From the NCBI RefSeq assembly GCF_032051675.1, contig NZ_CP116968.1, positions 2,480,001 through 2,544,000 of the forward strand: a stretch of 64,000 nucleotides of DNA. The letters run 5' to 3'. Numbering within the stretch: position 1 is the first letter of the stretch; each line of letters starts with the position of its first letter. Positions 1 to 64,000 of the stretch are shown one piece after another. The notes below the pieces were generated by a model. That model saw only the letters and a list, made by a program, of their open reading frames with translations. It searched no databases and was not told where the DNA came from. Made by a program: the position numbers and the translations under genes. The DNA comes from Candidatus Nitrospira neomarina (GTDB lineage Bacteria; Nitrospirota; Nitrospiria; Nitrospirales; UBA8639).

Positions 1-508
1 AAACCTCGAACAGGCCCAATTCGATCGCGTGGTGTCGGTGGAAATGTTTGAGCACATGCGGAATTGGTCTCATCTTTTTGATCGGATTCACGACTGGCTC
101 AAGCCTGACGGGCGTTTCTTCATGCACATCTTCGTGCATCGAGCCGTCCCGTACACCTTCGAAGTGCGGGACGAGAGTGACTGGATGAGCCGCTATTTTT
201 TCACCGGAGGCATGATGCCCAGTGATGATCTACCTTTGGACATTCAGAATCCGTTCAGACTCGTGAATCGCTGGAGATGGGACGGCACACATTACAAACG
301 AACGGCTAACGCCTGGCTGGGGAACATGGACTTTCACCGGGAATCCTTGTGGCCTCTATTCATCGAGACCTACGGGAAACAGAATGCGGGCCTTTGGTGG
401 GTCCGCTGGCGGATATTTTTTATGGCCTGCGCCGAATTATTCGGCCATCGTGAGGGCCAGGAATGGTGGGTCAGCCATTATCTTTTTGAGAAAGCCGACC
501 TCACCTGA
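1..508 (+). CDS. SAM-dependent methyltransferase, cyclopropane-fatty-acid-synthase-like (5' end missing)
   Basis: The reading frame is open to the left edge, so only the C-terminal 168 residues are present. The segment FDRVVSVEMFEHMRNW is the post-motif-I region typical of class I methyltransferases of the CFA-synthase/mycolic-acid type, where the enzyme transfers a methyl or methylene group from SAM to an unsaturated acyl chain. The rest (GRFFMHIFVHR, then an aromatic-rich C-terminus) agrees with the shorter CFA-like paralogues that accompany DUF1295 genes. The glycine-rich SAM motif lies outside the window. The next gene starts 11 bases downstream, so the two are co-transcribed. A second, full-length CFA synthase ends the same operon. 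The family call is good; the exact product (cyclopropane, methyl-branched or furan-precursor acyl chain) cannot be read from sequence. Confidence 0.8.
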   Translation, partial: NLEQAQFDRVVSVEMFEHMRNWSHLFDRIHDWLKPDGRFFMHIFVHRAVPYTFEVRDESDWMSRYFFTGGMMPSDDLPLDIQNPFRLVNRWRWDGTHYKRTANAWLGNMDFHRESLWPLFIETYGKQNAGLWWVRWRIFFMACAELFGHREGQEWWVSHYLFEKADLT

Positions 509-519
509 AGGAAAAATTC

Positions 520-1059
520 ATGGCCAGGACTCTCTGCAACCTTTTACTGTTTCAGATCGGCTGGTTCGCCTGCGTTCTCAGCGGAGCCGGCCAACGCCCG
601 TGGATCGGGGCACTCATGGCCCTAACCATTGTGGCCATTCACCTGTCCAGTGCGCCCGCGGCAGAAGCGGAATTCAAACTGGTTATGATCGCCCTGGTGA
701 TTGGGGCCGTGTGGGACAGCATGCTCGTGTGGCTCGATTGGCTGCACTACTCCTCCGGCATCCTCATCCCACACACCGCCCCATACTGGATCGTACTCAT
801 GTGGGGACTCTTCGCAACCCTGTTGAACGTCTCACTTCGTTGGTTGAGGGGGCGCTGGTTCCTAGCCGCACTTGCCGGAAGCGTGGGAGGACCATTGGCC
901 TATTACGGAGGTTACCGGTTGGGAGCCCTCGAGTTTGGTAACCAAAACGCCGCGTTGACCGCCTTGGCCATTGGCTGGGCCGTCATCACACCAATCCTGA
1001 TGGGACTATCCACCCGCTTTGACGGCTTTGCACCAAGGCTCAAGGAAAGCACCATATGA
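520..1059 (+). CDS. DUF2878 family integral membrane protein
   Basis: This 179-residue protein consists almost entirely of hydrophobic helices (about five or six), with short charged loops such as LRWLRGRW. Start: ATG preceded by GAAGGAAAAA. The sequence pattern, with conserved Trp/Asp positions in GAVWDSMLVWLDWL, matches DUF2878, a family without assigned biochemistry that is commonly encoded beside DUF1295 and CFA-synthase genes. Its stop overlaps the start of the next gene (ATGA), indicating translational coupling. It probably acts in the inner membrane on the lipid modification handled by this operon; that role is inferred from neighbours only. Confidence 0.75.
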   Translation: MARTLCNLLLFQIGWFACVLSGAGQRPWIGALMALTIVAIHLSSAPAAEAEFKLVMIALVIGAVWDSMLVWLDWLHYSSGILIPHTAPYWIVLMWGLFATLLNVSLRWLRGRWFLAALAGSVGGPLAYYGGYRLGALEFGNQNAALTALAIGWAVITPILMGLSTRFDGFAPRLKESTI

Positions 1060-1862
1060 CCTTCTCAATCTACCTTTACGGCCTGGTCGGAACACTCATC
1101 CTGGCGATACTCACCTGGCTGGTCAGCCTCGTGAAGCGGGACGTCAGCATCGTAGATAGCATGTGGGCCGTCATGATTTTCGCGTCTGCCTTTATCTATT
1201 CAAGCAGCATGGAGCCCTACTGGAATCGTTCCTCCCTGGTGCTCACCCTCGTCCTTCTTTGGGCCCTCCGACTGACGGTGTATATCACCTGGAGAAACTG
1301 GGGCGAATCCGAGGATGCCCGGTATCAAGCAATTCGTCGCAAGTATGAGCCGAACTTTGCGCTGAAAAGCCTCGGAATCATTTTTGTGTTTCAAGCCGTG
1401 TTGGCCTGGATCATCTCCATGCCGTTGTGGATCGCCTTAACTGTGCCGTTTGAATACAGCATCTTCGATACTCTGGCCGTGACACTCTGGATGATCGGGA
1501 TGTTCTTTGAATCGGTGGGCGATTGGCAGCTGGCTCGTTTTAAGATGAATCCCGCGAATCGGGGCAAGGTGATGAATCAAGGATTGTGGCGTTATACACG
1601 CCATCCTAATTATTTCGGCGAATGCCTGATCTGGTGGGGATTTTTCCTCTTTGTGATCCCGCCCGGCGCTTGGTGGTCGATTCTCTCACCTATCCTGTTA
1701 ACTTTTTTATTGCTGAAATTTTCCGGTGTGACGATGCTCGAAGAAACCATTGTGGATCGACGACCAGCCTATCGTGAATACATTGCAAGCACCAACGCCT
1801 TCATTCCAGGGCCTCCGAAGCACATAAAAACGTCTTCCCGTCCCGAGGAGCGCATCTCATGA
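1056..1862 (+). CDS. DUF1295 family protein (steroid 5-alpha-reductase-like membrane enzyme)
   Basis: This 268-residue polytopic membrane protein carries the C-terminal signature of the steroid-5-alpha-reductase/isoprenylcysteine-methyltransferase superfamily: NQGLWRYTRHPNYFGE, followed by a Trp-rich helix and a final EETIVDRRPAYREY segment. Characterised relatives reduce double bonds with NADPH or methylate lipids in the membrane; DUF1295 itself has no settled substrate. It overlaps the previous gene by ATGA, has an AAGGAAAG ribosome site, and overlaps the following gene by ATGA. The operon position beside two CFA-like methyltransferases suggests an acyl-chain or lipid reductase, which is inference. 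Confidence 0.85.
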   Translation: MTFSIYLYGLVGTLILAILTWLVSLVKRDVSIVDSMWAVMIFASAFIYSSSMEPYWNRSSLVLTLVLLWALRLTVYITWRNWGESEDARYQAIRRKYEPNFALKSLGIIFVFQAVLAWIISMPLWIALTVPFEYSIFDTLAVTLWMIGMFFESVGDWQLARFKMNPANRGKVMNQGLWRYTRHPNYFGECLIWWGFFLFVIPPGAWWSILSPILLTFLLLKFSGVTMLEETIVDRRPAYREYIASTNAFIPGPPKHIKTSSRPEERIS

Positions 1863-2527
1863 AGGGCATTTCGCGCATGATAAAGAGCGCACCGGTTTGG
1901 TTGACGGGTCTCGCCTTTTTCCTTTTCTCAATGGGGTGGGCCGGCTCCGCTCATTCTTCCACCAAGGCCTATGATTTCACGGTTTTTCTGGATGGTGATG
2001 AAATCGGCTTCCAACGCTTTGTCGTGTCAACGGAAGGGACGCGCACGCAAATCGAAGTGGAGGCCCGGTTCGATGTGACCTACCTGTTCATCACATTCTA
2101 CAGTTACCGGCACACCAATGCTGAAGTATGGAAAGGGGAGTGCCTTCAGGAGATTCACGCAAAAACAGATGACAATGGCGAAATTTTTTTTGTGCAGGGA
2201 ACCCGAGAGGATGGGCATCTGCAATTGCAAACCCATCATGGGGAACAAATTATCGAGGGATGCGTCAAAACCTTTGCCTACTGGAATCCGGCCTGGCTTC
2301 AAAGCCATCGTCTGCTCAATTCACAGACGGGCGAATTGCAGCCGGTAGAGGTCCGGACTCTGGAAAATGAAGCACTCCCAATTCGCGGAACCCTCACGTC
2401 TACCAGACACCAGAGAATCACGAGTGACAAGTTCACCATTGATCTCTGGTACACCATGAACGACGAGTGGGTCGGGCTACAATCGACGACACAAGACGGC
2501 AAAACGCTCCGGTATGTCCTCCGGTAG
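1859..2527 (+). CDS. DUF6134-like exported protein
   Basis: The 222-residue protein starts with a basic stretch and a hydrophobic segment (VWLTGLAFFLFSMGWAGSAHS), consistent with a Sec signal peptide cleaved near residue 33. The mature part is predicted beta-rich (KAYDFTVFLDGDEIGFQRF, FDVTYLFITFYSYRH) and resembles the DUF6134 group found next to DUF1295/CFA operons. GAGGAG precedes the start, which overlaps the previous stop. No catalytic motif is recognisable. It may be a periplasmic lipid-binding or lipid-handling protein; the function is unknown. Confidence 0.7.
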   Translation: MKGISRMIKSAPVWLTGLAFFLFSMGWAGSAHSSTKAYDFTVFLDGDEIGFQRFVVSTEGTRTQIEVEARFDVTYLFITFYSYRHTNAEVWKGECLQEIHAKTDDNGEIFFVQGTREDGHLQLQTHHGEQIIEGCVKTFAYWNPAWLQSHRLLNSQTGELQPVEVRTLENEALPIRGTLTSTRHQRITSDKFTIDLWYTMNDEWVGLQSTTQDGKTLRYVLR

Positions 2528-2539
2528 GGAAATAAAAAA

Positions 2540-3076
2540 ATGAACACCTCATCATTCATTGCCTTGGGACTGCTCGGAAGTCTGTTAGGGTGCAGTAGTC
2601 CGCCTCCCATTCAGATCGCCAGTCAGGTCAATCTCGAGCGCTTCATGGGGGACTGGTACGTGATTGCGAACATTCCGACGTTCATCGAGACCGAGGCTTT
2701 CAACGCCGTGGAGTCGTATCGGCTCAATGACGATGGAACCATCGCCACCACCTTTACCTTCCGCAAAGGCGGATTCGAGGGTGAAAAGAAAATGTATCGC
2801 CCGACCGGATTTGTTGTGGATCAGGAATCCAATGCCGTGTGGGACATGCAATTTCTCTGGCCGTTCAAGGCCGACTACCGAATCGTGTATGTCAATTCGG
2901 ATTACAGCCAAACCATCATCGGCCGCCTCAAACGGGACTATGTCTGGATCATGGCCCGAACTCCCCGACTGCCGGAGGAGGATTATCAACATCTGCTCAA
3001 GATTATTGCTGATCAAGGGTATGATCTCTCAAAAATTCAACGGGTCCCGCAACGGTGGGAAGTTGGACGGAATTGA
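2540..3076 (+). CDS. blc: Lipocalin family lipoprotein (Blc-like)
   Basis: The 178-residue precursor begins with a lipoprotein signal whose lipobox is LLGC (Cys18). The first lipocalin motif is seen as ERFMGDWYVIANIPTF, then a beta-barrel pattern including the second signature region near DYRIVYVNSDYSQTIIGR and MARTPRLPEEDY. Bacterial Blc lipocalins sit in the outer membrane and bind fatty acids or lysophospholipids. Twelve bases separate it from the previous gene, so it belongs to the same operon. A lipid-binding protein here fits the view that the operon makes and moves modified acyl chains. Confidence 0.9.
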   Translation: MNTSSFIALGLLGSLLGCSSPPPIQIASQVNLERFMGDWYVIANIPTFIETEAFNAVESYRLNDDGTIATTFTFRKGGFEGEKKMYRPTGFVVDQESNAVWDMQFLWPFKADYRIVYVNSDYSQTIIGRLKRDYVWIMARTPRLPEEDYQHLLKIIADQGYDLSKIQRVPQRWEVGRN

Positions 3077-3101
3077 TAACCATGAAGAGGAAAACGAAAG
3101 C

Positions 3102-3251
3102 ATGACCGTGAACTACCACATGGCTGAAACCAGTCGGCTGTTTCAACGGCCCGGTCCGGGACCTGATGTTCAACCGGTTCCGACAGGATCCTCCGGCTCC
3201 AGGAGAATCCCTCCTGTGCCGGACCGAAAAATCCGGAGAGGCCCGCGATGA
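3102..3251 (+). CDS. Possible small translationally coupled ORF (49 aa)
   Basis: An ATG at 3102 opens a 49-residue frame rich in Pro, Gly and Arg (for example RPGPGPDVQPVP). It closes with TGA overlapping the ATG of the FAD oxidoreductase by four bases (ATGA), as in the other junctions of this operon. A tiny seven-codon frame (ATG at 3082) overlaps its start in the same way. No homology is recognised. The gap it fills (3077-3247) would otherwise be the longest non-coding stretch within the lipid operon. It could equally be an unused leader, so confidence is low. Confidence 0.3.
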   Translation: MTVNYHMAETSRLFQRPGPGPDVQPVPTGSSGSRRIPPVPDRKIRRGPR

Positions 3252-4540
3252 ACATCGCCATCATCGGAACCGGTATCGCGGGAAATGTGGCGGCCTATCA
3301 TCTCAGCCGTGACCACCGGATCACGGTTTTTGAAGCCAATGATTACGTGGGAGGGCATACCCACACTCACGAGGTCGAGTGGGAGGACCAACGGTATCGG
3401 CTTGATAGCGGGTTTATGGTCTTTAATCACCACACCTATCCCTGCTTCACCCGGTTGCTCAAGGAACTGGATGTTCCAGCTCAAGCCTCCTCGATGGGCT
3501 TCAGCGTTAAATGCGATCGTTCAGGCCTGGAATATAACGGGACGACTTTGAACACCCTGTTCGCTCAACGGCGGAACCTGCTCCGGCCATCTTTTTACAA
3601 AATGATCAGGGACATTCTTCGTTTCAATCGCGAGGCCCCGCAGTGCCTTGCAACCCCGGATATGGACACCACGTTAGGAAGCTATGTGAAACAGGCCGGT
3701 TACGGCAGAGAATTTCTTGATTGGTATTTGATACCCATGGGAGCGGCCATCTGGTCGGCAGATCCTGCACAGATGTGGGCAATGCCCGCGCAATTCTTTA
3801 TCCGGTTCTTTCATAACCACGGAATGCTGAACATCAATGATCGTCCCACGTGGTATGTCATTCGTGGAGGCTCCCAGGCCTACGTCAACAAACTGACCGC
3901 TACCTTTCGCGATCGTATCCGCACCAATGCCCCGGTCGAGAGCATCAAACGAAACCGGAACGATGTTACCGTGACAGGGTTGCATGACTCCCCCGAGCGA
4001 TTCGACGCCGTGTTCATTGCGACGCACGGAGATCAGGCCCTTCGATTATTGAGCGATGCCACGGCACTGGAAGAAGAGGTGTTAGGGCCGATGACCACAC
4101 AGAACAATGAGGCTGTCCTGCACACCGATGCCGCAATGCTTCCCACACGTCGACAAGCCTGGGCTGCCTGGAACTACCATATTCCGGTTCACACCCAAAA
4201 TCGGGTTGCGGTGACATACAATCTGAATATTTTACAGGGTTTTCGCGCACCCGTTCAATTTTGTGTCACCCTGAATAACAGCCGGGACATCTCCCCCGGC
4301 AAAATTCTGAAGCGCATGACCTATGCTCACCCGATTTTTTCCACCCCCAGTGTCCGCGCGCAACAGCGGCAGGCGGAGATCAACGGCCGGAACCGGACCT
4401 ATTTTTGCGGGGCATACTGGAGATACGGCTTCCACGAGGACGGAGTCGTGAGTGCCCTGAACGCGTTGGAACATTTCAAAAGGACCACGCATCATGCAAA
4501 GTTGCCTCTACCACGGACGAGTACGGCATCGACGGTTTGA
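3248..4540 (+). CDS. FAD-dependent amine-oxidase-type oxidoreductase
   Basis: The 430-residue protein opens with a Rossmann FAD-binding motif (IIGTGIAGNVAAYHLS, glycines at 7, 9 and 12), then VFEANDYVGGHTHT, the typical adenine/ribose-binding extension. It ends with an FAD C-terminal region (YFCGAYWRYGFHEDG). It belongs to the NAD(P)/FAD oxidoreductases whose genes almost always lie beside DUF1365 and a CFA synthase. That triad has been tied to unusual membrane fatty acids in proteobacteria, where the flavoenzyme may introduce or use a double bond. GGAGAGG precedes the ATG. Its 3' end overlaps the DUF1365 gene by 47 bases. Confidence 0.88.
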   Translation: MNIAIIGTGIAGNVAAYHLSRDHRITVFEANDYVGGHTHTHEVEWEDQRYRLDSGFMVFNHHTYPCFTRLLKELDVPAQASSMGFSVKCDRSGLEYNGTTLNTLFAQRRNLLRPSFYKMIRDILRFNREAPQCLATPDMDTTLGSYVKQAGYGREFLDWYLIPMGAAIWSADPAQMWAMPAQFFIRFFHNHGMLNINDRPTWYVIRGGSQAYVNKLTATFRDRIRTNAPVESIKRNRNDVTVTGLHDSPERFDAVFIATHGDQALRLLSDATALEEEVLGPMTTQNNEAVLHTDAAMLPTRRQAWAAWNYHIPVHTQNRVAVTYNLNILQGFRAPVQFCVTLNNSRDISPGKILKRMTYAHPIFSTPSVRAQQRQAEINGRNRTYFCGAYWRYGFHEDGVVSALNALEHFKRTTHHAKLPLPRTSTASTV

Positions 4541-5288
4541 ACCGAAAGCCCATTCGTTCGATTACCCGGTGTTCTATGCGTACCTTGATCTCGATGAGCT
4601 CGACAAGGTCTTCGAGGACCGTTGGCTCTGGTCAACGAAAGGCCCTGCACCGGTCAGATTTCGACGAAGGGACTATCTGGGAGATCCGGGAATCCCTCTG
4701 CAGACAGCTGTCCGGGACCACATCCGGCAGGAAACAGGACACACCCCGGATGGACCTATCCGCTTACTCACGCATTTGCGACATTTCGGGTTTTCGTTCA
4801 ACCCTGTCAGCTTTTATTACTGCTTCGATGCCCGGTCTCGACGTCTTGAGACGATCGTCGCGGAGATCACCAACACCCCATGGGACGAACGGCATGCCTA
4901 TGTCCTTCCAAGGCATTCGAGTCTGACACAGACCGAACATTTACGTTTCCGGTTTGGAAAGGCGTTTCATGTTTCGCCATTTATGCCCATGGACATTCAA
5001 TATGATTGGACATTCGGAACTCCCGACACACGCCTTTCGGTGCATATGAAAAACTTTCAGCACAACCGGAGCATCTTTGACGCGACACTGATATTGGAAC
5101 GTGAACCGATCAACGGAATGAGCTGCGCCCGCGAATTGGCCGGCTATCCCCTCATGCCCATAAAGGTGCTGAGCGCGATTTATTGGCAGGCCTTTAAACT
5201 TTTTCTTAAACGCGTGCCGATTTTTACTCACCCCTCAAAAATTGTTCAAAACCCACAAGGAGAAGCTAGATCGGCAGACCGCCTATGA
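4494..5288 (+). CDS. DUF1365 family protein
   Basis: This 264-residue protein is recognised as DUF1365 by its opening (CLYHGRVRHRRFEPKAHSFD) and by HLRHFGFSFNPVSFYYCFD, AEITNTPWDERHAYV and HVSPFMPMDIQYDW. Start choice: the ATG at 4494 has AAAAGGA nine bases upstream, so it begins inside the 3' end of the oxidoreductase gene. It overlaps the CFA gene by ATGA. The biochemical role of the family is unproven. Its constant pairing with the flavoenzyme and CFA synthase suggests a partner or binding protein in the same acyl-lipid modification. Confidence 0.9.
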   Translation: MQSCLYHGRVRHRRFEPKAHSFDYPVFYAYLDLDELDKVFEDRWLWSTKGPAPVRFRRRDYLGDPGIPLQTAVRDHIRQETGHTPDGPIRLLTHLRHFGFSFNPVSFYYCFDARSRRLETIVAEITNTPWDERHAYVLPRHSSLTQTEHLRFRFGKAFHVSPFMPMDIQYDWTFGTPDTRLSVHMKNFQHNRSIFDATLILEREPINGMSCARELAGYPLMPIKVLSAIYWQAFKLFLKRVPIFTHPSKIVQNPQGEARSADRL

Positions 5289-6574
5289 CGTCAAAATCCC
5301 TATCAATCCCGTCGACCATTTCGGCGGGCACCGCTCCCCAGCCCAGATTTCTTGAGGCCATCGCCAGGCGCGCTCTCCTCAGTCGGCTTAGCCGCATAAC
5401 CAACGGGGAGATTACCCTTCATGATGGAGGCACCCAACAACGGTTCGGCCGGGTTACGCCGCAATGCCCTCTGAGAGTCACGGTCACGGTCACCAATCCC
5501 CGATTCTACACAGATACGGCGTTTGGTGGATCCATCGGGGCCGGAGAGGCCTTTATGGCAGGCCATTGGCAGATCGATGATCTTCCGAACCTGATACGCA
5601 TTTTCTTATGTAATCGGGAACTTCTGGACGGAATGGATGGAAAATGGGCCTGGTTAACCATGCCCATCCAAAAATTATTACACCGGTTGAACCGGAACAC
5701 GGCCAAAGGGAGCCGACGGAACATTTCAGCCCACTATGATGTCGGCAATGAGTTCTTTGCCCTATTTCTTGATGAAAGCCTGATGTATTCCAGTGCCATA
5801 TTCCCGGATTCGTCCATGACGCTTCATGATGCTCAGACGGCGCGCCTGGACCACATTTGTCGCAAGCTGGAACTGAAATCCACAGACCATCTTCTTGAGA
5901 TCGGAACCGGGTGGGGCGGGTTTGCTCTTCATGCGGCTACCCGTTATGGCTGTCAGGTAACGACCACCACCATATCACAACAACAATACGATCTGGCCTG
6001 TGAGCGGGTGGCTGCAGCCGGCTTGAATGATCGCATCACCGTGCTGTGCACGGATTATCGGGACCTCACAGGAAAATACGACAAACTGGTTTCGTTAGAA
6101 ATGATCGAAGCGGTGGGATACCAATATTTCGATGCCTATTTTGGCGCATGCAGCCGGCTTTTGAAATCGGAAGGGATGATGTTGTTGCAGGCCATCACGA
6201 TCGCCGATCAGCGATACGAGGCCGCCAAACGATCGGTGGATTTCATCCAACGGTACATTTTTCCGGGAAGCTGTATTCCCTCCATCACCGCCATGAGCGG
6301 GTCTATCGCACGAGCCAGTGATCTGCGACTCTTTCATCTGGAGGATATCGGGCCTCATTATGTCACGACGTTGAAAACCTGGCGAGACAATCTGTATCGG
6401 AACCGGAATAAAATCCTCAGACTGGGCTACACTGAGGAATTTTTCCGTATGTGGGAATTCTATTTTTCATATTGTGAGGGGGGATTTACGGAACGCGTCA
6501 TCAGTGACGTTCAGATGCTGCTGACCAAACCGGGCAACAGGCGGGCTCCGATTCCCTGCCTCGCAGGGGCCTGA
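5285..6574 (+). CDS. cfa: Cyclopropane-fatty-acyl-phospholipid synthase
   Basis: Full-length CFA synthase of 429 residues, near the usual family length. The N-terminal lipid-binding half is followed by HYDVGNEFF (150-158), the SAM-binding motif EIGTGWGG (205-212), and LVSLEMIEAVG with the conserved EMIEAVG segment. The last section (QRYIFPGSCIPS, then FHLEDIGPHY) carries the bicarbonate/active-site region of the family. The enzyme transfers a methylene group from SAM to cis double bonds of membrane phospholipids. It is last in a coupled array with the FAD oxidoreductase and DUF1365. The product may be a precursor of a methyl-branched or furan fatty acid rather than a simple cyclopropane. Confidence 0.93.
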   Translation: MTSKSLSIPSTISAGTAPQPRFLEAIARRALLSRLSRITNGEITLHDGGTQQRFGRVTPQCPLRVTVTVTNPRFYTDTAFGGSIGAGEAFMAGHWQIDDLPNLIRIFLCNRELLDGMDGKWAWLTMPIQKLLHRLNRNTAKGSRRNISAHYDVGNEFFALFLDESLMYSSAIFPDSSMTLHDAQTARLDHICRKLELKSTDHLLEIGTGWGGFALHAATRYGCQVTTTTISQQQYDLACERVAAAGLNDRITVLCTDYRDLTGKYDKLVSLEMIEAVGYQYFDAYFGACSRLLKSEGMMLLQAITIADQRYEAAKRSVDFIQRYIFPGSCIPSITAMSGSIARASDLRLFHLEDIGPHYVTTLKTWRDNLYRNRNKILRLGYTEEFFRMWEFYFSYCEGGFTERVISDVQMLLTKPGNRRAPIPCLAGA

Positions 6575-6975
6575 ACGAGCCACAAGGCTTGAGTGAGGAC
6601 AAGGTACACCGACATCGGAAGAATAGCTTCCTTCGGTCCCGAAAAAGAGCTATGACACCAAATCAACCGAGCAATCCAATCCCGGATGACACTCAAAAAA
6701 CCCGTCGTCTCATTGACAGACAAGTGGTCCCCATCTCTGACATCCGGACCTACTTGAAGACACTGAAGCCGGTCTATCACCCCTGACGACGCCCACATTC
6801 CAGGGTACAATGAATTGAGAAGGTTGAACGGTGCACCTGGCTTCTCCAAGCAACGGCTATTTTGGTACGACTGACAGATCAAGACCGGTGGGAAATATGG
6901 TCAAAGCTCCTTTTTCAAAAAGAGATCGAAACATTATGAACAACCCAAGCATAACCCGGAAGGATCGATATTCAC
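6575..6975. other. Intergenic region between lipid operon and bd-like oxidase
   Basis: Four hundred bases without a recognisable gene. A 65-codon + frame (6589-6786) has no family resemblance and no convincing ribosome site. A short inverted pair (CCCTGC/GCAGGG, 6552-6569) lies at the end of the cfa gene but lacks a T-run. The oxidase promoter probably lies here; I could not pick out a convincing -35/-10 pair. Confidence 0.4.
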
Positions 6976-8313
6976 ATGAGTGATCTAATCGCCGCCAGGT
7001 CCCTAATGGCCATGTCGCTGGGGTTTCACATTATTTTTGCGGTTGTGGGCATGGCCATGCCTCTTCTGATGGTTGTGGCCGAATGGCGTTGGCTGAAAAC
7101 GGAGAAAGCCGTCTACCTGATCATTGCCAAACGCTGGGCCAAAGGCACGGCCATTTTTTTTGCCATTGGAGCCGTAACAGGCACCGTGTTGTCGTTCCAA
7201 TTGGGACTACTCTGGCCCCGGTTTATGGAATGGGCCGGTCCCATCATTGGACCGGCCTTCGCCATCGAAGGGTTTGCGTTTTTTACGGAAGCCATATTTC
7301 TCGGGATCTATCTCTATGGATGGCAAAAGGTGAGTCCGGGTGCACACCTCGCGGCAGGAGGCGTGGTGGCGCTGAGTGGAATCATGTCCGGGGTCGTCGT
7401 CGTCATGGCAAACGGGTGGATGAATACCCCAAGAGGATTTATGATGCATGGCGAAATTCCGGCCAACATCGATCCCGTTGCCGCCCTCTTCAATCCCTCG
7501 GGTTTATTGCAGGCCCCGCACATGATCCTTGCCGCGTTTGCGGCTACTGGTTTTGCGGTGGCCGGCATTCATGCGTTTCTGCTTCTCCGCCAACCCGGCA
7601 ATGCGTTTCATCAATCGGCTCTACAAATTGCCTTGGTCATCGGTGGAATCAGCGCCATTCTTCAACCGCTCAGCGGAGATTTCCTCGCCAAACGGGTGGC
7701 AGAATTCCAACCCCTAAAATTGGCGGCCTTTGAGGCCCAGGTCGAGACGCAACAGGGCGCGCCGTTTCGAATCGGCGGAGTTTGGGATTCAGAAAGAGAA
7801 ATGTTTGACTATGTGCTGGAAATCCCTTATGCCTTGAGTTTACTCGTCACATCGGATCCCAACGGTCAGGTGATAGGTCTCAAGGATTTCCCCAAGGAAA
7901 ACTGGCCCCCTATTGGAATTACCCGAACGGCGTTTCAACTCATGGTGTTCATCGGATTTTTAATGATGGGCCTGGCTCTCTGGGGCCTCTGGCTTATGTA
8001 CAAGAAGAACTCTTTCTATCAATGCCGGCGATTCCTCCAAGCGATGGTGTTGGCAACCCCATTAGGCTTTTTGGCGATCGAAGCCGGTTGGGTAGCAACG
8101 GAAGTGGGCCGGCAACCCTGGGTCATTGTGGGCTATCTGAAAACCGCAGACGCCGTCACACCCATGCCGGGATTGATCATTCCCCTGATGATTTTTGGCG
8201 CTTTGTATATTTTCCTGGCCTGTATCGTGATCTGGTTGATGTGGCGCCATGTCGCAGCCACTCCCGATCAGTTTGAGATGACTTCCCCGCGGGAGGAGGT
8301 GCAACCGGTCTAA
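6976..8313 (+). CDS. cioA: Cytochrome bd-like ubiquinol oxidase subunit I (CioA/CydA type)
   Basis: A 445-residue polytopic membrane protein. His18 matches the conserved N-terminal heme b595 ligand, Glu98 and Glu105 lie in AIEGFAFFTEAIF, and His182 (PHMIL) and Met323 (QLMVF) match the heme b558 ligands. WMNTPRG and GRQPW (379-383) are family signatures. The Q-loop between helices 6 and 7 is short, as in cyanide-insensitive oxidases, and the whole chain is shorter than E. coli CydA (about 520). The conserved Arg just before the b558 Met appears to be Gln here. The enzyme would oxidise quinol and reduce O2 with little proton pumping. AAGGAT precedes the ATG. Confidence 0.9.
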   Translation: MSDLIAARSLMAMSLGFHIIFAVVGMAMPLLMVVAEWRWLKTEKAVYLIIAKRWAKGTAIFFAIGAVTGTVLSFQLGLLWPRFMEWAGPIIGPAFAIEGFAFFTEAIFLGIYLYGWQKVSPGAHLAAGGVVALSGIMSGVVVVMANGWMNTPRGFMMHGEIPANIDPVAALFNPSGLLQAPHMILAAFAATGFAVAGIHAFLLLRQPGNAFHQSALQIALVIGGISAILQPLSGDFLAKRVAEFQPLKLAAFEAQVETQQGAPFRIGGVWDSEREMFDYVLEIPYALSLLVTSDPNGQVIGLKDFPKENWPPIGITRTAFQLMVFIGFLMMGLALWGLWLMYKKNSFYQCRRFLQAMVLATPLGFLAIEAGWVATEVGRQPWVIVGYLKTADAVTPMPGLIIPLMIFGALYIFLACIVIWLMWRHVAATPDQFEMTSPREEVQPV

Positions 8314-9335
8314 TGGAACTGGAAATCGCTCTTGCCAATGTCTTACTGATCGCCCTGACGTTTTACGCCTTGCTCGGCGGGGCAGACTTTGGAGCCGGGG
8401 TATGGCACCTCCTGGCCAGAGGTCCCACCAGGCGGGCGCAACATCAGTTGATCGGGGAAGCCATCGGACCGATCTGGGAAGCCAATCATGTATGGTTGAT
8501 TCTGATCGTGACGATCGTCTTCACGGCTTTCCCAGAGGCGTATGTGCATATTTCCACCACACTGCATATTCCTCTGACTATCCTGGTCATCGGCATCGTC
8601 CTTCGCGGATCAGCGTTTGCCTTTCGTCACTATGATATTAAAGATGATGACATTCACCTCAGGTGGGATCAACTGTTTGCCATTTCCAGTTTCATCAGCC
8701 CTTTCCTTCTGGGCATGATCATTGGCGCCATTACCACCGGCCACTTTCCCGTCAACCCTGCAAGCTTTTTTGATGGGTTCATCGCTCCCTGGCTGCAACC
8801 TTTTCCGTTAGGCATGGGATTGTTGACCCTCTTGCTGTTTTCTTATCTGGCAGCCACGTACCTTCTTGTGGAAACCCGTGATCCCACACTGCAGAAGATT
8901 TTCCGGAAACGGGCGATTACTGCAGTCCTCCTGGCGGGCATACTGGAAGAAGCCGTGTTGTACCTGGGAAGGTCCGGGGCGCCGCGACTCTGGGGAGAGT
9001 TGACGACCAGCCTCTGGGGAGTGTTCATTCAACTCGGCGTCGGCAGTTTGACGATTGCAGCTATCCTATTGCTCCTCACGCAGCGCTACTGGTGGGCACG
9101 GACCTTTGCTATCCTGCAAGTCACCCTGACGATTTGGACATGGGGCATCGCACAATTCCCCTATTTGATCCCCCCCAACCTGACGGTCTTCAATACTGCC
9201 GCTCCCGAGGTCACCCTGCATTTTATCGCAGGGGCGTTATTGGTTGGCACACTGTTGCTGTTCCCTTCACTGTTTTATCTGTTTCGAATTTTTAAAGGGA
9301 ACACCTTGTTCCGGCATAAGGGGCACCATGGATAA
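8313..9335 (+). CDS. cioB: Cytochrome bd-like ubiquinol oxidase subunit II (CioB/CydB type)
   Basis: The 340-residue membrane protein begins with a helix and the family motif GGADFGAGVWHLLARG, followed by EANHVWLILIVTIVF, both typical of CydB/CioB. About eight hydrophobic helices are visible. The start overlaps the subunit I stop (TAATG), with GGAGGAGG located inside the end of subunit I. Subunit II pairs with subunit I to form the heterodimeric quinol oxidase in the inner membrane. No CydX-like small subunit or CydDC assembly genes were seen nearby. The following DCC gene overlaps it by eight bases. Confidence 0.92.
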   Translation: MELEIALANVLLIALTFYALLGGADFGAGVWHLLARGPTRRAQHQLIGEAIGPIWEANHVWLILIVTIVFTAFPEAYVHISTTLHIPLTILVIGIVLRGSAFAFRHYDIKDDDIHLRWDQLFAISSFISPFLLGMIIGAITTGHFPVNPASFFDGFIAPWLQPFPLGMGLLTLLLFSYLAATYLLVETRDPTLQKIFRKRAITAVLLAGILEEAVLYLGRSGAPRLWGELTTSLWGVFIQLGVGSLTIAAILLLLTQRYWWARTFAILQVTLTIWTWGIAQFPYLIPPNLTVFNTAAPEVTLHFIAGALLVGTLLLFPSLFYLFRIFKGNTLFRHKGHHG

Positions 9336-9762
9336 GAAGGCCTCTACGGGACACTGCCAAACATCCCCAGATGTGCACCCCAAGGTCATGCCCCATTCCG
9401 GGGGAACCAAACCCTATCCCTTGACCGTGTACTTTGATGGCGACTGTCCAATTTGTCGTCGTGAGATCGATCTCATGAAAATATTCAACCGGAAGAAACA
9501 TCTGGAATTCATCGATTTTGCGGCTTCCTCCTACCATCCGGCAGAACACAGATTGAGCCCCTGTGATTTGGGCCAGGTCATTCATGCCCGGTGGGCAGAT
9601 GGAACGCTCATTACCGGAGTGGAGGTGTTCAGGGAAATGTGGGAAGCCATCGGATTGCGCACGCTCGCACGATTGGCCCGGCGGCCCACGATCAACAAAC
9701 TTCTGGTTCGGGCGTATGACTGGTTTGCCAGAAACCGGTTACGCCTGACCGGCCGCGGCTGA
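9328..9762 (+). CDS. DCC-family thiol-disulfide oxidoreductase-like protein (DUF393)
   Basis: From the ATG at 9328 the protein has 144 residues. The family hallmark is VYFDGDCPICRRE, with DxxCxxC spacing (Cys40 and Cys43), followed by IDFAASSYHP. DCC proteins have a thioredoxin-like fold, and most have no known substrate. The ATG overlaps the end of cioB, so the protein is part of the oxidase transcript and may help assemble or protect it; this is an inference. A longer frame beginning at 9244 within cioB is less likely. Confidence 0.85.
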   Translation: MDKKASTGHCQTSPDVHPKVMPHSGGTKPYPLTVYFDGDCPICRREIDLMKIFNRKKHLEFIDFAASSYHPAEHRLSPCDLGQVIHARWADGTLITGVEVFREMWEAIGLRTLARLARRPTINKLLVRAYDWFARNRLRLTGRG

Positions 9763-9864
9763 CCGACTTCCTCGAACGGATTGCAACGGTATTCATGTGG
9801 TTGGCTCATGCAGAGATCGCCTGAGCCCTGTTTCATTTCTGACTCCGGGATGGTCGGACCAAGC

Positions 9865-11526
9865 ATGAATGTATTTTTCAGAATACTGAACTCCTTTGGA
9901 ACGGGGGAAAACGGGAGGAGCTGGATTCTCGTTTTAGAGGACCAACTTTCCGATGACATTGGCCCCTTGAGCCGGGAAGATCCTCAGGGCCTTGGTGCTG
10001 TGTTCATCGAGTCGCATTGGAAACTAAAAAGAAGGCCCTACCACAAACAAAAAATCGCCTTTCATCTTCTCAACCTGCGTCATTTCGCACTCGAACAGGC
10101 GAAGCGGGGTGTGGCCGTTCGCTACCAAACGACCCCCGAACCCTTGCGAGAAACGTTAAAACCCCTCATTCGGGAATTAGGCTCTTTGCGGGTCATGGAA
10201 CCCGCGGAACTGGAAGTCAGGCAGGATCTTGATCCGCTCGTCAAAAGGGGTTTGGTCACCTTTATTCCTCATGAAGGTTGGTTAACCTCCAGACATGACT
10301 TTGAGGAGGGCGCGGGGAAAGAGCCTCCCTGGCGCATGGATACCTTCTATCGGTTCGTTCGAAAACACACCGGCATCCTGATGGAAGGTCCCCGCCCGAT
10401 GGGCGGAAAATATAGTTTCGATACCGAAAATCGTAATCCCTGGAAAGGAAACCCGTGCCCTACTCAGGAATTCCGCTTTCCGCCCCATCCGATCAAGACC
10501 GAGGTCGTCACACTAGTTGAATCCAAATTTGCCGACCACCCCGGCACGCTTCACCCGGAATTCCTCCCGGGAACAAAACAAGATGCCCTCCGGCAATGGC
10601 GCTGGGCCAAAACACATTGTCTCCCACATTTCGGTCCCTATGAAGATGCCATGGCGGAAAAAGAACAGACGCTCTTTCATACCCGTATGGCCGCTCTCCT
10701 CAACATTCATCGTTTGCTGCCCTGGCGGGTTATTAAAGACGTCGAAGCCATAAAGCTCCCCTTGGCTTCCAAGGAAGGTTTTATCCGGCAGGTTCTAGGC
10801 TGGCGTGAATTTGTCCGGCATGTTCATCAAGCAACGGATGGGTTCAGGAATCACTTCCCCAAAGCAGACGTTCCCGGTCATGCCGGATACAACAAATGGG
10901 TTAGGCCAAAATGGAAGGCTTCCAGGCATGTCCCCGATCTGGATGGAGGGGCAGCTCCTTCATTCTTGGGAGCCATGAACCCTCTGCCCGCCGCCTTTTG
11001 GGGAACAGCGAGCGGCCTCCATTGTCTCGATCAAGTGATCGGTCAGGTCTGGGAACATGGCTATTCCCACCACATTACCAGGCTCATGATCCTTGCGAAT
11101 ATTGCCACTCTGCTCGATGTGTCTCCTCGTGAACTGACCGATTGGTTCTGGATGGCCTACGTTGATGCTTTTGATTGGGTCGTGGAACCGAATGTGCTGG
11201 CCATGGGAACCTTTGGAACGGGTCCTTTCATGACCACCAAACCCTATATTTCGGGAGCAGCCTATATCCATCGTATGAGTGATTTCTGCACCGGATGCGC
11301 CTTCAACCCCAAAACGAATTGCCCCATTACCAATTTATATTGGGCCTTTCTTGAGCGCCACAAAAAGCAATTGCAATCAAATCCCCGCCTCATGCTGCCA
11401 CTTCGAAACTTGCAGAAACGAGGACCGGCCACCATTCGTAAAGATCGTCAAATCTTCACCATGGTGCGGCGTGAACTTGAAAAATCCACAAGCCTAACTC
11501 CTGCGCATCTGCTCCTTTTCGAATGA
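9865..11526 (+). CDS. FeS-type cryptochrome/photolyase (photolyase-related protein)
   Basis: About 553 residues from the ATG at 9865 (an in-frame ATG lies at 9850 and the frame extends back to 9781). I chose 9865 because the family begins shortly before the LVLEDQL segment. The C-terminal half contains GWREFVRHVHQ, and candidate 4Fe-4S cysteines Cys387 (GLHC), Cys475, Cys478 (FCTGC) and Cys486 (TNC). The spacing of the first two agrees with the FeS bacterial cryptochrome/photolyase group (PhrB-like). Such enzymes use FAD and blue light to repair (6-4) photoproducts. It lies alone after the oxidase operon, 102 bases from the DCC gene. Confidence 0.88.
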   Translation: MNVFFRILNSFGTGENGRSWILVLEDQLSDDIGPLSREDPQGLGAVFIESHWKLKRRPYHKQKIAFHLLNLRHFALEQAKRGVAVRYQTTPEPLRETLKPLIRELGSLRVMEPAELEVRQDLDPLVKRGLVTFIPHEGWLTSRHDFEEGAGKEPPWRMDTFYRFVRKHTGILMEGPRPMGGKYSFDTENRNPWKGNPCPTQEFRFPPHPIKTEVVTLVESKFADHPGTLHPEFLPGTKQDALRQWRWAKTHCLPHFGPYEDAMAEKEQTLFHTRMAALLNIHRLLPWRVIKDVEAIKLPLASKEGFIRQVLGWREFVRHVHQATDGFRNHFPKADVPGHAGYNKWVRPKWKASRHVPDLDGGAAPSFLGAMNPLPAAFWGTASGLHCLDQVIGQVWEHGYSHHITRLMILANIATLLDVSPRELTDWFWMAYVDAFDWVVEPNVLAMGTFGTGPFMTTKPYISGAAYIHRMSDFCTGCAFNPKTNCPITNLYWAFLERHKKQLQSNPRLMLPLRNLQKRGPATIRKDRQIFTMVRRELEKSTSLTPAHLLLFE

Positions 11527-11958
11527 ATTTCACCATGCTCACATTATCCCGCTTTCTCGAAAAACCCTGACTGCCCCGCTCCCGATCCTCCCTGGTGTGT
11601 TCCTCAACAGCCTGGAAAAACTTCTTTGGACAGGCTCGCACACTTTCATTGAAATCCATGACGGCCAGGCTGAAGGCCCATCCAGGAATGAGCATCCAGG
11701 CTTTGGGCCGGGAGCCGAATGGACAGGCAATATTCGATAAGATCTGAAAAAACACTTATCCTACCCCCCAAGCCACTCTTCATTATCAAGAATTTACGAA
11801 CATTTTTCATCATCCATTTTTTTTATGATTATATGAATTTTTATGTATTTGTCTATACATGTAAAACTAGTATCTAATAATTGTTATATAGCGGAGGAAT
11901 ATATAAAGCCTTCACAACAAGGACGGTTGGCCGTCTACTTTACATGGAGGATTCGAAA
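11527..11958. other. AT-rich intergenic region upstream of the repeat-peptide gene
   Basis: The left half (11540-11740) has a coding-like texture on the minus strand (a frame reaching into the photolyase 3' end) but resembles no family. The right half is strongly AT-rich (11800-11890), as expected of a promoter. TTGTCT at 11849-11854 and the AT-rich hexamers near 11871-11890 are possible but weak promoter elements. A GGAGG sits at 11946-11950 and serves the next gene. Confidence 0.35.
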
Positions 11959-12312
11959 ATGAGCACTCGACTGACAACAACCAAAGCATTCAGTTTCACG
12001 TTTGCGTTAGCTCTTGCCGGACTGTTGGCTTGGCCTCAAATGGGCACAGGGTGGGGTAAGGAAGGCAGCGGGCAGCTGCCTTTATTCGACGGCAAATTCA
12101 CCTGGATCATGGCCACCGAGGCGGATAAGCAGGAGGAAGGGGTGGACTGGACACTGGCCGACAGAGTTAGCAGAGACATTAGCGGTGATGAAACTGACTG
12201 GACTCTGGCCCATGGTGAGTCCGATGCTGCGGACGAGGATGAGACCGATTGGACATTGGCCAGTAACGATAGCAGTGAAGAGGAAGAGGAGGTCGATTGG
12301 ACCCTCGCATAG
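11959..12312 (+). CDS. Secreted acidic DWTLA-repeat protein (unrecognised family)
   Basis: From the ATG at 11959 (preceded by GGAGG) the precursor has 117 residues. Residues 1-32 form a Sec-type signal (basic start, FTFALALAGLLAW core, small residues after it). The mature part is made of acidic spacers ending in a five-residue motif. DWTLA occurs at 63-67, 80-84, 97-101 and 113-117, the last being the exact C-terminus. A looser copy, TWIMA, lies at 48-52. Spacing is 15-17 residues, and spacers are rich in Asp, Glu and Ser. I know of no family with this pattern. It could be a multi-core modified peptide precursor, a metal-binding repeat protein or a surface peptide. A perfect hairpin follows the gene. 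Confidence 0.8.
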   Translation: MSTRLTTTKAFSFTFALALAGLLAWPQMGTGWGKEGSGQLPLFDGKFTWIMATEADKQEEGVDWTLADRVSRDISGDETDWTLAHGESDAADEDETDWTLASNDSSEEEEEVDWTLA

Positions 12313-12322
12313 GGCTTTGTTG

Positions 12323-12358
12323 GGTGGGAGGAAACTTCGGTGAAATGTTCCTCCCACC
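12323..12358 (+). terminator. Hairpin after the DWTLA-repeat gene
   Basis: A perfect 11-base-pair inverted repeat (GGTGGGAGGAA at 12323-12333 pairing with TTCCTCCCACC at 12348-12358) with a 14-base loop begins ten bases after the stop codon. The following ATTTCTTCCTCATT is pyrimidine-rich but not a clean U-run. It is probably a transcription terminator or mRNA 3'-stabilising hairpin, so the peptide gene would be its own transcript or be expressed above the downstream genes. Confidence 0.65.
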
Positions 12359-12460
12359 ATTTCTTCCTCATTACCATCATGGAGATCTTCCGAACCAACC
12401 CCTACCTGTACAACAACCATTACACAAAATCTGACTCAAACTGAAGAGGAGATCCAAATC

Positions 12461-13294
12461 ATGCGTATCCATAACCCATCCGTGACCGGCCGGACATGTG
12501 ACGATTTAACAACGGCCGCTCAATCTTGCTGCTCGAGAATTTTTCCTCTTCTGACTTTAGCCCTTGCCTGGACGAGCGGATGTGCCGGCCCTTCTTCTCT
12601 CGGGCTGGAGACGCAATTTGAAAAAGAACTGAATTCTTCGTCGATTATCCAGGAAAAGCTTTCAATTCAATCTCAAGACCGGCTCCCGGCTGGGATGGTC
12701 ATCGTCATGTCCTCAGACCACTCCCGGACCACCCAGGCGCTGTCCGACAATAGCTGGTTACAGTTCGCGGCCCGGGTGAAGCAGGAGGTTCAAAACCAGA
12801 TTCCCCTCTCCGTGGAAGAGGTCATTCGTCTGGAGGACATCCCCTCCGGAAATAGAGTCAGCCTACTTGACGGACTGAGAGCCACCAGGGATCTTGAGGT
12901 GGCCTTGATACTCCTAACAGCCAACCAGGAAATCACGGGACCGGCCCAGCTTGATCTTCTCCCCGAAGTCAGTCGGCTCAACGGTCAGCAGACGGAAAAC
13001 CACGCGACGATCGAATTAGGTTTGTTAGACATCAAGTCGGGGAAATTACTTCTCCGTGCACTAGGCCGCTCTCATGCAACTTTGGAACAATTGGATGTTC
13101 CTCTGGCATCCAACCGGTATCCCAGAGTAAGAGGATCCGCCATGACCAGTCCGATTTATCCTGAAGAAGGAAAGGCTCTTGAGACTGTCAGAATGATCGC
13201 ATTACACGAGGCCCTTGATCAGGCAGTCATGAAATTGGCCCAACAGTGGACTGACGGAGTCGGTGCACCGACTCCTTCCAACCGGACTTCTTAA
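12461..13294 (+). CDS. Putative lipoprotein of unknown function
   Basis: The 277-residue protein has a long N-terminal region and a hydrophobic stretch (IFPLLTLALAWTSGC) ending at Cys41, a plausible though imperfect lipobox. The mature part has an alternating beta/alpha pattern (GMVIVMSSDH, DLEVALILLTA, ATIELGLLDIKSGKLLLRALGRSHA). The last of these resembles proteins in which a small-domain lipoprotein reports or binds a ligand. GAGGAGAT precedes the ATG. No family is recognised. It lies between the DWTLA gene and the small membrane protein on the same strand, so it may belong to the same system. Confidence 0.7.
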   Translation: MRIHNPSVTGRTCDDLTTAAQSCCSRIFPLLTLALAWTSGCAGPSSLGLETQFEKELNSSSIIQEKLSIQSQDRLPAGMVIVMSSDHSRTTQALSDNSWLQFAARVKQEVQNQIPLSVEEVIRLEDIPSGNRVSLLDGLRATRDLEVALILLTANQEITGPAQLDLLPEVSRLNGQQTENHATIELGLLDIKSGKLLLRALGRSHATLEQLDVPLASNRYPRVRGSAMTSPIYPEEGKALETVRMIALHEALDQAVMKLAQQWTDGVGAPTPSNRTS

Positions 13295-13472
13295 ACAGAT
13301 ACAAACTCCCCGTCTTGAATGGAATGAAGGATGGAGACAACCCGACGTGGGGTCATAATGGTTCCCTGCGGCCCCAAAATAGCTTTCTAAAAAGGGACTC
13401 TGATAATTTTTTTTGTTAACATTTCGTATTCGTCGTGTTTCAAAAATTTTAACCCAACAAGGAGAGATCAAC

Positions 13473-13880
13473 ATGAAAGTCTTTGCGTATGTGTTGATGG
13501 GGGTTTTGGGAGGAGCGGGGCTGGTGTTCTTTTTTACAGGACCATCCTCACAAAACTTTTTGTCTTCCCCGATGACTTATGCCATGCCTGCACCTGAGAC
13601 AGAAGATGTGAAGCCCTGGACCGGAAACGATCTACTTGAGATGGCACAACTCTATGATCAACAGGCCGATGAGTTACAAAGTGAAGCCGTTCGCATCGAA
13701 CAGCGGGCGGCCTCCCTTATGCTTAAGCCGCATATGGATCCCAAAGGGTTTCATCGGACCATGCTCATGCATGTGGCCTCTGCACGTTGGAAATCGGCTC
13801 GGGAGCTCCGGGATTTAGCCGTCATGCACCGGCAGGAAGGTCAACGTCTCTTAGCCTTCAAAAGTCCTGAAGGTCCTTAA
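13473..13880 (+). CDS. Small membrane-anchored helical protein of unknown function
   Basis: The start at 13473 is fixed by GGAGAG seven bases upstream; the frame extends further back but without a site. The 135-residue protein has one N-terminal transmembrane or signal segment (FAYVLMGVLGGAGLVFFFT, residues 4-22). A Pro-rich linker follows, then a long helical region (LLEMAQLYDQQADELQSEAV, EQRAASLMLKPHMDPKGFHR) with coiled-coil character. No family is recognised. It is followed by the convergent LysR gene. Position suggests a link to the neighbouring lipoprotein and export genes. Confidence 0.7.
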   Translation: MKVFAYVLMGVLGGAGLVFFFTGPSSQNFLSSPMTYAMPAPETEDVKPWTGNDLLEMAQLYDQQADELQSEAVRIEQRAASLMLKPHMDPKGFHRTMLMHVASARWKSARELRDLAVMHRQEGQRLLAFKSPEGP

Positions 13881-14022
13881 GCCAAAGAAAAGACATACCA
13901 AATGTGTAGAGGGTAGTGAGAGTCAAAGACTTTCGGCCTGGATCTGCTCCACTGGAAAGGGGGAAGCCAGACAGCATGTCGTTTGAGGTATTTCCACGAA
14001 ATGAGAAATTCACAAAATCTTT

Positions 14023-14937
14023 TCAGGCTGAACCGGAGCGTCGAAAAATGGTTTTTTCAGCTGAGTCGACAATGGCCAGCACACCAGGGTGTTTAAGGCG
14101 TCGCTCAGCCGAGATGGCATAGAATTGCTCTCGGATACCTGAAACGATTCCGATTTTTTGCACCGCATATTGCCGGGCAATCTCTTTGGCCATGACAGCC
14201 GATCCCGGGAAAATGCCTTGGCCGGCCCCTCCGAATGCCTTCATGGTGGCACTATCTTCAAATTCCCCGATCACTCTGGGAACGATTCCAATGCGTGCGA
14301 ACCACTCATCCATCCCACGACGAAGTATCGAATTACTCGTCGGCAGGAGAAATGGGGCTCCGGTTAACGATTTGGGAAACCCTTTTCGATATTTCGCCGC
14401 AATTTTTTTCATCGCAAATACGGCCACCTCTGATTCTCCCAGAAGGTGACTGTGCCCTTGGATTTTGACAGTGGCGGGAATGGGGGTATCCGCCAACACG
14501 AGATCCAACGCATGCAAGGCTAATTCTCCTAATAACCTGTCCAACCGTCCCTCCCAACAGACAATTTGCACAGGCTCGCGAAGGGCATATACCGATTCCA
14601 GCAGTTTATAGGCCACCATTTTGGGGACCACTTCGGCAATGCCTACCACTAATTTCAAAGGACGATGAGTCGGTCGACCTTTCAAAAGGTTGGTAAATTC
14701 CTGCCCCAGGGAAAAGATTTCCTCGGCATACCGGTAGGCCACCTGTCCCATTTCCGTCAAGACCAGGGTTCGTCCGACCCGATTAAACAATTTTTCTCCC
14801 AGGGACTCTTCCAACGCACGAAGCTGAGCACTCAACGCAGGTTGGGAGAGGTTCAGCTCTTCACAAGCACGCTTAATGCTGCCTTCACGCGCGATCACCC
14901 AGAAATACAGAAGATGATGGTAATTTAACCATTCCAT
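14023..14937 (-). CDS. LysR-family transcriptional regulator (NhaR type)
   Basis: From the ATG at 14937 (in-frame ATGs also at 14949 and 14973) the protein has about 304 residues, the usual LysR length. The N-terminus WLNYHHLLYFWVIAREGSI and LSQPALSAQLRALEESLG form the winged helix-turn-helix. The YHHLLYFW opening is characteristic of the NhaR subgroup, which answers to sodium or alkaline conditions in enterobacteria. A periplasmic-binding-like effector domain follows (LKLVVGIAEVVPKMVA, LLGELALHALDLVLAD). It is transcribed away from the HlyD-TolC-ABC operon and shares a 260-base region with it, so it very likely regulates that operon. The ligand is unknown. Confidence 0.9.
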   Translation of the reverse strand: MEWLNYHHLLYFWVIAREGSIKRACEELNLSQPALSAQLRALEESLGEKLFNRVGRTLVLTEMGQVAYRYAEEIFSLGQEFTNLLKGRPTHRPLKLVVGIAEVVPKMVAYKLLESVYALREPVQIVCWEGRLDRLLGELALHALDLVLADTPIPATVKIQGHSHLLGESEVAVFAMKKIAAKYRKGFPKSLTGAPFLLPTSNSILRRGMDEWFARIGIVPRVIGEFEDSATMKAFGGAGQGIFPGSAVMAKEIARQYAVQKIGIVSGIREQFYAISAERRLKHPGVLAIVDSAEKTIFRRSGSA

Positions 14938-15119
14938 GTACGGAAGCATACATTCAGTTTTTAAATGATTCAAGAAGAAAATATGAATTTGTTTATGTCA
15001 ACAACCAATGTTGATGAGGGGATATTGAAGAGTATGCCGGGACTTGGCTTTGCGATCAGAAGACCCTAATATGACATATCCGATTAAGATATCGATGAAC
15101 TACATTCCGGTATATGATC

Positions 15120-15172
15120 CCGTTTCTTCGTTCCCTCTAGAGAAGCGGTGGGACAGGTGGGGTGAATCCCCA
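15120..15172 (+). promoter_or_regulatory. Two hairpins in the leader of the HlyD-TolC-ABC operon
   Basis: CCGTTTCTTC (15120-15129) can pair with GAGAAGCGG (15140-15148) through nine pairs with one bulge and one G-U pair. TGGGG (15158-15162) pairs with CCCCA (15168-15172) over a five-base loop. They lie 28-80 bases before the HlyD start, in the region shared with the divergent LysR gene. They could be a structured 5' leader or chance; no known riboswitch consensus was recognised. Confidence 0.3.
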
Positions 15173-15199
15173 GGAAACTTGGCGGACAAACAGTAACCG

Positions 15200-16627
15200 A
15201 TGGCTCTTGAGCGTTTACCCACAAAATCATCCGGCCCTCAACTCGTTTCTCGCCAGGATCTTTCTTCGCTACGCGTCACTGGTCGTCCTCCACAGTATGA
15301 ATCATGGGCGGCGGTGAAAATTCCGACGAAATTGTACACCGCGACCCGTCTCGCCACCGGTTGTTTTCTTCTGTTCACTCTTATTCTTGTCTTCGTTCCA
15401 TGGACCCAAACGATAACCGCTCAGGGCCAACTATCGGCCTATTCCCCTGCCGAACGACCGCAGGAAGTTCATGCTCCCATAGAAGGGCGCATCATGACCT
15501 GGAAAATCAACGAAGGGGTTATGGTACAAACAGGTGATCTCCTGCTTGAACTTGCCGATGTCGATCCCAAATTTCTTGCTCCCGATCTGTTGTCACGCCT
15601 GGACCAATCCAGGGTGGCTCTAGAGGAGAGACGGGAAGCGGCGTTATCCCGGGCCCAGTTATTGGAGCAACAAATCGAGGAAATGAAAAAGCTGAGCGAC
15701 GCGGCGACTCGCTCGGCCGATTCCCGGGTGCAGGAAGCCTCCCGGCGGATTCAAAGTGTCGAACAACGGTTGGCGGCCGCAAAAATATCAGTCCAGACGG
15801 CTCAACTGAACTTACAGCGCTCGCAGGTGTTAGAAGCCGAAGGCCTCCTCTCCCGGCGGGATCTGGAGCTGGCCATTCAAGCGGAAGCGGCCGCTCAAGC
15901 CGAACTCAGAGCCAGTGAAGCGGCTCTTCAGGAAGTGGGCCAATCACGACAGGCCCTGTCGTATGGGCGGACTCAAATTGAAGCAGAGCTGGTTCAACGA
16001 ATTCTTGACACCCGCTCACAACGGGCCTCGGCGCTGGCGGAAGCCGCCAATGCCTCGAAGGAATTGGCCGACCTGGCTTTGACGCAGTCCAATGCTGTGC
16101 AGCGACGGGCAGCCAGCCGTATTACCGCCCCCATGGATGGGACAGTGGTGCGAATGGCCCGGGTGGGACCTGGTGAAATCGTACATCCCGGCGATCCGTT
16201 GGTCACGATCGTTCCAACCACCGCCACTCGTGCCGTGGAGATGTGGGCGGACGCCCTGGATGCCCCACTGCTCAAACAGGATCGAAACGTGCTTCTGATG
16301 TTTCAGGGCATACCAGCCATTCCCTTACCATCCTGGCCTGAATTGATGGCGGGCACGTTCGATGGCCGCATTCGTGTCGTGGATCAGACATCGGACGCAC
16401 AAGGTCGCTTCCGGTTCTGGGTGGTTCCAGATCCGGCAGGCTCACCTTGGCCGCCGCAAAATCAAGTCCGGCAAGGCACCCAAGTGATGGGTTGGGTCCT
16501 GTTGAACCGCGTACCTCTCTGGTATGAACTTTGGCGCCGCGTGAACCTTTTCCCGGCTGACTACCAGGAACATGGCATAGCTTTGCCACAGTCCATTCTT
16601 CCCAAGGCCGGAAGACCCGGAAAATAA
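15200..16627 (+). CDS. HlyD-type periplasmic adaptor (membrane fusion protein)
   Basis: The 475-residue protein has a short cytoplasmic N-terminus, one transmembrane helix (GCFLLFTLILVFVPW, about residues 51-70), a lipoyl-like half motif (VHAPIEGRIMTWKINEGVMV), and a long alpha-hairpin with coiled-coil character (about 130-300). A second lipoyl half and beta-barrel follow (RITAPMDGTVVRMARVGPGE). This is the standard layout of adaptors that join an inner-membrane transporter to a TolC channel. It is the first gene of a three-gene operon with TolC and an ABC protein, as in type I secretion systems. The ribosome site is weak. Confidence 0.92.
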   Translation: MALERLPTKSSGPQLVSRQDLSSLRVTGRPPQYESWAAVKIPTKLYTATRLATGCFLLFTLILVFVPWTQTITAQGQLSAYSPAERPQEVHAPIEGRIMTWKINEGVMVQTGDLLLELADVDPKFLAPDLLSRLDQSRVALEERREAALSRAQLLEQQIEEMKKLSDAATRSADSRVQEASRRIQSVEQRLAAAKISVQTAQLNLQRSQVLEAEGLLSRRDLELAIQAEAAAQAELRASEAALQEVGQSRQALSYGRTQIEAELVQRILDTRSQRASALAEAANASKELADLALTQSNAVQRRAASRITAPMDGTVVRMARVGPGEIVHPGDPLVTIVPTTATRAVEMWADALDAPLLKQDRNVLLMFQGIPAIPLPSWPELMAGTFDGRIRVVDQTSDAQGRFRFWVVPDPAGSPWPPQNQVRQGTQVMGWVLLNRVPLWYELWRRVNLFPADYQEHGIALPQSILPKAGRPGK

Positions 16628-16685
16628 CTTCTACTTGGTAGATCCCAAACCATTCACTCTCGGCCATCACAAGGGAGGACCACCC

Positions 16686-18128
16686 ATGGCAAGACCACTT
16701 GTAATCCTGTTAGGCCTCTTGGGGATTTTAGAACTGCTTGCGCCCCTTCTCCGGGCTGCTCCGGGACCGGACGTCACGCCTACGCCAAACCAGCAATCCC
16801 GATCGCTACATCTGGAAACCGTGCTCACACTCGTGGAAACCCAACATCCTCTTTTGCATGGAAGCCGGACGGAAAAACTGGAAGCGCAAGGCAAATTATT
16901 AAAAGCCATGGGAGCATTTGAACCGACCTTGGTCAATGATTGGGAATTGGAACGGCTCGTGAAAGACGGGCAGACCAAGAGTGTGGGGTTTAACGACACG
17001 CTGATCCAGGCCCGCCATCCCTGGGGAATTCAAGGGTTTGCAGGCTGGCGCACCGGTATCGGAGACGTAGAGGTGGCCGACCTTGGAGTTCAACGCACGA
17101 ATCAACCTCTCCTCGGTATCGTTTTGCCTCTCCTTCGGGGCTTGGGAACCAACCCCGAACGGGGCGAATTGGAAAAATCCAAACTCGCCGAACAGGAAGC
17201 GACCCTGAACATTCAACAAACACGTCAGGACCTGTATTTGGGTGCGGCGACGCAATTTTGGAAATGGGTCGGGTCAGGGAAGATTGTGGTACTGCAGCAG
17301 GAAGCCTTGGACGTGGCCAAGGCCCGTCTGCAGCAACTCACCCGTCAGGCTGCGGCAGGGGCTGTCGCAGAATTTGACGTCACTGAAGCCCACCAGGAAG
17401 TCCAACGTCGATTGGAAAACCTCATTAAGTCCAAACGGGAAGCCGAACAGGAACAGTTCAAACTGTCCCTGTTTACCTGGAACAATAATGCCCTTCTCTC
17501 CTTCGACCGGTATTCGATCCCTGAATTCCCGGCGTTCAATGCGTCAAGCCAGCAGGCAGGAGGAGATCCCGAAACCGAGCTGGCCCAACAGCGCCGACCC
17601 GAAATTCTTCAAGTGTCCCTTGAAGCCGCACGTAACAACATTGATCTTGGCGTGGCCAAAAACAACTTGCTCCCTGATCTTCGTGCGGAAGCCGAACCCA
17701 CACGCAAACCCGGAGAGTTTGTGCTGGGGCTGGGGTACCGATTTGGCGTGCAATTGAGTTTTCCATTTCTTCAACAGGACGCCACCGGCCAAAAGCTTCA
17801 ATTAGAGGCCAAGGCTGAACGATTAGTGTGGCTACAACGGTATCGGGTACAGCAGGTGGCCCTGGATATCGAAAACGCCCGCTCGGCCCTGGACCGGGCG
17901 AAAGAGCGCATAGAGGCGGCATCTCAATCCCTCGCCTATGCCCGTTCCCTGGTGAAGGGTGAACGAAAGCGCTTTCAAATGGGTGCCACGAATCTACTGT
18001 TTGTCAATCTCCGGGAGCGCAATGTGATCGAAGCCCAAATCATTCACATTCAGGCACAGGCCGAATATCAACAAGCCAAAGCTTTTTATTCATGGGCTAT
18101 CGGCGAATGGACGCAACCTGTAACCTGA
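16686..18128 (+). CDS. TolC-family outer membrane efflux protein
   Basis: The start at 16686 is supported by GGGAGGA a few bases upstream; the frame could extend to 16635 but then lacks a clean signal peptide. The 480-residue precursor begins with a signal peptide (MARPLVILLGLLGILELL). The rest is two TolC-type repeats rich in long helices, for example LYLGAATQFWKWVGSGKIVV, AKARLQQLTRQAAAGAVAEF and, in the second repeat, SLAYARSLVKGERKRFQMGA. It forms the trimeric outer-membrane duct of the HlyD-containing export complex. It ends 18 bases before the ABC gene. Confidence 0.9.
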   Translation: MARPLVILLGLLGILELLAPLLRAAPGPDVTPTPNQQSRSLHLETVLTLVETQHPLLHGSRTEKLEAQGKLLKAMGAFEPTLVNDWELERLVKDGQTKSVGFNDTLIQARHPWGIQGFAGWRTGIGDVEVADLGVQRTNQPLLGIVLPLLRGLGTNPERGELEKSKLAEQEATLNIQQTRQDLYLGAATQFWKWVGSGKIVVLQQEALDVAKARLQQLTRQAAAGAVAEFDVTEAHQEVQRRLENLIKSKREAEQEQFKLSLFTWNNNALLSFDRYSIPEFPAFNASSQQAGGDPETELAQQRRPEILQVSLEAARNNIDLGVAKNNLLPDLRAEAEPTRKPGEFVLGLGYRFGVQLSFPFLQQDATGQKLQLEAKAERLVWLQRYRVQQVALDIENARSALDRAKERIEAASQSLAYARSLVKGERKRFQMGATNLLFVNLRERNVIEAQIIHIQAQAEYQQAKAFYSWAIGEWTQPVT

Positions 18129-18146
18129 GGACGTCAAGGACACGCG

Positions 18147-19811
18147 ATGCACAATGGCTCTCCCCATTCCGAACGATCCTTGAATCAGGAAGTGCTTCAA
18201 CATGTGGCGACCTTTTTCAGACAGGAACGCCAAATCCTGCTCACGATCATCATGTATGCCTTGGCCGTGGGCCTCTTTTCCTTGATTGTTCCTGTCACCG
18301 TACAGGAACTGGTGAATACCTTCGCTTTCGCCATTCAACCAATCATGGTGGTCACCTTGGTCAGTATCATGGCCGGTATTCTTTTATTTGTCGGGATTTT
18401 CAAAGCCCTTCAATTTTTCGCCACGGATCTTCTTGAACGCCGTATCTTTGTCCGGTTCACTCTGGCCTTTGCGCGAACCTTGCCATCGATTCAGGAAACT
18501 CAATTTCGGAGTGAATACGCCAGCCGGTTTTTTGAAATTATCTTTATGCAGCGAGCCGTCGCCGCGTTATTGGTGGATCTGACCAATGTGGCAGTCGGAG
18601 GAGTCATCGGCATGACCTTGCTCGCCTTGTATCACCCGTATTTTCTTTTCTTTGATCTTCTCCTCTTGCTCGCGGTGGGCTTCATTGCCATATTGGGGCA
18701 CGGAGGACTCCAGGCTACCCTACACATGTCCGAGGCAAAATATGACACCTACCATTGGTTTCAGGAGATTGCCGACAACCTCAGCCATTTTAAATCCAGC
18801 CTGAGCCGCGACCTTATACTGCAAAAAGCCGATTCCCTGGCCCATACGTACGTCAATACCCGACAAGCGCGTTTTCGCATTCTTGTTCGACAATACATCG
18901 GATCCCTGCTCCTTCAGGTGATTCTGCACACCGGCCTGTTGGGCACGGCAGGCTGGTTGATGAGCCAGGGGCAACTGACGCTCGGTCAACTCGTCGCTGC
19001 GGAAGTCATTATTGCCACCCTCCTGTTAAATCTGGAATCGGTGATCAAACGCACGTATGTCATCTTTTATTTTTTAACGGCCTTGACCGAAATTCATCAT
19101 ATTTTTTCTCTCCCCAAGGATCAAAGACCGACAACTCAATTTGTCCAGCTTCCGGCCACTGGCTCACCACAAGGATTGGCACTTTCCATCTCCCATGTAC
19201 GGGGCCTGCCCCCCCCATGGCCACCTACGCTGGAACTTAACATGGACCTTGCCCCGAGTGAAAAATGGGCCATCGTCTGTGTCACGGAATCCCAACGGCT
19301 GACAGTGTCCAGGCTGCTGGCCGGATTGGATCATCCACCGCAAGGATCCATCCGGTACAATGGCATCGATGTCCGGGATCTCCACCCCGATGACGTCAAT
19401 GAAACCCGCGGCCTCGTCTTGAGTCGACATATGACCCTCTTTGAGGCCACCCTGATGGAAAATATCACCCTGAGACGAAAAAATCTGGCCACAGAAGATT
19501 TGTTGTGGGTTTTGGATTTGGTGGGCTTACAGGAGGAAATCGAACACATTCCTGACGGATTACAAGGTATGGTTCAGTACGGCGGAAAAAACTTTTCTCC
19601 AAGTCAAACGATTCAAATTTTATTGGCCCGTGCCCTGATCGCCCGTCCGAAATTGGTCATTATCGATGGGGGTCTTCATGAAATTTTTGCTTCCCGGAGG
19701 GAGTCAATTCTGAACGCGATTTGCGACACGAAATGTCCTTGGACCATTGTTATCGTTACTACCGATTCCAATATTAAAAAATTTGTGCAGCACAGTATTG
19801 TATTGGAATAA
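18147..19811 (+). CDS. ABC exporter-like protein with a catalytically degenerate nucleotide-binding domain
   Basis: A 554-residue half-transporter. Residues 30-320 form an ABC type-1 transmembrane domain with about six helices; no N-terminal C39 peptidase is present. Residues 345-554 align in layout with an ABC ATPase, but every motif is altered. The Walker A position reads CVTESQRLT (378-386) with no GxxGxGK[ST]. The Q-loop position reads LSRHMTLFEAT without Gln. The signature reads FSPSQ instead of LSGGQ. Walker B reads LVIIDGGLHEI with Gly in place of the catalytic Glu, and the H-loop reads VTTDS with no His. The frame is intact, so this looks like a maintained pseudo-ATPase. AAGGA precedes the ATG. 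It ends the operon. Confidence 0.9.
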   Translation: MHNGSPHSERSLNQEVLQHVATFFRQERQILLTIIMYALAVGLFSLIVPVTVQELVNTFAFAIQPIMVVTLVSIMAGILLFVGIFKALQFFATDLLERRIFVRFTLAFARTLPSIQETQFRSEYASRFFEIIFMQRAVAALLVDLTNVAVGGVIGMTLLALYHPYFLFFDLLLLLAVGFIAILGHGGLQATLHMSEAKYDTYHWFQEIADNLSHFKSSLSRDLILQKADSLAHTYVNTRQARFRILVRQYIGSLLLQVILHTGLLGTAGWLMSQGQLTLGQLVAAEVIIATLLLNLESVIKRTYVIFYFLTALTEIHHIFSLPKDQRPTTQFVQLPATGSPQGLALSISHVRGLPPPWPPTLELNMDLAPSEKWAIVCVTESQRLTVSRLLAGLDHPPQGSIRYNGIDVRDLHPDDVNETRGLVLSRHMTLFEATLMENITLRRKNLATEDLLWVLDLVGLQEEIEHIPDGLQGMVQYGGKNFSPSQTIQILLARALIARPKLVIIDGGLHEIFASRRESILNAICDTKCPWTIVIVTTDSNIKKFVQHSIVLE

Positions 19812-20256
19812 CAGGTGGTTCTTAGGAAAATCTTAATTAACCCAAATCGTTCAGGCTGATGATTACCAAAGAAGCTGATTTTTTATGTATCGGCAGACAT
19901 CCGGCAGGTCAAGTGGCCGCCGTTCAAGTAACCTAAATGGGATTGCGGGTTGGTCATTTGAAAGCACCGGGTAGTAAAAAGTTCCTGTATCGATTCGGGA
20001 GCGGTTTCCAACAAAACATTCCAAGAGGCGTTCTAGGCTTTGAAGCCACCCATTCCCGGAAATGTTTCTTTGGAGCTTCGTTCGATTTCTCCTGCTACCT
20101 GGGAGAATAGTTGAACAAGAATAGTTCCTTTTGTCAGACCCGAATCCCCGATTGTCGAAACCCAATTGTCACGAAGTAATGTCACCCTGGTGTCGGGCGA
20201 CGCATGTTTTAAGAAATCCAATTCGTCAGGCTTAAGAATCAGCATAGCTGAATGAT
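19812..20256. other. Intergenic region after the ABC gene
   Basis: No clear terminator is visible after the ABC stop. The right part holds a minus-strand frame (20033-20245) listed separately. The remainder (19812-20032) shows nothing recognisable. Confidence 0.35.
20033..20245 (-). CDS. Possible small protein, divergent from thioredoxin
   Basis: From an ATG at 20245 this frame encodes 70 residues of ordinary protein-like composition (LILKPDELDFLKHASPDTR, KGTILVQLFSQVAGEIERSS). It points away from the thioredoxin gene with 11 bases between the two starts. No ribosome site and no family were recognised. It could be a real small gene or chance. Confidence 0.25.
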   Translation of the reverse strand: MLILKPDELDFLKHASPDTRVTLLRDNWVSTIGDSGLTKGTILVQLFSQVAGEIERSSKETFPGMGGFKA

Positions 20257-20592
20257 ATGATTGCAAACATTGAAGACCGCGAATTTGATGGGATAATCGA
20301 AAGGTCGACCGTGCCGGTTTTGGTGGAATTTTGGCAACCAGGCTGTGGACATTGCCACGCTCTGGCCAAAGAATTGGAGCACATCCAGGAAGATCTTGGG
20401 AAACGCCTTCTCATTCTCGCAATGAACGTTCAGGAGAATTTCCTCATTCCCGGCGAATTAGAGATTCAATCTCTTCCCACCTTAGCCCTATTTGTGAATG
20501 GGGAATTCAAGCAATTCATTGGTGGAGTCGGCAAGAAAGACCAGATCCTCGAGCAAGTCTTTCCTTGGCTTGAAGATTCACACCCGGGCTAA
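20257..20592 (+). CDS. Thioredoxin-family protein
   Basis: A 111-residue single-domain thioredoxin fold. VLVEFWQPGCGHCHALAKEL carries the redox pair Cys30-Gly-His-Cys33, and LEIQSLPTLALFVNG contains the cis-proline loop. The active site is CGHC, as in protein disulfide isomerases, rather than the CGPC of housekeeping thioredoxins, which usually gives a more oxidising couple. There is no signal peptide, so it is probably cytoplasmic. No strong ribosome site precedes the ATG. It lies near a lipoprotein glutathione peroxidase and may reduce it or related peroxidases; that link is inferred. Confidence 0.85.
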   Translation: MIANIEDREFDGIIERSTVPVLVEFWQPGCGHCHALAKELEHIQEDLGKRLLILAMNVQENFLIPGELEIQSLPTLALFVNGEFKQFIGGVGKKDQILEQVFPWLEDSHPG

Positions 20593-21145
20593 AGGTTAAT
20601 GGAAATTTTCACCGATGCTTACAAAACGACGTACATCAGAAAGGCTCCACACTTGCCTGGTCCTTGCCTGGCTCATACCTATGAAAGATTCCTTCCTTCA
20701 CCTTGCCTGTCTCCATCCTCTTACATAGCCTCTCTTCACGGGAAATTGTCTAATGTTTCATTCTTTTCCTTACACACCGGAAAAACTAAAACGATATGAT
20801 ATTTAAAACGGCATTTATCCTTATTGAAAACATTGGTTCCTGAATCAAACTGTCATGACAGGGGGGAAACGGATTCTGATGATCGATGGGTAAGATTTCC
20901 GGGTTTGCTTTTTTGCGAAAACTTGTTTCTGGAGGGGTCACTCACTCGATTGGTCTGTATGAAAGTTTTCAACCTCCGATGTCTTCGCCTTTCCCTCGAA
21001 CCCTGTCTGTGATTATTAGGAAAAGGTCCGATTACATGATGCCACTGTTGACATTTTCATCCAGGCCATTTGCCCTGACCTGAAATTGAGGATTACACTG
21101 GAGTCAGAGTAGGTCGGATTGTCGATCATTTGAGGAGGATCTAAC
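20593..21145. other. Intergenic region upstream of glutathione peroxidase
   Basis: About 550 bases with only short frames lacking ribosome sites and family resemblance. It is T/C-rich at 20640-20760. Nothing structured was recognised. The promoter for the peroxidase gene should lie at its right end. Confidence 0.35.
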
Positions 21146-21820
21146 ATGCCATACTCCAATTCATTCGCTCCGCGTTATGCACTATTAGCCAGCTTGAGCG
21201 GTCTGATAGCCTTTGGCGGATGTGGCCAAGACTATACCACCTCATTAGGGGAAGCCGTTGCCAATGAACCTCCACCTCAAGTAAGCCCTTCAGACCAACA
21301 ATCATCAACATTTGATATCACAAAGACTAAGCGGGCAGCACAATTATACGACTTCACCATGGAAGATATTGAGAATAAACCACGCTCTCTCAACGAGTTC
21401 AAAGGACAGGTCGTTATGATCGTAAATACGGCAAGCTTTTGTGGAAATACGCCGCAATACGCCGGACTGCAAACGTTATATGAACGTTACCGTGATCAGG
21501 GATTTACGATTCTGGCCTTTCCCGCGAATGACTTTGGCAAACAGGAACCTGGAGACAACAAGGAAATCGCGGAATTTTGCTATACAAAGTATTCCTTGGA
21601 ATTTCCGTTGTTTAGCAAAATCACTGTGCTGGGAGAACAGAAGCATCCCCTCTATCGTTATCTCACCGAAGACACCAACTTTAAAGGTGAGATCACATGG
21701 AATTTTCAAAAATTCCTTATCAACCGAAAAGGAACTGTCATTGCCCGGTATGATCCTCGACAGAAGCCACTGTCGCCAGCAATCGTGAACGATATAGAAA
21801 ACACCTTACAATCTTCTTAA
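21146..21820 (+). CDS. Glutathione-peroxidase-family lipoprotein
   Basis: The start has GAGGAGGAT upstream. The 224-residue precursor carries a lipoprotein signal ending in FGGC (Cys26). The peroxidase domain (about 65-222) has the catalytic NTASFCGNTPQY with Cys99, FPANDFGKQEP with the conserved Gln, and WNFQKFL with the catalytic Trp. The Cys-type enzymes usually use thioredoxin rather than glutathione to reduce lipid and hydrogen peroxides. Membrane attachment through the lipid anchor would place it on the periplasmic face, where it could protect unsaturated or modified lipids made by the upstream operon. Confidence 0.92.
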   Translation: MPYSNSFAPRYALLASLSGLIAFGGCGQDYTTSLGEAVANEPPPQVSPSDQQSSTFDITKTKRAAQLYDFTMEDIENKPRSLNEFKGQVVMIVNTASFCGNTPQYAGLQTLYERYRDQGFTILAFPANDFGKQEPGDNKEIAEFCYTKYSLEFPLFSKITVLGEQKHPLYRYLTEDTNFKGEITWNFQKFLINRKGTVIARYDPRQKPLSPAIVNDIENTLQSS

Positions 21821-21844
21821 ATCTAAGATCGTTTCTTAATATTA

Positions 21845-22339
21845 TTGCTACTCATAGAACCAATCATTGCTGAACAAAAGTGTATTCCCAATTGTGAGCA
21901 AATTTCCTTCGTTGGACTCTTTTTTTTGGAGATGATTGTTCAGAAACATCCGTTCCGATCTTTCCTGAGCCAGGGACGGGATATCCAAATGTTTGGGATG
22001 CTTTTATTCCTGGCAGGCACCTTGGATTTAGTGTGGATAGCAAGCTACCCTCACTATGCACTCAAGGTTTTCGGAACTACATTTAGCGGATGGGCAGGAG
22101 AATTTGTGAAATACCAACACCCGTTTATCCATTGGGTATTGGGATATGGTTTTTTGAAAAAAACCTTATGGGCATTCTGGGGTTACTTACTCTATCTTGG
22201 TCTCGGCTGCCTCAGTGAGTTGACAACCCAAGTAATCGAAGGATTCCATTCCACCCGGACAACCATGATTCTAGTCAGCCTGATCTTTGGAGGTTACATT
22301 TTCCTACGTCGTGATGTGTTTCTGTCTTCTGCCCCCTAA
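21845..22339 (+). CDS. Small polytopic membrane protein of unknown function
   Basis: The frame begins with TTG at 21845, but ATG codons at 21932 and 21989 are equally plausible starts; the last puts a hydrophobic helix at the N-terminus. Up to 164 residues with about three or four transmembrane segments (MLLFLAGTLDLVWIASYP, FWGYLLYLGLGCLSE, TMILVSLIFGGYIFL). No family was recognised. It follows the peroxidase gene by a few bases (if TTG) or 110 bases (if 21932). Confidence 0.5.
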   Translation: MLLIEPIIAEQKCIPNCEQISFVGLFFLEMIVQKHPFRSFLSQGRDIQMFGMLLFLAGTLDLVWIASYPHYALKVFGTTFSGWAGEFVKYQHPFIHWVLGYGFLKKTLWAFWGYLLYLGLGCLSELTTQVIEGFHSTRTTMILVSLIFGGYIFLRRDVFLSSAP

Positions 22340-22459
22340 AAGATAATTTAGGCTATTTCAATCAAGTGGCACCAATTCCAACATGATCATATTATAATTG
22401 GAAGGCAGTCCAAACCAGGGACAGAAATTTGAAAGGTTAGAAAGGGAAGACGTCCGAAG

Positions 22460-22573
22460 ATGACTGATTCTATTGAATATGTGTTCTTAAAGGAAACAAT
22501 GGAGGAAGTAATAGGTAATCACACGAATGAGGAGAAAAAAGCAGAATTAGAAAAAAAAGAAAAATCTAGATGA
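22460..22573 (+). CDS. Possible 37-residue charged peptide
   Basis: ATG at 22460 opens a short frame of mostly charged residues ending in a Lys/Glu run (KKAELEKKEKSR). A GGGA lies about 14 bases upstream. It overlaps the end of the minus-strand kinase gene by eight bases. No resemblance to a known family; it may be chance. Confidence 0.15.
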   Translation: MTDSIEYVFLKETMEEVIGNHTNEEKKAELEKKEKSR

Positions 22574-23342
22574 ATTTATAAAGAGATTCTGGGATATATA
22601 AATGCCTTTTCGTAAATACCATGCCAAGAAGATTTCCTTCCTGCATAAGAATCTGATCTCTGACTTTTTTTGCGACAGCTGAACGGGTTCGTTCGGCTTC
22701 AACTACCAGCACAATACCATCAACCGTTTCACAAAGTGCCAAACTATCTGCTGTGACATTGGCCGGAGAAGAATCTATGAGTATGAGGGAAAACTGTTCA
22801 CGAACAATTTTCCACATATCAGTAGGATTGTAAAAAGTGCGTGTCGTAAGAGCCGACTGAACTTTAGAAGATAATGTAGCTAGAAAAAGATTTGATTGTT
22901 CAACCTGAGAAACGACACCCTCAAGCGCTTTCCCATCTTTTAATACATGATCCAAAGGGGTTTTAGCTTCGATCCCGAATGCCTGATACTGACAAGGCTG
23001 CATAAGATCAGCTTCGACAAGAAGAACCGGCTTATTGCTGTGCTGAGAGGAAACCAGAGCAAATTCCCGAACGAGGGTGGAGGTGCCTTCTCCCCTTCTT
23101 GACCCGATAAACTGAATGACGTTTTTGTCAGGACTTGGAAGTAGTGCAGCAATATTTTGTGCCATGACCATCAATTCGGATTCGTTATAAAGCCTTGGAC
23201 AAGACGTGGTATTTCTAACTTGTAATAAAGAAGGAGACGGGATCGACACAGAAGGAACTTCAATTGGCTCCTTTTTTGTTTCATTGCCGGTAGCCAGCTT
23301 TTCTCCATACGCAATCTGCAGAGCATCGTAAATTTTACTCAT
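22566..23342 (-). CDS. BY-kinase-like/CpsD-type ATPase with altered P-loop
   Basis: A 258-residue MinD/ParA-like protein of the kind that partners Wzz/GumC proteins in exopolysaccharide assembly. The P-loop reads FIGSRRGEGTSTL, where the usual Lys of GEGKST is Thr87. Walker A' reads VLLVEADLMQP (Glu110 in place of the first Asp), and Walker B reads LILIDSSPANV. The usual C-terminal tyrosine cluster is absent; only one Tyr pair is near the end. Loss of the lysine suggests weak or absent kinase activity, so it may be a regulatory or structural partner. It is last in the assembly operon, ten bases after the ExeA-like gene. Confidence 0.82.
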   Translation of the reverse strand: MSKIYDALQIAYGEKLATGNETKKEPIEVPSVSIPSPSLLQVRNTTSCPRLYNESELMVMAQNIAALLPSPDKNVIQFIGSRRGEGTSTLVREFALVSSQHSNKPVLLVEADLMQPCQYQAFGIEAKTPLDHVLKDGKALEGVVSQVEQSNLFLATLSSKVQSALTTRTFYNPTDMWKIVREQFSLILIDSSPANVTADSLALCETVDGIVLVVEAERTRSAVAKKVRDQILMQEGNLLGMVFTKRHLYIPESLYKFI

Positions 23343-23351
23343 AATGTTGTC

Positions 23352-24716
23352 TTACTCTTTCACGTACTCAGGTAACACTATTTTTTGACCTGGAAGAATA
23401 ATATCCGGATCGCTGATTTGTGGGTTATGCCGACGGAGCCATTCCACATACTGCCGGCTTGAGGACCCATAGGCTTCATTGGCAATTTGACTCAGATTAT
23501 CCCCTTCCTTGACCGACCTGGTAATTGATGAACCCTGGCTTGGCTTTGAAGGTACTTCCCTGTGATCCCTGAGTGTACCATCAGACTTGGAGGTTCCTAT
23601 TACCTTTTCGACGGATTTTTTCGTCATACCGGAATCCACTCTTCCTTCATCCGCATGAGAAATGGGTCTTTCAATTTGAGAGACAGATGACGCCATAGGG
23701 ATAGACTGCTCTTCAAGTTGACCTATGTTTTCCTGAGACATTTTTTCAGAGGAGGTCGCCCTCGCATTCTGGCTGTCACGTTCGCTCAGGCCTATTTGGG
23801 ATACTCCCACGTTTCCAGGAAGGAATATCGGGCTTAATAAAAAAGCCCCAATTGCCAAAAGTATGACCACCGCAACACCGACCGCCCACTTCACAAGATA
23901 AGATGAACGGGAACCTTCCATGTCAGCAAGGATTTCCCGCACCTCGCTTACAGAAACGGGTTTTTGTTGCCTGCCATATCCAGTGATCAGGGCGTTATCG
24001 CAAAGAATATTAATTCTTCGTGGAATGCCCTGAGCCTCGCGAATAATCAGTTTCATGGCTCCTTGCGTAAATAAAGGCGTACCGGTGGATGAAGACAGTG
24101 CAATCCGATGTTCAATATAAGCTTGGCTCTCTTTCGGCTGCAACGGCTGTATCGTTGCACGAAGGGCAATGCGCTGGTTCAAAGACTTCAAGGTAGGATG
24201 ATTCAGTAATGTTGTTAATTCTGGCTGCCCGATTAAAACAATTTGGATGAGCTTGTCTGTGGATGTTTCCAAATTAGAGAGCAGCCGTAACTGCTCCAAT
24301 GTTTTAACCGGCATATTTTGAGCTTCGTCAATGACCAGCACCACCGTGCTGTCCGACCGGTATTCCTGAATCAATGCTTCCTGAAGTTGATTGACCATCT
24401 CCGCCGAATCATCCTGAGACGGAACAAGGTCAAGGCTTCGAAATATGTCGGTCAGAAGCCCATGAAATGACAAAACTGGATTAAGAATGTAGACTGTTTT
24501 TTGTTTTCGGTCACTCGTCTTTTCAAGATACGCACGAATAATCGTCGTTTTTCCTACGCCGACCTCGCCATAAATGGCGACAAAACCTTTTCTTCTCTCA
24601 ATTCCATAAATAATAGCCCCCATCGCTTCCTTATGGCTGGGGCTTAGATAAAGGAAATTTGGGTCAGGAGTAGTATGAAATGGTTCTTTTTTGAGACCGT
24701 AAAACGCTAAATACAT
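23352..24716 (-). CDS. ExeA-like AAA+ ATPase with transmembrane segment and LysM domain
   Basis: The 454-residue protein has the ExeA/GspA-like start (YLAFYGLKKEPFHTTPDP), Walker A GEVGVGKTT, Walker B VVLVIDEAQN and arginine-rich sensor regions. Around residues 275-297 is a transmembrane helix (WAVGVAVVILLAIGAFLL). A low-complexity linker follows, then a C-terminal LysM domain (VKEGDNLSQIANEAYG to PGQKIVLPEYVKE) that would bind peptidoglycan in the periplasm. In XrtA/PEP-CTERM-type EPS loci a similar ATPase accompanies Wzz and kinase genes. It probably links cytoplasmic ATP use to a cell-wall-anchored export site. It is 16 bases downstream of the Wzz gene. Confidence 0.9.
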   Translation of the reverse strand: MYLAFYGLKKEPFHTTPDPNFLYLSPSHKEAMGAIIYGIERRKGFVAIYGEVGVGKTTIIRAYLEKTSDRKQKTVYILNPVLSFHGLLTDIFRSLDLVPSQDDSAEMVNQLQEALIQEYRSDSTVVLVIDEAQNMPVKTLEQLRLLSNLETSTDKLIQIVLIGQPELTTLLNHPTLKSLNQRIALRATIQPLQPKESQAYIEHRIALSSSTGTPLFTQGAMKLIIREAQGIPRRINILCDNALITGYGRQQKPVSVSEVREILADMEGSRSSYLVKWAVGVAVVILLAIGAFLLSPIFLPGNVGVSQIGLSERDSQNARATSSEKMSQENIGQLEEQSIPMASSVSQIERPISHADEGRVDSGMTKKSVEKVIGTSKSDGTLRDHREVPSKPSQGSSITRSVKEGDNLSQIANEAYGSSSRQYVEWLRRHNPQISDPDIILPGQKIVLPEYVKE

Positions 24717-24732
24717 AGTGATAATTTTCTGC

Positions 24733-26211
24733 TTACAGCTTTTGCCCGAAAGTAGCCAGGAGGGGGAGGTTTAAATCATTTGCCGCTTGTTCCGGGCGAG
24801 TATAGGCGCCTTGAAAGTACTCTAGGAGAAGTCCAAATCCGGCTCCAGCAAAAATCCCCAAAATAGCTCCCAAAGTTACAAGCAATATTGGAGAACGTCC
24901 CGCAGGGCCCCCGGGAACTTCAGCGCGTTGGATCACACTGATGTTGGCCATTTTGAGCCGGTCCATTTCTTCCGATACATTCGCTTCCTCTACTCGAGTA
25001 AGATACAAATTGTAATTTTGCTCATCTGCTGCTCTCTGCCGCTCCAGGACAATCAGTTCTTTATTTAATTCGTCAAGCCTCTGGATTTTTTGGTCAAGAT
25101 CCTCGATTTGCAGAGCAATCACCTGACTGCTTGCCTGGAGGGTCGTTGACTCAGACACGGCTCCCAGCCTCTCCTTTTCAAGCTCGCTGTACATCGCTTT
25201 CTTGCCACTTGCTATGGTATTGGCGCGCTCGTTTTTCTGTTCGGCACGAATAAACTGTTCCACCTGGTCAATTTCTCTTCGAAGGTTTAACACAGGAAAA
25301 CTAGTTTCGGTGTATTTTGTTAAAAGTTTTTGTTCTTCCCGCTTCAGATCAAACAATTCCGCTTTGGCCTTGTCCAGGTTTCCCCCTTCTTCCACCGTGG
25401 AAACAGAAATATTCTCCAAAATGGTTTTCATCTGAGCATCAAGTGAAGCAATTTTACCTACCAATCCTTGCAACTTATTCTTGGTAGTCTTGTATTCACC
25501 ATCCAGGGCGGCCCGCTGATCCAGAAGACGGCGTTGTTGTTCGACAAGGGGGGAGGAAAGATCATGCCTATGCTTAAAAGCCTGAAGATTAGCCTCCGCC
25601 TGTTCCAATTTCTCCTGGTAGGTATGTAATTGTTTGGTTAAAAATGATGCCTTCGGATCGCTAAACACTTGAAGATGCTTCTCTTTCAATAAGTCAACAA
25701 GAAGATTGAGTGCTTCAGCTGCTACCTTAGGTCGGGGATTCAAATATGATATTTCAAGCACGCTTGAACCCTTGACCGGGGCGGGTAATAGATTTTTCAT
25801 AAAAGTTGAAACACCCTTTTCTAAAGGGTCATGAATCTCCAATGAAGGATCTAAAAATTCCGGATAGACTTTTTCAACACCTAAAGTACTCACGACCCTT
25901 CTTATGAGGTCTCTACTAGAAATTATCTCCATTTCTGATTGAAGAGCGGCCTCCTCATTATATTTAACAAATTGACCTTCCTTTCCTACTTCAGGACGGA
26001 ATACATGTTCCCTCCCAACCTTCAAAAGCAGACTCGTTTTGGCCTCATAGAGAGGGACCAACGTAAAGACATACCCTGCGATAATCCCAAAAACCAACAG
26101 GAAAATAGTAAGTACCTTATTTTTATGCTTGAAAAGAGCGGTCAGGATATCTCGTACACTTCCCAAGGGGTAAGGCAAACCCTCATCCGCTGCATAAACT
26201 TCAGGTTCCAT
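24733..26211 (-). CDS. Wzz/GumC-family chain-length determinant
   Basis: A 492-residue polysaccharide copolymerase with two transmembrane helices (about 34-54, VLTIFLLVFGIIAGYVFTLV; and about 440-465, SPILLVTLGAILGIFAGAGF) enclosing a long periplasmic coiled coil (about 190-420). The Wzz domain is at the N-terminus (YEAKTSLLLKV). Pro-Gly-rich residues precede the second helix, as usual. It sets polymer length together with the kinase encoded two genes downstream. It starts four bases after the fusion gene stop. Its coiled coil is clearly similar to that of the fusion protein upstream (KLLTKYTETSFPVLNLRREI versus a matching stretch there). Confidence 0.92.
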   Translation of the reverse strand: MEPEVYAADEGLPYPLGSVRDILTALFKHKNKVLTIFLLVFGIIAGYVFTLVPLYEAKTSLLLKVGREHVFRPEVGKEGQFVKYNEEAALQSEMEIISSRDLIRRVVSTLGVEKVYPEFLDPSLEIHDPLEKGVSTFMKNLLPAPVKGSSVLEISYLNPRPKVAAEALNLLVDLLKEKHLQVFSDPKASFLTKQLHTYQEKLEQAEANLQAFKHRHDLSSPLVEQQRRLLDQRAALDGEYKTTKNKLQGLVGKIASLDAQMKTILENISVSTVEEGGNLDKAKAELFDLKREEQKLLTKYTETSFPVLNLRREIDQVEQFIRAEQKNERANTIASGKKAMYSELEKERLGAVSESTTLQASSQVIALQIEDLDQKIQRLDELNKELIVLERQRAADEQNYNLYLTRVEEANVSEEMDRLKMANISVIQRAEVPGGPAGRSPILLVTLGAILGIFAGAGFGLLLEYFQGAYTRPEQAANDLNLPLLATFGQKL

Positions 26212-26215
26212 TATG

Positions 26216-27376
26216 TTATTTCCCTACAAAATTTCCTTCGGCTGCTGTTGTGCCGGAATCTTCTCCAGGCACATTTGTTGATCGAAGAAGGACCGCTACT
26301 TCAGGATTTTTGAGTTGCCCGGAATACGTCTTGATTAACATCGCTCGAATTTGTTCCACCGTATGTCCAACAACAGTGATTTCACCGACCAACTGCAAAG
26401 CGATACGACCATCAGGGCGAACCAGAACCGTTTCATTGAGTTCCGGATTAAAAAAGAATTTAATATCGAGCTGGTCCCCAACCTGAATTTGATAATCTTG
26501 CGGTGGGGTCTTCCCTACTTTGGTGAGGTAATTTATGTAATTTCTTTCATCTGCTGTGACTTGGCGCCGCAGTTCATCGAGTTCCGGTCCCAAATTTCTC
26601 AGCCTATTCAGTTCCTTATCCACTTCAGCAATCTGTTGTTTAATCACTCCACTTTGGGCTTCAGCCGATACGAGGTCGGCTTGAGTATGAAATAATTGCA
26701 TTTCCATCTCAAGATAGAGCGGGTTCTTGCCGGTGGAGACACTGCGCGACACTTGAGATTCCTGTTCCTTTATGAACTGATTAATCAATTCCATTTCTTT
26801 TCGAATGGATTGAACATGAGGGTTATTCTCGGTGTATTTGTTTAATAATTCCTGTTCTTTTAATTGAAGGCTCAGTAAATTATTCTTGGCCCCACCAACA
26901 ATCCCTTGCTCTGAAGCCGAACTTGAAAGAGGAATCTGTTCCGGAATCTGGCTTATCTGACCCTGCACCCAAGCGAGTTTCTCTTGAAAGCCCTTTACTT
27001 GGTTTTCGGCCTGCTTTAGTGCATCGTCCAAAGATTTACGCTGTTCAAGAAGATGACTCATTTGCGTTTCAATTAAAATTATTCCATGCTTCCGTTGAAA
27101 ATCCTGAAGACGCTTCTCGGATTCTTCCAGGCTTTGTTGATAAGAACGGAGTTGTTGTTTCATAATCGAAAAAACCTGATTGTCAGATTTTTCAACATCT
27201 GCCGGGTTCGAAACATTTCCTCCGGTTCCTGATTCAGTGTCCGCATAAGAGGAAACCTGGTGAGCGAGAATACCCCCAAACAGGACGATGGCAAGTGAAA
27301 CGGGCGATATGATTGCCATAATCAGACTATGTCTGTAGAAAGGTCGAAAAGCTAATTGAATCTTTGTAATATCCAC
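26216..27376 (-). CDS. Fusion of Wzz-type coiled coil with Wza-type polysaccharide export domain
   Basis: The start is uncertain: GTG at 27376 has AAAGGA at a good distance; TTG at 27400 is the longest alternative. About 386 residues. A hydrophobic anchor (about 18-40, HSLIMAIISPVSLAIVLFGG) is followed by a long coiled coil matching the Wzz/GumC periplasmic region (ELLNKYTENNPHVQSIRKEM, TADERNYINYLTKV). A C-terminal polysaccharide export (PES) domain spans about 295-366 (IQVGDQLDIKFFFNPELN, VLVRPDGRIALQLVGEI, GQLKNPEVAVLLRS). The PES part nearly duplicates that of the next gene upstream. No SLBB or second membrane helix follows. It may form an inner-membrane-anchored bridge to the outer-membrane channel. 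Confidence 0.85.
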   Translation of the reverse strand: MDITKIQLAFRPFYRHSLIMAIISPVSLAIVLFGGILAHQVSSYADTESGTGGNVSNPADVEKSDNQVFSIMKQQLRSYQQSLEESEKRLQDFQRKHGIILIETQMSHLLEQRKSLDDALKQAENQVKGFQEKLAWVQGQISQIPEQIPLSSSASEQGIVGGAKNNLLSLQLKEQELLNKYTENNPHVQSIRKEMELINQFIKEQESQVSRSVSTGKNPLYLEMEMQLFHTQADLVSAEAQSGVIKQQIAEVDKELNRLRNLGPELDELRRQVTADERNYINYLTKVGKTPPQDYQIQVGDQLDIKFFFNPELNETVLVRPDGRIALQLVGEITVVGHTVEQIRAMLIKTYSGQLKNPEVAVLLRSTNVPGEDSGTTAAEGNFVGK

Positions 27377-27487
27377 GGTATTCCTTTCATCCCTTTTCAA
27401 AACAAATCTCTGTTAATGCTAATAAACTCATTAATCTAGAAAAGGGTTGAGCCTGGAAATGCAGGAAACAATTTTACACTTGCAAAC

Positions 27488-28204
27488 CTACCAAAATGAT
27501 CTGGGCACATAGACCATATCGGACGGAAGCAGTCGGATATCCTGACTCAGATCACCTCCATTGAGGGCCCCATCCAAATCTACATTTATGACAAACCTCT
27601 GACCATCTTGATCCTCTCGTATGACTTTTACATCGCTTTTCTTTGCCGTGTCTTCCTTCATACCCCCGGCACGCGCAATTGCTTGCAATACACTTAGCGA
27701 CCCCACCATTTCATATTCCCCCGGTGTCTTGACTTCTCCATCGACATAGATTCTATAAGGCTCTCGAATTGAACGAACAATGACGGCAATCTCGGGATTT
27801 TTTAGTTGCCCAACATATTTTTTTTCCAAAACGCCTTTGAGCTGCGCGGGCGTCAGATCTGATGCCTTGACTTCATGCACCAATTGGAGGGAAATATGTC
27901 CATCAGGCCGCACAACTAAGTCTTCTTCGTTTAACTCTGGATTAAAAAAGAATTTTATGCTTAATTGGTCGCCTGGTTGAATGATATAACGCGGATCATC
28001 AATGCTAATTTGTTCATGCTCTTTCCCCTGAACCTTAGAGGGACGTTCAACATTCGTAGTTTTTCCAGAAAGAGCAGGATAACCATTGGGTTCCAAACTT
28101 GAAGCATCAACGGTTTTCATTCCCTTCCATCCTGAATTACACCCACATAGAAGAATAAATGTCGCTACAACAATTAAAATTCTCATCCTCTTAAATTCCT
28201 TCAT
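27488..28204 (-). CDS. Wza-type polysaccharide export lipoprotein
   Basis: Start chosen at ATG 28204, which has AGAGGAT upstream; the frame runs back to a GTG at 28240 without a site. The signal peptide ends in the lipobox LCGC (Cys22). The PES domain (IQPGDQLSIKFFFNPELN, VRPDGHISLQLVHEV) is followed by one SLBB domain (YRIYVDGEVKTPGEYEMVG, LQAIARAGGMKED). At about 238 residues it is shorter than E. coli Wza (379) and lacks the C-terminal outer-membrane helix, as in EpsE-like exporters. It is the outer-membrane export component of the EPS machinery. Confidence 0.9.
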   Translation of the reverse strand: MKEFKRMRILIVVATFILLCGCNSGWKGMKTVDASSLEPNGYPALSGKTTNVERPSKVQGKEHEQISIDDPRYIIQPGDQLSIKFFFNPELNEEDLVVRPDGHISLQLVHEVKASDLTPAQLKGVLEKKYVGQLKNPEIAVIVRSIREPYRIYVDGEVKTPGEYEMVGSLSVLQAIARAGGMKEDTAKKSDVKVIREDQDGQRFVINVDLDGALNGGDLSQDIRLLPSDMVYVPRSFW

Positions 28205-28618
28205 CGGTAACAAATCCTCTGTAGATACACTCATGTTCACTTACATGCACATGCAGGAGGAAACATTTTGGGCAGAGGAGTAATTGAAAAAATAATCTCT
28301 TTGTTCACATTAAAATACATTATTTTTCAGACATTTATATATTTTCACCTGAAATGAAGATGAGCCCTCTCTATACCATTATTGCCTTAGGTATATTTAT
28401 CCATATTAGTCTAAATCCTAACCATAAATGATAACTGATGAAACTGATTTCTATCAAGACTCATTAAGATTGAACCTTATTTCCCTCTCGGATGAAACAA
28501 TCTGAAAATTTAGAATAACCGCAAATTTAGACCTAATCAGTTCTCAAATAGAATAGAAGCTCAACACATAATCACCCAACGCCTGAAACCGCCTTGTGGG
28601 ATTTTCACTGGCCTCTCA
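28205..28618. other. AT-rich intergenic region upstream of the export operon
   Basis: About 410 AT-rich bases between the phosphoglycosyl transferase fusion and the Wza gene, without a gene. It is the likely site of the promoter for wza through kinase. No specific promoter or terminator could be defined by eye. Confidence 0.4.
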
Positions 28619-31153
28619 TCAATGAATTTGATATTCCTCACTCATCGCTGCCATTTCCAAAATTTCAGGACGATGGAAGGTCGGCACCAACTGCTGAAGA
28701 AGCTCAATAACCGAGGGTGAATGACCCAATATCTGTACGTCCTCCAGCTTGCTCAGAATATTATTCAGGAATGCCGGATCAAGGGATTGTGCCGATTGAA
28801 TCCGGAGGATTTTATCAATAGATGAAGGCACAGCTTGCTCACATTCCCCCACCAATTCTTCTTCGAGTTTTTCCCCAGGGCGAAGACCGATAAACTGGAT
28901 GGGAATATTTTTCTCCGGCACATGCCCAGAGAGTCGAATGAGGTTCCGCGCGAGATCCACCAGTTTAATTTGTCCACCCATCTCCAGCACATAAATCGCC
29001 CCTTGCTCGCCAAGGGCTGCAGCCTGCAATACTAAGATCACTGCTTCTGGAATCAGCATAAAGTAACGGCGCACTTCCGGATGCGTGACCGTGACTGGTC
29101 CGCCGGCCTTAATCTGTTTTTGGAAGCGGGGTACGACACTGCCATTACTGCCCAAGACATTGCCAAAGCGAACGGTCAGAAATCGAGTCTGACTCTGACT
29201 CGCCATGGCCTGGACAACCAACTCCGCTACCCGCTTGGTCGCTCCCATGACACTGGAAGGATTCACAGCCTTATCTGTCGAAATTAACACAAAATGCTCG
29301 GCACCGAAGTGGGCGGCCGCTTCGGCCACTAAACGGGTTCCCAGGATATTGTTTTTGAACGCCTCCCCCGGATTCGCCTCCATTAACGGAACATGCTTGT
29401 GAGCTGCCGCATGGAAGATTATCTCCGGACGGTAAGTCTTAAATGTCTCGTGGAGACGGGGAACATCCGTAATATCTCCCAGCACTTCATGAACCACACC
29501 GGAATTACCCTGATCGGTCAGCTCCCCCGAGATCGCATATAAGCTGTTCTCGTGTCGTTCGTATAGGATGAGGGCTTTGGGAGCCAGCGCGACAATTTGC
29601 CGACAGAGTTCCGAACCGATAGATCCGCCAGCTCCGGTCACTAAGACCCGCTTCCCATCGATTAAATTGCGCACTGGCTGAGGATCCAACCCCACGGGGG
29701 GACGCTGAAGCAGGTCTTCAATTGCAAGATCCCGGATTTGACTGATCGTGACTTTGCCTTCAAGGATATCGCCCAAGTTCGGGAGAGTTTTGATGCGTAC
29801 GTTAAAGGGGGCCAGCACTGCGGTAATATCTCGAAGGACGGCTGAATTCGTCCCAGGAAGGGCTACTAACACTTCCTCCGGTTTGTGCGTGTGAAGAATG
29901 CGTGACAGATCCTGGCGTGTTCCCAAAACTTTGATGCCATGGATGCGTTTGCTCACTTTAGATACATCATCGTCCACAAATCCAATGGGCGTATAGGAGG
30001 AGGTGGAATGTGATTGCATTTCCCGAACGATGTTTTCCCCCGCATCGCCAGCCCCAATAATGAGAACTCGTTTCGTCTTTCGCAAGATCTTTCGCTCTCG
30101 AAAGATTCGAACAGCCAGCCGGATTCCACAAAGAAACCCGATCAACAGGATACTATCGATGATAAAAATGGACCGGGGATAGCCTGTGAGACCAAACCCC
30201 CATTTGACGAGGCCATAAAACACAATGGTTCCGGCCAACACCCCACCCGTAATTTTCTTTAAATCCCAGATACTAATATACCGCCACAGCCCTTCATTGA
30301 GGCGAAAGATCATAAAGGCAATCCCACGAATCACAAGCAGCCCTGGCAAAGTCTTGAGCAAAAGTTGGCTGGCGTCTTCCGGAATATGACCGTCAAATCT
30401 CAGCCAGAACGCCAAATAATAGGCCATCATAATCAGTGCCAGATCCAACGTAATAATAATGGGTCGGCGATATTTGGTGATAAAATGGAATATTGCCGAG
30501 CCTTCAAGAAAAGCCACCTCATCATGATTGTCACGATCGGTGACCTTTAGAATGACGCTACGCAAGCCCAGCAGTTGCAATAACGTCTGGGCAATGACGG
30601 CAAGGTCAAAAGCTAAAGAGGCATGCTCGATATATAATTTTGCTAATCGGATTTTTTCCGGCAGAATCGTATTCGTATACTCATCTTCAGGTTTCTCGAC
30701 CTTCCCAAGCATTCCCTGTTCATCGATATACTTCAGAGAAGCCAGATCTGTTAAACCAGGTCGGACCGTCAAAACATCGTGATAGTCCTCTTTGAATTTT
30801 TCGACATAATAGGCCACCTCAGGACGTGGACCCACCAGACTCATATCCCCTATCAAGACATTGAACAGTTGGGGGAGTTCGTCAAGTTTCAACTGACGCA
30901 AAAATCGTCCGATGCGGGTCACACGAGGATCTTCGCCGATTGTCAGCTCCCCTCCCTTTTTTGAGGCGTCCGGTGCCATCGTGCGAAACTTATACAGACA
31001 AAATGGTCGAAATCCGCGACCCACGCGCACCTGTCGAAACAAGACAGGCCCTCGGGAATCCATTTTGATAAGGAGGGCGAGCACGACAAAGAGGGGGGTA
31101 CACACCACTAATCCTAAAAACGCACCAAGAGTGTCAACAACACGCTTAGTCAT
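28619..31153 (-). CDS. Fusion of phosphoglycosyl transferase and FlaA1/WbpM-type NDP-sugar 4,6-dehydratase
   Basis: ATG at 31153 has AGGAG eight bases upstream. The 844-residue protein combines two enzymes. Residues 1-200 are a monotopic sugar transferase (LYKFRTMAPDA, catalytic Asp-Glu in LDELPQLFNVL, SLVGPRPE) that moves a phospho-sugar to undecaprenyl phosphate. From about 225 there are four transmembrane helices and a nucleotide-binding fold (VLIIGAGDAGENIVREM). From about 495 comes a dehydratase domain with VTGAGGSIGSELC and STDKAVNPSSVMGATKR. The dehydratase would make a 4-keto-6-deoxy UDP-HexNAc, which the DegT aminotransferase next door could aminate before the same polypeptide loads it on lipid. 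It probably sits in the inner membrane. Confidence 0.9.
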   Translation of the reverse strand: MTKRVVDTLGAFLGLVVCTPLFVVLALLIKMDSRGPVLFRQVRVGRGFRPFCLYKFRTMAPDASKKGGELTIGEDPRVTRIGRFLRQLKLDELPQLFNVLIGDMSLVGPRPEVAYYVEKFKEDYHDVLTVRPGLTDLASLKYIDEQGMLGKVEKPEDEYTNTILPEKIRLAKLYIEHASLAFDLAVIAQTLLQLLGLRSVILKVTDRDNHDEVAFLEGSAIFHFITKYRRPIIITLDLALIMMAYYLAFWLRFDGHIPEDASQLLLKTLPGLLVIRGIAFMIFRLNEGLWRYISIWDLKKITGGVLAGTIVFYGLVKWGFGLTGYPRSIFIIDSILLIGFLCGIRLAVRIFRERKILRKTKRVLIIGAGDAGENIVREMQSHSTSSYTPIGFVDDDVSKVSKRIHGIKVLGTRQDLSRILHTHKPEEVLVALPGTNSAVLRDITAVLAPFNVRIKTLPNLGDILEGKVTISQIRDLAIEDLLQRPPVGLDPQPVRNLIDGKRVLVTGAGGSIGSELCRQIVALAPKALILYERHENSLYAISGELTDQGNSGVVHEVLGDITDVPRLHETFKTYRPEIIFHAAAHKHVPLMEANPGEAFKNNILGTRLVAEAAAHFGAEHFVLISTDKAVNPSSVMGATKRVAELVVQAMASQSQTRFLTVRFGNVLGSNGSVVPRFQKQIKAGGPVTVTHPEVRRYFMLIPEAVILVLQAAALGEQGAIYVLEMGGQIKLVDLARNLIRLSGHVPEKNIPIQFIGLRPGEKLEEELVGECEQAVPSSIDKILRIQSAQSLDPAFLNNILSKLEDVQILGHSPSVIELLQQLVPTFHRPEILEMAAMSEEYQIH

Positions 31154-31322
31154 CACCGATACTCCTGAATGAACATAGCAACCACTTCGCTGGAATGTGA
31201 ATTTCGGTCTCTGTCATTTTCCAATTAGATGGAAAAGGAGAGCTACCACCATAAGGAGGGGGGGAACAAACCATGTATCCACTAGATAGCTTCAAGAATC
31301 TGAGTCTCAATGTCTCGATTAC

Positions 31323-32480
31323 TTATCGCCTGTGCTCTTTGATAAGCGTTTCGACCACCTCAATGACGTTTTGGATATCGATTTCTGTCATTTTAGGATA
31401 AATGGGGAGAGATATAATGCGTTCAAATACGGAACTAGCCACAGGGAAATCATTGGGGAGATACCCGTAATTATCCCTATAATAGGGGTGAAGATGCAAG
31501 GGGATAAAATGCACACTGGTTCCGATGCCCTGTTTCTTCAGAAGATCGATCATTTCGTTCCGTCCGACCCGCAACCGTTCCAGGTCCAACTGAATGACGT
31601 AGAGGTGCCAGGCATGCTCCACATCGTCGGCCACGTGGGGTATCGTAATTTCCGGAATCCCCTTAAAACCTTCATTATAGAGGGCGGCGTACCGCTGGCG
31701 GATTGTTCCAAAGTGGTCGCATTTGTGTAGCTGGGGAATTCCTAGTGCTGCCGCGATATCCGTCAGATTATACTTATACCCGGGATAGCAAATCTCGTAA
31801 TACCAGGTGCCCTCAGGGGTATATCGATTCACGGCATCCCGCGAGATGCCGTGCAGACTTAAGATTCGCATGCGCTCTGCCCATTCGGTATTGTCAGTCG
31901 TGGCCATCCCCCCTTCACCAGTGGTGATCGTTTTGGTTGAATAAAAAGAAAAGCACGTAATATCACCCAACGACCCGATCATCCTTCCACGATAACGGGT
32001 CGGAAGAGCGTGGGCAGCATCCTCAATAACCTTCAGATGATGAACTCTGGCAATCTCCAGAATGCGATCCATTTCACACGGCTGACCGGCATAATGAACA
32101 GGTATGATCGCTTTTGTTCTCGGCGAGATCGCTTTTTCAATCTGGGCTACATCCATATTCAAGGTGTCAGCCCGGCAGTCCACCAAGACCGGTTTCGCCT
32201 TGAGGTAATGCACCACCTCTGCGGTGGCGGCAAAGGTCATGGTGGGCACAATGACCTCGTCGCCTTCGGTCACGCCAACGGCTTCGAGGGCAAGATGCAA
32301 AGCAGCCGTACAGGAATTCAGGGCCACAGCATGTCGAGCCTCTACCCGCTGCGCAAACTCCGCTTCGAACTGCTTGGTCTTTGGACCTGTGGTTAACCAC
32401 CCCGAACGAAGAGTCTCGACCACCGACTGAATTTCTTCCTCCCCGATATCAGGAACATGAAAGGGTAAAAATTGGTTCAT
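31323..32480 (-). CDS. DegT/DnrJ/EryC1/StrS-family sugar aminotransferase
   Basis: A 385-residue PLP enzyme, typical length for the family. SCTAALHLALEA binds the cofactor phosphate, IEDAAHAL contains the Asp that pairs with the pyridine nitrogen (Asp154), and FSFYSTKTITTGEGG carries the Schiff-base lysine (Lys183). These enzymes transaminate 4-keto-6-deoxy UDP-sugars (PglE/WecE type) to amino sugars for bacillosamine-like or viosamine-like residues. It lies 170 bases upstream (in transcription) of the dehydratase/PGT fusion, which would supply its substrate. The exact sugar isomer cannot be deduced. Confidence 0.92.
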   Translation of the reverse strand: MNQFLPFHVPDIGEEEIQSVVETLRSGWLTTGPKTKQFEAEFAQRVEARHAVALNSCTAALHLALEAVGVTEGDEVIVPTMTFAATAEVVHYLKAKPVLVDCRADTLNMDVAQIEKAISPRTKAIIPVHYAGQPCEMDRILEIARVHHLKVIEDAAHALPTRYRGRMIGSLGDITCFSFYSTKTITTGEGGMATTDNTEWAERMRILSLHGISRDAVNRYTPEGTWYYEICYPGYKYNLTDIAAALGIPQLHKCDHFGTIRQRYAALYNEGFKGIPEITIPHVADDVEHAWHLYVIQLDLERLRVGRNEMIDLLKKQGIGTSVHFIPLHLHPYYRDNYGYLPNDFPVASSVFERIISLPIYPKMTEIDIQNVIEVVETLIKEHRR

Positions 32481-32632
32481 CCTGTCCTACCTCGATCGAT
32501 GAATAAGAAAATAGGGCAAATTTGAAATCAACTGGCTTAAAAGTAAAGAGAGATGGGTTTCTGATCGTTAACCTCAGCACTATTTTTGATGAAACTCGAC
32601 CCCATCCACAGCCTCTTCCATTACAGGCATGC

Positions 32633-33343
32633 CTATACCTTACGAATAACTCCCAGATAATGAGTATTGAATACTTTAAATCGTTCGAGAAGGTAACAAG
32701 CCAGCAAGGAATAGGGCGCAAGCAACCGGGCCAGAGGGGGAGCCAGAGTGATGCGTCGAAGTTCAATCCGACAGCCCGAAAACAGCTGCTTGATTTTCCG
32801 TTTGTTTATACCCTGAACATCAGGGTTTCTCGGGTTATTCACATGAAAGTCATACCAAAGAATAGCACCATTTTCCTTTATAACGCGGAGCATTTCCAGG
32901 GCAATTTGTTGCCTCAAAGAGGGATCGAGTACGGAGGAAAAAACCGTAGACTGCAGAACGAGATCAAAGGACCCGTCTCTAAAACCAAGCTTCCCGGCAC
33001 TCCCACATTCAATTTCTACTCCTTCAGGGCAGAGCCTCCTGGCCACTTCTACGCGATCTGCAAGAAGATCTATCCCGGTAATATTTTGGGGCTTGGCGCC
33101 CCATTTAATGAACTCTCTAAGCCAATATCCCCTTCCACAGCCAATTTCAAGAATTTTTATGTTTTCCAAACAAGCAAACCCATGTTGCTTCAGAGCAACC
33201 AGCATTCGCCGTTCTTGTTCCTGTACCATGAAAACATAGGTTGGATTAAACCACGAATAATAAGTATTCTCTGGCCGCTTGGCATAGGCGGCTTGAATCC
33301 GAGCTTCTTCAACTTTTTCGGACGCAGAGAATTGATCATCCAT
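32633..33343 (-). CDS. Class I SAM-dependent methyltransferase
   Basis: A 236-residue methyltransferase. Motif I reads ILEIGCGRGYWLREF, with GIDLLADRVEVARR as the acidic loop and FDLVLQSTVFSSVLDPSL as the post-motif. It resembles small enzymes in polysaccharide clusters that methylate sugar hydroxyls or terminate chains, but the acceptor is not evident. The C-terminus (GCRIELRRITLAPPLARLLA) is typical of this group. It is separated from the aminotransferase by about 150 bases with no clear terminator. Confidence 0.88.
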   Translation of the reverse strand: MDDQFSASEKVEEARIQAAYAKRPENTYYSWFNPTYVFMVQEQERRMLVALKQHGFACLENIKILEIGCGRGYWLREFIKWGAKPQNITGIDLLADRVEVARRLCPEGVEIECGSAGKLGFRDGSFDLVLQSTVFSSVLDPSLRQQIALEMLRVIKENGAILWYDFHVNNPRNPDVQGINKRKIKQLFSGCRIELRRITLAPPLARLLAPYSLLACYLLERFKVFNTHYLGVIRKV

Positions 33344-33966
33344 AGCACCACCGACATCCCAACTTCGCGACTGACCCTAAAAATGAATTTTTTACGGACA
33401 TCTAAATGTTGGGAATAGATCTAGATTTCAATGCGTTCGTTAAGAAGTTCATCATGACACTGTCCAGGCAAATCAAATAGCCTTCTCACTCACCTTTTCC
33501 TGAACCTATCCTCTTTCTTTAAACGTCGATATTCACCTTACAAACTCCTAAGGATGATCAACCAGACGCACAGCACAAATTCCCTTCATCAAGTGGGTGG
33601 GTCCTCTTGCTCCCCGCACCACCCCGTCTACCTCCCATTTTGATGAATTTCGCGGATAAAAATTGCAAAACGCAGGATGATAGAGGTTTGTCGAGAGGGA
33701 TTCAATGGCCTAGAGGTTCTCACTAAAAATCGAGCTGCAAAGCTTAAAGGAAGACCATGCCATTTCCAATCACGTATAGAGAAGCACCGACTTCAATCCG
33801 ACAGAATATCACAAAGGGAGAGAATCCTTCATTGGACAAATCAGCGAGCCCATCCACGGCACAAATGACTGGCCTGAATCAGAGATAGCAAATACCTTTC
33901 TGTCGCTTCGCAATAAGTTGGGAAATTATCATCATTTGGAATGAAAAACTTGTCAAAACTGATCCC
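33344..33966. other. Intergenic region between WecB and methyltransferase genes
   Basis: About 620 bases without a recognised gene. A 63-codon + frame (33677-33868) has no ribosome site or family. The sequence has a worn, semi-coding texture (for example basic-rich frames at 33680-33860) that could be remnants of a lost gene or element. No transposase motif was seen here. Confidence 0.35.
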
Positions 33967-35052
33967 CTAGCTGTCCCCCAGTTCTTTTTCTATCATATCA
34001 ACAATCCGACCGGCCGCCTTTCCGTCCCACAGCGTTGGTGATACGGTGTGTAAAGATTTTTGAGAGAGAGCATCGCTGGCAGCTCCGATAATACCTTCCC
34101 TGGTAACTCCTGCAAGCCGATTCGTTCCTGATTCTATGGTAATTGGTCGCTCGGTATTAGGACGTATCGTGACACAAGGCACTCCCAAAATCGTGGTCTC
34201 TTCCTGGATTCCCCCTGAATCGGTAAGAACCAACCGTGCATTGGCCATTAAGGCCAAAAAATCCAAATAACCCAATGGTTCGATGATTGTAATAGAAGAC
34301 CAATCAGGTAAGGCTTGCTTAAGCCTGTCACGAGTTCGAGGGTGCACGGGAAACAAAAGAGGCAGATCGGAAGAAACTTTCTGCAGAGCCAAGCTAATCT
34401 CGGTAAGAGTGGAAAGGTCATCGACATTGGCAGGCCGATGCAGGGTAACTAAACCATAAGAATCGGGTTCCAGATGAAATCGCTGCCAGGGTTTCCCAGC
34501 CAGGGCCCTATCAAGATGGGCCATCAGACTATCAATCATCGTATTTCCAACAAAGTGAATCTGACTTGAGGAAATCCCTTCCTTGAGTAAGTTAACGTTT
34601 CCACTTGGTTCCGTCGTAAAAAGTATGGATGAAAGGTGATCGGTCACGATCCTATTAATTTCCTCGGGCATGGAACGATCAAACGAGCGCAAGCCCGATT
34701 CCACATGAGCCACCGGAATGTGTAGTTTGGCAGCAACGAGCGCACAGGCAAGTGTCGAATTAACATCACCGGCAACAACAACCAAAGTAGGTTTTTGCTC
34801 CAGGCAGAGTTTCTCGAAAGATACCATGATACGGGCTGTCTGTTCCGCATGCGAACAAGATCCTACTCCCAAAAAAGCATCCGGTTTGGGCATACCCAAT
34901 TCATCAAAGAACACCGTCGACATTTGCGCATCATAATGTTGTCCCGTATGCACACTATATTGCTGCACCCCACGCCGATTGAGTTCGAGGATAACCGGCG
35001 CCATTTTCATAAAATTGGGACGGGCCCCTACCACGGTACAAATCTTAATCAT
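33967..35052 (-). CDS. wecB: Non-hydrolysing UDP-GlcNAc 2-epimerase
   Basis: About 361 residues from ATG 35052, which overlaps the previous stop as ATGA. Family motifs: CTVVGARPNFMKMAPVI, VHTGQHYDAQMS, HVESGLRSFDRSMPEE and TDSGGIQEE, with PNTERPITIESGTNRL near the C-terminus. The enzyme interconverts UDP-GlcNAc and UDP-ManNAc, feeding ManNAc (and, after oxidation, ManNAcA) to the polymer. It is translationally coupled to a glycosyltransferase. Confidence 0.95.
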   Translation of the reverse strand: MIKICTVVGARPNFMKMAPVILELNRRGVQQYSVHTGQHYDAQMSTVFFDELGMPKPDAFLGVGSCSHAEQTARIMVSFEKLCLEQKPTLVVVAGDVNSTLACALVAAKLHIPVAHVESGLRSFDRSMPEEINRIVTDHLSSILFTTEPSGNVNLLKEGISSSQIHFVGNTMIDSLMAHLDRALAGKPWQRFHLEPDSYGLVTLHRPANVDDLSTLTEISLALQKVSSDLPLLFPVHPRTRDRLKQALPDWSSITIIEPLGYLDFLALMANARLVLTDSGGIQEETTILGVPCVTIRPNTERPITIESGTNRLAGVTREGIIGAASDALSQKSLHTVSPTLWDGKAAGRIVDMIEKELGDS

Positions 35053-36260
35053 AAGCAAATTTCCAAATGATCAATGAAACGCGCGGCAATAGTGGTCCGA
35101 TCAAAGTATTGTTCAGCCACCCGACGACCATTCTCGCCTAAGGTCTTACGGAGGTCGGGTTGGGTAAGCAAAGTCCGAATGGCCTGTACCAGGCTGGCGA
35201 CATCTCCCGGCTCTACCACCATTCCAGTTTGATGGTCGCGCACGATTTCGGCTGCTTCGCCACCCGCAACCAAAATCACTGGACGTCCGCTGGCCATGGC
35301 TTCGTATAACTTGGAAGGGACCGCTCCAGTGATGTACATCTTGAGGGGAACCAATACAATATCAGCGGCGGCAACCAACGCCGGAATCTCCCGAGCCGGC
35401 CGGGATTCCAGAAAACAAACGTTAGTTAAATTATTCTGTCTGGCCTGCTCAACCAAGGAATGTTTCGTGGGGCCACTGCCAATAAGCACAAACTTCAAAT
35501 CGTCCTCTTTCCGAAGCAGTTCTGCCGCAGCCAGTGCTTGTTCCAAGCCTTGAGCCAGGCCATGCAACCCGGCATATAACACTATACAGTTTTTGCCTTT
35601 GCCTATAGCTTCGGAGGCTTCTTGGGTCTTTCTGTCAGGATGAAACACGTTGGTATCGACACCATTTGAAAGATGAAAAGTCGGACGATCAGGAAAGCGG
35701 GTCCGAATGTCCTCCATGATACTCTTGGATTGGCCCGTTATCAGCCATGCTTGCTGATAACAAAACTTTTCCAATCGTGCGCTTAATTGATATGCAAAAC
35801 TATTCTTATCCAATACTCCTAACTCCACTGCCGATTCAGGCCAGAGGTCTGAGACATTAAAAATCATTCGCATCCGCTTCAACCTGCTTAACCAAAATCC
35901 GGACAACCCCAAAAAAAGTGGCGGACTCTCAACAAACAAATAATCAGCTCGAGGAAGAACAAAGGAACCCAAGAAAGCTGACGAAAGGGCAAATGAAAAA
36001 TAGTTGGTTAACCTATGGATAAAGTTAGCTTTCTGTGTCGGATAAATGAAAGTCCGTATAATATCTATCCCCTCAGAAGTTTCGCGTCGAATGGCTCCAC
36101 CGTATCCGTCCAGAATTTTTCCTTGGGGATAATTGGGCATGCCTGTCAACACCGTGACAGAATGACCGTGCTGGACAAAATGGCGACATAACTCTGAAAG
36201 TCGCGCCTGTGGTGCTCCAACTTCAGGTGGGAAGTATTGGGTTAGTATGATTAAATGCAC
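35049..36260 (-). CDS. Glycosyltransferase family 4 (WbuB-like)
   Basis: The start is probably GTG 36260 (reading IVHLIILTQYFPPEVGAPQ in frame). The longer frame to 36389 would overlap the upstream gene and adds an unlikely N-terminus. The protein of about 403 residues has the GT-B fold signature: an N-terminal PPEVGAPQARLSEL, VLTGMPNYPQG, and a C-terminal KLYEAMASGRPVILVAGGEA with the E-x7-E motif. It transfers an NDP-sugar to the growing lipid-linked unit. It is coupled to wecB downstream. The donor is unknown. Confidence 0.9.
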   Translation of the reverse strand: MHLIILTQYFPPEVGAPQARLSELCRHFVQHGHSVTVLTGMPNYPQGKILDGYGGAIRRETSEGIDIIRTFIYPTQKANFIHRLTNYFSFALSSAFLGSFVLPRADYLFVESPPLFLGLSGFWLSRLKRMRMIFNVSDLWPESAVELGVLDKNSFAYQLSARLEKFCYQQAWLITGQSKSIMEDIRTRFPDRPTFHLSNGVDTNVFHPDRKTQEASEAIGKGKNCIVLYAGLHGLAQGLEQALAAAELLRKEDDLKFVLIGSGPTKHSLVEQARQNNLTNVCFLESRPAREIPALVAAADIVLVPLKMYITGAVPSKLYEAMASGRPVILVAGGEAAEIVRDHQTGMVVEPGDVASLVQAIRTLLTQPDLRKTLGENGRRVAEQYFDRTTIAARFIDHLEICL

Positions 36261-36319
36261 AATACATTCATTCCAGCAGAATGCTGCATAATAATATAAC
36301 GCTCCTGTTTCAATAAATC

Positions 36320-37324
36320 TTATAAGAGCTCTTCGTAGAGATTCCTTAGACGAATTGCAACCTTCTCCAGGGACAGCTCCTCCATGCAATTTCGTCCTGA
36401 TACTCTTTTATTGCCAGCTTTGACCAAATGCAGTTTCTCCGCCAGGTCACCAGGATCTGGCAACCCAATATAACACCCTTCAATTTTATGTATACGCTCT
36501 TTGACATCACCTACATCCACCGAAACAACAGGTATATTGCAAGCGAGCGCCTCCTTGATAATGTTGGGGGATCCTTCATGCAGGGAAGTAAGGAGCACAA
36601 CATCACTGGCATTGAGCCATATGGGAACCATGTCATGGGACACGCCGCGAAGCTGATGTATTTCAGCAAAATTTCTTGATGAATTATTAAGAGTTTCCAC
36701 AGCAGATTTCGCCAAATTGAAACGCTTACGAGGATCCCCTAGGTTAGTCGGAAAAAGCACGTGAAAATTATTGTTATTCCAGCCAAGCTGCTTCCGACAT
36801 TTTTCTTGATCAATGGGCTTAAAGCGCACAAGATCGATTCCATTAGGAATTATTCTAACCTTGGATAGATTTATATCTTTGGGTAAGGAATCCAAGAGAT
36901 TCCTGGATTTGACTACGACCCCAGTGGCCCGCCTGGCTGCCCTCCAAGAGGCCCGGACCCCGAATCCAGAAACTATCTTCCTTAAATATCCCGACAAAAG
37001 TTCTCCAAGTAGATCCGAACCACAAAATGAAACAACAGTAGGTCTGTCCCGAACAACACGAGTCGTGACATTGGCCATTACCCCTCCATACATGGAATGA
37101 ACGATATCAGGACAAAAACTCTCACATCGAGTGAGAAGGCGTTTCCTCAATCCAAGATATTCCTTCATCCCACCCCCAGCACGTTCCACAACGAGTACGT
37201 CAACATTTATACCAACCTCTCTCAATCCTTTAATTTGTTGCTCTACAAATGTGCCCGAAGTAGGGAAGTTTTGAGAAGGATAGAGATTGGTCACGGCGAG
37301 AATACGTAAATTATTAGAACCCAT
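36320..37324 (-). CDS. Glycosyltransferase family 4
   Basis: A 334-residue GT-B enzyme with the opening LRILAVTNLYPSQNFPTSGT, IIPNGIDLVRFKPID and the terminal-domain signature TSLHEGSPNIIKEALACNIP. It is clearly a paralogue of the transferase at 42335-43366; both share VVSFCGxDLLG, IIPNG and TSLHEGSPNxxKEAxACN. The family adds sugars in alpha configuration with retention. Donor and acceptor are unknown. It lies 60 bases upstream of the next transferase. Beyond its start is a transposase remnant. Confidence 0.9.
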   Translation of the reverse strand: MGSNNLRILAVTNLYPSQNFPTSGTFVEQQIKGLREVGINVDVLVVERAGGGMKEYLGLRKRLLTRCESFCPDIVHSMYGGVMANVTTRVVRDRPTVVSFCGSDLLGELLSGYLRKIVSGFGVRASWRAARRATGVVVKSRNLLDSLPKDINLSKVRIIPNGIDLVRFKPIDQEKCRKQLGWNNNNFHVLFPTNLGDPRKRFNLAKSAVETLNNSSRNFAEIHQLRGVSHDMVPIWLNASDVVLLTSLHEGSPNIIKEALACNIPVVSVDVGDVKERIHKIEGCYIGLPDPGDLAEKLHLVKAGNKRVSGRNCMEELSLEKVAIRLRNLYEELL

Positions 37325-37559
37325 AGCTATAATGACCTTCTAATTTATCTGAAATGGCCAATTTTCTATGAAAAAATGGAGATATGGTCAAATCTGGTGT
37401 CCGAGCGGTCAATCCTGCGACGAACAAGTTAGGAGGGTAGCTGCATCAATTCCCTTGGGAAATTGAACTCTCACATCACGTGTGCCGGCTGCTGAAATTA
37501 TCTGAACGTCACAAGGTTTCTCGGGGATTTGCCCCACCTTCATGTAGGAAAAGCCGCCA

Positions 37560-37720
37560 CTGGTGGGATGCCCACATGCTCCACGTGTCCAAGCCGGATC
37601 GTCAAAAATATGGATTTAATGGGCGTTGTGCTGCAAAAAATCCGCCTATGATTAGCGGAAAAATCGAAGAACTTCAAAAACTTATCCTGATCTTTTTGCA
37701 CATACATCGTCGCCGAAAGA
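37560..37720 (-). pseudogene. IS256-family transposase remnant
   Basis: In one minus-strand frame the stretch FFDFSANHRRIFCSTTPIKS, followed by IFLTIRLGHV, closely follows the IS256-family C-terminal pattern (FYDFPAEHW..RTTNPIES.FATVRLR). Only about 45 residues match, and no start, catalytic DDE set or inverted repeats are visible. The element is a decayed fragment. The rest of 37325-37904 contains no gene. Confidence 0.6.
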
Positions 37721-37904
37721 TAATACGGTTCACATGAATAAAAAAAGTGTCGAAGCGTTGTGCGGTAGCAAATTGGGGGGTCGCTCGCTAAATTCTTTTG
37801 CAAAGCCAGAAGCACCTCAGTCAATTCTGAGGGGCATGGTGTTTTCAATTTCTATTCTTTGCACATTCTAAATATTTACATCCCGTAGCAGGCCCCACTC
37901 CATC

Positions 37905-39176
37905 CTACTTATACGAAGTAATTGCAAGATCAGTGGGGGGCGCAAAGGAGGAACCAAAAACATAAGCTCCAATGTCAAATGGCCCTCTAGGGTCTCTTGG
38001 AACACCCTCAAAATCAGTTTTTACTTCGGCGATTACAAGACCCTTTCCTATGGCAGAACTTTCTTTGGTGAGATGGAAATCATGATTGGAGGCATCGGCA
38101 AATCCCGGCTTGTAACTATGCCCAACCAGATTGTTCTTAAGAATCGCGTTTGGGTCCCAAGGAGCGATAGCCTTACTCCCGATAATAAGGTTATTTTCAA
38201 TATTAGAGACACCACTCCCTTTCGAGATCATCAAACCATAAGAATCGTTGGGCATATAAATAAAATTGTTCTTTACTACTGAGGCATCACTATTATTCCC
38301 TAACCACATGCCATAACGCTCATTAGTATAGACGGTATTATTATAAATCTTTGTGTTTGATGCACCAGAGTCCACTACTATCCCGTCTCGGTTGCCCCAG
38401 ATGATGTTATTAATGACTGAATTATTAGTACCTCTGTAAATCCCTATTCCTGGCCCCCCGCTCTTCAAAGCATTATTATTGTAGATTCTATTATTCCTCA
38501 TAATATTGTGACTAGGCGTATGAGAAGTACTGAACATATGGATTCCCCATCCACCATTTTCAAAAATTTCGCAATTTTCAGTTAGCGTATTGCTTCCATT
38601 ATTATAAATGCCATGAGATTGAGTAGTTTCATATGATTGGCTAGTTAAGCCATTGTGATGGATGCTCAGATTTATAAATTCATGAAATGTTCCAGCACTA
38701 ACTTGTATCCCTTGATGATCATTATTCTTAATTTCACTGTTGAAAATACGGATGTGATGACTTCCCGCTCCCATTCGAAAACCATCGTGCCCACCCTCAA
38801 CAATAAATCCTCCCATCATAATGTATGCGCTGTTATCCTTAAATTCAAATACTGTATAGCCCTGTAAGGGTTTTATGATTACTTTTTCATTCTGATAAGC
38901 TTTAATTGTGATTGCATTCTCCCATGATTTGCCATTCGGCGGCTCCCACAAATAGTGATTTCTCGTGTAAGTGCCGCCGCGAACATAGAGGGTGTCACCC
39001 GGAGATAGGACGCTCACCCCCTTCTCCAGCGTAACAAATGGGGCCTCTTTGGTGCCGTAACCTTTATCATTTCCACTACTCGCTGCCACAAAATATTCCT
39101 TGGCAATCGCTTCGCTTATGCCTGCAATGCCAAAAATTCCACTTAAAACAAATAGATAGGATAGGAAAAATTTCAT
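37905..39176 (-). CDS. Secreted right-handed parallel beta-helix protein
   Basis: Start chosen at ATG 39176, because it gives a good signal peptide (FFLSYLFVLSGIFGIAGISEA); the frame runs to 39278. About 423 residues. The mature N-terminus YFVAASSGNDKGYGT and GDTLYVRGGTYTRNHY are DUF1565-like. From about 110 the chain shows many short beta-helix coils (IRIFNSEIKNNDHQGIQVSA, NNRIYNNNALKSGG, NNTVYTNERYGMWLG). Such proteins in EPS loci are often polysaccharide lyases or C5-epimerases acting on the polymer in the periplasm. No catalytic residues were identified. It resembles the N-terminal part of the larger protein at 48560-50794. Confidence 0.88.
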   Translation of the reverse strand: MKFFLSYLFVLSGIFGIAGISEAIAKEYFVAASSGNDKGYGTKEAPFVTLEKGVSVLSPGDTLYVRGGTYTRNHYLWEPPNGKSWENAITIKAYQNEKVIIKPLQGYTVFEFKDNSAYIMMGGFIVEGGHDGFRMGAGSHHIRIFNSEIKNNDHQGIQVSAGTFHEFINLSIHHNGLTSQSYETTQSHGIYNNGSNTLTENCEIFENGGWGIHMFSTSHTPSHNIMRNNRIYNNNALKSGGPGIGIYRGTNNSVINNIIWGNRDGIVVDSGASNTKIYNNTVYTNERYGMWLGNNSDASVVKNNFIYMPNDSYGLMISKGSGVSNIENNLIIGSKAIAPWDPNAILKNNLVGHSYKPGFADASNHDFHLTKESSAIGKGLVIAEVKTDFEGVPRDPRGPFDIGAYVFGSSFAPPTDLAITSYK

Positions 39177-39404
39177 AACCCGATAATGATTATTACAATA
39201 TGCCATTTGACTCCCCCAAACTCCAAAGTTAATGATCATTTGTCTTCTTCCTTTTGAAGATTCGACAGAATCGGTCAAAACTTTAGTTACAAACTTCTGG
39301 GGAACTTCAACCTAAGTAATATTGTATGATATTTTCATTAAACTCTACAATTCCTACTATCAACATTGGGCCGAGGCTCATTGTCATCCATTCGCCTCAT
39401 CCCC

Positions 39405-39758
39405 GTTTCAATCTTTTGTCGGGCATCGAACAGAGAGACGAACATTGACATTGAGACATTTGTCCCGAAACCGACCGTTAAAACTCTCGATCACTGCATT
39501 TCCCCACGGGTTGCCCGTGGCGAATAAAATCGAGTTTAACCCCATGCGCGAAGCCTCAGACATCTAACGCTTCGCGGTAAATTCTATCCCTTTATCCACC
39601 GTAATTCTTTTCGGATATTTCCTCCATTTCAACACACTTTCCAAGAGTTTTGTCTTGTCTCCTACACCATATGCAGAATGGAGATTTTCTGCATGCTCAT
39701 TAGTCGTCTCCCCACCTTCACTCACCATGGAGGGCATTAGGTGCAGTGAGGAGCACAT
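39405..39758 (-). pseudogene. IS3-family transposase remnant
   Basis: The minus strand encodes, across an in-frame stop, KRITVDKGIEFTAKR, then FATGNPWGNAVIESFNGRFR and DKCLNVN. This is the integrase-core end of IS3-family OrfB (VDNGxEF ... ESFNGxxRDECLN). The stop between the two blocks, the missing N-terminal part and the absence of recognisable terminal repeats show that it is dead. It borders the left side of a GC-richer block. Confidence 0.75.
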
Positions 39759-40481
39759 TGCCTGAAGAATCCGCCTACTGGGAAAACAAAACCAATTCAG
39801 GAAGGGAAATTAAACGTCACAATTGACTCAACTCATTCAAAGCCAATCGCACCAGCCTTGTTTGTGTAGGGCTCCAGCGCCGCGACCCCCAAATAGAATT
39901 GGGCCAGTGACATCACCCATGTCTGGGATGACGAGGAGTGATTGATCTTCATCGGATTCTGTGGACACGTCCCAAAGCAAGGATAATGAAATTGAGGATG
40001 TGTCCCCCATGATTTGGACATCAGGGATACGATGTTAGGCCTCTGGAAACAGGAGTTGGCCCCGCCCTCGATAAGCGGTTCACAACAAAGAATAGGGAAA
40101 TCCAGAACATGAGAAACTGCGGCGGCTGCGCCAAGACAATACCCAACTCCGGAAGGAACGAGATATCCAAAAACAAAGCGGCCGCCAACTCCTCGAAGGA
40201 TTCTCTGTGAGATTTAGGTTGATCTAAATCATCCATAGACCTTTCTGAGCCCTTGTTGTGCCAGGTCCCCAGCGGGACCATACTTAATCATCACTAGTCT
40301 CCCCTCCCTTGCCTCACAAACACCCATTTAACGCCAAACCCCAACTCATCCTAAACAGTCCTTAAACTCTTCAGGGAAATTGAGGGAGACAAGAAACATA
40401 AAGGTAAGCTCCCATTAAGTGGCAACGCCATACATAAACACAGCCAACGCCCATCACCGCAATCCCCAACGGTATGAGTTT
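39759..40481. other. Intergenic region between IS3 remnant and asparagine synthase gene
   Basis: About 720 bases with two minus-strand frames (39833-40021 and 40021-40281) that look like worn coding sequence but match no family I can name. They may be further debris of mobile elements. No terminator or RNA gene was recognised. Confidence 0.35.
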
Positions 40482-42347
40482 CTAGGCAACATTAAAGACC
40501 TCCAGCCACTTATCCAGCAGGAAGCAACGAACGAGCGATTGCCCGGGTGCGTCGCGGCGCCCGGCGGTCTGCCAAGTCTCCTCGGCGAGCCTTCGAACTT
40601 TCGTGCGGTCCACCCAATCCCACAGGGGACGATCGAAACTGAGCCATTGAGTTAGAGCGGGGCGAAGGGGATCGCACAGCCAGAGGTCTTGTGGCACCCA
40701 AAATCCGTATTTGCTTCGTCGGTGTGCCACTTTCTCAGGGAGGGTGTTCTGGAGACCACAACGGAGCGGCCACTTTGTCCAGCCACGATGATAAAGTATC
40801 TCGGGTGCGAATGAGAGGCACAGCTCGATCAGCTCGTGGTCCAAGAATGGATAACGACCCTCGATCGAAAAGGCCATTGAGTTCCGATCGTCCCACTTGA
40901 GCAATCTGGGCAAGAACATAACCCGTATCTCGTTCACTCTTCGAGCTTGCCCCCGGTTTGCCAGCGCGTGCTGCAATATCGCACTGCCCTCCGTTGGCTG
41001 TTCTACCAGCGAATTAAGCCCATTGCGTCGCGACAAGTATCGCCGCAGCATAACTGGAATTTGTGTGAGCAAGGACGAATTCCCATCCGCAAGTAGTGTC
41101 CCCCCAAGATGTGCAGCCAAGGCGAGCACATGACCGCTCAGCCCGAGCTCTCTTAGGTACAGGAAATATGATTGCCAATAACCGGAGAGTATCTCGTCTC
41201 CGCCCTGTCCACTCAGCGTAACGGGAACGCCCGCGATGTGGGTCAATCGTGCGAGGCAGTACCCTGCATACATCGAAAGGCTGCCTACTGGCTCGTCGTG
41301 GTGCCATACGAAGTCGTTCAGGTCGTCCAACAATCCCTGAGCACTGGGCATAACGTAGTGCGGAATCCCACGAATGCTGTCCAGCACCGCTTCCACGTAC
41401 GCGCGCTCATCCGGTGGGTCTCCGATACAAGTGGAAGTAAATGTGTGAAGATCGGCCGACGGGCCGGCTTGTCTGTGGACGAGAATCGCAATGGAGCTGG
41501 AGTCCAACCCACCGCTCAGCGTGCAGCCTACCGGAACGTCGCTGCGCAAGTGAATGCGTACACACTCGTCGAGTTTGGCGGCAAAGGCTTCGCTTGCCTT
41601 TGCGGCGTCAGACACCGAGGCTTCGATTCGCTCGGGCCACCAAAAGGCCTGAGGTGACGAGAGAGCCATTCTGTGTATGGAAAGCGTGAGATAGGTACCC
41701 GGCGGAACCGGATCCACCCCGCTGAAGAAGCTTCGCGTTGAGTTTTCGTACCCGGTGGAGAGATACTCAGTTACTGCCTGCTCTGAGTGCTGGGCCTGAA
41801 AACCAGGAATAGCAAGTAGTTGCTTGATTTCAGAAACCACTGCAAGCAGCCCGTGACTTCGCCACACATAAAGGGGCTTAATCCCCAGTCTGTCCCGGCA
41901 AAGAACCGCCCTCCCGCTCTGGGCGTCCAGGAGGACAATCCCCCACATCCCGCGCATCCGCTCGAAGCATCGCGGCCCCCACTCGGCAAAGGCCGCAAGC
42001 ACTACCTCGGAGTCACTTTGAGTGCGAAAGAGGTGACCGAGTCGCTCTAATTCTGCGCGGAGCTCGAGGTAATTATAGACCTCACCATTGTAGGTAAGCC
42101 AATAGCGGCCGCGGTACACCATCGGCTGCGACGCTTCTGGACTGAGGTCGATGACCGATAAACGGCGATGAGCAAGGGCAACCTCCCATCCGGTGGAATC
42201 GGCCAAGCGAGTGATTACATCACCTTCAAAACCCACCAGGCCACAGCCATCTGGACCCCTATGAGTAGCTTTATTGCTCATCGCCCGCACGAGCGATAAA
42301 GGTCGCGAAAGATCCTTCTGCTTGAACAGCGCGACTATCCCACACAC
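40482..42347 (-). CDS. asnB: Asparagine synthase (glutamine-hydrolysing) family amidotransferase
   Basis: A 621-residue AsnB-type enzyme starting with GTG, so that after Met removal Cys2 is the nucleophile (CGIVALF). The glutaminase domain has ATHRGPDGCG, RLSVIDLSPEASQP and TYNGEVYNY. The synthetase domain has the ATP-binding SGGLDSSSIAILV and SGQGGDEILSGYW. EPS-locus relatives usually amidate uronic acids or unknown sugar or peptide carboxyls rather than make free Asn. It overlaps the following transferase stop by 13 bases. The base composition is richer in G+C than flanking genes (for example 38 of 60 at 41461-41520). Confidence 0.9.
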   Translation of the reverse strand: MCGIVALFKQKDLSRPLSLVRAMSNKATHRGPDGCGLVGFEGDVITRLADSTGWEVALAHRRLSVIDLSPEASQPMVYRGRYWLTYNGEVYNYLELRAELERLGHLFRTQSDSEVVLAAFAEWGPRCFERMRGMWGIVLLDAQSGRAVLCRDRLGIKPLYVWRSHGLLAVVSEIKQLLAIPGFQAQHSEQAVTEYLSTGYENSTRSFFSGVDPVPPGTYLTLSIHRMALSSPQAFWWPERIEASVSDAAKASEAFAAKLDECVRIHLRSDVPVGCTLSGGLDSSSIAILVHRQAGPSADLHTFTSTCIGDPPDERAYVEAVLDSIRGIPHYVMPSAQGLLDDLNDFVWHHDEPVGSLSMYAGYCLARLTHIAGVPVTLSGQGGDEILSGYWQSYFLYLRELGLSGHVLALAAHLGGTLLADGNSSLLTQIPVMLRRYLSRRNGLNSLVEQPTEGSAILQHALANRGQARRVNEIRVMFLPRLLKWDDRNSMAFSIEGRYPFLDHELIELCLSFAPEILYHRGWTKWPLRCGLQNTLPEKVAHRRSKYGFWVPQDLWLCDPLRPALTQWLSFDRPLWDWVDRTKVRRLAEETWQTAGRRDAPGQSLVRCFLLDKWLEVFNVA

Positions 42348-43366
42348 GCGAAGCGTGTCTCCCTACGCAATCGGTCGTAGACCCTCACAAGTCTTGTCGC
42401 CACGGCGTGGGCTGTCAGTCCTTGGCCCATCAGTCTATCACGCCCATTTGAACGGCTACCCTGCTCCAACACCTGCCGAATGGAAGACGCCAACAAGGAG
42501 GCATTGTACGGAGCTATACATCCTGGTTGAACACTGGCAAGTCGCTCTTCCACATCGCCACATGGAACGGTAACTATTGGGAGATTGCATGCCATGGCCT
42601 CTTTAACAACGTTGGGCGAACCTTCGTGCAGGGAGGTTACCAACAGACAGTCAGCGGCACTCATTTTGAGGGCCACCTCAGCCTGCGGAGCATAAGAGAG
42701 TACCTCTAATCTGGCCGTTGGGTAGGTCTGTCGTAGCTCAGTCATCGTCGCTTGCGCAAGCGGAAGATTCTTCACCCGCTGGTTATGGCGCGTGCCCACG
42801 TTAAAGAGGACGATGGGTTGGGACGCACACCAGCCAAGTTTGCAGCGGGCGTCTAGACGATTTAGGGGCGCAAAGACTTCATGGTCAACGCCATTGGGGA
42901 TGATTTCGGCATGCCTGCGAAGCCCTGTTGGCAGGGCGGAAAGAAGATTAAGGCTCTTAACCACTAAGGACTGAGCACGCCATGCGGATATCAACCCAAT
43001 TGAGCGGGATATGCAGATGCGCATTTGCCATGCCAGACCAGGTTCCGGTGTGCCCAAAAGATCATCTCCACAGAAAGAAACTACCAGGGGCAACGTTCCG
43101 CGTGCAGCGTCGGCAACTGCGGCTGTGACAGTGCCATATTGTGCATGGACAATCTCTGCCCCGGAACGTGCGACTTCGGCGCGCAAACGTAGCACGTTTC
43201 GTACAATACCCCGGATCGAGGTGCGATCATCTACCACTGATAGCGTCACGGCCCAACCAAGGTCTGCAAGTGAGCGCGCTTGTGTCTCGGCCCACGGCCA
43301 GGTGCGCGGGGCGCCGTGGATAAATTTTCCTGCGCTGATCAGGAACACATTGCCGGGTATTAGCAT
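42335..43366 (-). CDS. Glycosyltransferase family 4
   Basis: A 343-residue GT-B enzyme (VVSFCGDDLLGTPEPG, IIPNGVDHEVFAPLN, TSLHEGSPNVVKEAMACNLP). It is similar to the enzyme at 36320-37324, suggesting duplication or a common donor. It overlaps asnB downstream and is separated by 38 bases from the next transferase upstream. It lies in the GC-richer block. Donor and acceptor are unknown. Confidence 0.9.
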   Translation of the reverse strand: MLIPGNVFLISAGKFIHGAPRTWPWAETQARSLADLGWAVTLSVVDDRTSIRGIVRNVLRLRAEVARSGAEIVHAQYGTVTAAVADAARGTLPLVVSFCGDDLLGTPEPGLAWQMRICISRSIGLISAWRAQSLVVKSLNLLSALPTGLRRHAEIIPNGVDHEVFAPLNRLDARCKLGWCASQPIVLFNVGTRHNQRVKNLPLAQATMTELRQTYPTARLEVLSYAPQAEVALKMSAADCLLVTSLHEGSPNVVKEAMACNLPIVTVPCGDVEERLASVQPGCIAPYNASLLASSIRQVLEQGSRSNGRDRLMGQGLTAHAVATRLVRVYDRLRRETRFACVG

Positions 43367-43404
43367 ATCATTGTCTTCTCAGAAAGGGTCTGGAGCGGCA
43401 ATTT

Positions 43405-44547
43405 CTAGGAGAGCAGTGAGTTATAGACCGCAAGATTCAGATCGATCACCTTCTCCAGCGAGAATTCGGCGACAGCGAGGGCATACCCGCGAGTACCCAT
43501 AGTCGCTCGAAGTGGCGCATTTTCTATAAGCTGCACGAGTGCACCTATCAGGCCGTTTAGGTCGCCCACGGGGACAAGCATACCATTCTGCCCATGGCGA
43601 ACGATTTCACGACAACCTGGAATATCGGAGGCAACGATTGGGCGGCCGCAGGCAGCGGCTTCTTGGAGAATGCGAGGAACACCTTCTCCGTAGATCGTGG
43701 GCAAGCAGACGATGTGACTTTGCCCTATCAACACGGGTAGGTCGTGCCGAAATCCCAGCCAGTCCACATCCTCCGTGTCACGCCAGTGCTCAAGAGTGCG
43801 CACTGGAATGGCGGATGGATGACCATTATCTGGCTCACCAATCAATACAAAGCGGGCTGGGATTTTACGGGCACGTACCGCTCGGGCTGCCGCTACAAAT
43901 TCGCTAATGCCTTTTATCCATAGTAGTCGAGAAACTAGCAATACCACCGGTGGTCCATCCGGTTCCGGCTTGGGCTTGAACAACGACAGATCCACGCCGG
44001 ACCCGCTAATAAGCACTGCGACTTCGCAGGCCAAGTTGTATTTTGAGAGCAGCCAATCGCGGTCAGCCGAGTTCTGCACAATAACGCGGTGGTTCTTGTG
44101 TCCGAAAGCAAACCGAAGACCGACCATGACAATCGAACGGAGTACATACGTTTTCACAGTTTGTGTCGAAAAAAGGTATCCCAAACCATAGAGGGTGCTA
44201 ACTACTGCTGGCACACCGACAACCCGCGATGCGATGCCGCCATAAAGCACTGCCTTTAGACACATATGGTGTACTAGCGTGGGACGCAAGCGGCGGTAAA
44301 GTCGAAGCAGGGAGATCAAACAGCGCAGCTCATCAAAAGCCCCCATGCTCAGACGCCGCATAAAAATGGGGTGAACGATAATGCCTACCCGAGAAATGGT
44401 TTCCATACCGGGCTCTCGCGGAAGAGCAACATGGACTTCGAACCCGGCCTCCTGCACTTTACGGGCAAGCCCCATTCGGTACATCAGGAAGTCGTCGACT
44501 TGGGTATCAACAAAAAGAAACCGTGGTAGGCCTTCAATTGGCCTCAT
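43405..44547 (-). CDS. Glycosyltransferase family 4
   Basis: Start chosen at ATG 44547 (RPIEGLPRFLFVDTQVDDFL), because the longer frame would overlap the upstream gene by more than 100 bases. About 380 residues. The N-terminal VHVALPREPG and LVHHMCLKAVLYGGIA, and the C-terminal VPRILQEAAACGRPIVASDI with GCREIVRHGQNGMLVPVGD, form the retaining GT-B pattern. It resembles transferases that add a second or third sugar in O-antigen units. It overlaps the GT2 gene by 14 bases, indicating translational coupling. Confidence 0.88.
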   Translation of the reverse strand: MRPIEGLPRFLFVDTQVDDFLMYRMGLARKVQEAGFEVHVALPREPGMETISRVGIIVHPIFMRRLSMGAFDELRCLISLLRLYRRLRPTLVHHMCLKAVLYGGIASRVVGVPAVVSTLYGLGYLFSTQTVKTYVLRSIVMVGLRFAFGHKNHRVIVQNSADRDWLLSKYNLACEVAVLISGSGVDLSLFKPKPEPDGPPVVLLVSRLLWIKGISEFVAAARAVRARKIPARFVLIGEPDNGHPSAIPVRTLEHWRDTEDVDWLGFRHDLPVLIGQSHIVCLPTIYGEGVPRILQEAAACGRPIVASDIPGCREIVRHGQNGMLVPVGDLNGLIGALVQLIENAPLRATMGTRGYALAVAEFSLEKVIDLNLAVYNSLLS

Positions 44548-45457
44548 GAGAGAATCCTTGCATAACGAACGATAGAAGCTTTTTTTCCAAACGAACCCCA
44601 ACGTTTGAGAGCCCAACCGTAAATTTGTTTGGATACCAACGGGCAAATCCCAATCTCAATAGTTGCCTTCGATAGGACGCTAGCTTAGATGAGGGTTCAT
44701 ACCTGACCCCCCATTTATTCATGAACAGTCGGTTGCGGGCTTCCCACGCCGCCGCGTCCCAACGAAACTTGAAGGGCGGAATATCGTGGACTTCCCATTG
44801 GGGAAGCGCTGAGTAGGTGACCCCTGAACGGGGCTCAAGAAAGACTTTGAGTCCGTATTTTCGGAGCGTTAGTCCTAGATCGACATCGAACGGCTCCACG
44901 TCATCGAAGATGGCAGTGCCTGGGAGTAGCCGTCGATCAATAAGGACACAGTGACATTCCGGATAGTCAATTTGCTTCCGTCGTATTCCCGTGTACAGAA
45001 TCTTATGATGGAATACAACCTTCCCATCTTTTTCCCGTTCTTCAAACATTGCTCCAGCCGCGTGAATACGCCCGTACCACCATATCAAAGGCATGACCAC
45101 TGCTGCGCCTTCTTCTCGCATGCAGTCAAGCATGGGGAAGAGCCAGTTTTCGTGGACAATTGTATCGTTCTCTAGAACGATGCAAAACCTTTCGTCGGCT
45201 TGTTGGATGCCGAGATTGCGCCCCTCGCCCTGCATCAACAGTCGGTCTACAAGCACAACACTCAGATTATCTTTCTGCTCCCGAAGTTGATGAAGATAGT
45301 CTTTAGTTCGCCTATCGATGCCCCCAGCAACCACAATGACACGAAAAGGCACATACGTCCGTGCATAAAGCGCCTCAAGACACTTGGGAAACATGCTAAA
45401 CCTATCGCGTGGGACCACCACTACAACGATGCTGTCGGAGGACATCCTTCCACCCAT
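44534..45457 (-). CDS. Glycosyltransferase family 2
   Basis: A 307-residue GT-A fold enzyme. It opens with DSIVVVVVPRDRFSMFPKCL and contains RNLGIQQADERFCIVLENDT, where the usual DXD position reads ENDT. A later GVTYSALPQWEVHD and a basic C-terminus follow. GT2 enzymes invert configuration. ATG 45457 is used; ATG 45445 is an alternative. It is first of four coupled genes in a GC-richer block, upstream of which lies an IS5 remnant. Confidence 0.88.
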   Translation of the reverse strand: MGGRMSSDSIVVVVVPRDRFSMFPKCLEALYARTYVPFRVIVVAGGIDRRTKDYLHQLREQKDNLSVVLVDRLLMQGEGRNLGIQQADERFCIVLENDTIVHENWLFPMLDCMREEGAAVVMPLIWWYGRIHAAGAMFEEREKDGKVVFHHKILYTGIRRKQIDYPECHCVLIDRRLLPGTAIFDDVEPFDVDLGLTLRKYGLKVFLEPRSGVTYSALPQWEVHDIPPFKFRWDAAAWEARNRLFMNKWGVRYEPSSKLASYRRQLLRLGFARWYPNKFTVGLSNVGVRLEKKLLSFVMQGFSHEAN

Positions 45458-45647
45458 TAAGTCAGGATCAAAGCCAGATTAATTTTTGTCCTAATAAAGT
45501 TTGATCTTTTTGATATCAGAGTAATTTATGGGCACCTCTAAAAGCATGAGCGTTGGCTCGTTTCCCCTGCTGCGGAGAGCCTGGCACGAAATCAGAGACG
45601 AAATCTCAGAAGTCGATAGGCTTGCTCCCCTCCTTGCTGTTTCATAA

Positions 45648-46283
45648 TTACCTCCGGCTCCATAATGACCCGGTTTGTCTGCTGGCGGCGCATGTCTCCA
45701 CAAGAACCCGCCGAAAATTGCAGATGAAATTCTTGAGTTCGATCTTCGCCCGCGTTGGTACCCGGCCAATTATTCGAATCAGTTTGCCACCCATTGTCAT
45801 AAAGTGGTGGCCGAACTTATTGTCACCGCGTGCGCAAATGCGGGGGCGTGGTTGATTAGTATTCTGTTGGCGAGGGCTCAAGGGCTTGTCTCGATACCCC
45901 TTATACTGAACGCGCGAGGGCAGTTTTCGCTTCTTGATCTGGACCTCGACTTCTTCTGAGCGATAGGCGACTTTCGCCAAAATTTCCCGACCCGCCGTCT
46001 TGGACTGCCACGCTTCCTCAAGTACTTGACTGTCATGCACGGCCTCATTGGTGACCGCATACCGGCGAATGAGTGTGTGCTGTTTATCCACATTGAGATG
46101 ATTTTTGAATGGCGGGCGGCATCCCTTGTAACGCTTGGAGCGAAACAGGCTCTTCTCTAGCGGCTTACAAAAGCGAGCCCAGGGGAAGTGTTGGGCGAGG
46201 GGTTCTAAAGGATTGCCATTCGGGGTAAGGTCCTCGTAGCGAGCGGTCAGAGCAAAGAACCGGAGTTGGTCAGGTGTGGGCAT
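45648..46283 (-). pseudogene. IS5-family transposase remnant with internal deletion
   Basis: The frame starts like an IS5-type transposase (DLTPNGNPLEPLAQHFPW, PLEKSLFRSKRYKGCRPPF). It then jumps directly into the catalytic-domain segment KNHLNVDKQHTLIRRYAV with TNEAVHDSQVLEE, skipping over a hundred residues normally between them. The C-terminal part ends with GGKLIRIIGRVPTRAKIELK, then a basic tail. The chain is therefore 211 residues instead of roughly 330 and cannot be active. It marks the right side of the GC-richer block. Confidence 0.75.
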
Positions 46284-46829
46284 AAACGATCCACCCTCGA
46301 ATAGAATTATGCCAAAATTGAAAAGAATTCTCGGTAGTAAAAGGTGCCCTTATAGAACAAATCTACTATTCTCTAAATTGCCTCCCTCCCCAAACACTTT
46401 TGCCCAACATGGCCCCTCCACTGGACTATTCTTTAGCTTAATACCCCAAACTCTACCAAAATGAAGGGAAAAGAATATAGTAACCCACAACCTTTGTACG
46501 GTGAATGGAGATGATTGGTAAAAAGATCTTTCAAACTTTGGGAAGGGACGAGGGCCATGCTCAAAAAGCAAAAACTGACGTCTCCCCGAAAAGGATAGCA
46601 TAGAACGAGAGGAACATGGCAGTTTCAGTGTTCCGACATGAAAGAATGGGAACGCAACTTTGAGCAGTTTAAATCAAAAGAAAAAGAGATCCACTTATCA
46701 AGGTGTAGGAGGGATGCAAAGAAAAGCGATTACTTCTGCCAAACAGGTCACACCCATTCTTAAAAAAAACTATCCATGATAAAAGAGGGAAAACCCAAGT
46801 TTATCGGATGTAATAATAAATAGAATTTT
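46284..46829. other. Intergenic region right of the IS5 remnant
   Basis: About 545 bases, AT-rich toward its right end, with only short frames. No gene, RNA or terminator was recognised. The transposase terminal repeat should lie near 46284-46330 if still present, but I could not identify it. Confidence 0.35.
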
Positions 46830-47771
46830 TTAAAAAGCTTTATGCAGCACAACTAATGCACTACGGGTTTTTGAATCCTCCGCGCTCAGATTTTGAAACC
46901 GAGGAGCCAAGTCATCGATTTCTAGGCCCGTTTTATCATAGTAGCGCTGAACATGTACCACCTCAAACCCGGCTTCCTTCGCATAAGCAAGATGAACGCT
47001 CAGTGGTTCCCGATTCAGAAGGAATTCCCGTTTCCCCGTTACTAATTTCCATTCCCAATCAGAATACGCAAAATGGCCATTCCAGAAAGGAGCCAACCCA
47101 TGCGAACCAAAATCAATTACATTACTGGCATATCCACCCGGTTTAAGCCATGAAAACATGGCCTTATACGTTTCCCTAAGTGGATCAATATGCTCGAATA
47201 CCGCCTGTGAAATAATTAGATTAAGACTTGATTCTCGGATGACTCCTGATGACATCCAAGGCGCTCGATACATGACATATTGACCACCAAGCTCATCCTT
47301 CTTCAATTCAGAGCGAACCCCTTCAACTTTTTCATTGAAACTTGTCCAGTCAATCAATTGGTCTGGAAAACGATACGAACTCAACGGCGGAAAAACACCT
47401 GGAAATTCGTCTTGGTCAGGGATTGATTCCCTAGCGGAGTACAACTCCACCAAATCATCAAAGATTTTATTCAGATCTGCCTTCTTTGAAAAGGGGAAAA
47501 TATCCAGACCTACATATTGGTTTGCTCCAGAAAGTAACCCGGCTAGTCCAGTCCCTATACTATCACCAGGTCCCAATTCACCTATACAGGAATCTCTTAC
47601 ATTGAAACCCAACTGACTAAGTGAAACTAAATGCCTAAGCCAAACCGAGTAACAGTATCGCGCAGAGGTAGAGCCTCCGGTGGAGGCGCGTCGTATCCGT
47701 ATATCATTCAGTTGGGGCACCCAAGTTAAACTTCCTTTAAGAATGGGGGATAACTTCCAGAATTTTTTCAT
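46830..47771 (-). CDS. SAM-dependent methyltransferase-like protein
   Basis: A 313-residue protein. The SAM motif reads CIGELGPGDSIGTGLAGLLS, followed by YVGLDIFPFSKK. Further on, NLIISQAVFEHIDPLRETYK and MFSWLKPGGYASNVIDFGSH match motif IV and post-motif patterns of class I methyltransferases. The middle insert (80-160) is longer than usual. In this locus it may methylate a sugar or the end of the polymer. The acceptor is unknown. The gene stands alone between two long non-coding regions. Confidence 0.85.
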   Translation of the reverse strand: MKKFWKLSPILKGSLTWVPQLNDIRIRRASTGGSTSARYCYSVWLRHLVSLSQLGFNVRDSCIGELGPGDSIGTGLAGLLSGANQYVGLDIFPFSKKADLNKIFDDLVELYSARESIPDQDEFPGVFPPLSSYRFPDQLIDWTSFNEKVEGVRSELKKDELGGQYVMYRAPWMSSGVIRESSLNLIISQAVFEHIDPLRETYKAMFSWLKPGGYASNVIDFGSHGLAPFWNGHFAYSDWEWKLVTGKREFLLNREPLSVHLAYAKEAGFEVVHVQRYYDKTGLEIDDLAPRFQNLSAEDSKTRSALVVLHKAF

Positions 47772-48456
47772 AACAATTTTATTTGCTAAACTAGGAATAA
47801 ATTAATGCCAAATATTGCTTCTTAGGAAATGAGAGGCTAAAGGAGGTATCTTTCTGAGCCAGCATCTTCCAGATTGTCTTTAGGGGACCCTGGGTTAAAT
47901 AGAGTTAAAGCAGACATCATAATGTTTGGTATATTGAAAAGGCCAATGTTTGAACCACGCAAACTGCGGTTAAACAGAGAAGCTTTTGCCGGTCCTATTT
48001 TCCCGTCAAAAATTCCCATCAGTTTTTCGTCCAACGGGTTTGTCAGGAATTTCTCGGCTTATCCCTGAATGAGCTGGTCTCTTTGCTTCTTCGAACAAGG
48101 TGAGAAAGTGCCTGAACGGGCAGCCAAAGTCTATTATGTTTATGCCAAAAGAAGCCCTAAAAATTTATCCTTCTTTGGGCAGAACAATAAAACATTAGCA
48201 GAGAATAAACAAGAAATCTCAATTTTTAAACAGGGGAGTTTCCCTGTGGTGAGGGAGAAGTTATTAATAATCTGAAAGTTGTCTGGGAGCAATCCAAACA
48301 ACATTATTCATTACTTATTTGAAGTGATGAAGACAAACGAGATGATTGGATCGGCACTTTGGATGGCCTAGACATCACCAACAAATGATCGGCAGGGTAG
48401 GAGATCAATCCGGAATTAAGGCCAGTGTTGAAATTTTCAAAAAACCGGACCTCGGC
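47772..48456. other. Long intergenic region with fragmentary frames
   Basis: About 690 bases. Frames at 47837-48034 (minus), 47874-48068 (+) and 48069-48275 (+) have no ribosome site and no recognised family. They may be debris of a lost gene. A strong hairpin lies at the right end (listed separately). Confidence 0.35.
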
Positions 48457-48489
48457 AGATCACCCCTCCCTATACGGGAGAGGTGATCT
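48457..48489 (-). terminator. Strong hairpin after the large beta-helix gene
   Basis: AGATCACC (48457-48464) pairs with GGTGATCT (48482-48489), and CTCCC (48466-48470) with GGGAG (48476-48480). This gives 13 pairs around one mismatch, with a five-base loop. It lies 70 bases beyond the stop of the minus-strand gene. A T-run follows on the minus strand about 13 bases after the hairpin, and TTTGT follows on the + strand, so it may act in both directions. Confidence 0.6.
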
Positions 48490-48559
48490 TTGTACTTTAA
48501 TGACCTCTGCTTCAGGCAAAGGTTGTAGGCCAAAATTCCGGCCGCCGTTAGCGTCGCTT

Positions 48560-50794
48560 TTACTGCTTAACGATGACGGAATACATACTGCAACATCCAC
48601 CGCTGGCATTACCTCCAAGGGTAATGGTCCCTGCAGGGAAAGACCGCACATAAAGGCTGAAGGTCGCATCCGAGGTCACCAGATCCGCGCCGGTATCTGT
48701 AAAGGCGCTCAACCACGAGGGTTTCGAGGAAATACGATCGCCATGAGCGACATACACCGATACCGCTTGATTAACCGTAAACCTGAGGAAGGTGGAACTG
48801 GTCCCCGCTTTGTCATTATTAGCCGTTTGGATATACGTGCCTCCCTGCACATTGGAAGGAACGGTCTTAAACGTATAGGCACGGTCGATATAAACGCGGG
48901 CCCCGGCTTGGAGACCGGAGGTGGGCACCACATAGGCTTGCCCACTGGCAACCGTCAGATTCGAAATACTGAAGGAGGAGGAGGAGGTGGAAGAGGAAGG
49001 GGGAGGCGACGACGTGGTAGTCCCGCTCTGCGGTGTGACCACCACGGAGTACATGCTGCAACATCCACCGCTGGCATTGCCCCCAAGGGTGACGGTCCCA
49101 GCAGGGAAAGACCGCACATAAAGGCTGAAGGTCGCATCCGAGGTCACCAGCTTCGCGCCGGTATTCGTGAAGGTGCTCAACCACGAGGGTTTCGAGGAAA
49201 TACGATCGCCATGGGCCACGTATACCAATACCGGTTCATTGACCGTAAATCTGAGGAAGGTGGAACTGGTCGCCGCTTTATCATTATTGGCCGTTTGGAT
49301 AAACCTGGCTCCACTCACGATGGAGGGAACGCTGGTAAACGTATAGCTACGATCGATATAGGCCCTGGCCCCGGTTTGGAGTCCGGAGGCGGACACCACA
49401 TAGGCTTGCCCACTGGCAACCGTCAAGTTCGAAATACTGAGAGAGGATGAGGTAGGAGAGGAGGATGGGGGCGGAGTACTAGTCGACGGTGGCGGAGTAC
49501 TAGTCGACGGTGGCGGAGTACTAGTCGACGGTGGCGGGGTTGAACTGGCGGGGGGCGGCGTCCCATTAAAAGCAAAAGCTCCAATATCATATGCATTGGA
49601 GTTCCTTGAAGCATAATCAAAATCATTTTTGACTTCGGAAAGAACCACACCGGCGGCAATGGCAAGACTTCCTTGTTGAATGTGAAAGTCCCGGTTTTGA
49701 TGATTGGCATATTTTATGTCATTGATTGATCCGGCCACATTCCCCTTAACGGTTGCATTACCCTCCCAATTTTTCAGTCCGGTGCTTGAATTCGTTGCAG
49801 CAACCAGGTTATTGAAAATCTGCGGACTTCCGCTTCCCTTAGTAATGATTATCCCGTTCGACCCATTCGAACTGGCAATATTGTTCTTAATATGGGCGTT
49901 TTGACTATTCACTGCTACCCATATGCCATAGACGGAATTAGCATGTACCGTATTGTTTAAAACTTTGGCATTTGATACTCCCCCCCAAACCACTATGCCC
50001 ATATTATTTCCCCAAACAAGATTATTGTAAATCCCATGATTCTTTCCTGTATAAACTCCAATTCCATCTCCCGATGTACCTAAAGTACCATTGTTGTAGA
50101 CTTTATTGTTTCTCATCACAATATTTTCAGACGTATAAGAAGTGCTGAATATCGATATTCCCATCGCACCATTTCTATAGATTTCACAACCTTCTATAAG
50201 ATGGTTTGAACCTGCGATGTAAATCCCGTGATCTTGGCCTGCGTGGGAACCATTATCATGGATTTTTAAGCGAATAAATTCCAGATCATTTGCTGGCTGT
50301 GTAGCAAGAATCCCCTGTTGACGAGAATTCATTATTTCACTATTGAGGATACGTATATGATGGTTTCCTGGAAAAAATTGAATCCCACTAGCGCCGCCTT
50401 TGGCATCAAAAACAAACCCGTCGATAATAATGTGATGGCTCCCATTGGAAAAATACAATGCAGAACGGAAACTCTCCGCTGTAATCACGACTTTTTCAGT
50501 TGCGTATTTTTTAATAGTAATGGGTTGATCCCAAGAATTCCCATTGGGAATTTTCGCAAGATTGTGGGACCCCTCATAGGTACCACCTCTCACAAACAAC
50601 GTATCTCCTGGGATTAACACGCTGACTCCCCTTTCAAGAGTTTTAAACGGCGCGCTCAATGTTCCACTATTGCCATCATTTCCATTGCTTGCAGCCACAT
50701 AATAATTTGTTGCCTTGGCTTCGCTTATATTGCCACTCATGATTAACACACAAAAGCAAAGCTTCAAAAACCATCGATAGCGTGAAATACTCAT
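48560..50794 (-). CDS. Large secreted beta-helix protein with Pro/Ser/Thr linker and two C-terminal repeat domains
   Basis: ATG 50794 is fixed by GGAGGAT just upstream. The 744-residue precursor has a signal peptide (WFLKLCFCVLIMSGNISEA) and a DUF1565/right-handed beta-helix domain to about 410. A linker of Pro, Ser and Thr follows, then two copies of an approximately 140-residue beta-rich domain (LTVASGQAYVV, THFLRFTVN-like core, SWLSTFTNTGAKLVTSDATF, GGNASGGCCSMYSV). The second copy ends the protein. The domains are probably carbohydrate- or surface-binding, and the helix a polysaccharide lyase or epimerase. Its N-terminal part is homologous to the protein at 37905-39176. Confidence 0.88.
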   Translation of the reverse strand: MSISRYRWFLKLCFCVLIMSGNISEAKATNYYVAASNGNDGNSGTLSAPFKTLERGVSVLIPGDTLFVRGGTYEGSHNLAKIPNGNSWDQPITIKKYATEKVVITAESFRSALYFSNGSHHIIIDGFVFDAKGGASGIQFFPGNHHIRILNSEIMNSRQQGILATQPANDLEFIRLKIHDNGSHAGQDHGIYIAGSNHLIEGCEIYRNGAMGISIFSTSYTSENIVMRNNKVYNNGTLGTSGDGIGVYTGKNHGIYNNLVWGNNMGIVVWGGVSNAKVLNNTVHANSVYGIWVAVNSQNAHIKNNIASSNGSNGIIITKGSGSPQIFNNLVAATNSSTGLKNWEGNATVKGNVAGSINDIKYANHQNRDFHIQQGSLAIAAGVVLSEVKNDFDYASRNSNAYDIGAFAFNGTPPPASSTPPPSTSTPPPSTSTPPPSTSTPPPSSSPTSSSLSISNLTVASGQAYVVSASGLQTGARAYIDRSYTFTSVPSIVSGARFIQTANNDKAATSSTFLRFTVNEPVLVYVAHGDRISSKPSWLSTFTNTGAKLVTSDATFSLYVRSFPAGTVTLGGNASGGCCSMYSVVVTPQSGTTTSSPPPSSSTSSSSFSISNLTVASGQAYVVPTSGLQAGARVYIDRAYTFKTVPSNVQGGTYIQTANNDKAGTSSTFLRFTVNQAVSVYVAHGDRISSKPSWLSAFTDTGADLVTSDATFSLYVRSFPAGTITLGGNASGGCCSMYSVIVKQ
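48565..49440 (-). repeat. Tandem 468-bp repeats encoding the two C-terminal domains
   Basis: Matching positions are offset by exactly 468 bases (for example CAACATCCAC at 48591 and 49059; TCGAAATACTGA at 48961 and 49429), that is 156 codons, with no length change between the copies. The high identity at DNA level indicates recent duplication or gene conversion. Confidence 0.9.
49470..49532 (-). repeat. Three perfect 21-bp tandem repeats in the Pro/Ser/Thr linker
   Basis: Units at 49470-49490, 49491-49511 and 49512-49532 are identical and each contains GAGTACTAGTCGAC. They encode a seven-residue Pro-, Ser- and Thr-rich unit between the beta-helix and the first C-terminal domain. Slippage could change linker length. 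Confidence 0.95.
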
Positions 50795-51408
50795 TACTGA
50801 TCCTCCTAACAAAAAAAGAGACCGATGGTCCTGCTTCTTGGAGAGCAAGAAAATCGATCCAGTATTTACCTCTTTAGGAACCGGAGGATGGATTCAGCAA
50901 TATGTATTCCAAAAAAAATTTCTTATCACTAAAAAATGTCAATACCCTTGTTTATATACAAATATTTTTTTTGAAAACCAATTTTGTCCAATAATACTCA
51001 AGGCAATAGTTGTAGGTCATAGCCTTCACCTGAATGAAAAATTGCCGAATTCTCCTACGGAAAATAATGCCTAGCAGTCCTGACAGAAAATCCGTGAGGA
51101 AAAAAACGACCACTGATTTCTGAAACGTTCTTCGCCCATACCGCATGGCACCAGGAATGAGGTATACCGATGACTCAAAAAGACGGCAGGATCGAACGCC
51201 GAACAACTCAGATGAAATTAATTATACTTCCCTGCCACATCCTTCAGTGAGATGACCAGGACTTTGCAGCACAGTCGACTTTGGATTTACGGAGGGTCAC
51301 GCGATACGAAATTAGGGGATGCTTCGTAGACTCAAAATTAATTACAGCAACCACCCCAGAAATAATGGGACAAAAAATTTCTCAGCTCTACAATGACATG
51401 GAATTGCA
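50795..51408. other. AT-rich intergenic region upstream of the large beta-helix gene
   Basis: About 610 bases without a recognised gene. The part next to the gene (50900-51010) is very AT-rich, as for a promoter. No RNA or terminator was identified. Confidence 0.35.
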
Positions 51409-52539
51409 TTAATGCCTTGTGGGAGAAAGTACGGCATTTTGTGAATCACCCAATATCGTTTTGTAAAATTGGACAAACTTTTCAAGAATACGTTCCTGGT
51501 TATACGTGTCTTGAACATGAAGGTTTAATTGTTTTCCCAGTAAATGACGCCGCTCGGATGACCGCAATAATTCCATCAACGCTTGAGCCAAATGAGTTGG
51601 CGAACCTGGTGCCACTAATATGCCCGCCCGCCCATAATCAAGGACTTCAGGACATTGACCTACCTGAGTGGCAACAGTTGGAAGTCCTGCCATGCCATAC
51701 TCAAGAAGTGCCATGGGAAATCCTTCGGCCTTTGAACTGAGTACCCCAAGGTCACATGTTCTGAGTATGCTCAACACATCCTTTCGATATCCCAAAATAG
51801 TAATGTGTTGATTCAATCCGGCGATTGAGATTTCTTTTTCAATGGAACTGAGGCAGTCTCTATCGCTCGTAGAGCCCACCAGAACCAGGTGGGCCTTGGG
51901 GATATCTTGAATTATTTGTGCCATCGCGCGAATGAGAGTTATATGGTCCTTTACCGGGAGAAGATTTGCCAGACAAACTATTCTATAACCTTCTTCACCG
52001 GGAAGAATTACCTTTGGTCCAATTCCATTAATTTTAACGATGAAATTGGGAATATAACGAACCCGGCTTGACGACATAGGCAATGCCTGGCAAACCCAAT
52101 CGGCCAAGGCTTGATTCACGGTAATGATTCCTTTTGCACGTCTTGCCATAAATTTATAAGCCCAGGAGGGGGAATCTACACTTGTCATACCGCCGTCATG
52201 AATATGCCACACCACTGAAGGAAAGGGAGGGAAAAACGCCGCGATCGTTGCTACAAATACAGATGGCCCATGCGCGTGAAGAATCTGTATATTATACTTT
52301 TGAATAAATAGAACCAGGAGTGTTAGGGCTTTCACATCCAACACGTGCCGACGCCCCAAATGGAGGGTGATGACATCGCTCCCTAATTCTTTCGATAAGG
52401 GACCGTCGCGGCGTGTTGTACACAAAAATGGCTGATATGTTTTTCTCGGGAAATTATTCACCAGATTGACCACTACCCGCTCTTTTCCGCCAGCCACGAG
52501 AGTATCCGTAAGGTGCAACACACGGCAGGGTTCTTCCAT
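51409..52539 (-). CDS. Glycosyltransferase family 4
   Basis: About 376 residues from ATG 52539 (AGGTG upstream); a GTG at 52548 is the alternative. It begins RVLHLTDTLVAGGKERVVVN, has ILHAHGPSVFVATIAAF, and the C-terminal FPMALLEYGMAGLPTVATQV with E-x7-E spacing. The overall pattern is that of a retaining GT-B transferase resembling EpsD/WcaL types. It stands between two non-coding regions. Confidence 0.9.
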   Translation of the reverse strand: MEEPCRVLHLTDTLVAGGKERVVVNLVNNFPRKTYQPFLCTTRRDGPLSKELGSDVITLHLGRRHVLDVKALTLLVLFIQKYNIQILHAHGPSVFVATIAAFFPPFPSVVWHIHDGGMTSVDSPSWAYKFMARRAKGIITVNQALADWVCQALPMSSSRVRYIPNFIVKINGIGPKVILPGEEGYRIVCLANLLPVKDHITLIRAMAQIIQDIPKAHLVLVGSTSDRDCLSSIEKEISIAGLNQHITILGYRKDVLSILRTCDLGVLSSKAEGFPMALLEYGMAGLPTVATQVGQCPEVLDYGRAGILVAPGSPTHLAQALMELLRSSERRHLLGKQLNLHVQDTYNQERILEKFVQFYKTILGDSQNAVLSPTRH

Positions 52540-52891
52540 TACCAACACCTATTGCAACACACGCATTGACATTTTAAATTGTGGAGACGAGCCTTCATAA
52601 TCAATGGATTACCGCCACTACCAGGAACTTGAGAACATCGAAATGCGTTTTTGAACCCCGCCCTCTATTATGCCCGGCAGTTCCGGTGTCAGAGTAGATT
52701 TATATTATGAATAGGAGTTTCAATGATTTCGGTAGTTTTTGTGCTTAAATTGCCCGGCATTCCAGCATTCGCCTCGGATTTATTTCCGGCTCAAAACTAA
52801 AAAACTTCAGCGCAATTTACTTCAAACCCCAACATCAACGGAACCCCTGGAGAGCGCAAAATTTTCCGTTATTGGCACACAACAAAATTCA
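52540..52891. other. Intergenic region
   Basis: About 350 bases; no gene, RNA or repeat recognised. Confidence 0.3.
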
Positions 52892-54082
52892 TCATTCCCC
52901 GCGCTCTTTATCCTCCTCCTTTAAGAAACTATAATTCCAACGCTCTAGAAATAAACGCCGTAGAGCCTCTCGAACTCCTTCAATAGAGTAGTTTTGTGCC
53001 CACGCACTCGCCTCTTTTGAAAGTCGTTGAACCATCGAAGGATCTTCCATGATACATCGCAGTTGAGCTGCCAATTTTTCCACGTCCCCATAGGGAAAGA
53101 CAAAACCTCTCTCCTTAAGCATCCACGGGATCAACCCGGTGTCGGTTGCTACGCACACCACCCCATAACACATCGCTTCTACGAGAACTTTAGGAAAGCC
53201 CTCACTTTTGGTAGGTAGGACCAACACATGCGCCTTTTCATACCAACTCATTACTTCAACATAGGGAAGTGGCCCGACAAAATGTACATTCTTTTCCAAA
53301 TCCAGCTGTTTCGTCATCGTTTCAAGACGGCCCCGATCGTGCCCATCCCCCACAATTGATAACTTGAACGAAATATTTTGTTTTAACAGCGCAGAGGCTG
53401 CTTTCAGCAAGACATCAACTCCCTTGGCGGGGACTAATCTCCCTACAAACAGGATCTGAATAGGAAAAGTCAATTGCTTTTGACCCGCAGCCTCCACGCC
53501 ACGCTGCACTTGCTTTGCCGTCATTGTGGAAGCAAATATTGGGATAACCTGCTTGGGCTGGTTTGGCTCTCCCCCATAAACAAAAACCAGCCCATTTCGC
53601 CACCACCAGGAGCGTAAGATAAACCGCTGCAAACGATAAGAAAAAGGTTCCCCGGTAAAACTCATCCACTGTCCGGCATAGTTGGCTATTAAATACTTGG
53701 AGAACAGTGGGGCCAGAATAGTTCCAAACAATCCAAGATTACATGGGCATCGAACCTGGATGACATCACCTTTTAACATTGCATTACTCAGTTCCAGCAG
53801 ATGTCTCGGGATATTGACATAAAGCAAAATTTTTTCCTTAAAGGTTCGTCCACCGGTCTCCATTTGCGGCAAAATTGAAATATTACCGTTGGCAAAGGGG
53901 AGACAATCGCGAGGAGGGAGGCCTTTCTGAAATGGTGCTGCGATCAATACTTTTTCAAACAGATCCGCTAAAGGCTGGATCTGTAGAGTGTAGGGACCGG
54001 ACGCGTAGAATTGTCCCGCAACTTCATAATGCCGAACATTCGTGATGATGACCAATTTTTTATTTGCATTCTGTAATGCCAT
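52892..54082 (-). CDS. Glycosyltransferase family 4
   Basis: A 396-residue GT-B enzyme. The catalytic domain shows IQILFVGRLVPAKGVDVLLK, LSIVGDGHDRGRLE and TKSEGFPKVLVEAMCYGVVC with the E-x7-E motif. A hydrophobic patch in the N-terminal half (LGLFGTILAPLFSKYLIAN) suggests peripheral membrane contact, as is normal for lipid-linked acceptors. Donor sugar unknown. Confidence 0.9.
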   Translation of the reverse strand: MALQNANKKLVIITNVRHYEVAGQFYASGPYTLQIQPLADLFEKVLIAAPFQKGLPPRDCLPFANGNISILPQMETGGRTFKEKILLYVNIPRHLLELSNAMLKGDVIQVRCPCNLGLFGTILAPLFSKYLIANYAGQWMSFTGEPFSYRLQRFILRSWWWRNGLVFVYGGEPNQPKQVIPIFASTMTAKQVQRGVEAAGQKQLTFPIQILFVGRLVPAKGVDVLLKAASALLKQNISFKLSIVGDGHDRGRLETMTKQLDLEKNVHFVGPLPYVEVMSWYEKAHVLVLPTKSEGFPKVLVEAMCYGVVCVATDTGLIPWMLKERGFVFPYGDVEKLAAQLRCIMEDPSMVQRLSKEASAWAQNYSIEGVREALRRLFLERWNYSFLKEEDKERGE

Positions 54083-54492
54083 ATTTAATTTTCCCTATGA
54101 ATCAGTTGTCAAAAATTGATTCCGAAAACAGCTGATGCCATGCAGGAATACCATGGTCAGTTTCTAGTTCCGGCGAATAATTAAAAATGCAGAATATTCT
54201 TGTTCGGCAGCCTAAAAGCATACTCTGTGGTCCACTGTGGCCGCAGTAAAACTGCCAATACGGGACGAGTTCATCCTTTATGCTCGTCGGTGCATAAACT
54301 TCTTGTCCCTTTTCCAGAGGCAGACGCGTCTATAGCCAATGGGATTGCTTCTATTGATCCCAGGATTATACAGATTTTATGAGTGCCTGACTTCCCTTAG
54401 TTTCGGGTAACGATTATCGGATGGGTCGGTGTTGATGTGATTTAGACGTGTAGTCTATACCGGTTTTCCGCGTTTTCGATGCATCTGTAAAA
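54083..54492. other. Intergenic region downstream of O-antigen ligase gene
   Basis: About 410 bases without a convincing gene; a 60-codon + frame at 54200-54382 has no ribosome site or family. No clean terminator seen. Confidence 0.3.
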
Positions 54493-55986
54493 TCAGGGTT
54501 TAACTACCTGATAGGCTGAGTAATTGGTGCGGCTATCTGTTTTTACGCCCTGCGGTCGCGTTCTCCATCCGTTTTGCCGTCGTACCCTTGCTCCCCGTGT
54601 GTTACCAAGCAACGCCATACCCAAGAAAAGTCCAGACAATGGATCAAAAGCAGACACGGAAAGACCGATCGTCATGAAACACAATAGGCCTAAAAGCGGC
54701 CCTACTTCGCCCGTCACCCGTCTATGAACAAGCCCTTTGCTCATTAGGGTAGCAAGGAAACCCGTCAAAAGTATGAGGCCGATTAGCCCCGTCTCAACAC
54801 CCACGTGGAGGTACAGCGAATGCCAGGCCAATTCCACACCGGGTTTAAAATGTACATTAGGATCAGAGATGGAATAGGTCGCATAAACCTTTGGCCCTGA
54901 GCCAGGGCCAAAGCCCAAAATTGGTGAATCTTTCAGGACTTTCGGAAATAGAATCCACATATCGAAACGTCCCGTAGTTTTTTCCGCCAGACTTCTCTCA
55001 CTGTCTGTAGCCTTGTCAAACCATTTGTTTATGGTGGCGCCCTTTTCCGTTAAAAGGAGGCTGAATAAAAAAACACACATGAACATTAAGGACATCAGTA
55101 TCCGCATTTTCATTCTGATTTTAGAAAACAGGAGCATGATGAATACACCCACACAGGCAACAGCCCAACTCCCTCGCGATGTTGAGAGAAGTAAAAAAAT
55201 AAAAGCTGTTCCCCCAACTAACCGGCGGGAAAATGCCGAATTTTGTAAAAAAAGCCATTTGCCGTCGTCCACAATTGAATACAGGAGGATAAACGCCGCA
55301 GGAATACCGAAGCTGATCGGATTTCCGAAAGTCACGCCTTCTATTTCAGCCTGCACCAATCGTGGTGCCCCGTATCCCAATAAGGCTAACCCAATAGCAA
55401 AGAGGGAAATGCCCGCACCGACGAGTGCCGTTGACAGGTATTTTCGTTGTTCAGCAAGGAGATACACGATGCCTGCACTGAACCCAAGCTCCAAGATCTT
55501 AAGACCAGAGGAATAGCTCCCCGTCAAAATAAAAGCTCCCGCCCAATACAATATCCCTACAATGAGAAGCCAACGCAACGGGAGATTGTTCCATAATTGG
55601 AAAAATTTTTGAGGGCTTATAAAAAGCCTGAGAGCCAGCCCCATCCCCAAAATGGCTATTACCGAGTTGTAGAACAGACCCTCACGCAAAAACGCCAAAA
55701 CGGGAAGGACTGAAATGGACAAGGCAAAAAAACTTAAGGGTTTTCCGGACACCATATAATACGCAAGAAACAGTAACAAAAAAGCGAAGAAAACTTTTCC
55801 GCCGGCGAATAATTTCCCCATTCCAACCAAACCCATGGCAGGCACGACGCAAATCATTATCTTGATGAGGATAGGCCAAATCAGTTGAGCACTGATTTCT
55901 TTGGCCTTCAGTTCAGTCTCTTTCGTGAAAGTCGAACTTCTCGGTTTTTTCATTGAGGATGAAAAAGGCGGATTTATCTTAGCCAT
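54493..55986 (-). CDS. O-antigen ligase/polymerase (Wzy/WaaL-type) membrane protein
   Basis: ATG 55986 has AAGGAAAG upstream; the frame to TTG 56013 is less likely. The 497-residue protein has about 11 transmembrane helices and the O-antigen ligase superfamily segment: SRGSWAVACVGVFIML, a large periplasmic loop (ATDSERSLAEKTTGRFDMW, FGPGSG), and WHSLYLHVGVETGLIGLI with the conserved His. In this locus it most likely polymerises lipid-linked repeat units (Wzy role), but a ligase role cannot be excluded. Confidence 0.88.
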   Translation of the reverse strand: MAKINPPFSSSMKKPRSSTFTKETELKAKEISAQLIWPILIKIMICVVPAMGLVGMGKLFAGGKVFFAFLLLFLAYYMVSGKPLSFFALSISVLPVLAFLREGLFYNSVIAILGMGLALRLFISPQKFFQLWNNLPLRWLLIVGILYWAGAFILTGSYSSGLKILELGFSAGIVYLLAEQRKYLSTALVGAGISLFAIGLALLGYGAPRLVQAEIEGVTFGNPISFGIPAAFILLYSIVDDGKWLFLQNSAFSRRLVGGTAFIFLLLSTSRGSWAVACVGVFIMLLFSKIRMKMRILMSLMFMCVFLFSLLLTEKGATINKWFDKATDSERSLAEKTTGRFDMWILFPKVLKDSPILGFGPGSGPKVYATYSISDPNVHFKPGVELAWHSLYLHVGVETGLIGLILLTGFLATLMSKGLVHRRVTGEVGPLLGLLCFMTIGLSVSAFDPLSGLFLGMALLGNTRGARVRRQNGWRTRPQGVKTDSRTNYSAYQVVKP

Positions 55987-56277
55987 ACATCTTTCCTTGC
56001 ACTTCTGGAACAACCGAAATCAACAAATACTGAACCTACGAAATTTAGCTTCATCAGGATTTCTCCTGGATCACTCCCATTTTCGTGTACATCGTTCGAA
56101 AAAAATGGGACTCAAATTCCTCTCCTTTGTAAGCAGAGTATAGGTGAGGTAGAGTCCGCGACTTATCAATCAACCACCGCGGAATCAAACATTGAAGAAT
56201 CTTCAGAGGCCGTGAAAAGGTCTTCTATGAATGAGATTCCCACCTTATCAGCGAGACTACTGAATACCAAACCTGCC

Positions 56278-58182
56278 TTACCTATCAGAAAGGGCCAATT
56301 GGACGGCTAGCAGCATAATGGCCCGTTGGTACAGTCCTGCCCGAGAAATTGTACGATGAGGCATTCCAGTACAAAAAGCCTCTATTACCGGGCGATACGC
56401 CTCAGGTCGGAAGAATTCGGGAAGGCGACTGGAAGTACCGAGCAGCGCCTCTGACAATTGCGATTTGAATTCCGCATCTACCCAGGTATCCATGGGGATT
56501 CCAAATCCAGATTTTGGCTTTCCAGCAACGGCTTTAGGCAATTTACTTTCGGCCACTGCTCGTAATACCTTTTTACACATTCGTCCTCTCACTTTCAGCC
56601 GGTGAGGAAGTGTAAGGCCAAAGGCAAACAACTCTTCTTCTAACAAGGGCACACGTACTTCCAAACTCTCTTTCATGCTTGCCATATCCACCTTAAAAAG
56701 AAAGTCATTGGGCAATCTTAGACGAACGTCGACTTCAGCCGCATGCGCAGACAACCGTTCCAACCGAGAAACCTTACTTGGCAACCGATGCTCCCATTGT
56801 CGTTCAAACAGGCGACGGACGGGAAAAAGATTGGCGTCCAGGCAAAGATTTTCATGTTCGTCCTCGCGTATCCAAGAAACTAAGGTCTGCAAAATCATGG
56901 TGTCGTCAGCGCCGGTAAGATCCCTGATCCTATTTGGAAATGAATTACGCAACATGCCAAGTTGAGCTAGTGGAAACGAAATAGCACCAGCTGTCCGCCA
57001 CAACCATGAGGGAAAACGCTGGTATCGAATGATATCCCCAATTCTCCAATAATGGTCATAGCCCCCAAACCCTTCGTCCCCTCCGTCTCCAGAAAGTGCG
57101 ACTGTCACATATCGACGCATTAGCCTGGAAACCGCATTGACTGCAAAAAATGAGGTATCGGCAAAAGGCTGTCCGGCATGAAGAAGAAGATCTGTTATAT
57201 GGTCCCAGGTCCCTTTGCTGTTTCCGACTCTTAGCGTTCGGTGATGGCTTCCAATGTGTTTCCCTACTGCTACCGCTGCCCAGGTCTCATCATACTCCTC
57301 CTCTGAGAATTGCGCGTTAAAGGTCTGCAGGGAAGATTTAAGGTTTTGCTGAGCCGCAACACTTACCAAGGAGGAATCGATCCCACCGCTGAGAAGGGCA
57401 CCAAGCGGAACATCGCTTTCCAATTGTTGTCGGACGGCCCCTGTTATCAAAGAATCAGCTTGTGCCTTAGCCTGCTCTAACGACATATCTAAATTGGGAG
57501 CAATGGCCCATTGATGATACTTTTGGATGTCCCAGGAAATCGTGTGGGTATCCAATTGGGCGACCAGGACCTCTCCCGGTTGAAGAGCACGAATTCCGAC
57601 AAAAAACGTCTCAGGGGCAGGAATGTAGAATAGGGCAGCAAAATCGGAAATCGCCTGTCTATCCGGCTGAACGTTGATTCCCGGCAATTCACGGAGTGCC
57701 CGGATTTCGCTGGCGAACGAAAGCCGGTTGGCTCCCGGGGCATAAAACAGTGGCTTAATACCGAATCGGTCTCTGGCCAGAAGAAGGGTGTCAGTTTGTG
57801 TATTATAAATCGCTAAGGCAAACATGCCACGCAATCTATCCAGGAACGCTAAACCTTTTTCCTCATAAAGATGAACAATGACCTCAGTGTCCGATCGCCC
57901 TTTGAAAATATGTCCGCGAGCTTCAAGATCCTGTCGAAGTTCCCGATGGTTATAGATTTCCCCGTTAAAAACTACCCAGATGGTCCCGTCTTCGTTCGCC
58001 ATCGGTTGCGCACCACCCGGAGACAAATCAATAATACTTAACCGTGTATGAATGAGAGTTGCCTCAGGCCAGATCTGAATGCCATGTGCATCCGGACCCC
58101 GGTGATGGAGAACTTTGGCTAACCGTGCTGCGTAAGACTCACTGTCAGGAAGATGTCCTAACCACCCGGCAATACCACACAT
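56278..58182 (-). CDS. asnB: Asparagine synthase (glutamine-hydrolysing) family amidotransferase
   Basis: Start set at ATG 58182 because the nucleophile Cys must follow Met (CGIAGWLG); the frame extends to 58218. The 634-residue protein has HHRGPDAHG, TRLSIIDLSPGGAQP, VVFNGEIYN and a synthetase domain with SGGIDSSLVSVAA and SGDGGDEGFGGYDHY. It resembles the amidotransferases of XrtA-type EPS loci. It is the second such enzyme in the window but not a close copy of the one at 40482, so the two probably amidate different groups. GGAGG lies 12 bases upstream. Confidence 0.9.
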   Translation of the reverse strand: MCGIAGWLGHLPDSESYAARLAKVLHHRGPDAHGIQIWPEATLIHTRLSIIDLSPGGAQPMANEDGTIWVVFNGEIYNHRELRQDLEARGHIFKGRSDTEVIVHLYEEKGLAFLDRLRGMFALAIYNTQTDTLLLARDRFGIKPLFYAPGANRLSFASEIRALRELPGINVQPDRQAISDFAALFYIPAPETFFVGIRALQPGEVLVAQLDTHTISWDIQKYHQWAIAPNLDMSLEQAKAQADSLITGAVRQQLESDVPLGALLSGGIDSSLVSVAAQQNLKSSLQTFNAQFSEEEYDETWAAVAVGKHIGSHHRTLRVGNSKGTWDHITDLLLHAGQPFADTSFFAVNAVSRLMRRYVTVALSGDGGDEGFGGYDHYWRIGDIIRYQRFPSWLWRTAGAISFPLAQLGMLRNSFPNRIRDLTGADDTMILQTLVSWIREDEHENLCLDANLFPVRRLFERQWEHRLPSKVSRLERLSAHAAEVDVRLRLPNDFLFKVDMASMKESLEVRVPLLEEELFAFGLTLPHRLKVRGRMCKKVLRAVAESKLPKAVAGKPKSGFGIPMDTWVDAEFKSQLSEALLGTSSRLPEFFRPEAYRPVIEAFCTGMPHRTISRAGLYQRAIMLLAVQLALSDR

Positions 58183-58610
58183 AAAATAATCATTCCTCCA
58201 CGCACTCGAGATTGGCAATCAGCCTTAGTGGAGTCCACAAGCCAACATCGTTCTAACGGTTAAGTCTTGCTCTGTCAGAGATTACGTCTACTCGAAAATT
58301 ATCATCTTCCTTGCAGGTATTACGTCGCTTGTGAACCAGCATTAAGGAGGCCAAAACCAGTTGGCCAAAAGAGTTGCTGACCGTCTTCCTCCAGATAGGG
58401 GTAAATTAAGAGAAGAGAGGCGTGACAACCCGACCTTGCCTAATGTTTTTAGCGAACAACCAGATTGTTTTGACTTCACGAATAGGGTATCGGAAGTCAA
58501 CCCTTAAGAATCACATGAATGAAAGCTCATCCACCCGAATTTGACATTCGGGTTACTCATCAGTCATTTCTTGGTTTCACATTGAACCAACTGACACAAA
58601 AAGAAACCGT
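58183..58610. other. Intergenic region
   Basis: About 430 bases with no recognised gene or RNA; the promoter for the asparagine-synthase gene may lie here. Confidence 0.3.
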
Positions 58611-59888
58611 CTACTCAACTAAAGACTTTTTGAGAAGAATGTCATTCAGCTGCTTACTTAAATTGACCCATGAATATGGGTCTTCTCCTTCTATTCTCTC
58701 CCCTTGACTTTCAATTCGTTCATTGAGATAGGAAGCCATACCAACGATATTATTTTTTTGGAACGCGCGTACCCCTTTACACTGTTCTAATATGGCGACA
58801 TCACTACCCAATGGACATATCAGCAGAATTGGAGTCTTCAACCCTAAAGATTCAAAGACTTTGCATGTGATCATTCCTTTATCGGCAATCGTGACGTCGT
58901 CAGGGATGGAGGTAATGACAATGGATATGTTCGCACCAGCAACAGCGGATAGCGCGACATTGCGGTGGACCTTTCCCTGAAGCTTCACTTCATCAGTCAT
59001 CCCCAATCGCTCGGCTTCTTCTCTGACATGCTCTCCCATTTGACCATAATAATACAGACACCATTTTCCCTTTTCTTTACCTCTTAATTCCTTCAAATGC
59101 TTTAGAGCTTCCATGAACGGCGTAATCACCCGTTTGGGAGGATAGAAATCCCCAGTATACACTATCGCGAAATGTGGAAAATGGGTAGGCTGTACTTGAC
59201 TCATTTCATCCGGATCAAAGCCATTCGAAATGACGTGAATTTTTTCCTTCAGACCATATCGTCGGGTTAAATCCATTGCCCAGGAGGGGGAGACGATGGT
59301 CACAGCAGCGCTACTTTGGAGCAGCTCTTTCTCTTCATTAATGGTTTTCTGAGGTTTCGGATACTGTGCGTGAGGATTGCCGGTCCAAGGATCACGGTAA
59401 TCAAGCACATAGGGTCGGTTCAGTTTATCTGATAGCCATTTCGCCAATCCAAATGAACAAAACGGTGACCCACTCGCAAGAATGATGTCTACATCCTCTT
59501 TACCTAAGGTTGAGCATGTCCGCTTGGCTTCTTTGATCCAGCCAATTTCTCTTTCAAGCCTCCACTTGCTTGCAATCCGTCGACCTACCCCTCCCAAAAA
59601 CCATTTGATTCCGGAATTCTCGAATTTCAGGCATCCAGGTGAAAGAAACCGCCAGTCATGCCCGGTATGAATACACTTAATTCCTTCTTTATTTAGCTCA
59701 AGATTAATCTTCTCAATTTCGCTAATGTCCCTTAATCGCCACAGGTGAGGATCGGGTGTTACCACAGTGACATCCCAACCTAACCTGGAGAGATACTTGG
59801 CGATATTCCAGGTTCGGACACATGCACCGGCATTGAGCGGGGGAAAATAATACGCAAGAAACAGGACTTTGGGTTTTTTGGGAGGCAT
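58611..59888 (-). CDS. Glycosyltransferase family 4
   Basis: Start at ATG 59888 (AAGGAT seven bases upstream), giving 425 residues that begin PPKKPKVLFLAYYFPPLNAG. The N-terminal domain reads GWDVTVVTPDPHLWR, and DIILASGSPFCSFGLAKWL is typical of family 4 enzymes of the WbuB kind. The C-terminal domain has IVYTGDFYPPKRVI and GMITCKVFESLGLKTPILLI. It follows another GT4 gene by 30 bases and is probably co-transcribed with it. Confidence 0.88.
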   Translation of the reverse strand: MPPKKPKVLFLAYYFPPLNAGACVRTWNIAKYLSRLGWDVTVVTPDPHLWRLRDISEIEKINLELNKEGIKCIHTGHDWRFLSPGCLKFENSGIKWFLGGVGRRIASKWRLEREIGWIKEAKRTCSTLGKEDVDIILASGSPFCSFGLAKWLSDKLNRPYVLDYRDPWTGNPHAQYPKPQKTINEEKELLQSSAAVTIVSPSWAMDLTRRYGLKEKIHVISNGFDPDEMSQVQPTHFPHFAIVYTGDFYPPKRVITPFMEALKHLKELRGKEKGKWCLYYYGQMGEHVREEAERLGMTDEVKLQGKVHRNVALSAVAGANISIVITSIPDDVTIADKGMITCKVFESLGLKTPILLICPLGSDVAILEQCKGVRAFQKNNIVGMASYLNERIESQGERIEGEDPYSWVNLSKQLNDILLKKSLVE

Positions 59889-59918
59889 CGTTCTATCCTT
59901 TTCACTCATTGGCAAATA

Positions 59919-61148
59919 TCACGTTTTTGCACACACTTGTCCATACAATTCCACCAACCGATCATTTAGAGTTTTCATGTCATAGTCCGTTTCCACCCGG
60001 GCACGTCCGGCTCTTCCCATATCCGGCCATTTTTCAGGATGGTCAACCAGGTAGGACAGTCGATCGGCCAGGGCATCCGCGTCTCGCTCCCGTACCAGAT
60101 AACCCGATACACCATCTTCCACGAGTTCCGGGATGCCGCTATGCTGAGTGGCAATAACCGGCAACCCCATGGCCATGGCCTCTTTAATTGCATTGGGAAT
60201 GCCTTCCTGATCACCGTCTTTGGCGGTCACACTTGGAGCGATCAATATGTGTGCATCCTGCAACAATCGAATGACTTCCTCATGGCTTTTCCATCCTAGT
60301 AACCGCACATGCTCCTTGAGATCTCGCTCCTGAATTAATTGCTCCAGGTCCCCTCGTAATTCGCCCTCTCCGATTATGGAGTAGCGGATGGATTTTCCCG
60401 ATTTAACTATCTTATCGACTGCTTCAATCGCATAGGGAATACCCTTTTTCTCAATCAACCGGGCAATGGTTATGACGTGTATCGGTTCATCCTGGAGAAC
60501 GTTCTTGGGGGACCATGCGAGGTTTTGGCATTTAATACCAGAGGCCAAAACGACAATTTTCCTCTCATCACATCCTTGTTGGACAATGAGATTTTTCAGA
60601 GAATGACTGACCGGTAAAAAGAGGTCCCCTTCCCTAAATAATGTTTTATACAAATCGGGGCATTCATAGATCATTTTTGAGGCATCAAATCCTCGAAAAG
60701 AAGTCACCACTTTAGCCGTTGGGGCAGCCACCTGCTTAATATATAATCCTTGCAGACCATCCGTGCCAAATTGACAATGAATAATGTCATAGGGTCCCGT
60801 TCCTAAAAAGGGAATAATTTTATACAGAAGCGTTAATGATGAAGCGGCCCTTCCATATTGAAAAACATTTAAGGATCTCACTATTGGAACGGGATATTTT
60901 AGGATATATTTAAGAATAAGATACAACCCCTTGGCGAATCGTCGAACTTTATTTTTTGGTACAACTTGATACCTCGTCCGTTCCCTCAACATATATTTTT
61001 TGAGGTTTTCTGAATTCGGAAGATCATCTCTTGCTTTCCCGGCAAAAATGTTGACCTCAAGTCCAGCTTCGATCATTCCTACAATTTGACTTTGCACAAA
61101 TGTTTCCGTGGCAGAGGGAAACTGGCTCACGATAAACGCTACTTTCAT
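59919..61148 (-). CDS. Glycosyltransferase family 4 (WcaL-like)
   Basis: A 409-residue GT-B enzyme with VAFIVSQFPSATETFVQSQI, VVTSFRGFDASKMI, ITIARLIEKKGIPYAIEAVD and EGIPNAIKEAMAMGLPVIAT. The opening SQFPSxTETFV is characteristic of colanic-acid WcaL-like transferases. It precedes the previous transferase in transcription. Donor and linkage unknown. Confidence 0.9.
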   Translation of the reverse strand: MKVAFIVSQFPSATETFVQSQIVGMIEAGLEVNIFAGKARDDLPNSENLKKYMLRERTRYQVVPKNKVRRFAKGLYLILKYILKYPVPIVRSLNVFQYGRAASSLTLLYKIIPFLGTGPYDIIHCQFGTDGLQGLYIKQVAAPTAKVVTSFRGFDASKMIYECPDLYKTLFREGDLFLPVSHSLKNLIVQQGCDERKIVVLASGIKCQNLAWSPKNVLQDEPIHVITIARLIEKKGIPYAIEAVDKIVKSGKSIRYSIIGEGELRGDLEQLIQERDLKEHVRLLGWKSHEEVIRLLQDAHILIAPSVTAKDGDQEGIPNAIKEAMAMGLPVIATQHSGIPELVEDGVSGYLVRERDADALADRLSYLVDHPEKWPDMGRAGRARVETDYDMKTLNDRLVELYGQVCAKT

Positions 61149-61457
61149 TCTTCATCCTCTACCATTTTTTCAGTTACGTCTTTCAAAAGACACCTGCAGG
61201 AATCATAAACCTTTTGCGGATATGGGCAATCAAATACACCATCTTTCAACCCTCACGTGATCTTCTTCGAGGATCTTGCACCAACGATAGAACATTCTCC
61301 TTTTGGATTTTCTGATAGAACATTTCCATTCACCTGTTCACCATTTTGAATAAACCTCCAGGATGACCGGAGGGAAAAATATTCAGTAGATCCTTAAAAG
61401 AGTTTTCATATTTTCTAAGGGGAGACCGGCTTAAAATACCATCTCCGTATACCCTTC
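61149..61457. other. Intergenic region
   Basis: About 310 bases without a recognised gene; no terminator with a clean T-run was found. Confidence 0.3.
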
Positions 61458-63137
61458 CTATTTCCCCCGCACAAGTTCTGAGGCATAATAATCAACCGAA
61501 TACCCGCCCGTTTGGCGACAGATAGCTTCTTTCGCACGCTGCATTTCTTCATGATCTAATTTTTCAATATATTTATCATACATGTACAGGACATCCATAA
61601 ATTCGATGTAATAGGGACTGGACTCAAGAGCATTGGTTAGACCGAATTGGAGGAGAAATTTCCTGAGAAAATAAAAATTGTTTTTTATGTAAGGAAGCAA
61701 CCACGAAAGTGGCATTTGCTGATACAAGGTAAGGAAATCCTTAAGATTGGTAATTTGGTATTCTTCAGAAAAACAACTGATGGTTAAATCCCGATCAATC
61801 CATCCGCCAGGATACACAAGCCGGGGATACTGCCGTCGCAGAGCCCAAAAAACCTTTCGTATACTCCTTACTTTAACGGCATGTGCCACAACTTCAACCT
61901 TAGATCGTGGCTTTTTTCGTGATTTCATCCACATTACAATAAAAATTTTATACAGGGCCTCTGCCGGTTGATGTTCTAAGACTCTTTGTAGCGCTCGCAA
62001 TCCCTTTTCGGACCATTCAGCATAACGTGTGTTTTGTGGAATCACATGGCTAAGGCGATTCACTACGGTCAATGCCTGCACATGCGTATTGAGACAAAGC
62101 GAATTACCAGGAGATTTACCAAAAAGGACAGATTGAAAATGTGCATGTTTGTCCATATGTTCATTCGTATCGTGTAAAAACCAAAGACTCCCGTCATCGA
62201 GCTGTTCCATCAGATGCTCGGACACAAAATCCATTCCACGTTCTGCGGCTTCTATCCATAAAGACTCACCCGTTTTTTCATACTGCGAAATGAGCAAATG
62301 AATGCCGTCCAGATGGAATCGGGCATGGGTTTCAATTTCATCGGTCCAAAAACCGTGCCCCCACTCCCCTTTTGGCGACAGGTCTAAAACAACAGAATAC
62401 GCAATGACATTTTGGATGATGTCATACAATTTTTTGCCGGTTTCCTGAAATAAAAACCCAAAATAACTCCACCAGGCGAATGCACATTGCTGACATTTGA
62501 ATCGTTTCTTAAGGTCTTTGTGCCCACGAGGGTCATAGAGACTGCCGTTGACCAGATAGGTCCAGATATCTGAGGGTTTGCTGGCATAAAACCAATCTGT
62601 TTTTCGATAGACACGTCGTTCAATGGAATTCAACGATGTGATTTCACCGACAAACTCCTCGCAAGCATCTTCGATAATCATAAACGGGACAATGGCCCGT
62701 TCTCCTGGCATTCCTGTAAGGAACAAATGCAGTTGAATACCGGAACTCACTTCCCAATGGCAGGGAAGAAACGAGTCCTCAGGGGCTGAAATACGTTGGG
62801 ATTGGTCGAAATGAAATTTTGCACCAGCAGCAGGTAGCCAAACCGTATATATTCTTTTTTCATATTGAACGGTTAGGAGCATTCCAAATTCATTTCCATG
62901 AAAAACTTTCAGGACCGAGGCTGCACTTGAAAATGTTATGTGGGTAGGCCTCTCCTCTGCACAGACACGAAGGCTATGTATTCTCACACCCTGCCTCACA
63001 TGGACATCCACCAATTGGGAGCAAAACTCATCAAATGCATATTCAACCCGCTCAAAACCGTTAGAAGCGAAAATTCGCTCCTCTTTTTCTTTTCCAAAAA
63101 ATATATCCGTTGGATAAACTTTACTGTGTGAATCCAT
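61458..63137 (-). CDS. Predicted alpha/alpha-toroid glycan-active protein, unrecognised family
   Basis: 559 residues, no signal peptide, AAGGAG before the ATG. The N-terminal third is beta-rich (ASVLKVFHGNEFGMLLTVQY). From about 210 to 440 a helical region contains aromatic and acidic clusters (KGEWGHGFWTDEIETHARFH, LDGIHLLISQYEKTGESLW, GSLWFLHDTNEH) like those lining the active sites of alpha/alpha-barrel polysaccharide enzymes such as lyases, hydrolases or glucuronyl C5-epimerases. I do not recognise an exact family. It could also be a heparinase-II/III-like protein without catalytic function. Neighbouring glycosyltransferases support a glycan role. Confidence 0.6.
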   Translation of the reverse strand: MDSHSKVYPTDIFFGKEKEERIFASNGFERVEYAFDEFCSQLVDVHVRQGVRIHSLRVCAEERPTHITFSSAASVLKVFHGNEFGMLLTVQYEKRIYTVWLPAAGAKFHFDQSQRISAPEDSFLPCHWEVSSGIQLHLFLTGMPGERAIVPFMIIEDACEEFVGEITSLNSIERRVYRKTDWFYASKPSDIWTYLVNGSLYDPRGHKDLKKRFKCQQCAFAWWSYFGFLFQETGKKLYDIIQNVIAYSVVLDLSPKGEWGHGFWTDEIETHARFHLDGIHLLISQYEKTGESLWIEAAERGMDFVSEHLMEQLDDGSLWFLHDTNEHMDKHAHFQSVLFGKSPGNSLCLNTHVQALTVVNRLSHVIPQNTRYAEWSEKGLRALQRVLEHQPAEALYKIFIVMWMKSRKKPRSKVEVVAHAVKVRSIRKVFWALRRQYPRLVYPGGWIDRDLTISCFSEEYQITNLKDFLTLYQQMPLSWLLPYIKNNFYFLRKFLLQFGLTNALESSPYYIEFMDVLYMYDKYIEKLDHEEMQRAKEAICRQTGGYSVDYYASELVRGK

Positions 63138-63196
63138 GGTACTCCTTGCTCAAATGGGGATTCGGTAGCTAAGAAACAGCAATGTTGGTCCAACCG

Positions 63197-64000
63197 CTAC
63201 GCTTCATACCCAAAAGAACCTATTAATCGTTTCATTTTCCTTTTACCCGCTTTCCATTCATCAAGAATGGCGTATTTCAAAAACCGGCTGAAAGAAAATA
63301 AATACCCACATTTCCGGGAAATCAGGAATAAGGCCTTTAAACGGGAGCTCAAAAACTTCTCTTTTTTTAGTAAATTATAATTATGTCTGAAGATGAAATT
63401 CTTCCCTGTCCTTCTTATTTTTTGGACCATACTCTTTTCAGAAACCAACTGGCACATCGTTTCGACCAATAGCAATGACTCTTCACACCACTCTTTAGTT
63501 TTCAGAGATAATGTTAATTCATTGAGGTGTTTCCGATTACTTGCCTTACTTTCTCGAATATCCTTTCGGCCATACCGAGAGGATAATTTGGCTATTGCCA
63601 TGACATCTAACAGTAAATTATGTTTTGAATGCATGCCGCCGATTTCTCTTAACTTTTTGGTATTCAATAGGGTACTGCAGAGGTAAATACCCGTCTCAAA
63701 GGATAAATACGCCAAAAGAAATTCTTCCGTTGAAAGTCCACCTACTGTGTTGGGCCACTCCCCTAGCCACTGCCCATCTGGGCCAATATAGCGAGTTCCT
63801 GTTCTGATCACTCCAATATCCATCAATGAATAGTTCACCGTTTTTAAGCACACATCAACAAAATCCTCATCAATAAGATCATCATCCTGTAACAGTAAAA
63901 AATAATCTCCCCGGGCTTGTTCTATACAATACTTAAAATTATTGAAATGCCCGATATTTTGACTGTGCTTTTCATATCGAATGCGAGAATCATTAAATTC
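63197..64000 (-). CDS. Glycosyltransferase family 2 (5' end beyond window)
   Basis: The frame is open to the right edge, so the N-terminus is missing; about 267 residues are present. It reads RIRYEKHSQNIGHFNNFKYC and then DYFLLLQDDDLIDEDFVDVC, where the DDD is the metal-binding DXD of GT-A family 2 enzymes. A C-terminal extension with basic and hydrophobic residues follows. It is transcribed toward the toroid gene, 59 bases away, and is part of the same polysaccharide locus, which evidently continues beyond 64000. Confidence 0.85.
   Translation of the reverse strand, partial: EFNDSRIRYEKHSQNIGHFNNFKYCIEQARGDYFLLLQDDDLIDEDFVDVCLKTVNYSLMDIGVIRTGTRYIGPDGQWLGEWPNTVGGLSTEEFLLAYLSFETGIYLCSTLLNTKKLREIGGMHSKHNLLLDVMAIAKLSSRYGRKDIRESKASNRKHLNELTLSLKTKEWCEESLLLVETMCQLVSEKSMVQKIRRTGKNFIFRHNYNLLKKEKFLSSRLKALFLISRKCGYLFSFSRFLKYAILDEWKAGKRKMKRLIGSFGYEA

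Follow-up and report, generated by a model that had tools for sequence, protein, structure and literature searches.

A family of small exported-type DWTLA-repeat proteins in the Nitrospirota, with a shared upstream element and linkage to envelope-type genes

The DWTLA-repeat protein of Candidatus Nitrospira neomarina belongs to a real gene family, previously undescribed in the models, structures and literature that we searched. We analysed a 64,000-nucleotide stretch of this genome (contig NZ_CP116968.1, positions 2,480,001 to 2,544,000; referred to here as the window) containing a gene whose product carries regularly spaced copies of the pentapeptide DWTLA. The genes of this family share the repeat pattern, are under purifying selection, and are linked to similar sets of neighbouring genes and to a common DNA element upstream. 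In kind, the product is a small exported-type tandem-motif protein, and only its putative function would make it categorically new. The reading that we tentatively prefer, at somewhat below an even chance, is that the protein is exported by Sec, is disordered, and offers multiple docking sites as part of an envelope regulon under an NhaR-like regulator; the adjoining lipoprotein is the first candidate partner. The features of the locus are shown in Table 1.

Table 1. Features of the DWTLA locus, in window coordinates.
Feature	Position	Strand	Basis or remark
Composite element ATGATT-N11-TATGTATTTGTCTAT, ~100 nt 5' of the DWTLA start codon	11825..11856	+	Genome scan, conservation
GGAGG ribosome-binding site	11946..11950	+	Sequence; 8 nt 5' of ATG
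DWTLA-repeat protein, 117 aa	11959..12312	+	ATG at 11959, TAG ends 12312
11-bp perfect hairpin, terminator-like, 3' of the DWTLA stop	12323..12358	+	Sequence
Putative lipoprotein, 277 aa, CsgG/PelC-type fold, constant neighbour of the DWTLA gene	12461..13294	+	Fold model, orthologue survey
Exported-type protein, 135 aa	13473..13880	+	No Pfam/NCBIfam match
LysR-family regulator, NhaR type	14023..14973	-	Pfam HTH_1, LysR_substrate; NCBIfam NF008284
Second element copy TATGAATTTGTTTAT, LysR/HlyD intergenic	14982..14996	+	Genome scan
HlyD-family periplasmic adaptor	15200..16627	+	Pfam PF13437; TIGR01843 below its cut-off
TolC-family outer-membrane protein	16635..18128	+	Pfam PF02321, two stretches
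ABC-exporter-like protein lacking Walker A, the signature motif, the catalytic Glu and any peptidase domain	18147..19811	+	Alignment, Pfam, NCBIfam

The DWTLA gene and its product

The five units of the window protein are at residues 48 (TWIMA) and 63, 80, 97 and 113 (four exact DWTLA copies), with spacings of 15, 17, 17 and 16, and the alanine of the last copy is the final residue of the protein. An earlier note on this DNA had described the repeats, their spacing of 15–17, the C-terminal last copy, the gene's own GGAGG and the hairpin, all of which are confirmed in the sequence. The repetition is not a product of chance, because in 100,000 shuffles of the protein any pentapeptide occurred three times in 3 and four times in none. 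The four DWTLA copies are encoded by differing codons (GACTGGACACTGGCC, GACTGGACTCTGGCC, GATTGGACATTGGCC and GATTGGACCCTCGCA), and the protein motif has therefore been retained while the DNA drifted.

The arms of the hairpin are GGTGGGAGGAA (12323–12333) and TTCCTCCCACC (12348–12358). It is terminator-like and no textbook terminator, since it has no strong U-tract and is absent from the list of the terminator scan. A GC-rich hairpin likewise follows the DWTLA copies of G004, G019 (both copies), G014 and G009, and ribosome-binding sites of the AGGAGG type precede the genes of the relatives.

The N-terminus is hydrophobic (residues 10–24, mean Kyte-Doolittle 2.05) and is a possible membrane anchor; together with the regular units it agrees with the earlier description of an exported-type repeat protein. 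The tail (residues 39–117) is acidic, with 25 D/E against 4 K/R. AlphaFold2, with seven sequences as input, predicts a helix at residues 7–23 only (mean pLDDT 52.8, pTM 0.17), with no fold for the acidic tail and no beta structure. The absence of a fold is as expected of a flexible chain, although so few input sequences make the prediction a weak argument for disorder.

Distribution of the family

The search for relatives covered 49 genomes of the family and a draw of 396 from the phylum; other phyla were covered by one contig pattern scan. There are seven readable copies in six genomes, representing two genera of one Nitrospirota family, a group of nitrite-oxidising-type bacteria. The readable relatives of the window gene are in the MAG G004 (L020, recorded as 'Nitrospiria bacterium'), G019 (two copies), G009, G005, and G028, which is of another genus within the same family as the source genome. 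The second G019 gene (L021, 9206–9496, minus strand) immediately follows the gene of an ECF sigma factor (9679–10509, minus strand); it lies outside the usual locus, and has no adjoining lipoprotein gene or shared element. Decayed copies are present in two or three further genomes. The frame is broken in G014, the G018 copy is broken by a stop and an internal deletion, and G011 has a decayed DWTL fragment directly before hlyD. This G011 fragment, a short frame with DWTR...QDWTLVKNGGG (L090, 5077–5247, minus strand) between the LysR gene and hlyD, is a probable DWTLA remnant.

No further members were found in the 49 family and 396 phylum genomes at the thresholds used, one weak match aside, and the matches among the 396 are confined to the same family. 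The weak match (G020, E 0.02) was rejected as antisense to another gene. Six candidates that lie inside other genes (L003, L009, L012 and L014–L016) were also rejected, as were L002, L011 and L019, which resemble the DWTLA protein at the N-terminus only (GLVAWPSSA...GTGKKAGSV). This last type of frame occurs at three places in three genomes; it has no relation to the DWTLA family and may be a dispersed repeat. No relative was found among viral contigs, plasmids and phages. Searches of Pfam, NCBIfam, PHROGs and PDB sequences gave no match, a literature search for DWTLA returned no paper describing such a family, and the literature on Nitrospira secretion and bacteriocins held nothing on the locus; the earlier statement that no described family has this pattern holds in all of these sources. 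The frame is conserved in relatives, with a dN/dS of ~0.35 overall against G004, the closest relative, which upholds the coding call made from the single sequence.

Conservation of the units

Repeat number varies among homologues, a point that the earlier note had raised: there are 3–6 units across the family, with the core kept and spacings always of 14–17. In 31 units aligned in register over eight sequences, W is present in 31/31, D in 28/31, L in 27/31 and A in 26/31, with an E/D-rich triad immediately before, giving the nine-residue consensus E-[ED]-E-[VTA]-D-W-T-L-A. Degenerate units read DWPLA, DWTTA, DWALA, DWNLA, DWTHV, DWILV or HWTLA, and the residue after the motif is variable (S, K, N, D, G, Q, H and others). 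The protein ends exactly with a unit in five of the seven readable members, one residue later in another, and 60 residues later in G005. In the comparison with G004, the spacers have diverged further than the motifs at the amino-acid level (dN 0.123 versus 0.062). A search of five genomes for the class [DE][VED]DWTLA returned only the DWTLA genes themselves, and the tag is therefore not known from any protein that carries it once.

Two explanations had been offered for the regular spacing: processing into repeated short units, and repeated binding sites. Multi-core precursors, including graspetides such as plesiocin, yeast alpha-factor and bacterial Phr peptides, have tandem short cores, acidic spacers, and a core at or near the C-terminus. 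By analogy, the DWTLA protein could be exported by Sec and then cut into short peptides each ending in DWTLA, as with yeast alpha-factor or Phr; its acidic spacers and W-containing cores are in tandem, the last core is at or nearly at the C-terminus in six of the seven readable members, and an exporter-like operon and a regulator are close by. However, it differs from these precursors in several respects. Pfam and NCBIfam searches and inspection of the neighbourhood revealed no conserved gene for a maturase or peptidase, ATP-grasp enzymes included, at the locus, no residue after the motif is constant as a cleavage site, many cores are degenerate, the G005 protein runs on far past its last unit, and the ABC-like protein has neither ATPase motifs nor a peptidase domain. 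We consider a peptide precursor unlikely, and the proposal of processing is not supported here. Repeated binding sites for a putative partner would fit better.

Gene order, the upstream element and the NhaR-like regulator

The gene order in the window is bd-type oxidase genes, a photolyase-related gene, the DWTLA, lipoprotein and 135-aa protein genes, a divergent LysR gene, and then HlyD, TolC, ABC-like and thioredoxin genes. Nearly the whole of this order is kept in G019 and G028, and the gene types around DWTLA are DPRP photolyase-like, lipoprotein, LysR, HlyD, TolC, ABC, thioredoxin and glutathione-peroxidase. The co-occurrence with HlyD, TolC and degenerate ABC genes proposed from the sequence is thus seen as linkage in several genomes. 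The 135-aa protein has relatives in L027 (3613–4011, minus strand; 7685–8173, plus strand) and L091 (4986–5417, minus strand), and two distant members of its family in other genomes have the same upstream element.

The core of this element, TATGTATTTGTYTAT, occurs at no more than one mismatch at two sites in the 4.8-Mb genome, both of them in promoter gaps of the DWTLA locus, 3.1 kb apart and on the same strand. The count of two is not above the reversed-pattern control at the same mismatch limit, which gave four (2 + 2), and the case for the element therefore rests on position and conservation. The 19 genomes searched contain eleven exact copies of the core (one in the window and ten in 18 others), spread over three genera; each copy precedes a gene for DWTLA, the lipoprotein or the 135-aa family, or adjoins LysR/HlyD. 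At the site in the LysR/HlyD gap, G028 has an exact copy at the same place and G004 a copy with one mismatch. Fifteen aligned sites show the longer composite ATGATT-N11-TATGTATTTGTYTAT, which is also upstream of the DWTLA gene in other genomes.

The LysR protein passes the NCBIfam NhaR model NF008284 with 231 bits against a cut-off of 219. We infer from these sequences that it may bind the element and regulate through it, and the DWTLA gene appears to be co-induced with the envelope-complex genes. In E. coli, NhaR responds to sodium and pH (PMC6307784) and is linked to biofilm adhesin genes (PMC6307784, PMC5596200); it has also been noted in several Nitrospira, where the E. coli precedent served to connect it with responses to salt and pH and with biofilm responses (PMC5596200). 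The locus resembles the E. coli NhaR regulon in that an NhaR-type LysR protein is encoded divergently beside a shared element, whereas the apparent targets here are the DWTLA protein and the envelope complex, as compared with nhaA, osmC and pga in E. coli.

The sodium and pH response of E. coli NhaR, together with the excess of acidic residues in the tail, would suit a non-specific acidic filler that acts through net charge alone, either as a cation buffer of the periplasm or in osmotic stress. We regard this as quite improbable, since DWTLA is the most conserved part of the protein, and charge alone leaves the near-constant W, L and A unexplained.

The adjoining lipoprotein

Wherever the locus has a DWTLA gene or its remnant (8/8 genomes), a close orthologue of the lipoprotein (>50% identity) is present. 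Both genes are broken in G014, where HlyD, TolC and ABC are open; in G018 the lipoprotein gene is still open. G032 has a broken homologue of 42% identity with the upstream element, and no DWTLA gene was seen there. Homologues of any degree, including distant ones, are found in 43/49 family genomes, mostly without DWTLA. A tandem pair of distant homologues is present elsewhere in the source genome (L094, 7617–9081), and similar ones are present in most genomes of the family.

The structure model of the lipoprotein (pLDDT 72, pTM 0.69) has CsgG as its best match (Foldseek E 2.5e-7; VIA Z 10.6 over 146 residues, 4.8 A), followed by PelC (Z 9.7) and then FlgT, HpaA and LptE. The matches to FlgT, HpaA, LptE and LpoB are tied or near, and were set aside as reflecting the common fold only. 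The modelled matches thus indicate a CsgG/PelC-type fold and not a function, this fold being common to many lipoproteins of other function. The lipoprotein has no match to Pfam CsgG, which in the source genome matches only another open frame, at 796924.

CsgG and PelC are lipoproteins of outer-membrane export assemblies, and in curli, whose repeats are Gln/Asn-rich, CsgA passes through the lipoprotein CsgG. A small Sec-type repeat protein beside a lipoprotein with CsgG and PelC as its best fold matches could likewise be a secreted matrix or fibre subunit, crossing the outer membrane via this lipoprotein in a curli-like division of labour. The link of E. coli NhaR to biofilm adhesins cited above is in keeping with this, as is an exopolysaccharide-type gene cluster recognised by inspection downstream, at 22.5–63 kb of the window. 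The DWTLA protein differs from curlins, however, in its acidic units, in the absence of predicted beta structure and of any Pfam match, curlin repeats included, and in the lack of further csg-type genes in the conserved neighbourhood; the lipoprotein, for its part, is without a Pfam CsgG match, and its homologues are mostly found in genomes without DWTLA. We judge a matrix subunit to be improbable.

The HlyD-TolC-ABC operon

In the window ABC-like protein, CVTESQRLTV, FSPSQ and VIIDGG replace the Walker A, signature and Walker B motifs. Fourteen orthologues from several genera (L071–L084) have comparable losses, with all ATPase motifs gone in 15/15 sequences; the signature position reads FSPSQ or FTPSQ, the Walker B glutamate is missing, and the remaining domain aligns well. 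No peptidase domain was matched in Pfam. This pseudo-ABC is maintained together with HlyD and TolC across several genera. ABC is present in 20/49 family genomes, and the operon is also found in genomes without DWTLA; therefore, it does not need the DWTLA protein.

Loci related to type I secretion with a second SecA have been reported also in Nitrospirae (PMC4452313). The DWTLA locus is like type I loci, these included, in having HlyD, TolC-family and ABC-exporter-like genes together, and differs in its ABC without ATPase motifs, in the lack of a SecA gene in the conserved neighbourhood, and in having no RTX substrate. Linkage in several genomes and the common upstream element would be expected if the DWTLA protein were a type I substrate of the neighbouring operon. 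ATP-driven export by this ABC is nonetheless unlikely because its ATPase motifs (Walker A, signature, catalytic Glu) are gone, and the presence of the operon in DWTLA-less genomes points the same way. The DWTLA protein, moreover, has its own hydrophobic N-terminus and no RTX repeats by Pfam, and we think it very unlikely to be such a substrate.

A docking protein in an envelope regulon

In the docking reading that we tentatively prefer, the DWTLA protein would be exported by Sec as an intrinsically disordered, strongly acidic envelope protein. Its nine-residue units would be multivalent docking sites linked by flexible spacers of 5–8 residues, the NhaR-like LysR protein would control its gene together with the complex of HlyD, TolC and the ATPase-dead ABC, and the adjoining lipoprotein would be the most likely direct partner. 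The variable repeat number with a kept core, the co-occurrence with the lipoprotein, the positions of the element, the joint breakage in G014 and the fragment before hlyD in G011 are consistent with docking. The lone second copy of G019, the intact lipoprotein beside a broken DWTLA gene in G018, the operon without DWTLA and the widespread CsgG-like fold argue against it. A bolder proposal, which we consider distinctly unlikely, is that EEEVDWTLA is a new envelope code, either a docking or export signal for a ring of CsgG/PelC-like lipoproteins or a source of released peptides, with salt-type regulation and coupling to the ATPase-dead ABC.

Nitrospira are key nitrifiers, and the building and regulation of their envelope are little known. 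The locus described here is a candidate for a compact regulon, with one regulator, a DNA element, a repeat protein, a CsgG/PelC-like lipoprotein, and HlyD-TolC joined by an ATPase-dead ABC. As a signal for docking or processing, DWTLA would amount to a short peptide tag of no recognised type; if it is not a signal, the family still shows cleanly how repeat number can change around a fixed core.

Follow-up and report, generated by a model that had tools for sequence, protein, structure and literature searches.

Within the window, by which we mean the whole 64-kb stretch of DNA that was analysed, three genes on the forward strand form an operon that runs from an HlyD-family adaptor through a TolC-family channel to an ABC gene, which is third and last. 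The adaptor, a periplasmic protein of 475 aa (15200..16627, +), was recognised by PF13437 and by a sub-threshold match to TIGR01843, and the outer-membrane channel (16635..18128, +; 497 aa as listed, with relatives suggesting a start at the ATG at 16686) by PF02321 at 1e-31. Both are conserved neighbours of the ABC gene, and the co-encoding of an HlyD-type adaptor with a TolC channel (15200-18128) is the arrangement of type I secretion. The ABC gene itself (18147..19811, +) starts with ATG and encodes 554 aa with no internal stops; the open frame, coordinates and strand given in a preliminary description of this DNA were right. From the reading frame, Pfam, matches to HlyB/PCAT/PrtD-type exporters and an AlphaFold model, we assign the product as a degenerate ABC exporter half-transporter, with a transmembrane domain (TMD) at residues 1-335 and a nucleotide-binding domain (NBD) at residues 336-554.

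A divergent gene upstream of the operon (14023..14973, -) encodes a LysR-type regulator that scores 231 bits against the NhaR equivalog model NF008284 (cut-off 219) and is a neighbour in many relatives. NhaR in E. coli responds to Na+. An NhaR-type model was also the best one for the LysR gene beside the family in Nitrospinota (L055) and at three Pseudomonadota loci (L153, L206, L209), and the LysR genes at L171, L203 and L205 are OxyR/CynR-like. A cytochrome-bd-like oxidase pair and a photolyase-related gene also lie upstream of the operon. On the downstream side are a thioredoxin-like gene, a glutathione-peroxidase gene and a polysaccharide cluster. The thioredoxin-like gene (20257..20592, +; PF00085, with a CGHC motif) is a neighbour in the closest relatives only, and probably lies outside the system.

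The ABC protein has the predicted fold of an exporter, with TMD and NBD both present in the AlphaFold model (monomer; pLDDT 76, pTM 0.52) and a weak match to PF00005 (ABC_tran) that nonetheless exceeds the cut-off (29 bits against 25). The structure closest to the model is HlyB in the HlyB/HlyD complex (8dck; VIA-align Z 28, with 530 residues aligned at an rmsd of 10.6), and PCAT1 (8vpa) scored a Z of 26.9. By curated models the protein fails: the top NCBIfam model, TIGR03796, gave 125 bits against a cut-off of 853, and the other matches (TIGR03375/01842/01846), which are to type I secretion and peptidase-type exporters, were all far under cut-off. In the phmmer alignment, residues 364-536 align with the NBDs of P-glycoprotein-type proteins while the motif residues are replaced. 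The retention of the fold-level layout that the preliminary description reported is borne out here, as TLFEATLMENI (430-440) and LLARALIARPK (492-502) align normally with these NBDs.

That description had also held that Walker A, the Q-loop, the signature, the catalytic glutamate and the H-loop were all replaced, and every string that it quoted was found at the expected position of the NBD. At Walker A the protein reads CVTESQRLT (residues 378-386; 19278..19304, +), with Arg384 in place of the invariant lysine, and the Q-loop glutamine is Ser426 (19422..19424, +) in both our alignment and that of phmmer. The position of the LSGGQ signature is occupied by FSPSQ (residues 483-487; 19593..19607, +). 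Walker B is LVIIDGG (19653..19673, +), in which Gly508 replaces the catalytic glutamate (IDGG, 506-509); among 118 close relatives this position is glycine in 116 and serine in 2. The H-loop position reads TTD (residues 538-540; 19758..19766, +), with Thr539 for the histidine, which occurs there in none of the 118. All that is left of the motif residues is the Walker B aspartate (D507) and one serine of the signature, and the protein thus lacks what marks an ATP-driven exporter: Walker A, Walker B with its catalytic glutamate, the signature and the H-loop.

This loss is a property of a clade. It is common to 117 further sequences from Nitrospirota, Nitrospinota and Nitrococcus, and close homologues with normal motifs, which would have pointed to a recent pseudogene or a sequence error, were not seen among the 118 close relatives. 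We assembled a family set of 146 members from Nitrospirota, Nitrospinota, Pseudomonadota and Bacteroidota, compared it with 19 ordinary exporters encoded in the members' own genomes or in related ones, and scored four core motifs (GK of Walker A, DE of Walker B, SxG of the signature, and the H-loop histidine). All four were kept in 18 of the 19 ordinary exporters; in the family, 115 members kept none, 30 kept one and a single member (L149) kept two. Erosion is uneven among motifs. In 115 aligned close sequences LSGGQ and the H-loop histidine are absent throughout, the catalytic glutamate is replaced by glycine in 113 and by serine in 2, and the Walker A lysine is kept in 81, the remainder, including the window protein, having Arg, Gly, Cys or Thr. 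The Walker B aspartate is kept in 86 of the 118 close relatives, and Walker A GK is intact in 26 of the 146 members (for example NSTGKTT in L041 and TSTGKST in L037), some of which may, judging by these residues, still bind nucleotide. The NBDs of 28 distant members from Gammaproteobacteria, Sphingomonadales and Bacteroidota, which came from the Gammaproteobacteria and Pseudomonadota samples and from plasmids, are mostly even more eroded. The family also includes SARO_RS19820 of the laboratory strain Novosphingobium aromaticivorans DSM 12444, whose NBD is likewise eroded. Distant members with one motif include L152 (H-loop histidine), L168, L171, L203 and L204 (an LSxGE-like signature), and L164, L169 and L210 (Walker A). 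Two Pseudomonadota members are less eroded: L149 (6586-8655) keeps Walker A and a DE Walker B, and L210 (4354-6012) keeps Walker A and has a serine at the position of His163. The order in which the motifs were lost may be readable from these two.

Full-length, open orthologues at 96-37% identity occur in families f1 and f3 of the same order, and further relatives, in Nitrospira, Nitrospinaceae and Nitrococcus mobilis, came to light when 84,980 species genomes were scanned. When a TMD profile was run on 295 Nitrospirota genomes, 77 were positive, every one of them in f1 or f3, with no intermediates between E values of 1e-65 and the 1e-25 limit. In a maximum-likelihood tree built from TMD columns alone, all sampled family members are separated from the 19 ordinary exporters by a branch whose SH-aLRT support is 100%, and the sequences of Nitrospirota, Nitrospinota and Nitrococcus form a 100% subclade; the tool warned that some long branches meet in this tree. 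The window protein belongs to the family by each of its marks: a place in the TMD clade with Glu286, His163 and Gln249, the loss of the ATPase motifs, and HlyD/TolC neighbours. We found the family in at least four bacterial phyla, across which the TMD is the best conserved part; neither this spread nor the HlyD and TolC partners had featured in the preliminary description. A search of viral contigs found no relatives, and the anti-phage defence models that we ran gave no match.

The NBD has a dN/dS of 0.085, 0.114 and 0.110 against three relatives, and the TMD one of 0.091-0.122. Because values near 0.1 are like those of the TMD, we regard the NBD as maintained; by this sequence measure, it is kept as a domain by purifying selection throughout a family in which the residues for hydrolysis are gone. 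The proposal in the preliminary description of a maintained pseudo-ATPase is thus strongly supported, by the clade-wide loss, the open frames and an NBD dN/dS of about 0.09-0.11, and we consider the family as such well supported.

The first relatives that we met, in Nitrospira, Nitrospina and Nitrococcus, suggested a tie to nitrite oxidation, and the genome from which the window derives has three nxrB copies and is therefore, by inference, that of a nitrite oxidiser. A strict link was rejected. Several near-complete genomes that carry NXR do not have the gene (G022, G023, G029, G035), and in Nitrospinota nxrB was found in 3 of 7 gene-positive and 22 of 70 gene-negative genomes, a comparison qualified by the frequent loss of nxr from MAGs. 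Members of the wider family are also present in organisms that are not nitrite oxidisers. Any association with nitrite oxidation is at most one of lineage.

The operon context of the gene is widely kept. A search of the 5.5 kb around each of 159 copies (from the loci that were fetched, a few of them twice) found both an HlyD and a TolC gene for 141; 10 of the others are limited by contig ends and 8 are without one or both genes. Tandem copies are frequent in Nitrospira (for example at L036 and L041), and both copies are without the catalytic glutamate, the signature and the H-loop. Several loci differ from that of the window. In the Nitrospirales genus coded g12 (L021, L022, L023, L046, L047), two or three TolC genes precede the ABC gene, which is followed by HlyD. 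On the Sphingobium plasmid pHAL16 the operon (L166, 1362-8156) lies 3' of dabA, which encodes an inorganic carbon transporter subunit (PF10070, 731 bits). L038 (9399-11093; genome G053) is a single paralogue, followed by a family-2 glycosyltransferase gene and a PMT-like mannosyltransferase gene. L037 (8834-10513) and L042 (9178-10857) are single Nitrospira paralogues that have no HlyD or TolC gene; their neighbours encode a sigma-54 response regulator and a PAS histidine kinase, a setting that hints at a role in sensing.

Although the motifs of the NBD are lost, the TMD has residues of its own that set the family apart. In a comparison of 21 divergent members, seven columns of the TMD do not vary, including those of Gln53, His163, Trp204 and Glu286. 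Glu286 (in GQLVAAE at the start of TM6; 19002..19004, +) is glutamate in 141 of the 146 members and in none of the 19 ordinary exporters, which most often have asparagine. The five exceptions have glutamine and are exactly the Nitrospira members L021, L022, L023, L046 and L047 of the g12 group. His163 (18633..18635, +), within YHP in the turn between TM3 and TM4, is histidine in 145 of 146 members and 2 of 19 ordinary exporters, and Gln249 in TM5 (18891..18893, +) is glutamine in 145 of 146 and 0 of 19. Trp204 is a further mark of the family that is nearly absent from ordinary exporters. Gln53 in TM1 (18303..18305, +) does not vary among those family members that have a residue in this column, and is present in 8 of the 19 ordinary exporters as well. 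The contrast in residues between the family and the ordinary exporters gave Fisher values of about 1e-20 or less, which, given that the sequences are related, show no more than that these residues are marks of the clade. The AlphaFold monomer places Glu286 some two turns along TM6 (helix 279-320), and His163 at the TM3-TM4 turn, between helices 135-162 and 166-183; exporter topology would place both on the periplasmic half, with Gln53 of TM1 near the same level. Glu286 was the one family-wide membrane glutamate that we found, and a ladder of several such residues was not seen.

The preliminary description had offered two readings of the degenerate ATPase: the inactive half of a heterodimer, or a transporter driven by another energy source. 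We favour the second: the pumps of the family are probably powered by a source other than their own hydrolysis of ATP. We propose that the window protein is the inner-membrane part of a tripartite, type-I-secretion-like exporter, in which a TMD dimer of ABC descent would join the HlyD adaptor and the TolC channel. The protein would act as a homodimer with alternating access, as in other ABC exporters, and its pseudo-NBD would hold the cytoplasmic ends of the TMDs together or regulate them. The stroke would be powered by a proton (or sodium) gradient through protonation of Glu286, the membrane carboxylate on TM6, and His163 and Gln53 near the periplasmic side may take part. A precedent is SbmA, which has an ABC-type TMD, is driven by protons, moves like an ABC exporter and has a ladder of membrane glutamates (PMC13316013); the present protein would work in the manner of SbmA/BacA, with an ABC-type TMD driven by H+, but would export into HlyD and TolC. 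We give this reading, an ion-gradient-driven tripartite exporter with a homodimeric TMD and a retained pseudo-NBD, a probability of roughly 45%. The NhaR type of the divergent regulator also counts in its favour. Coupling by Glu286 is its candidate element, and the residue could instead be a contact with the substrate or with HlyD, or, because the members of the family are not independent, a mere mark of descent. The five Nitrospira members with glutamine at 286 are not predicted by a strictly glutamate-coupled model, and the retention of the NBD and the missing glutamate ladder count against the parallel with SbmA.

Several other explanations were weighed against the ion-gradient reading, beginning with the heterodimer. 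Heterodimers with degenerate halves are common (PMC7756269, a review). As the preliminary description had observed, there is no active ABC gene nearby: the 64-kb window codes for no other intact ABC NBD, and its sole GxxxxGKT match in a real ORF (at 24569, -) belongs to a protein that we named an ExeA-like ATPase on inspection of its sequence. In the 5.5 kb around each of the 159 copies we found no half-exporter whose NBD is intact, and an ORF with an active NBD is near only three loci (two distinct; two are from one genome), each time as a short stand-alone protein of 195-222 aa. On these searches we rejected an active partner encoded in cis. Together with the tandem copies, of which both are dead, they speak against the inactive half of a heterodimer, and that part of the preliminary description is not supported at these loci. 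A partner encoded elsewhere in the genome is still conceivable, as the window's own genome codes for other, ordinary ABC exporters (L173 among them), but we think it unlikely: besides the neighbourhood results, a composite site is built from one chain's Walker A and B and its partner's signature, and the window protein supplies neither half.

The main rival, because 26 members keep GK in Walker A, is an exporter or gate that binds ATP or another nucleotide and does not hydrolyse it, much as non-hydrolysing sites do in other ABC proteins; the TMD would be opened by this binding, or by the pull that HlyD/TolC and a substrate gradient exert. The frequent Walker B aspartate and the purifying selection on the NBD fit this reading as well, but the window protein and its relatives in f1 are without the Walker A residues, as are most proteobacterial members, and we judge it improbable, if worth keeping in mind. 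It is a little less probable still that the protein is not a pump at all, and serves to sense, to scaffold or to plug a channel, either in an assembly with HlyD/TolC or by signalling to a kinase. The kinase and response regulator that take the place of HlyD/TolC beside L037 and L042 would suit such a role, but the great majority of loci have a complete envelope-spanning exporter operon, and it is the TMD that is best conserved across phyla. An unconventional ATPase, in which displaced residues such as Asp540, the invariant Arg421 or His511 rebuild an active site, could draw on the new invariant residues of the NBD in the close clade (R421, N439, R444, D451, W454, W532); we hold it to be quite improbable, as the protein lacks its main phosphate-binding loop along with the catalytic base, and the motif positions hold different residues in distant members. 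A pseudogene or sequence error is effectively ruled out by the clade-wide loss in 146 open family frames, a dN/dS of about 0.1 and an operon kept across phyla, and nothing was found in its favour.

ABC transporters are textbook ATP machines, and the family raises testable questions about the roles that NBDs play besides hydrolysis and about whether ABC exporters can change to another source of energy, a switch that SbmA seems to have made. It is possible, though we put it at somewhat under an even chance, that a widespread class of type-I-secretion-like exporters moved from ATP to an ion gradient, keeping the ATPase as a structural or regulatory domain and coupling through a new membrane carboxylate. 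If so, ABC exporters would have become secondary transporters independently for a second time, SbmA being the earlier case, and for the first time in company with HlyD and TolC. In our search of the open-access literature (degenerate-NBD type I secretion, ATP-independent ABC exporters with HlyD, and NOB-shared transporters), which did not cover subscription journals, we found no description of the family. RefSeq names its members "ABC transporter ATP-binding protein" or "ABC transporter transmembrane domain-containing protein", and many genes that bear the first of these names in nitrite oxidisers, sphingomonads, Gammaproteobacteria and Bacteroidota probably do not encode ATPases. The five members with glutamine for Glu286 and those with a partly intact Walker A offer natural comparisons.

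Among known systems, the type I secretion ABC exporters (HlyB, PrtD, LssB, PCAT1, ComA) are the nearest in full-length fold, as modelled, and in the pairing with HlyD/TolC genes. Unlike them, the family has by its sequence no working ATP site and has Glu286, His163 and Gln249, and the window protein scores far below the cut-off of every curated type I model (125 against 853 bits for the best). The window protein also has no C39/CLD domain; the distant members L149 and L164 carry an extra N-terminal stretch. With SbmA/BacA (SLiPT) the family shares an ABC-type TMD without ATP hydrolysis and one or more acidic membrane residues proposed for coupling (PMC13316013). The SLiPTs, however, are importers with no NBD, an extra TM0 and a ladder of several glutamates, whereas the family has HlyD/TolC, one family-wide glutamate and an NBD whose predicted fold is present and under selection, which sets it apart from proteins that consist of a SLiPT TMD alone. 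The heterodimeric exporters TmrAB, TM287/288, BmrCD, TAP and IrtAB likewise have degenerate motifs, in one of their chains, within an otherwise normal exporter fold, but they keep one active site, whereas here no active chain lies nearby and no member has the full set of motifs. EmrAB-TolC and similar H+-driven tripartite pumps set an HlyD-type adaptor and TolC around a gradient-driven pump, as we propose for the present system, although EmrB is an MFS protein and the window protein is ABC-derived. In descent the window protein is an ABC exporter, and it would work like a tripartite one.
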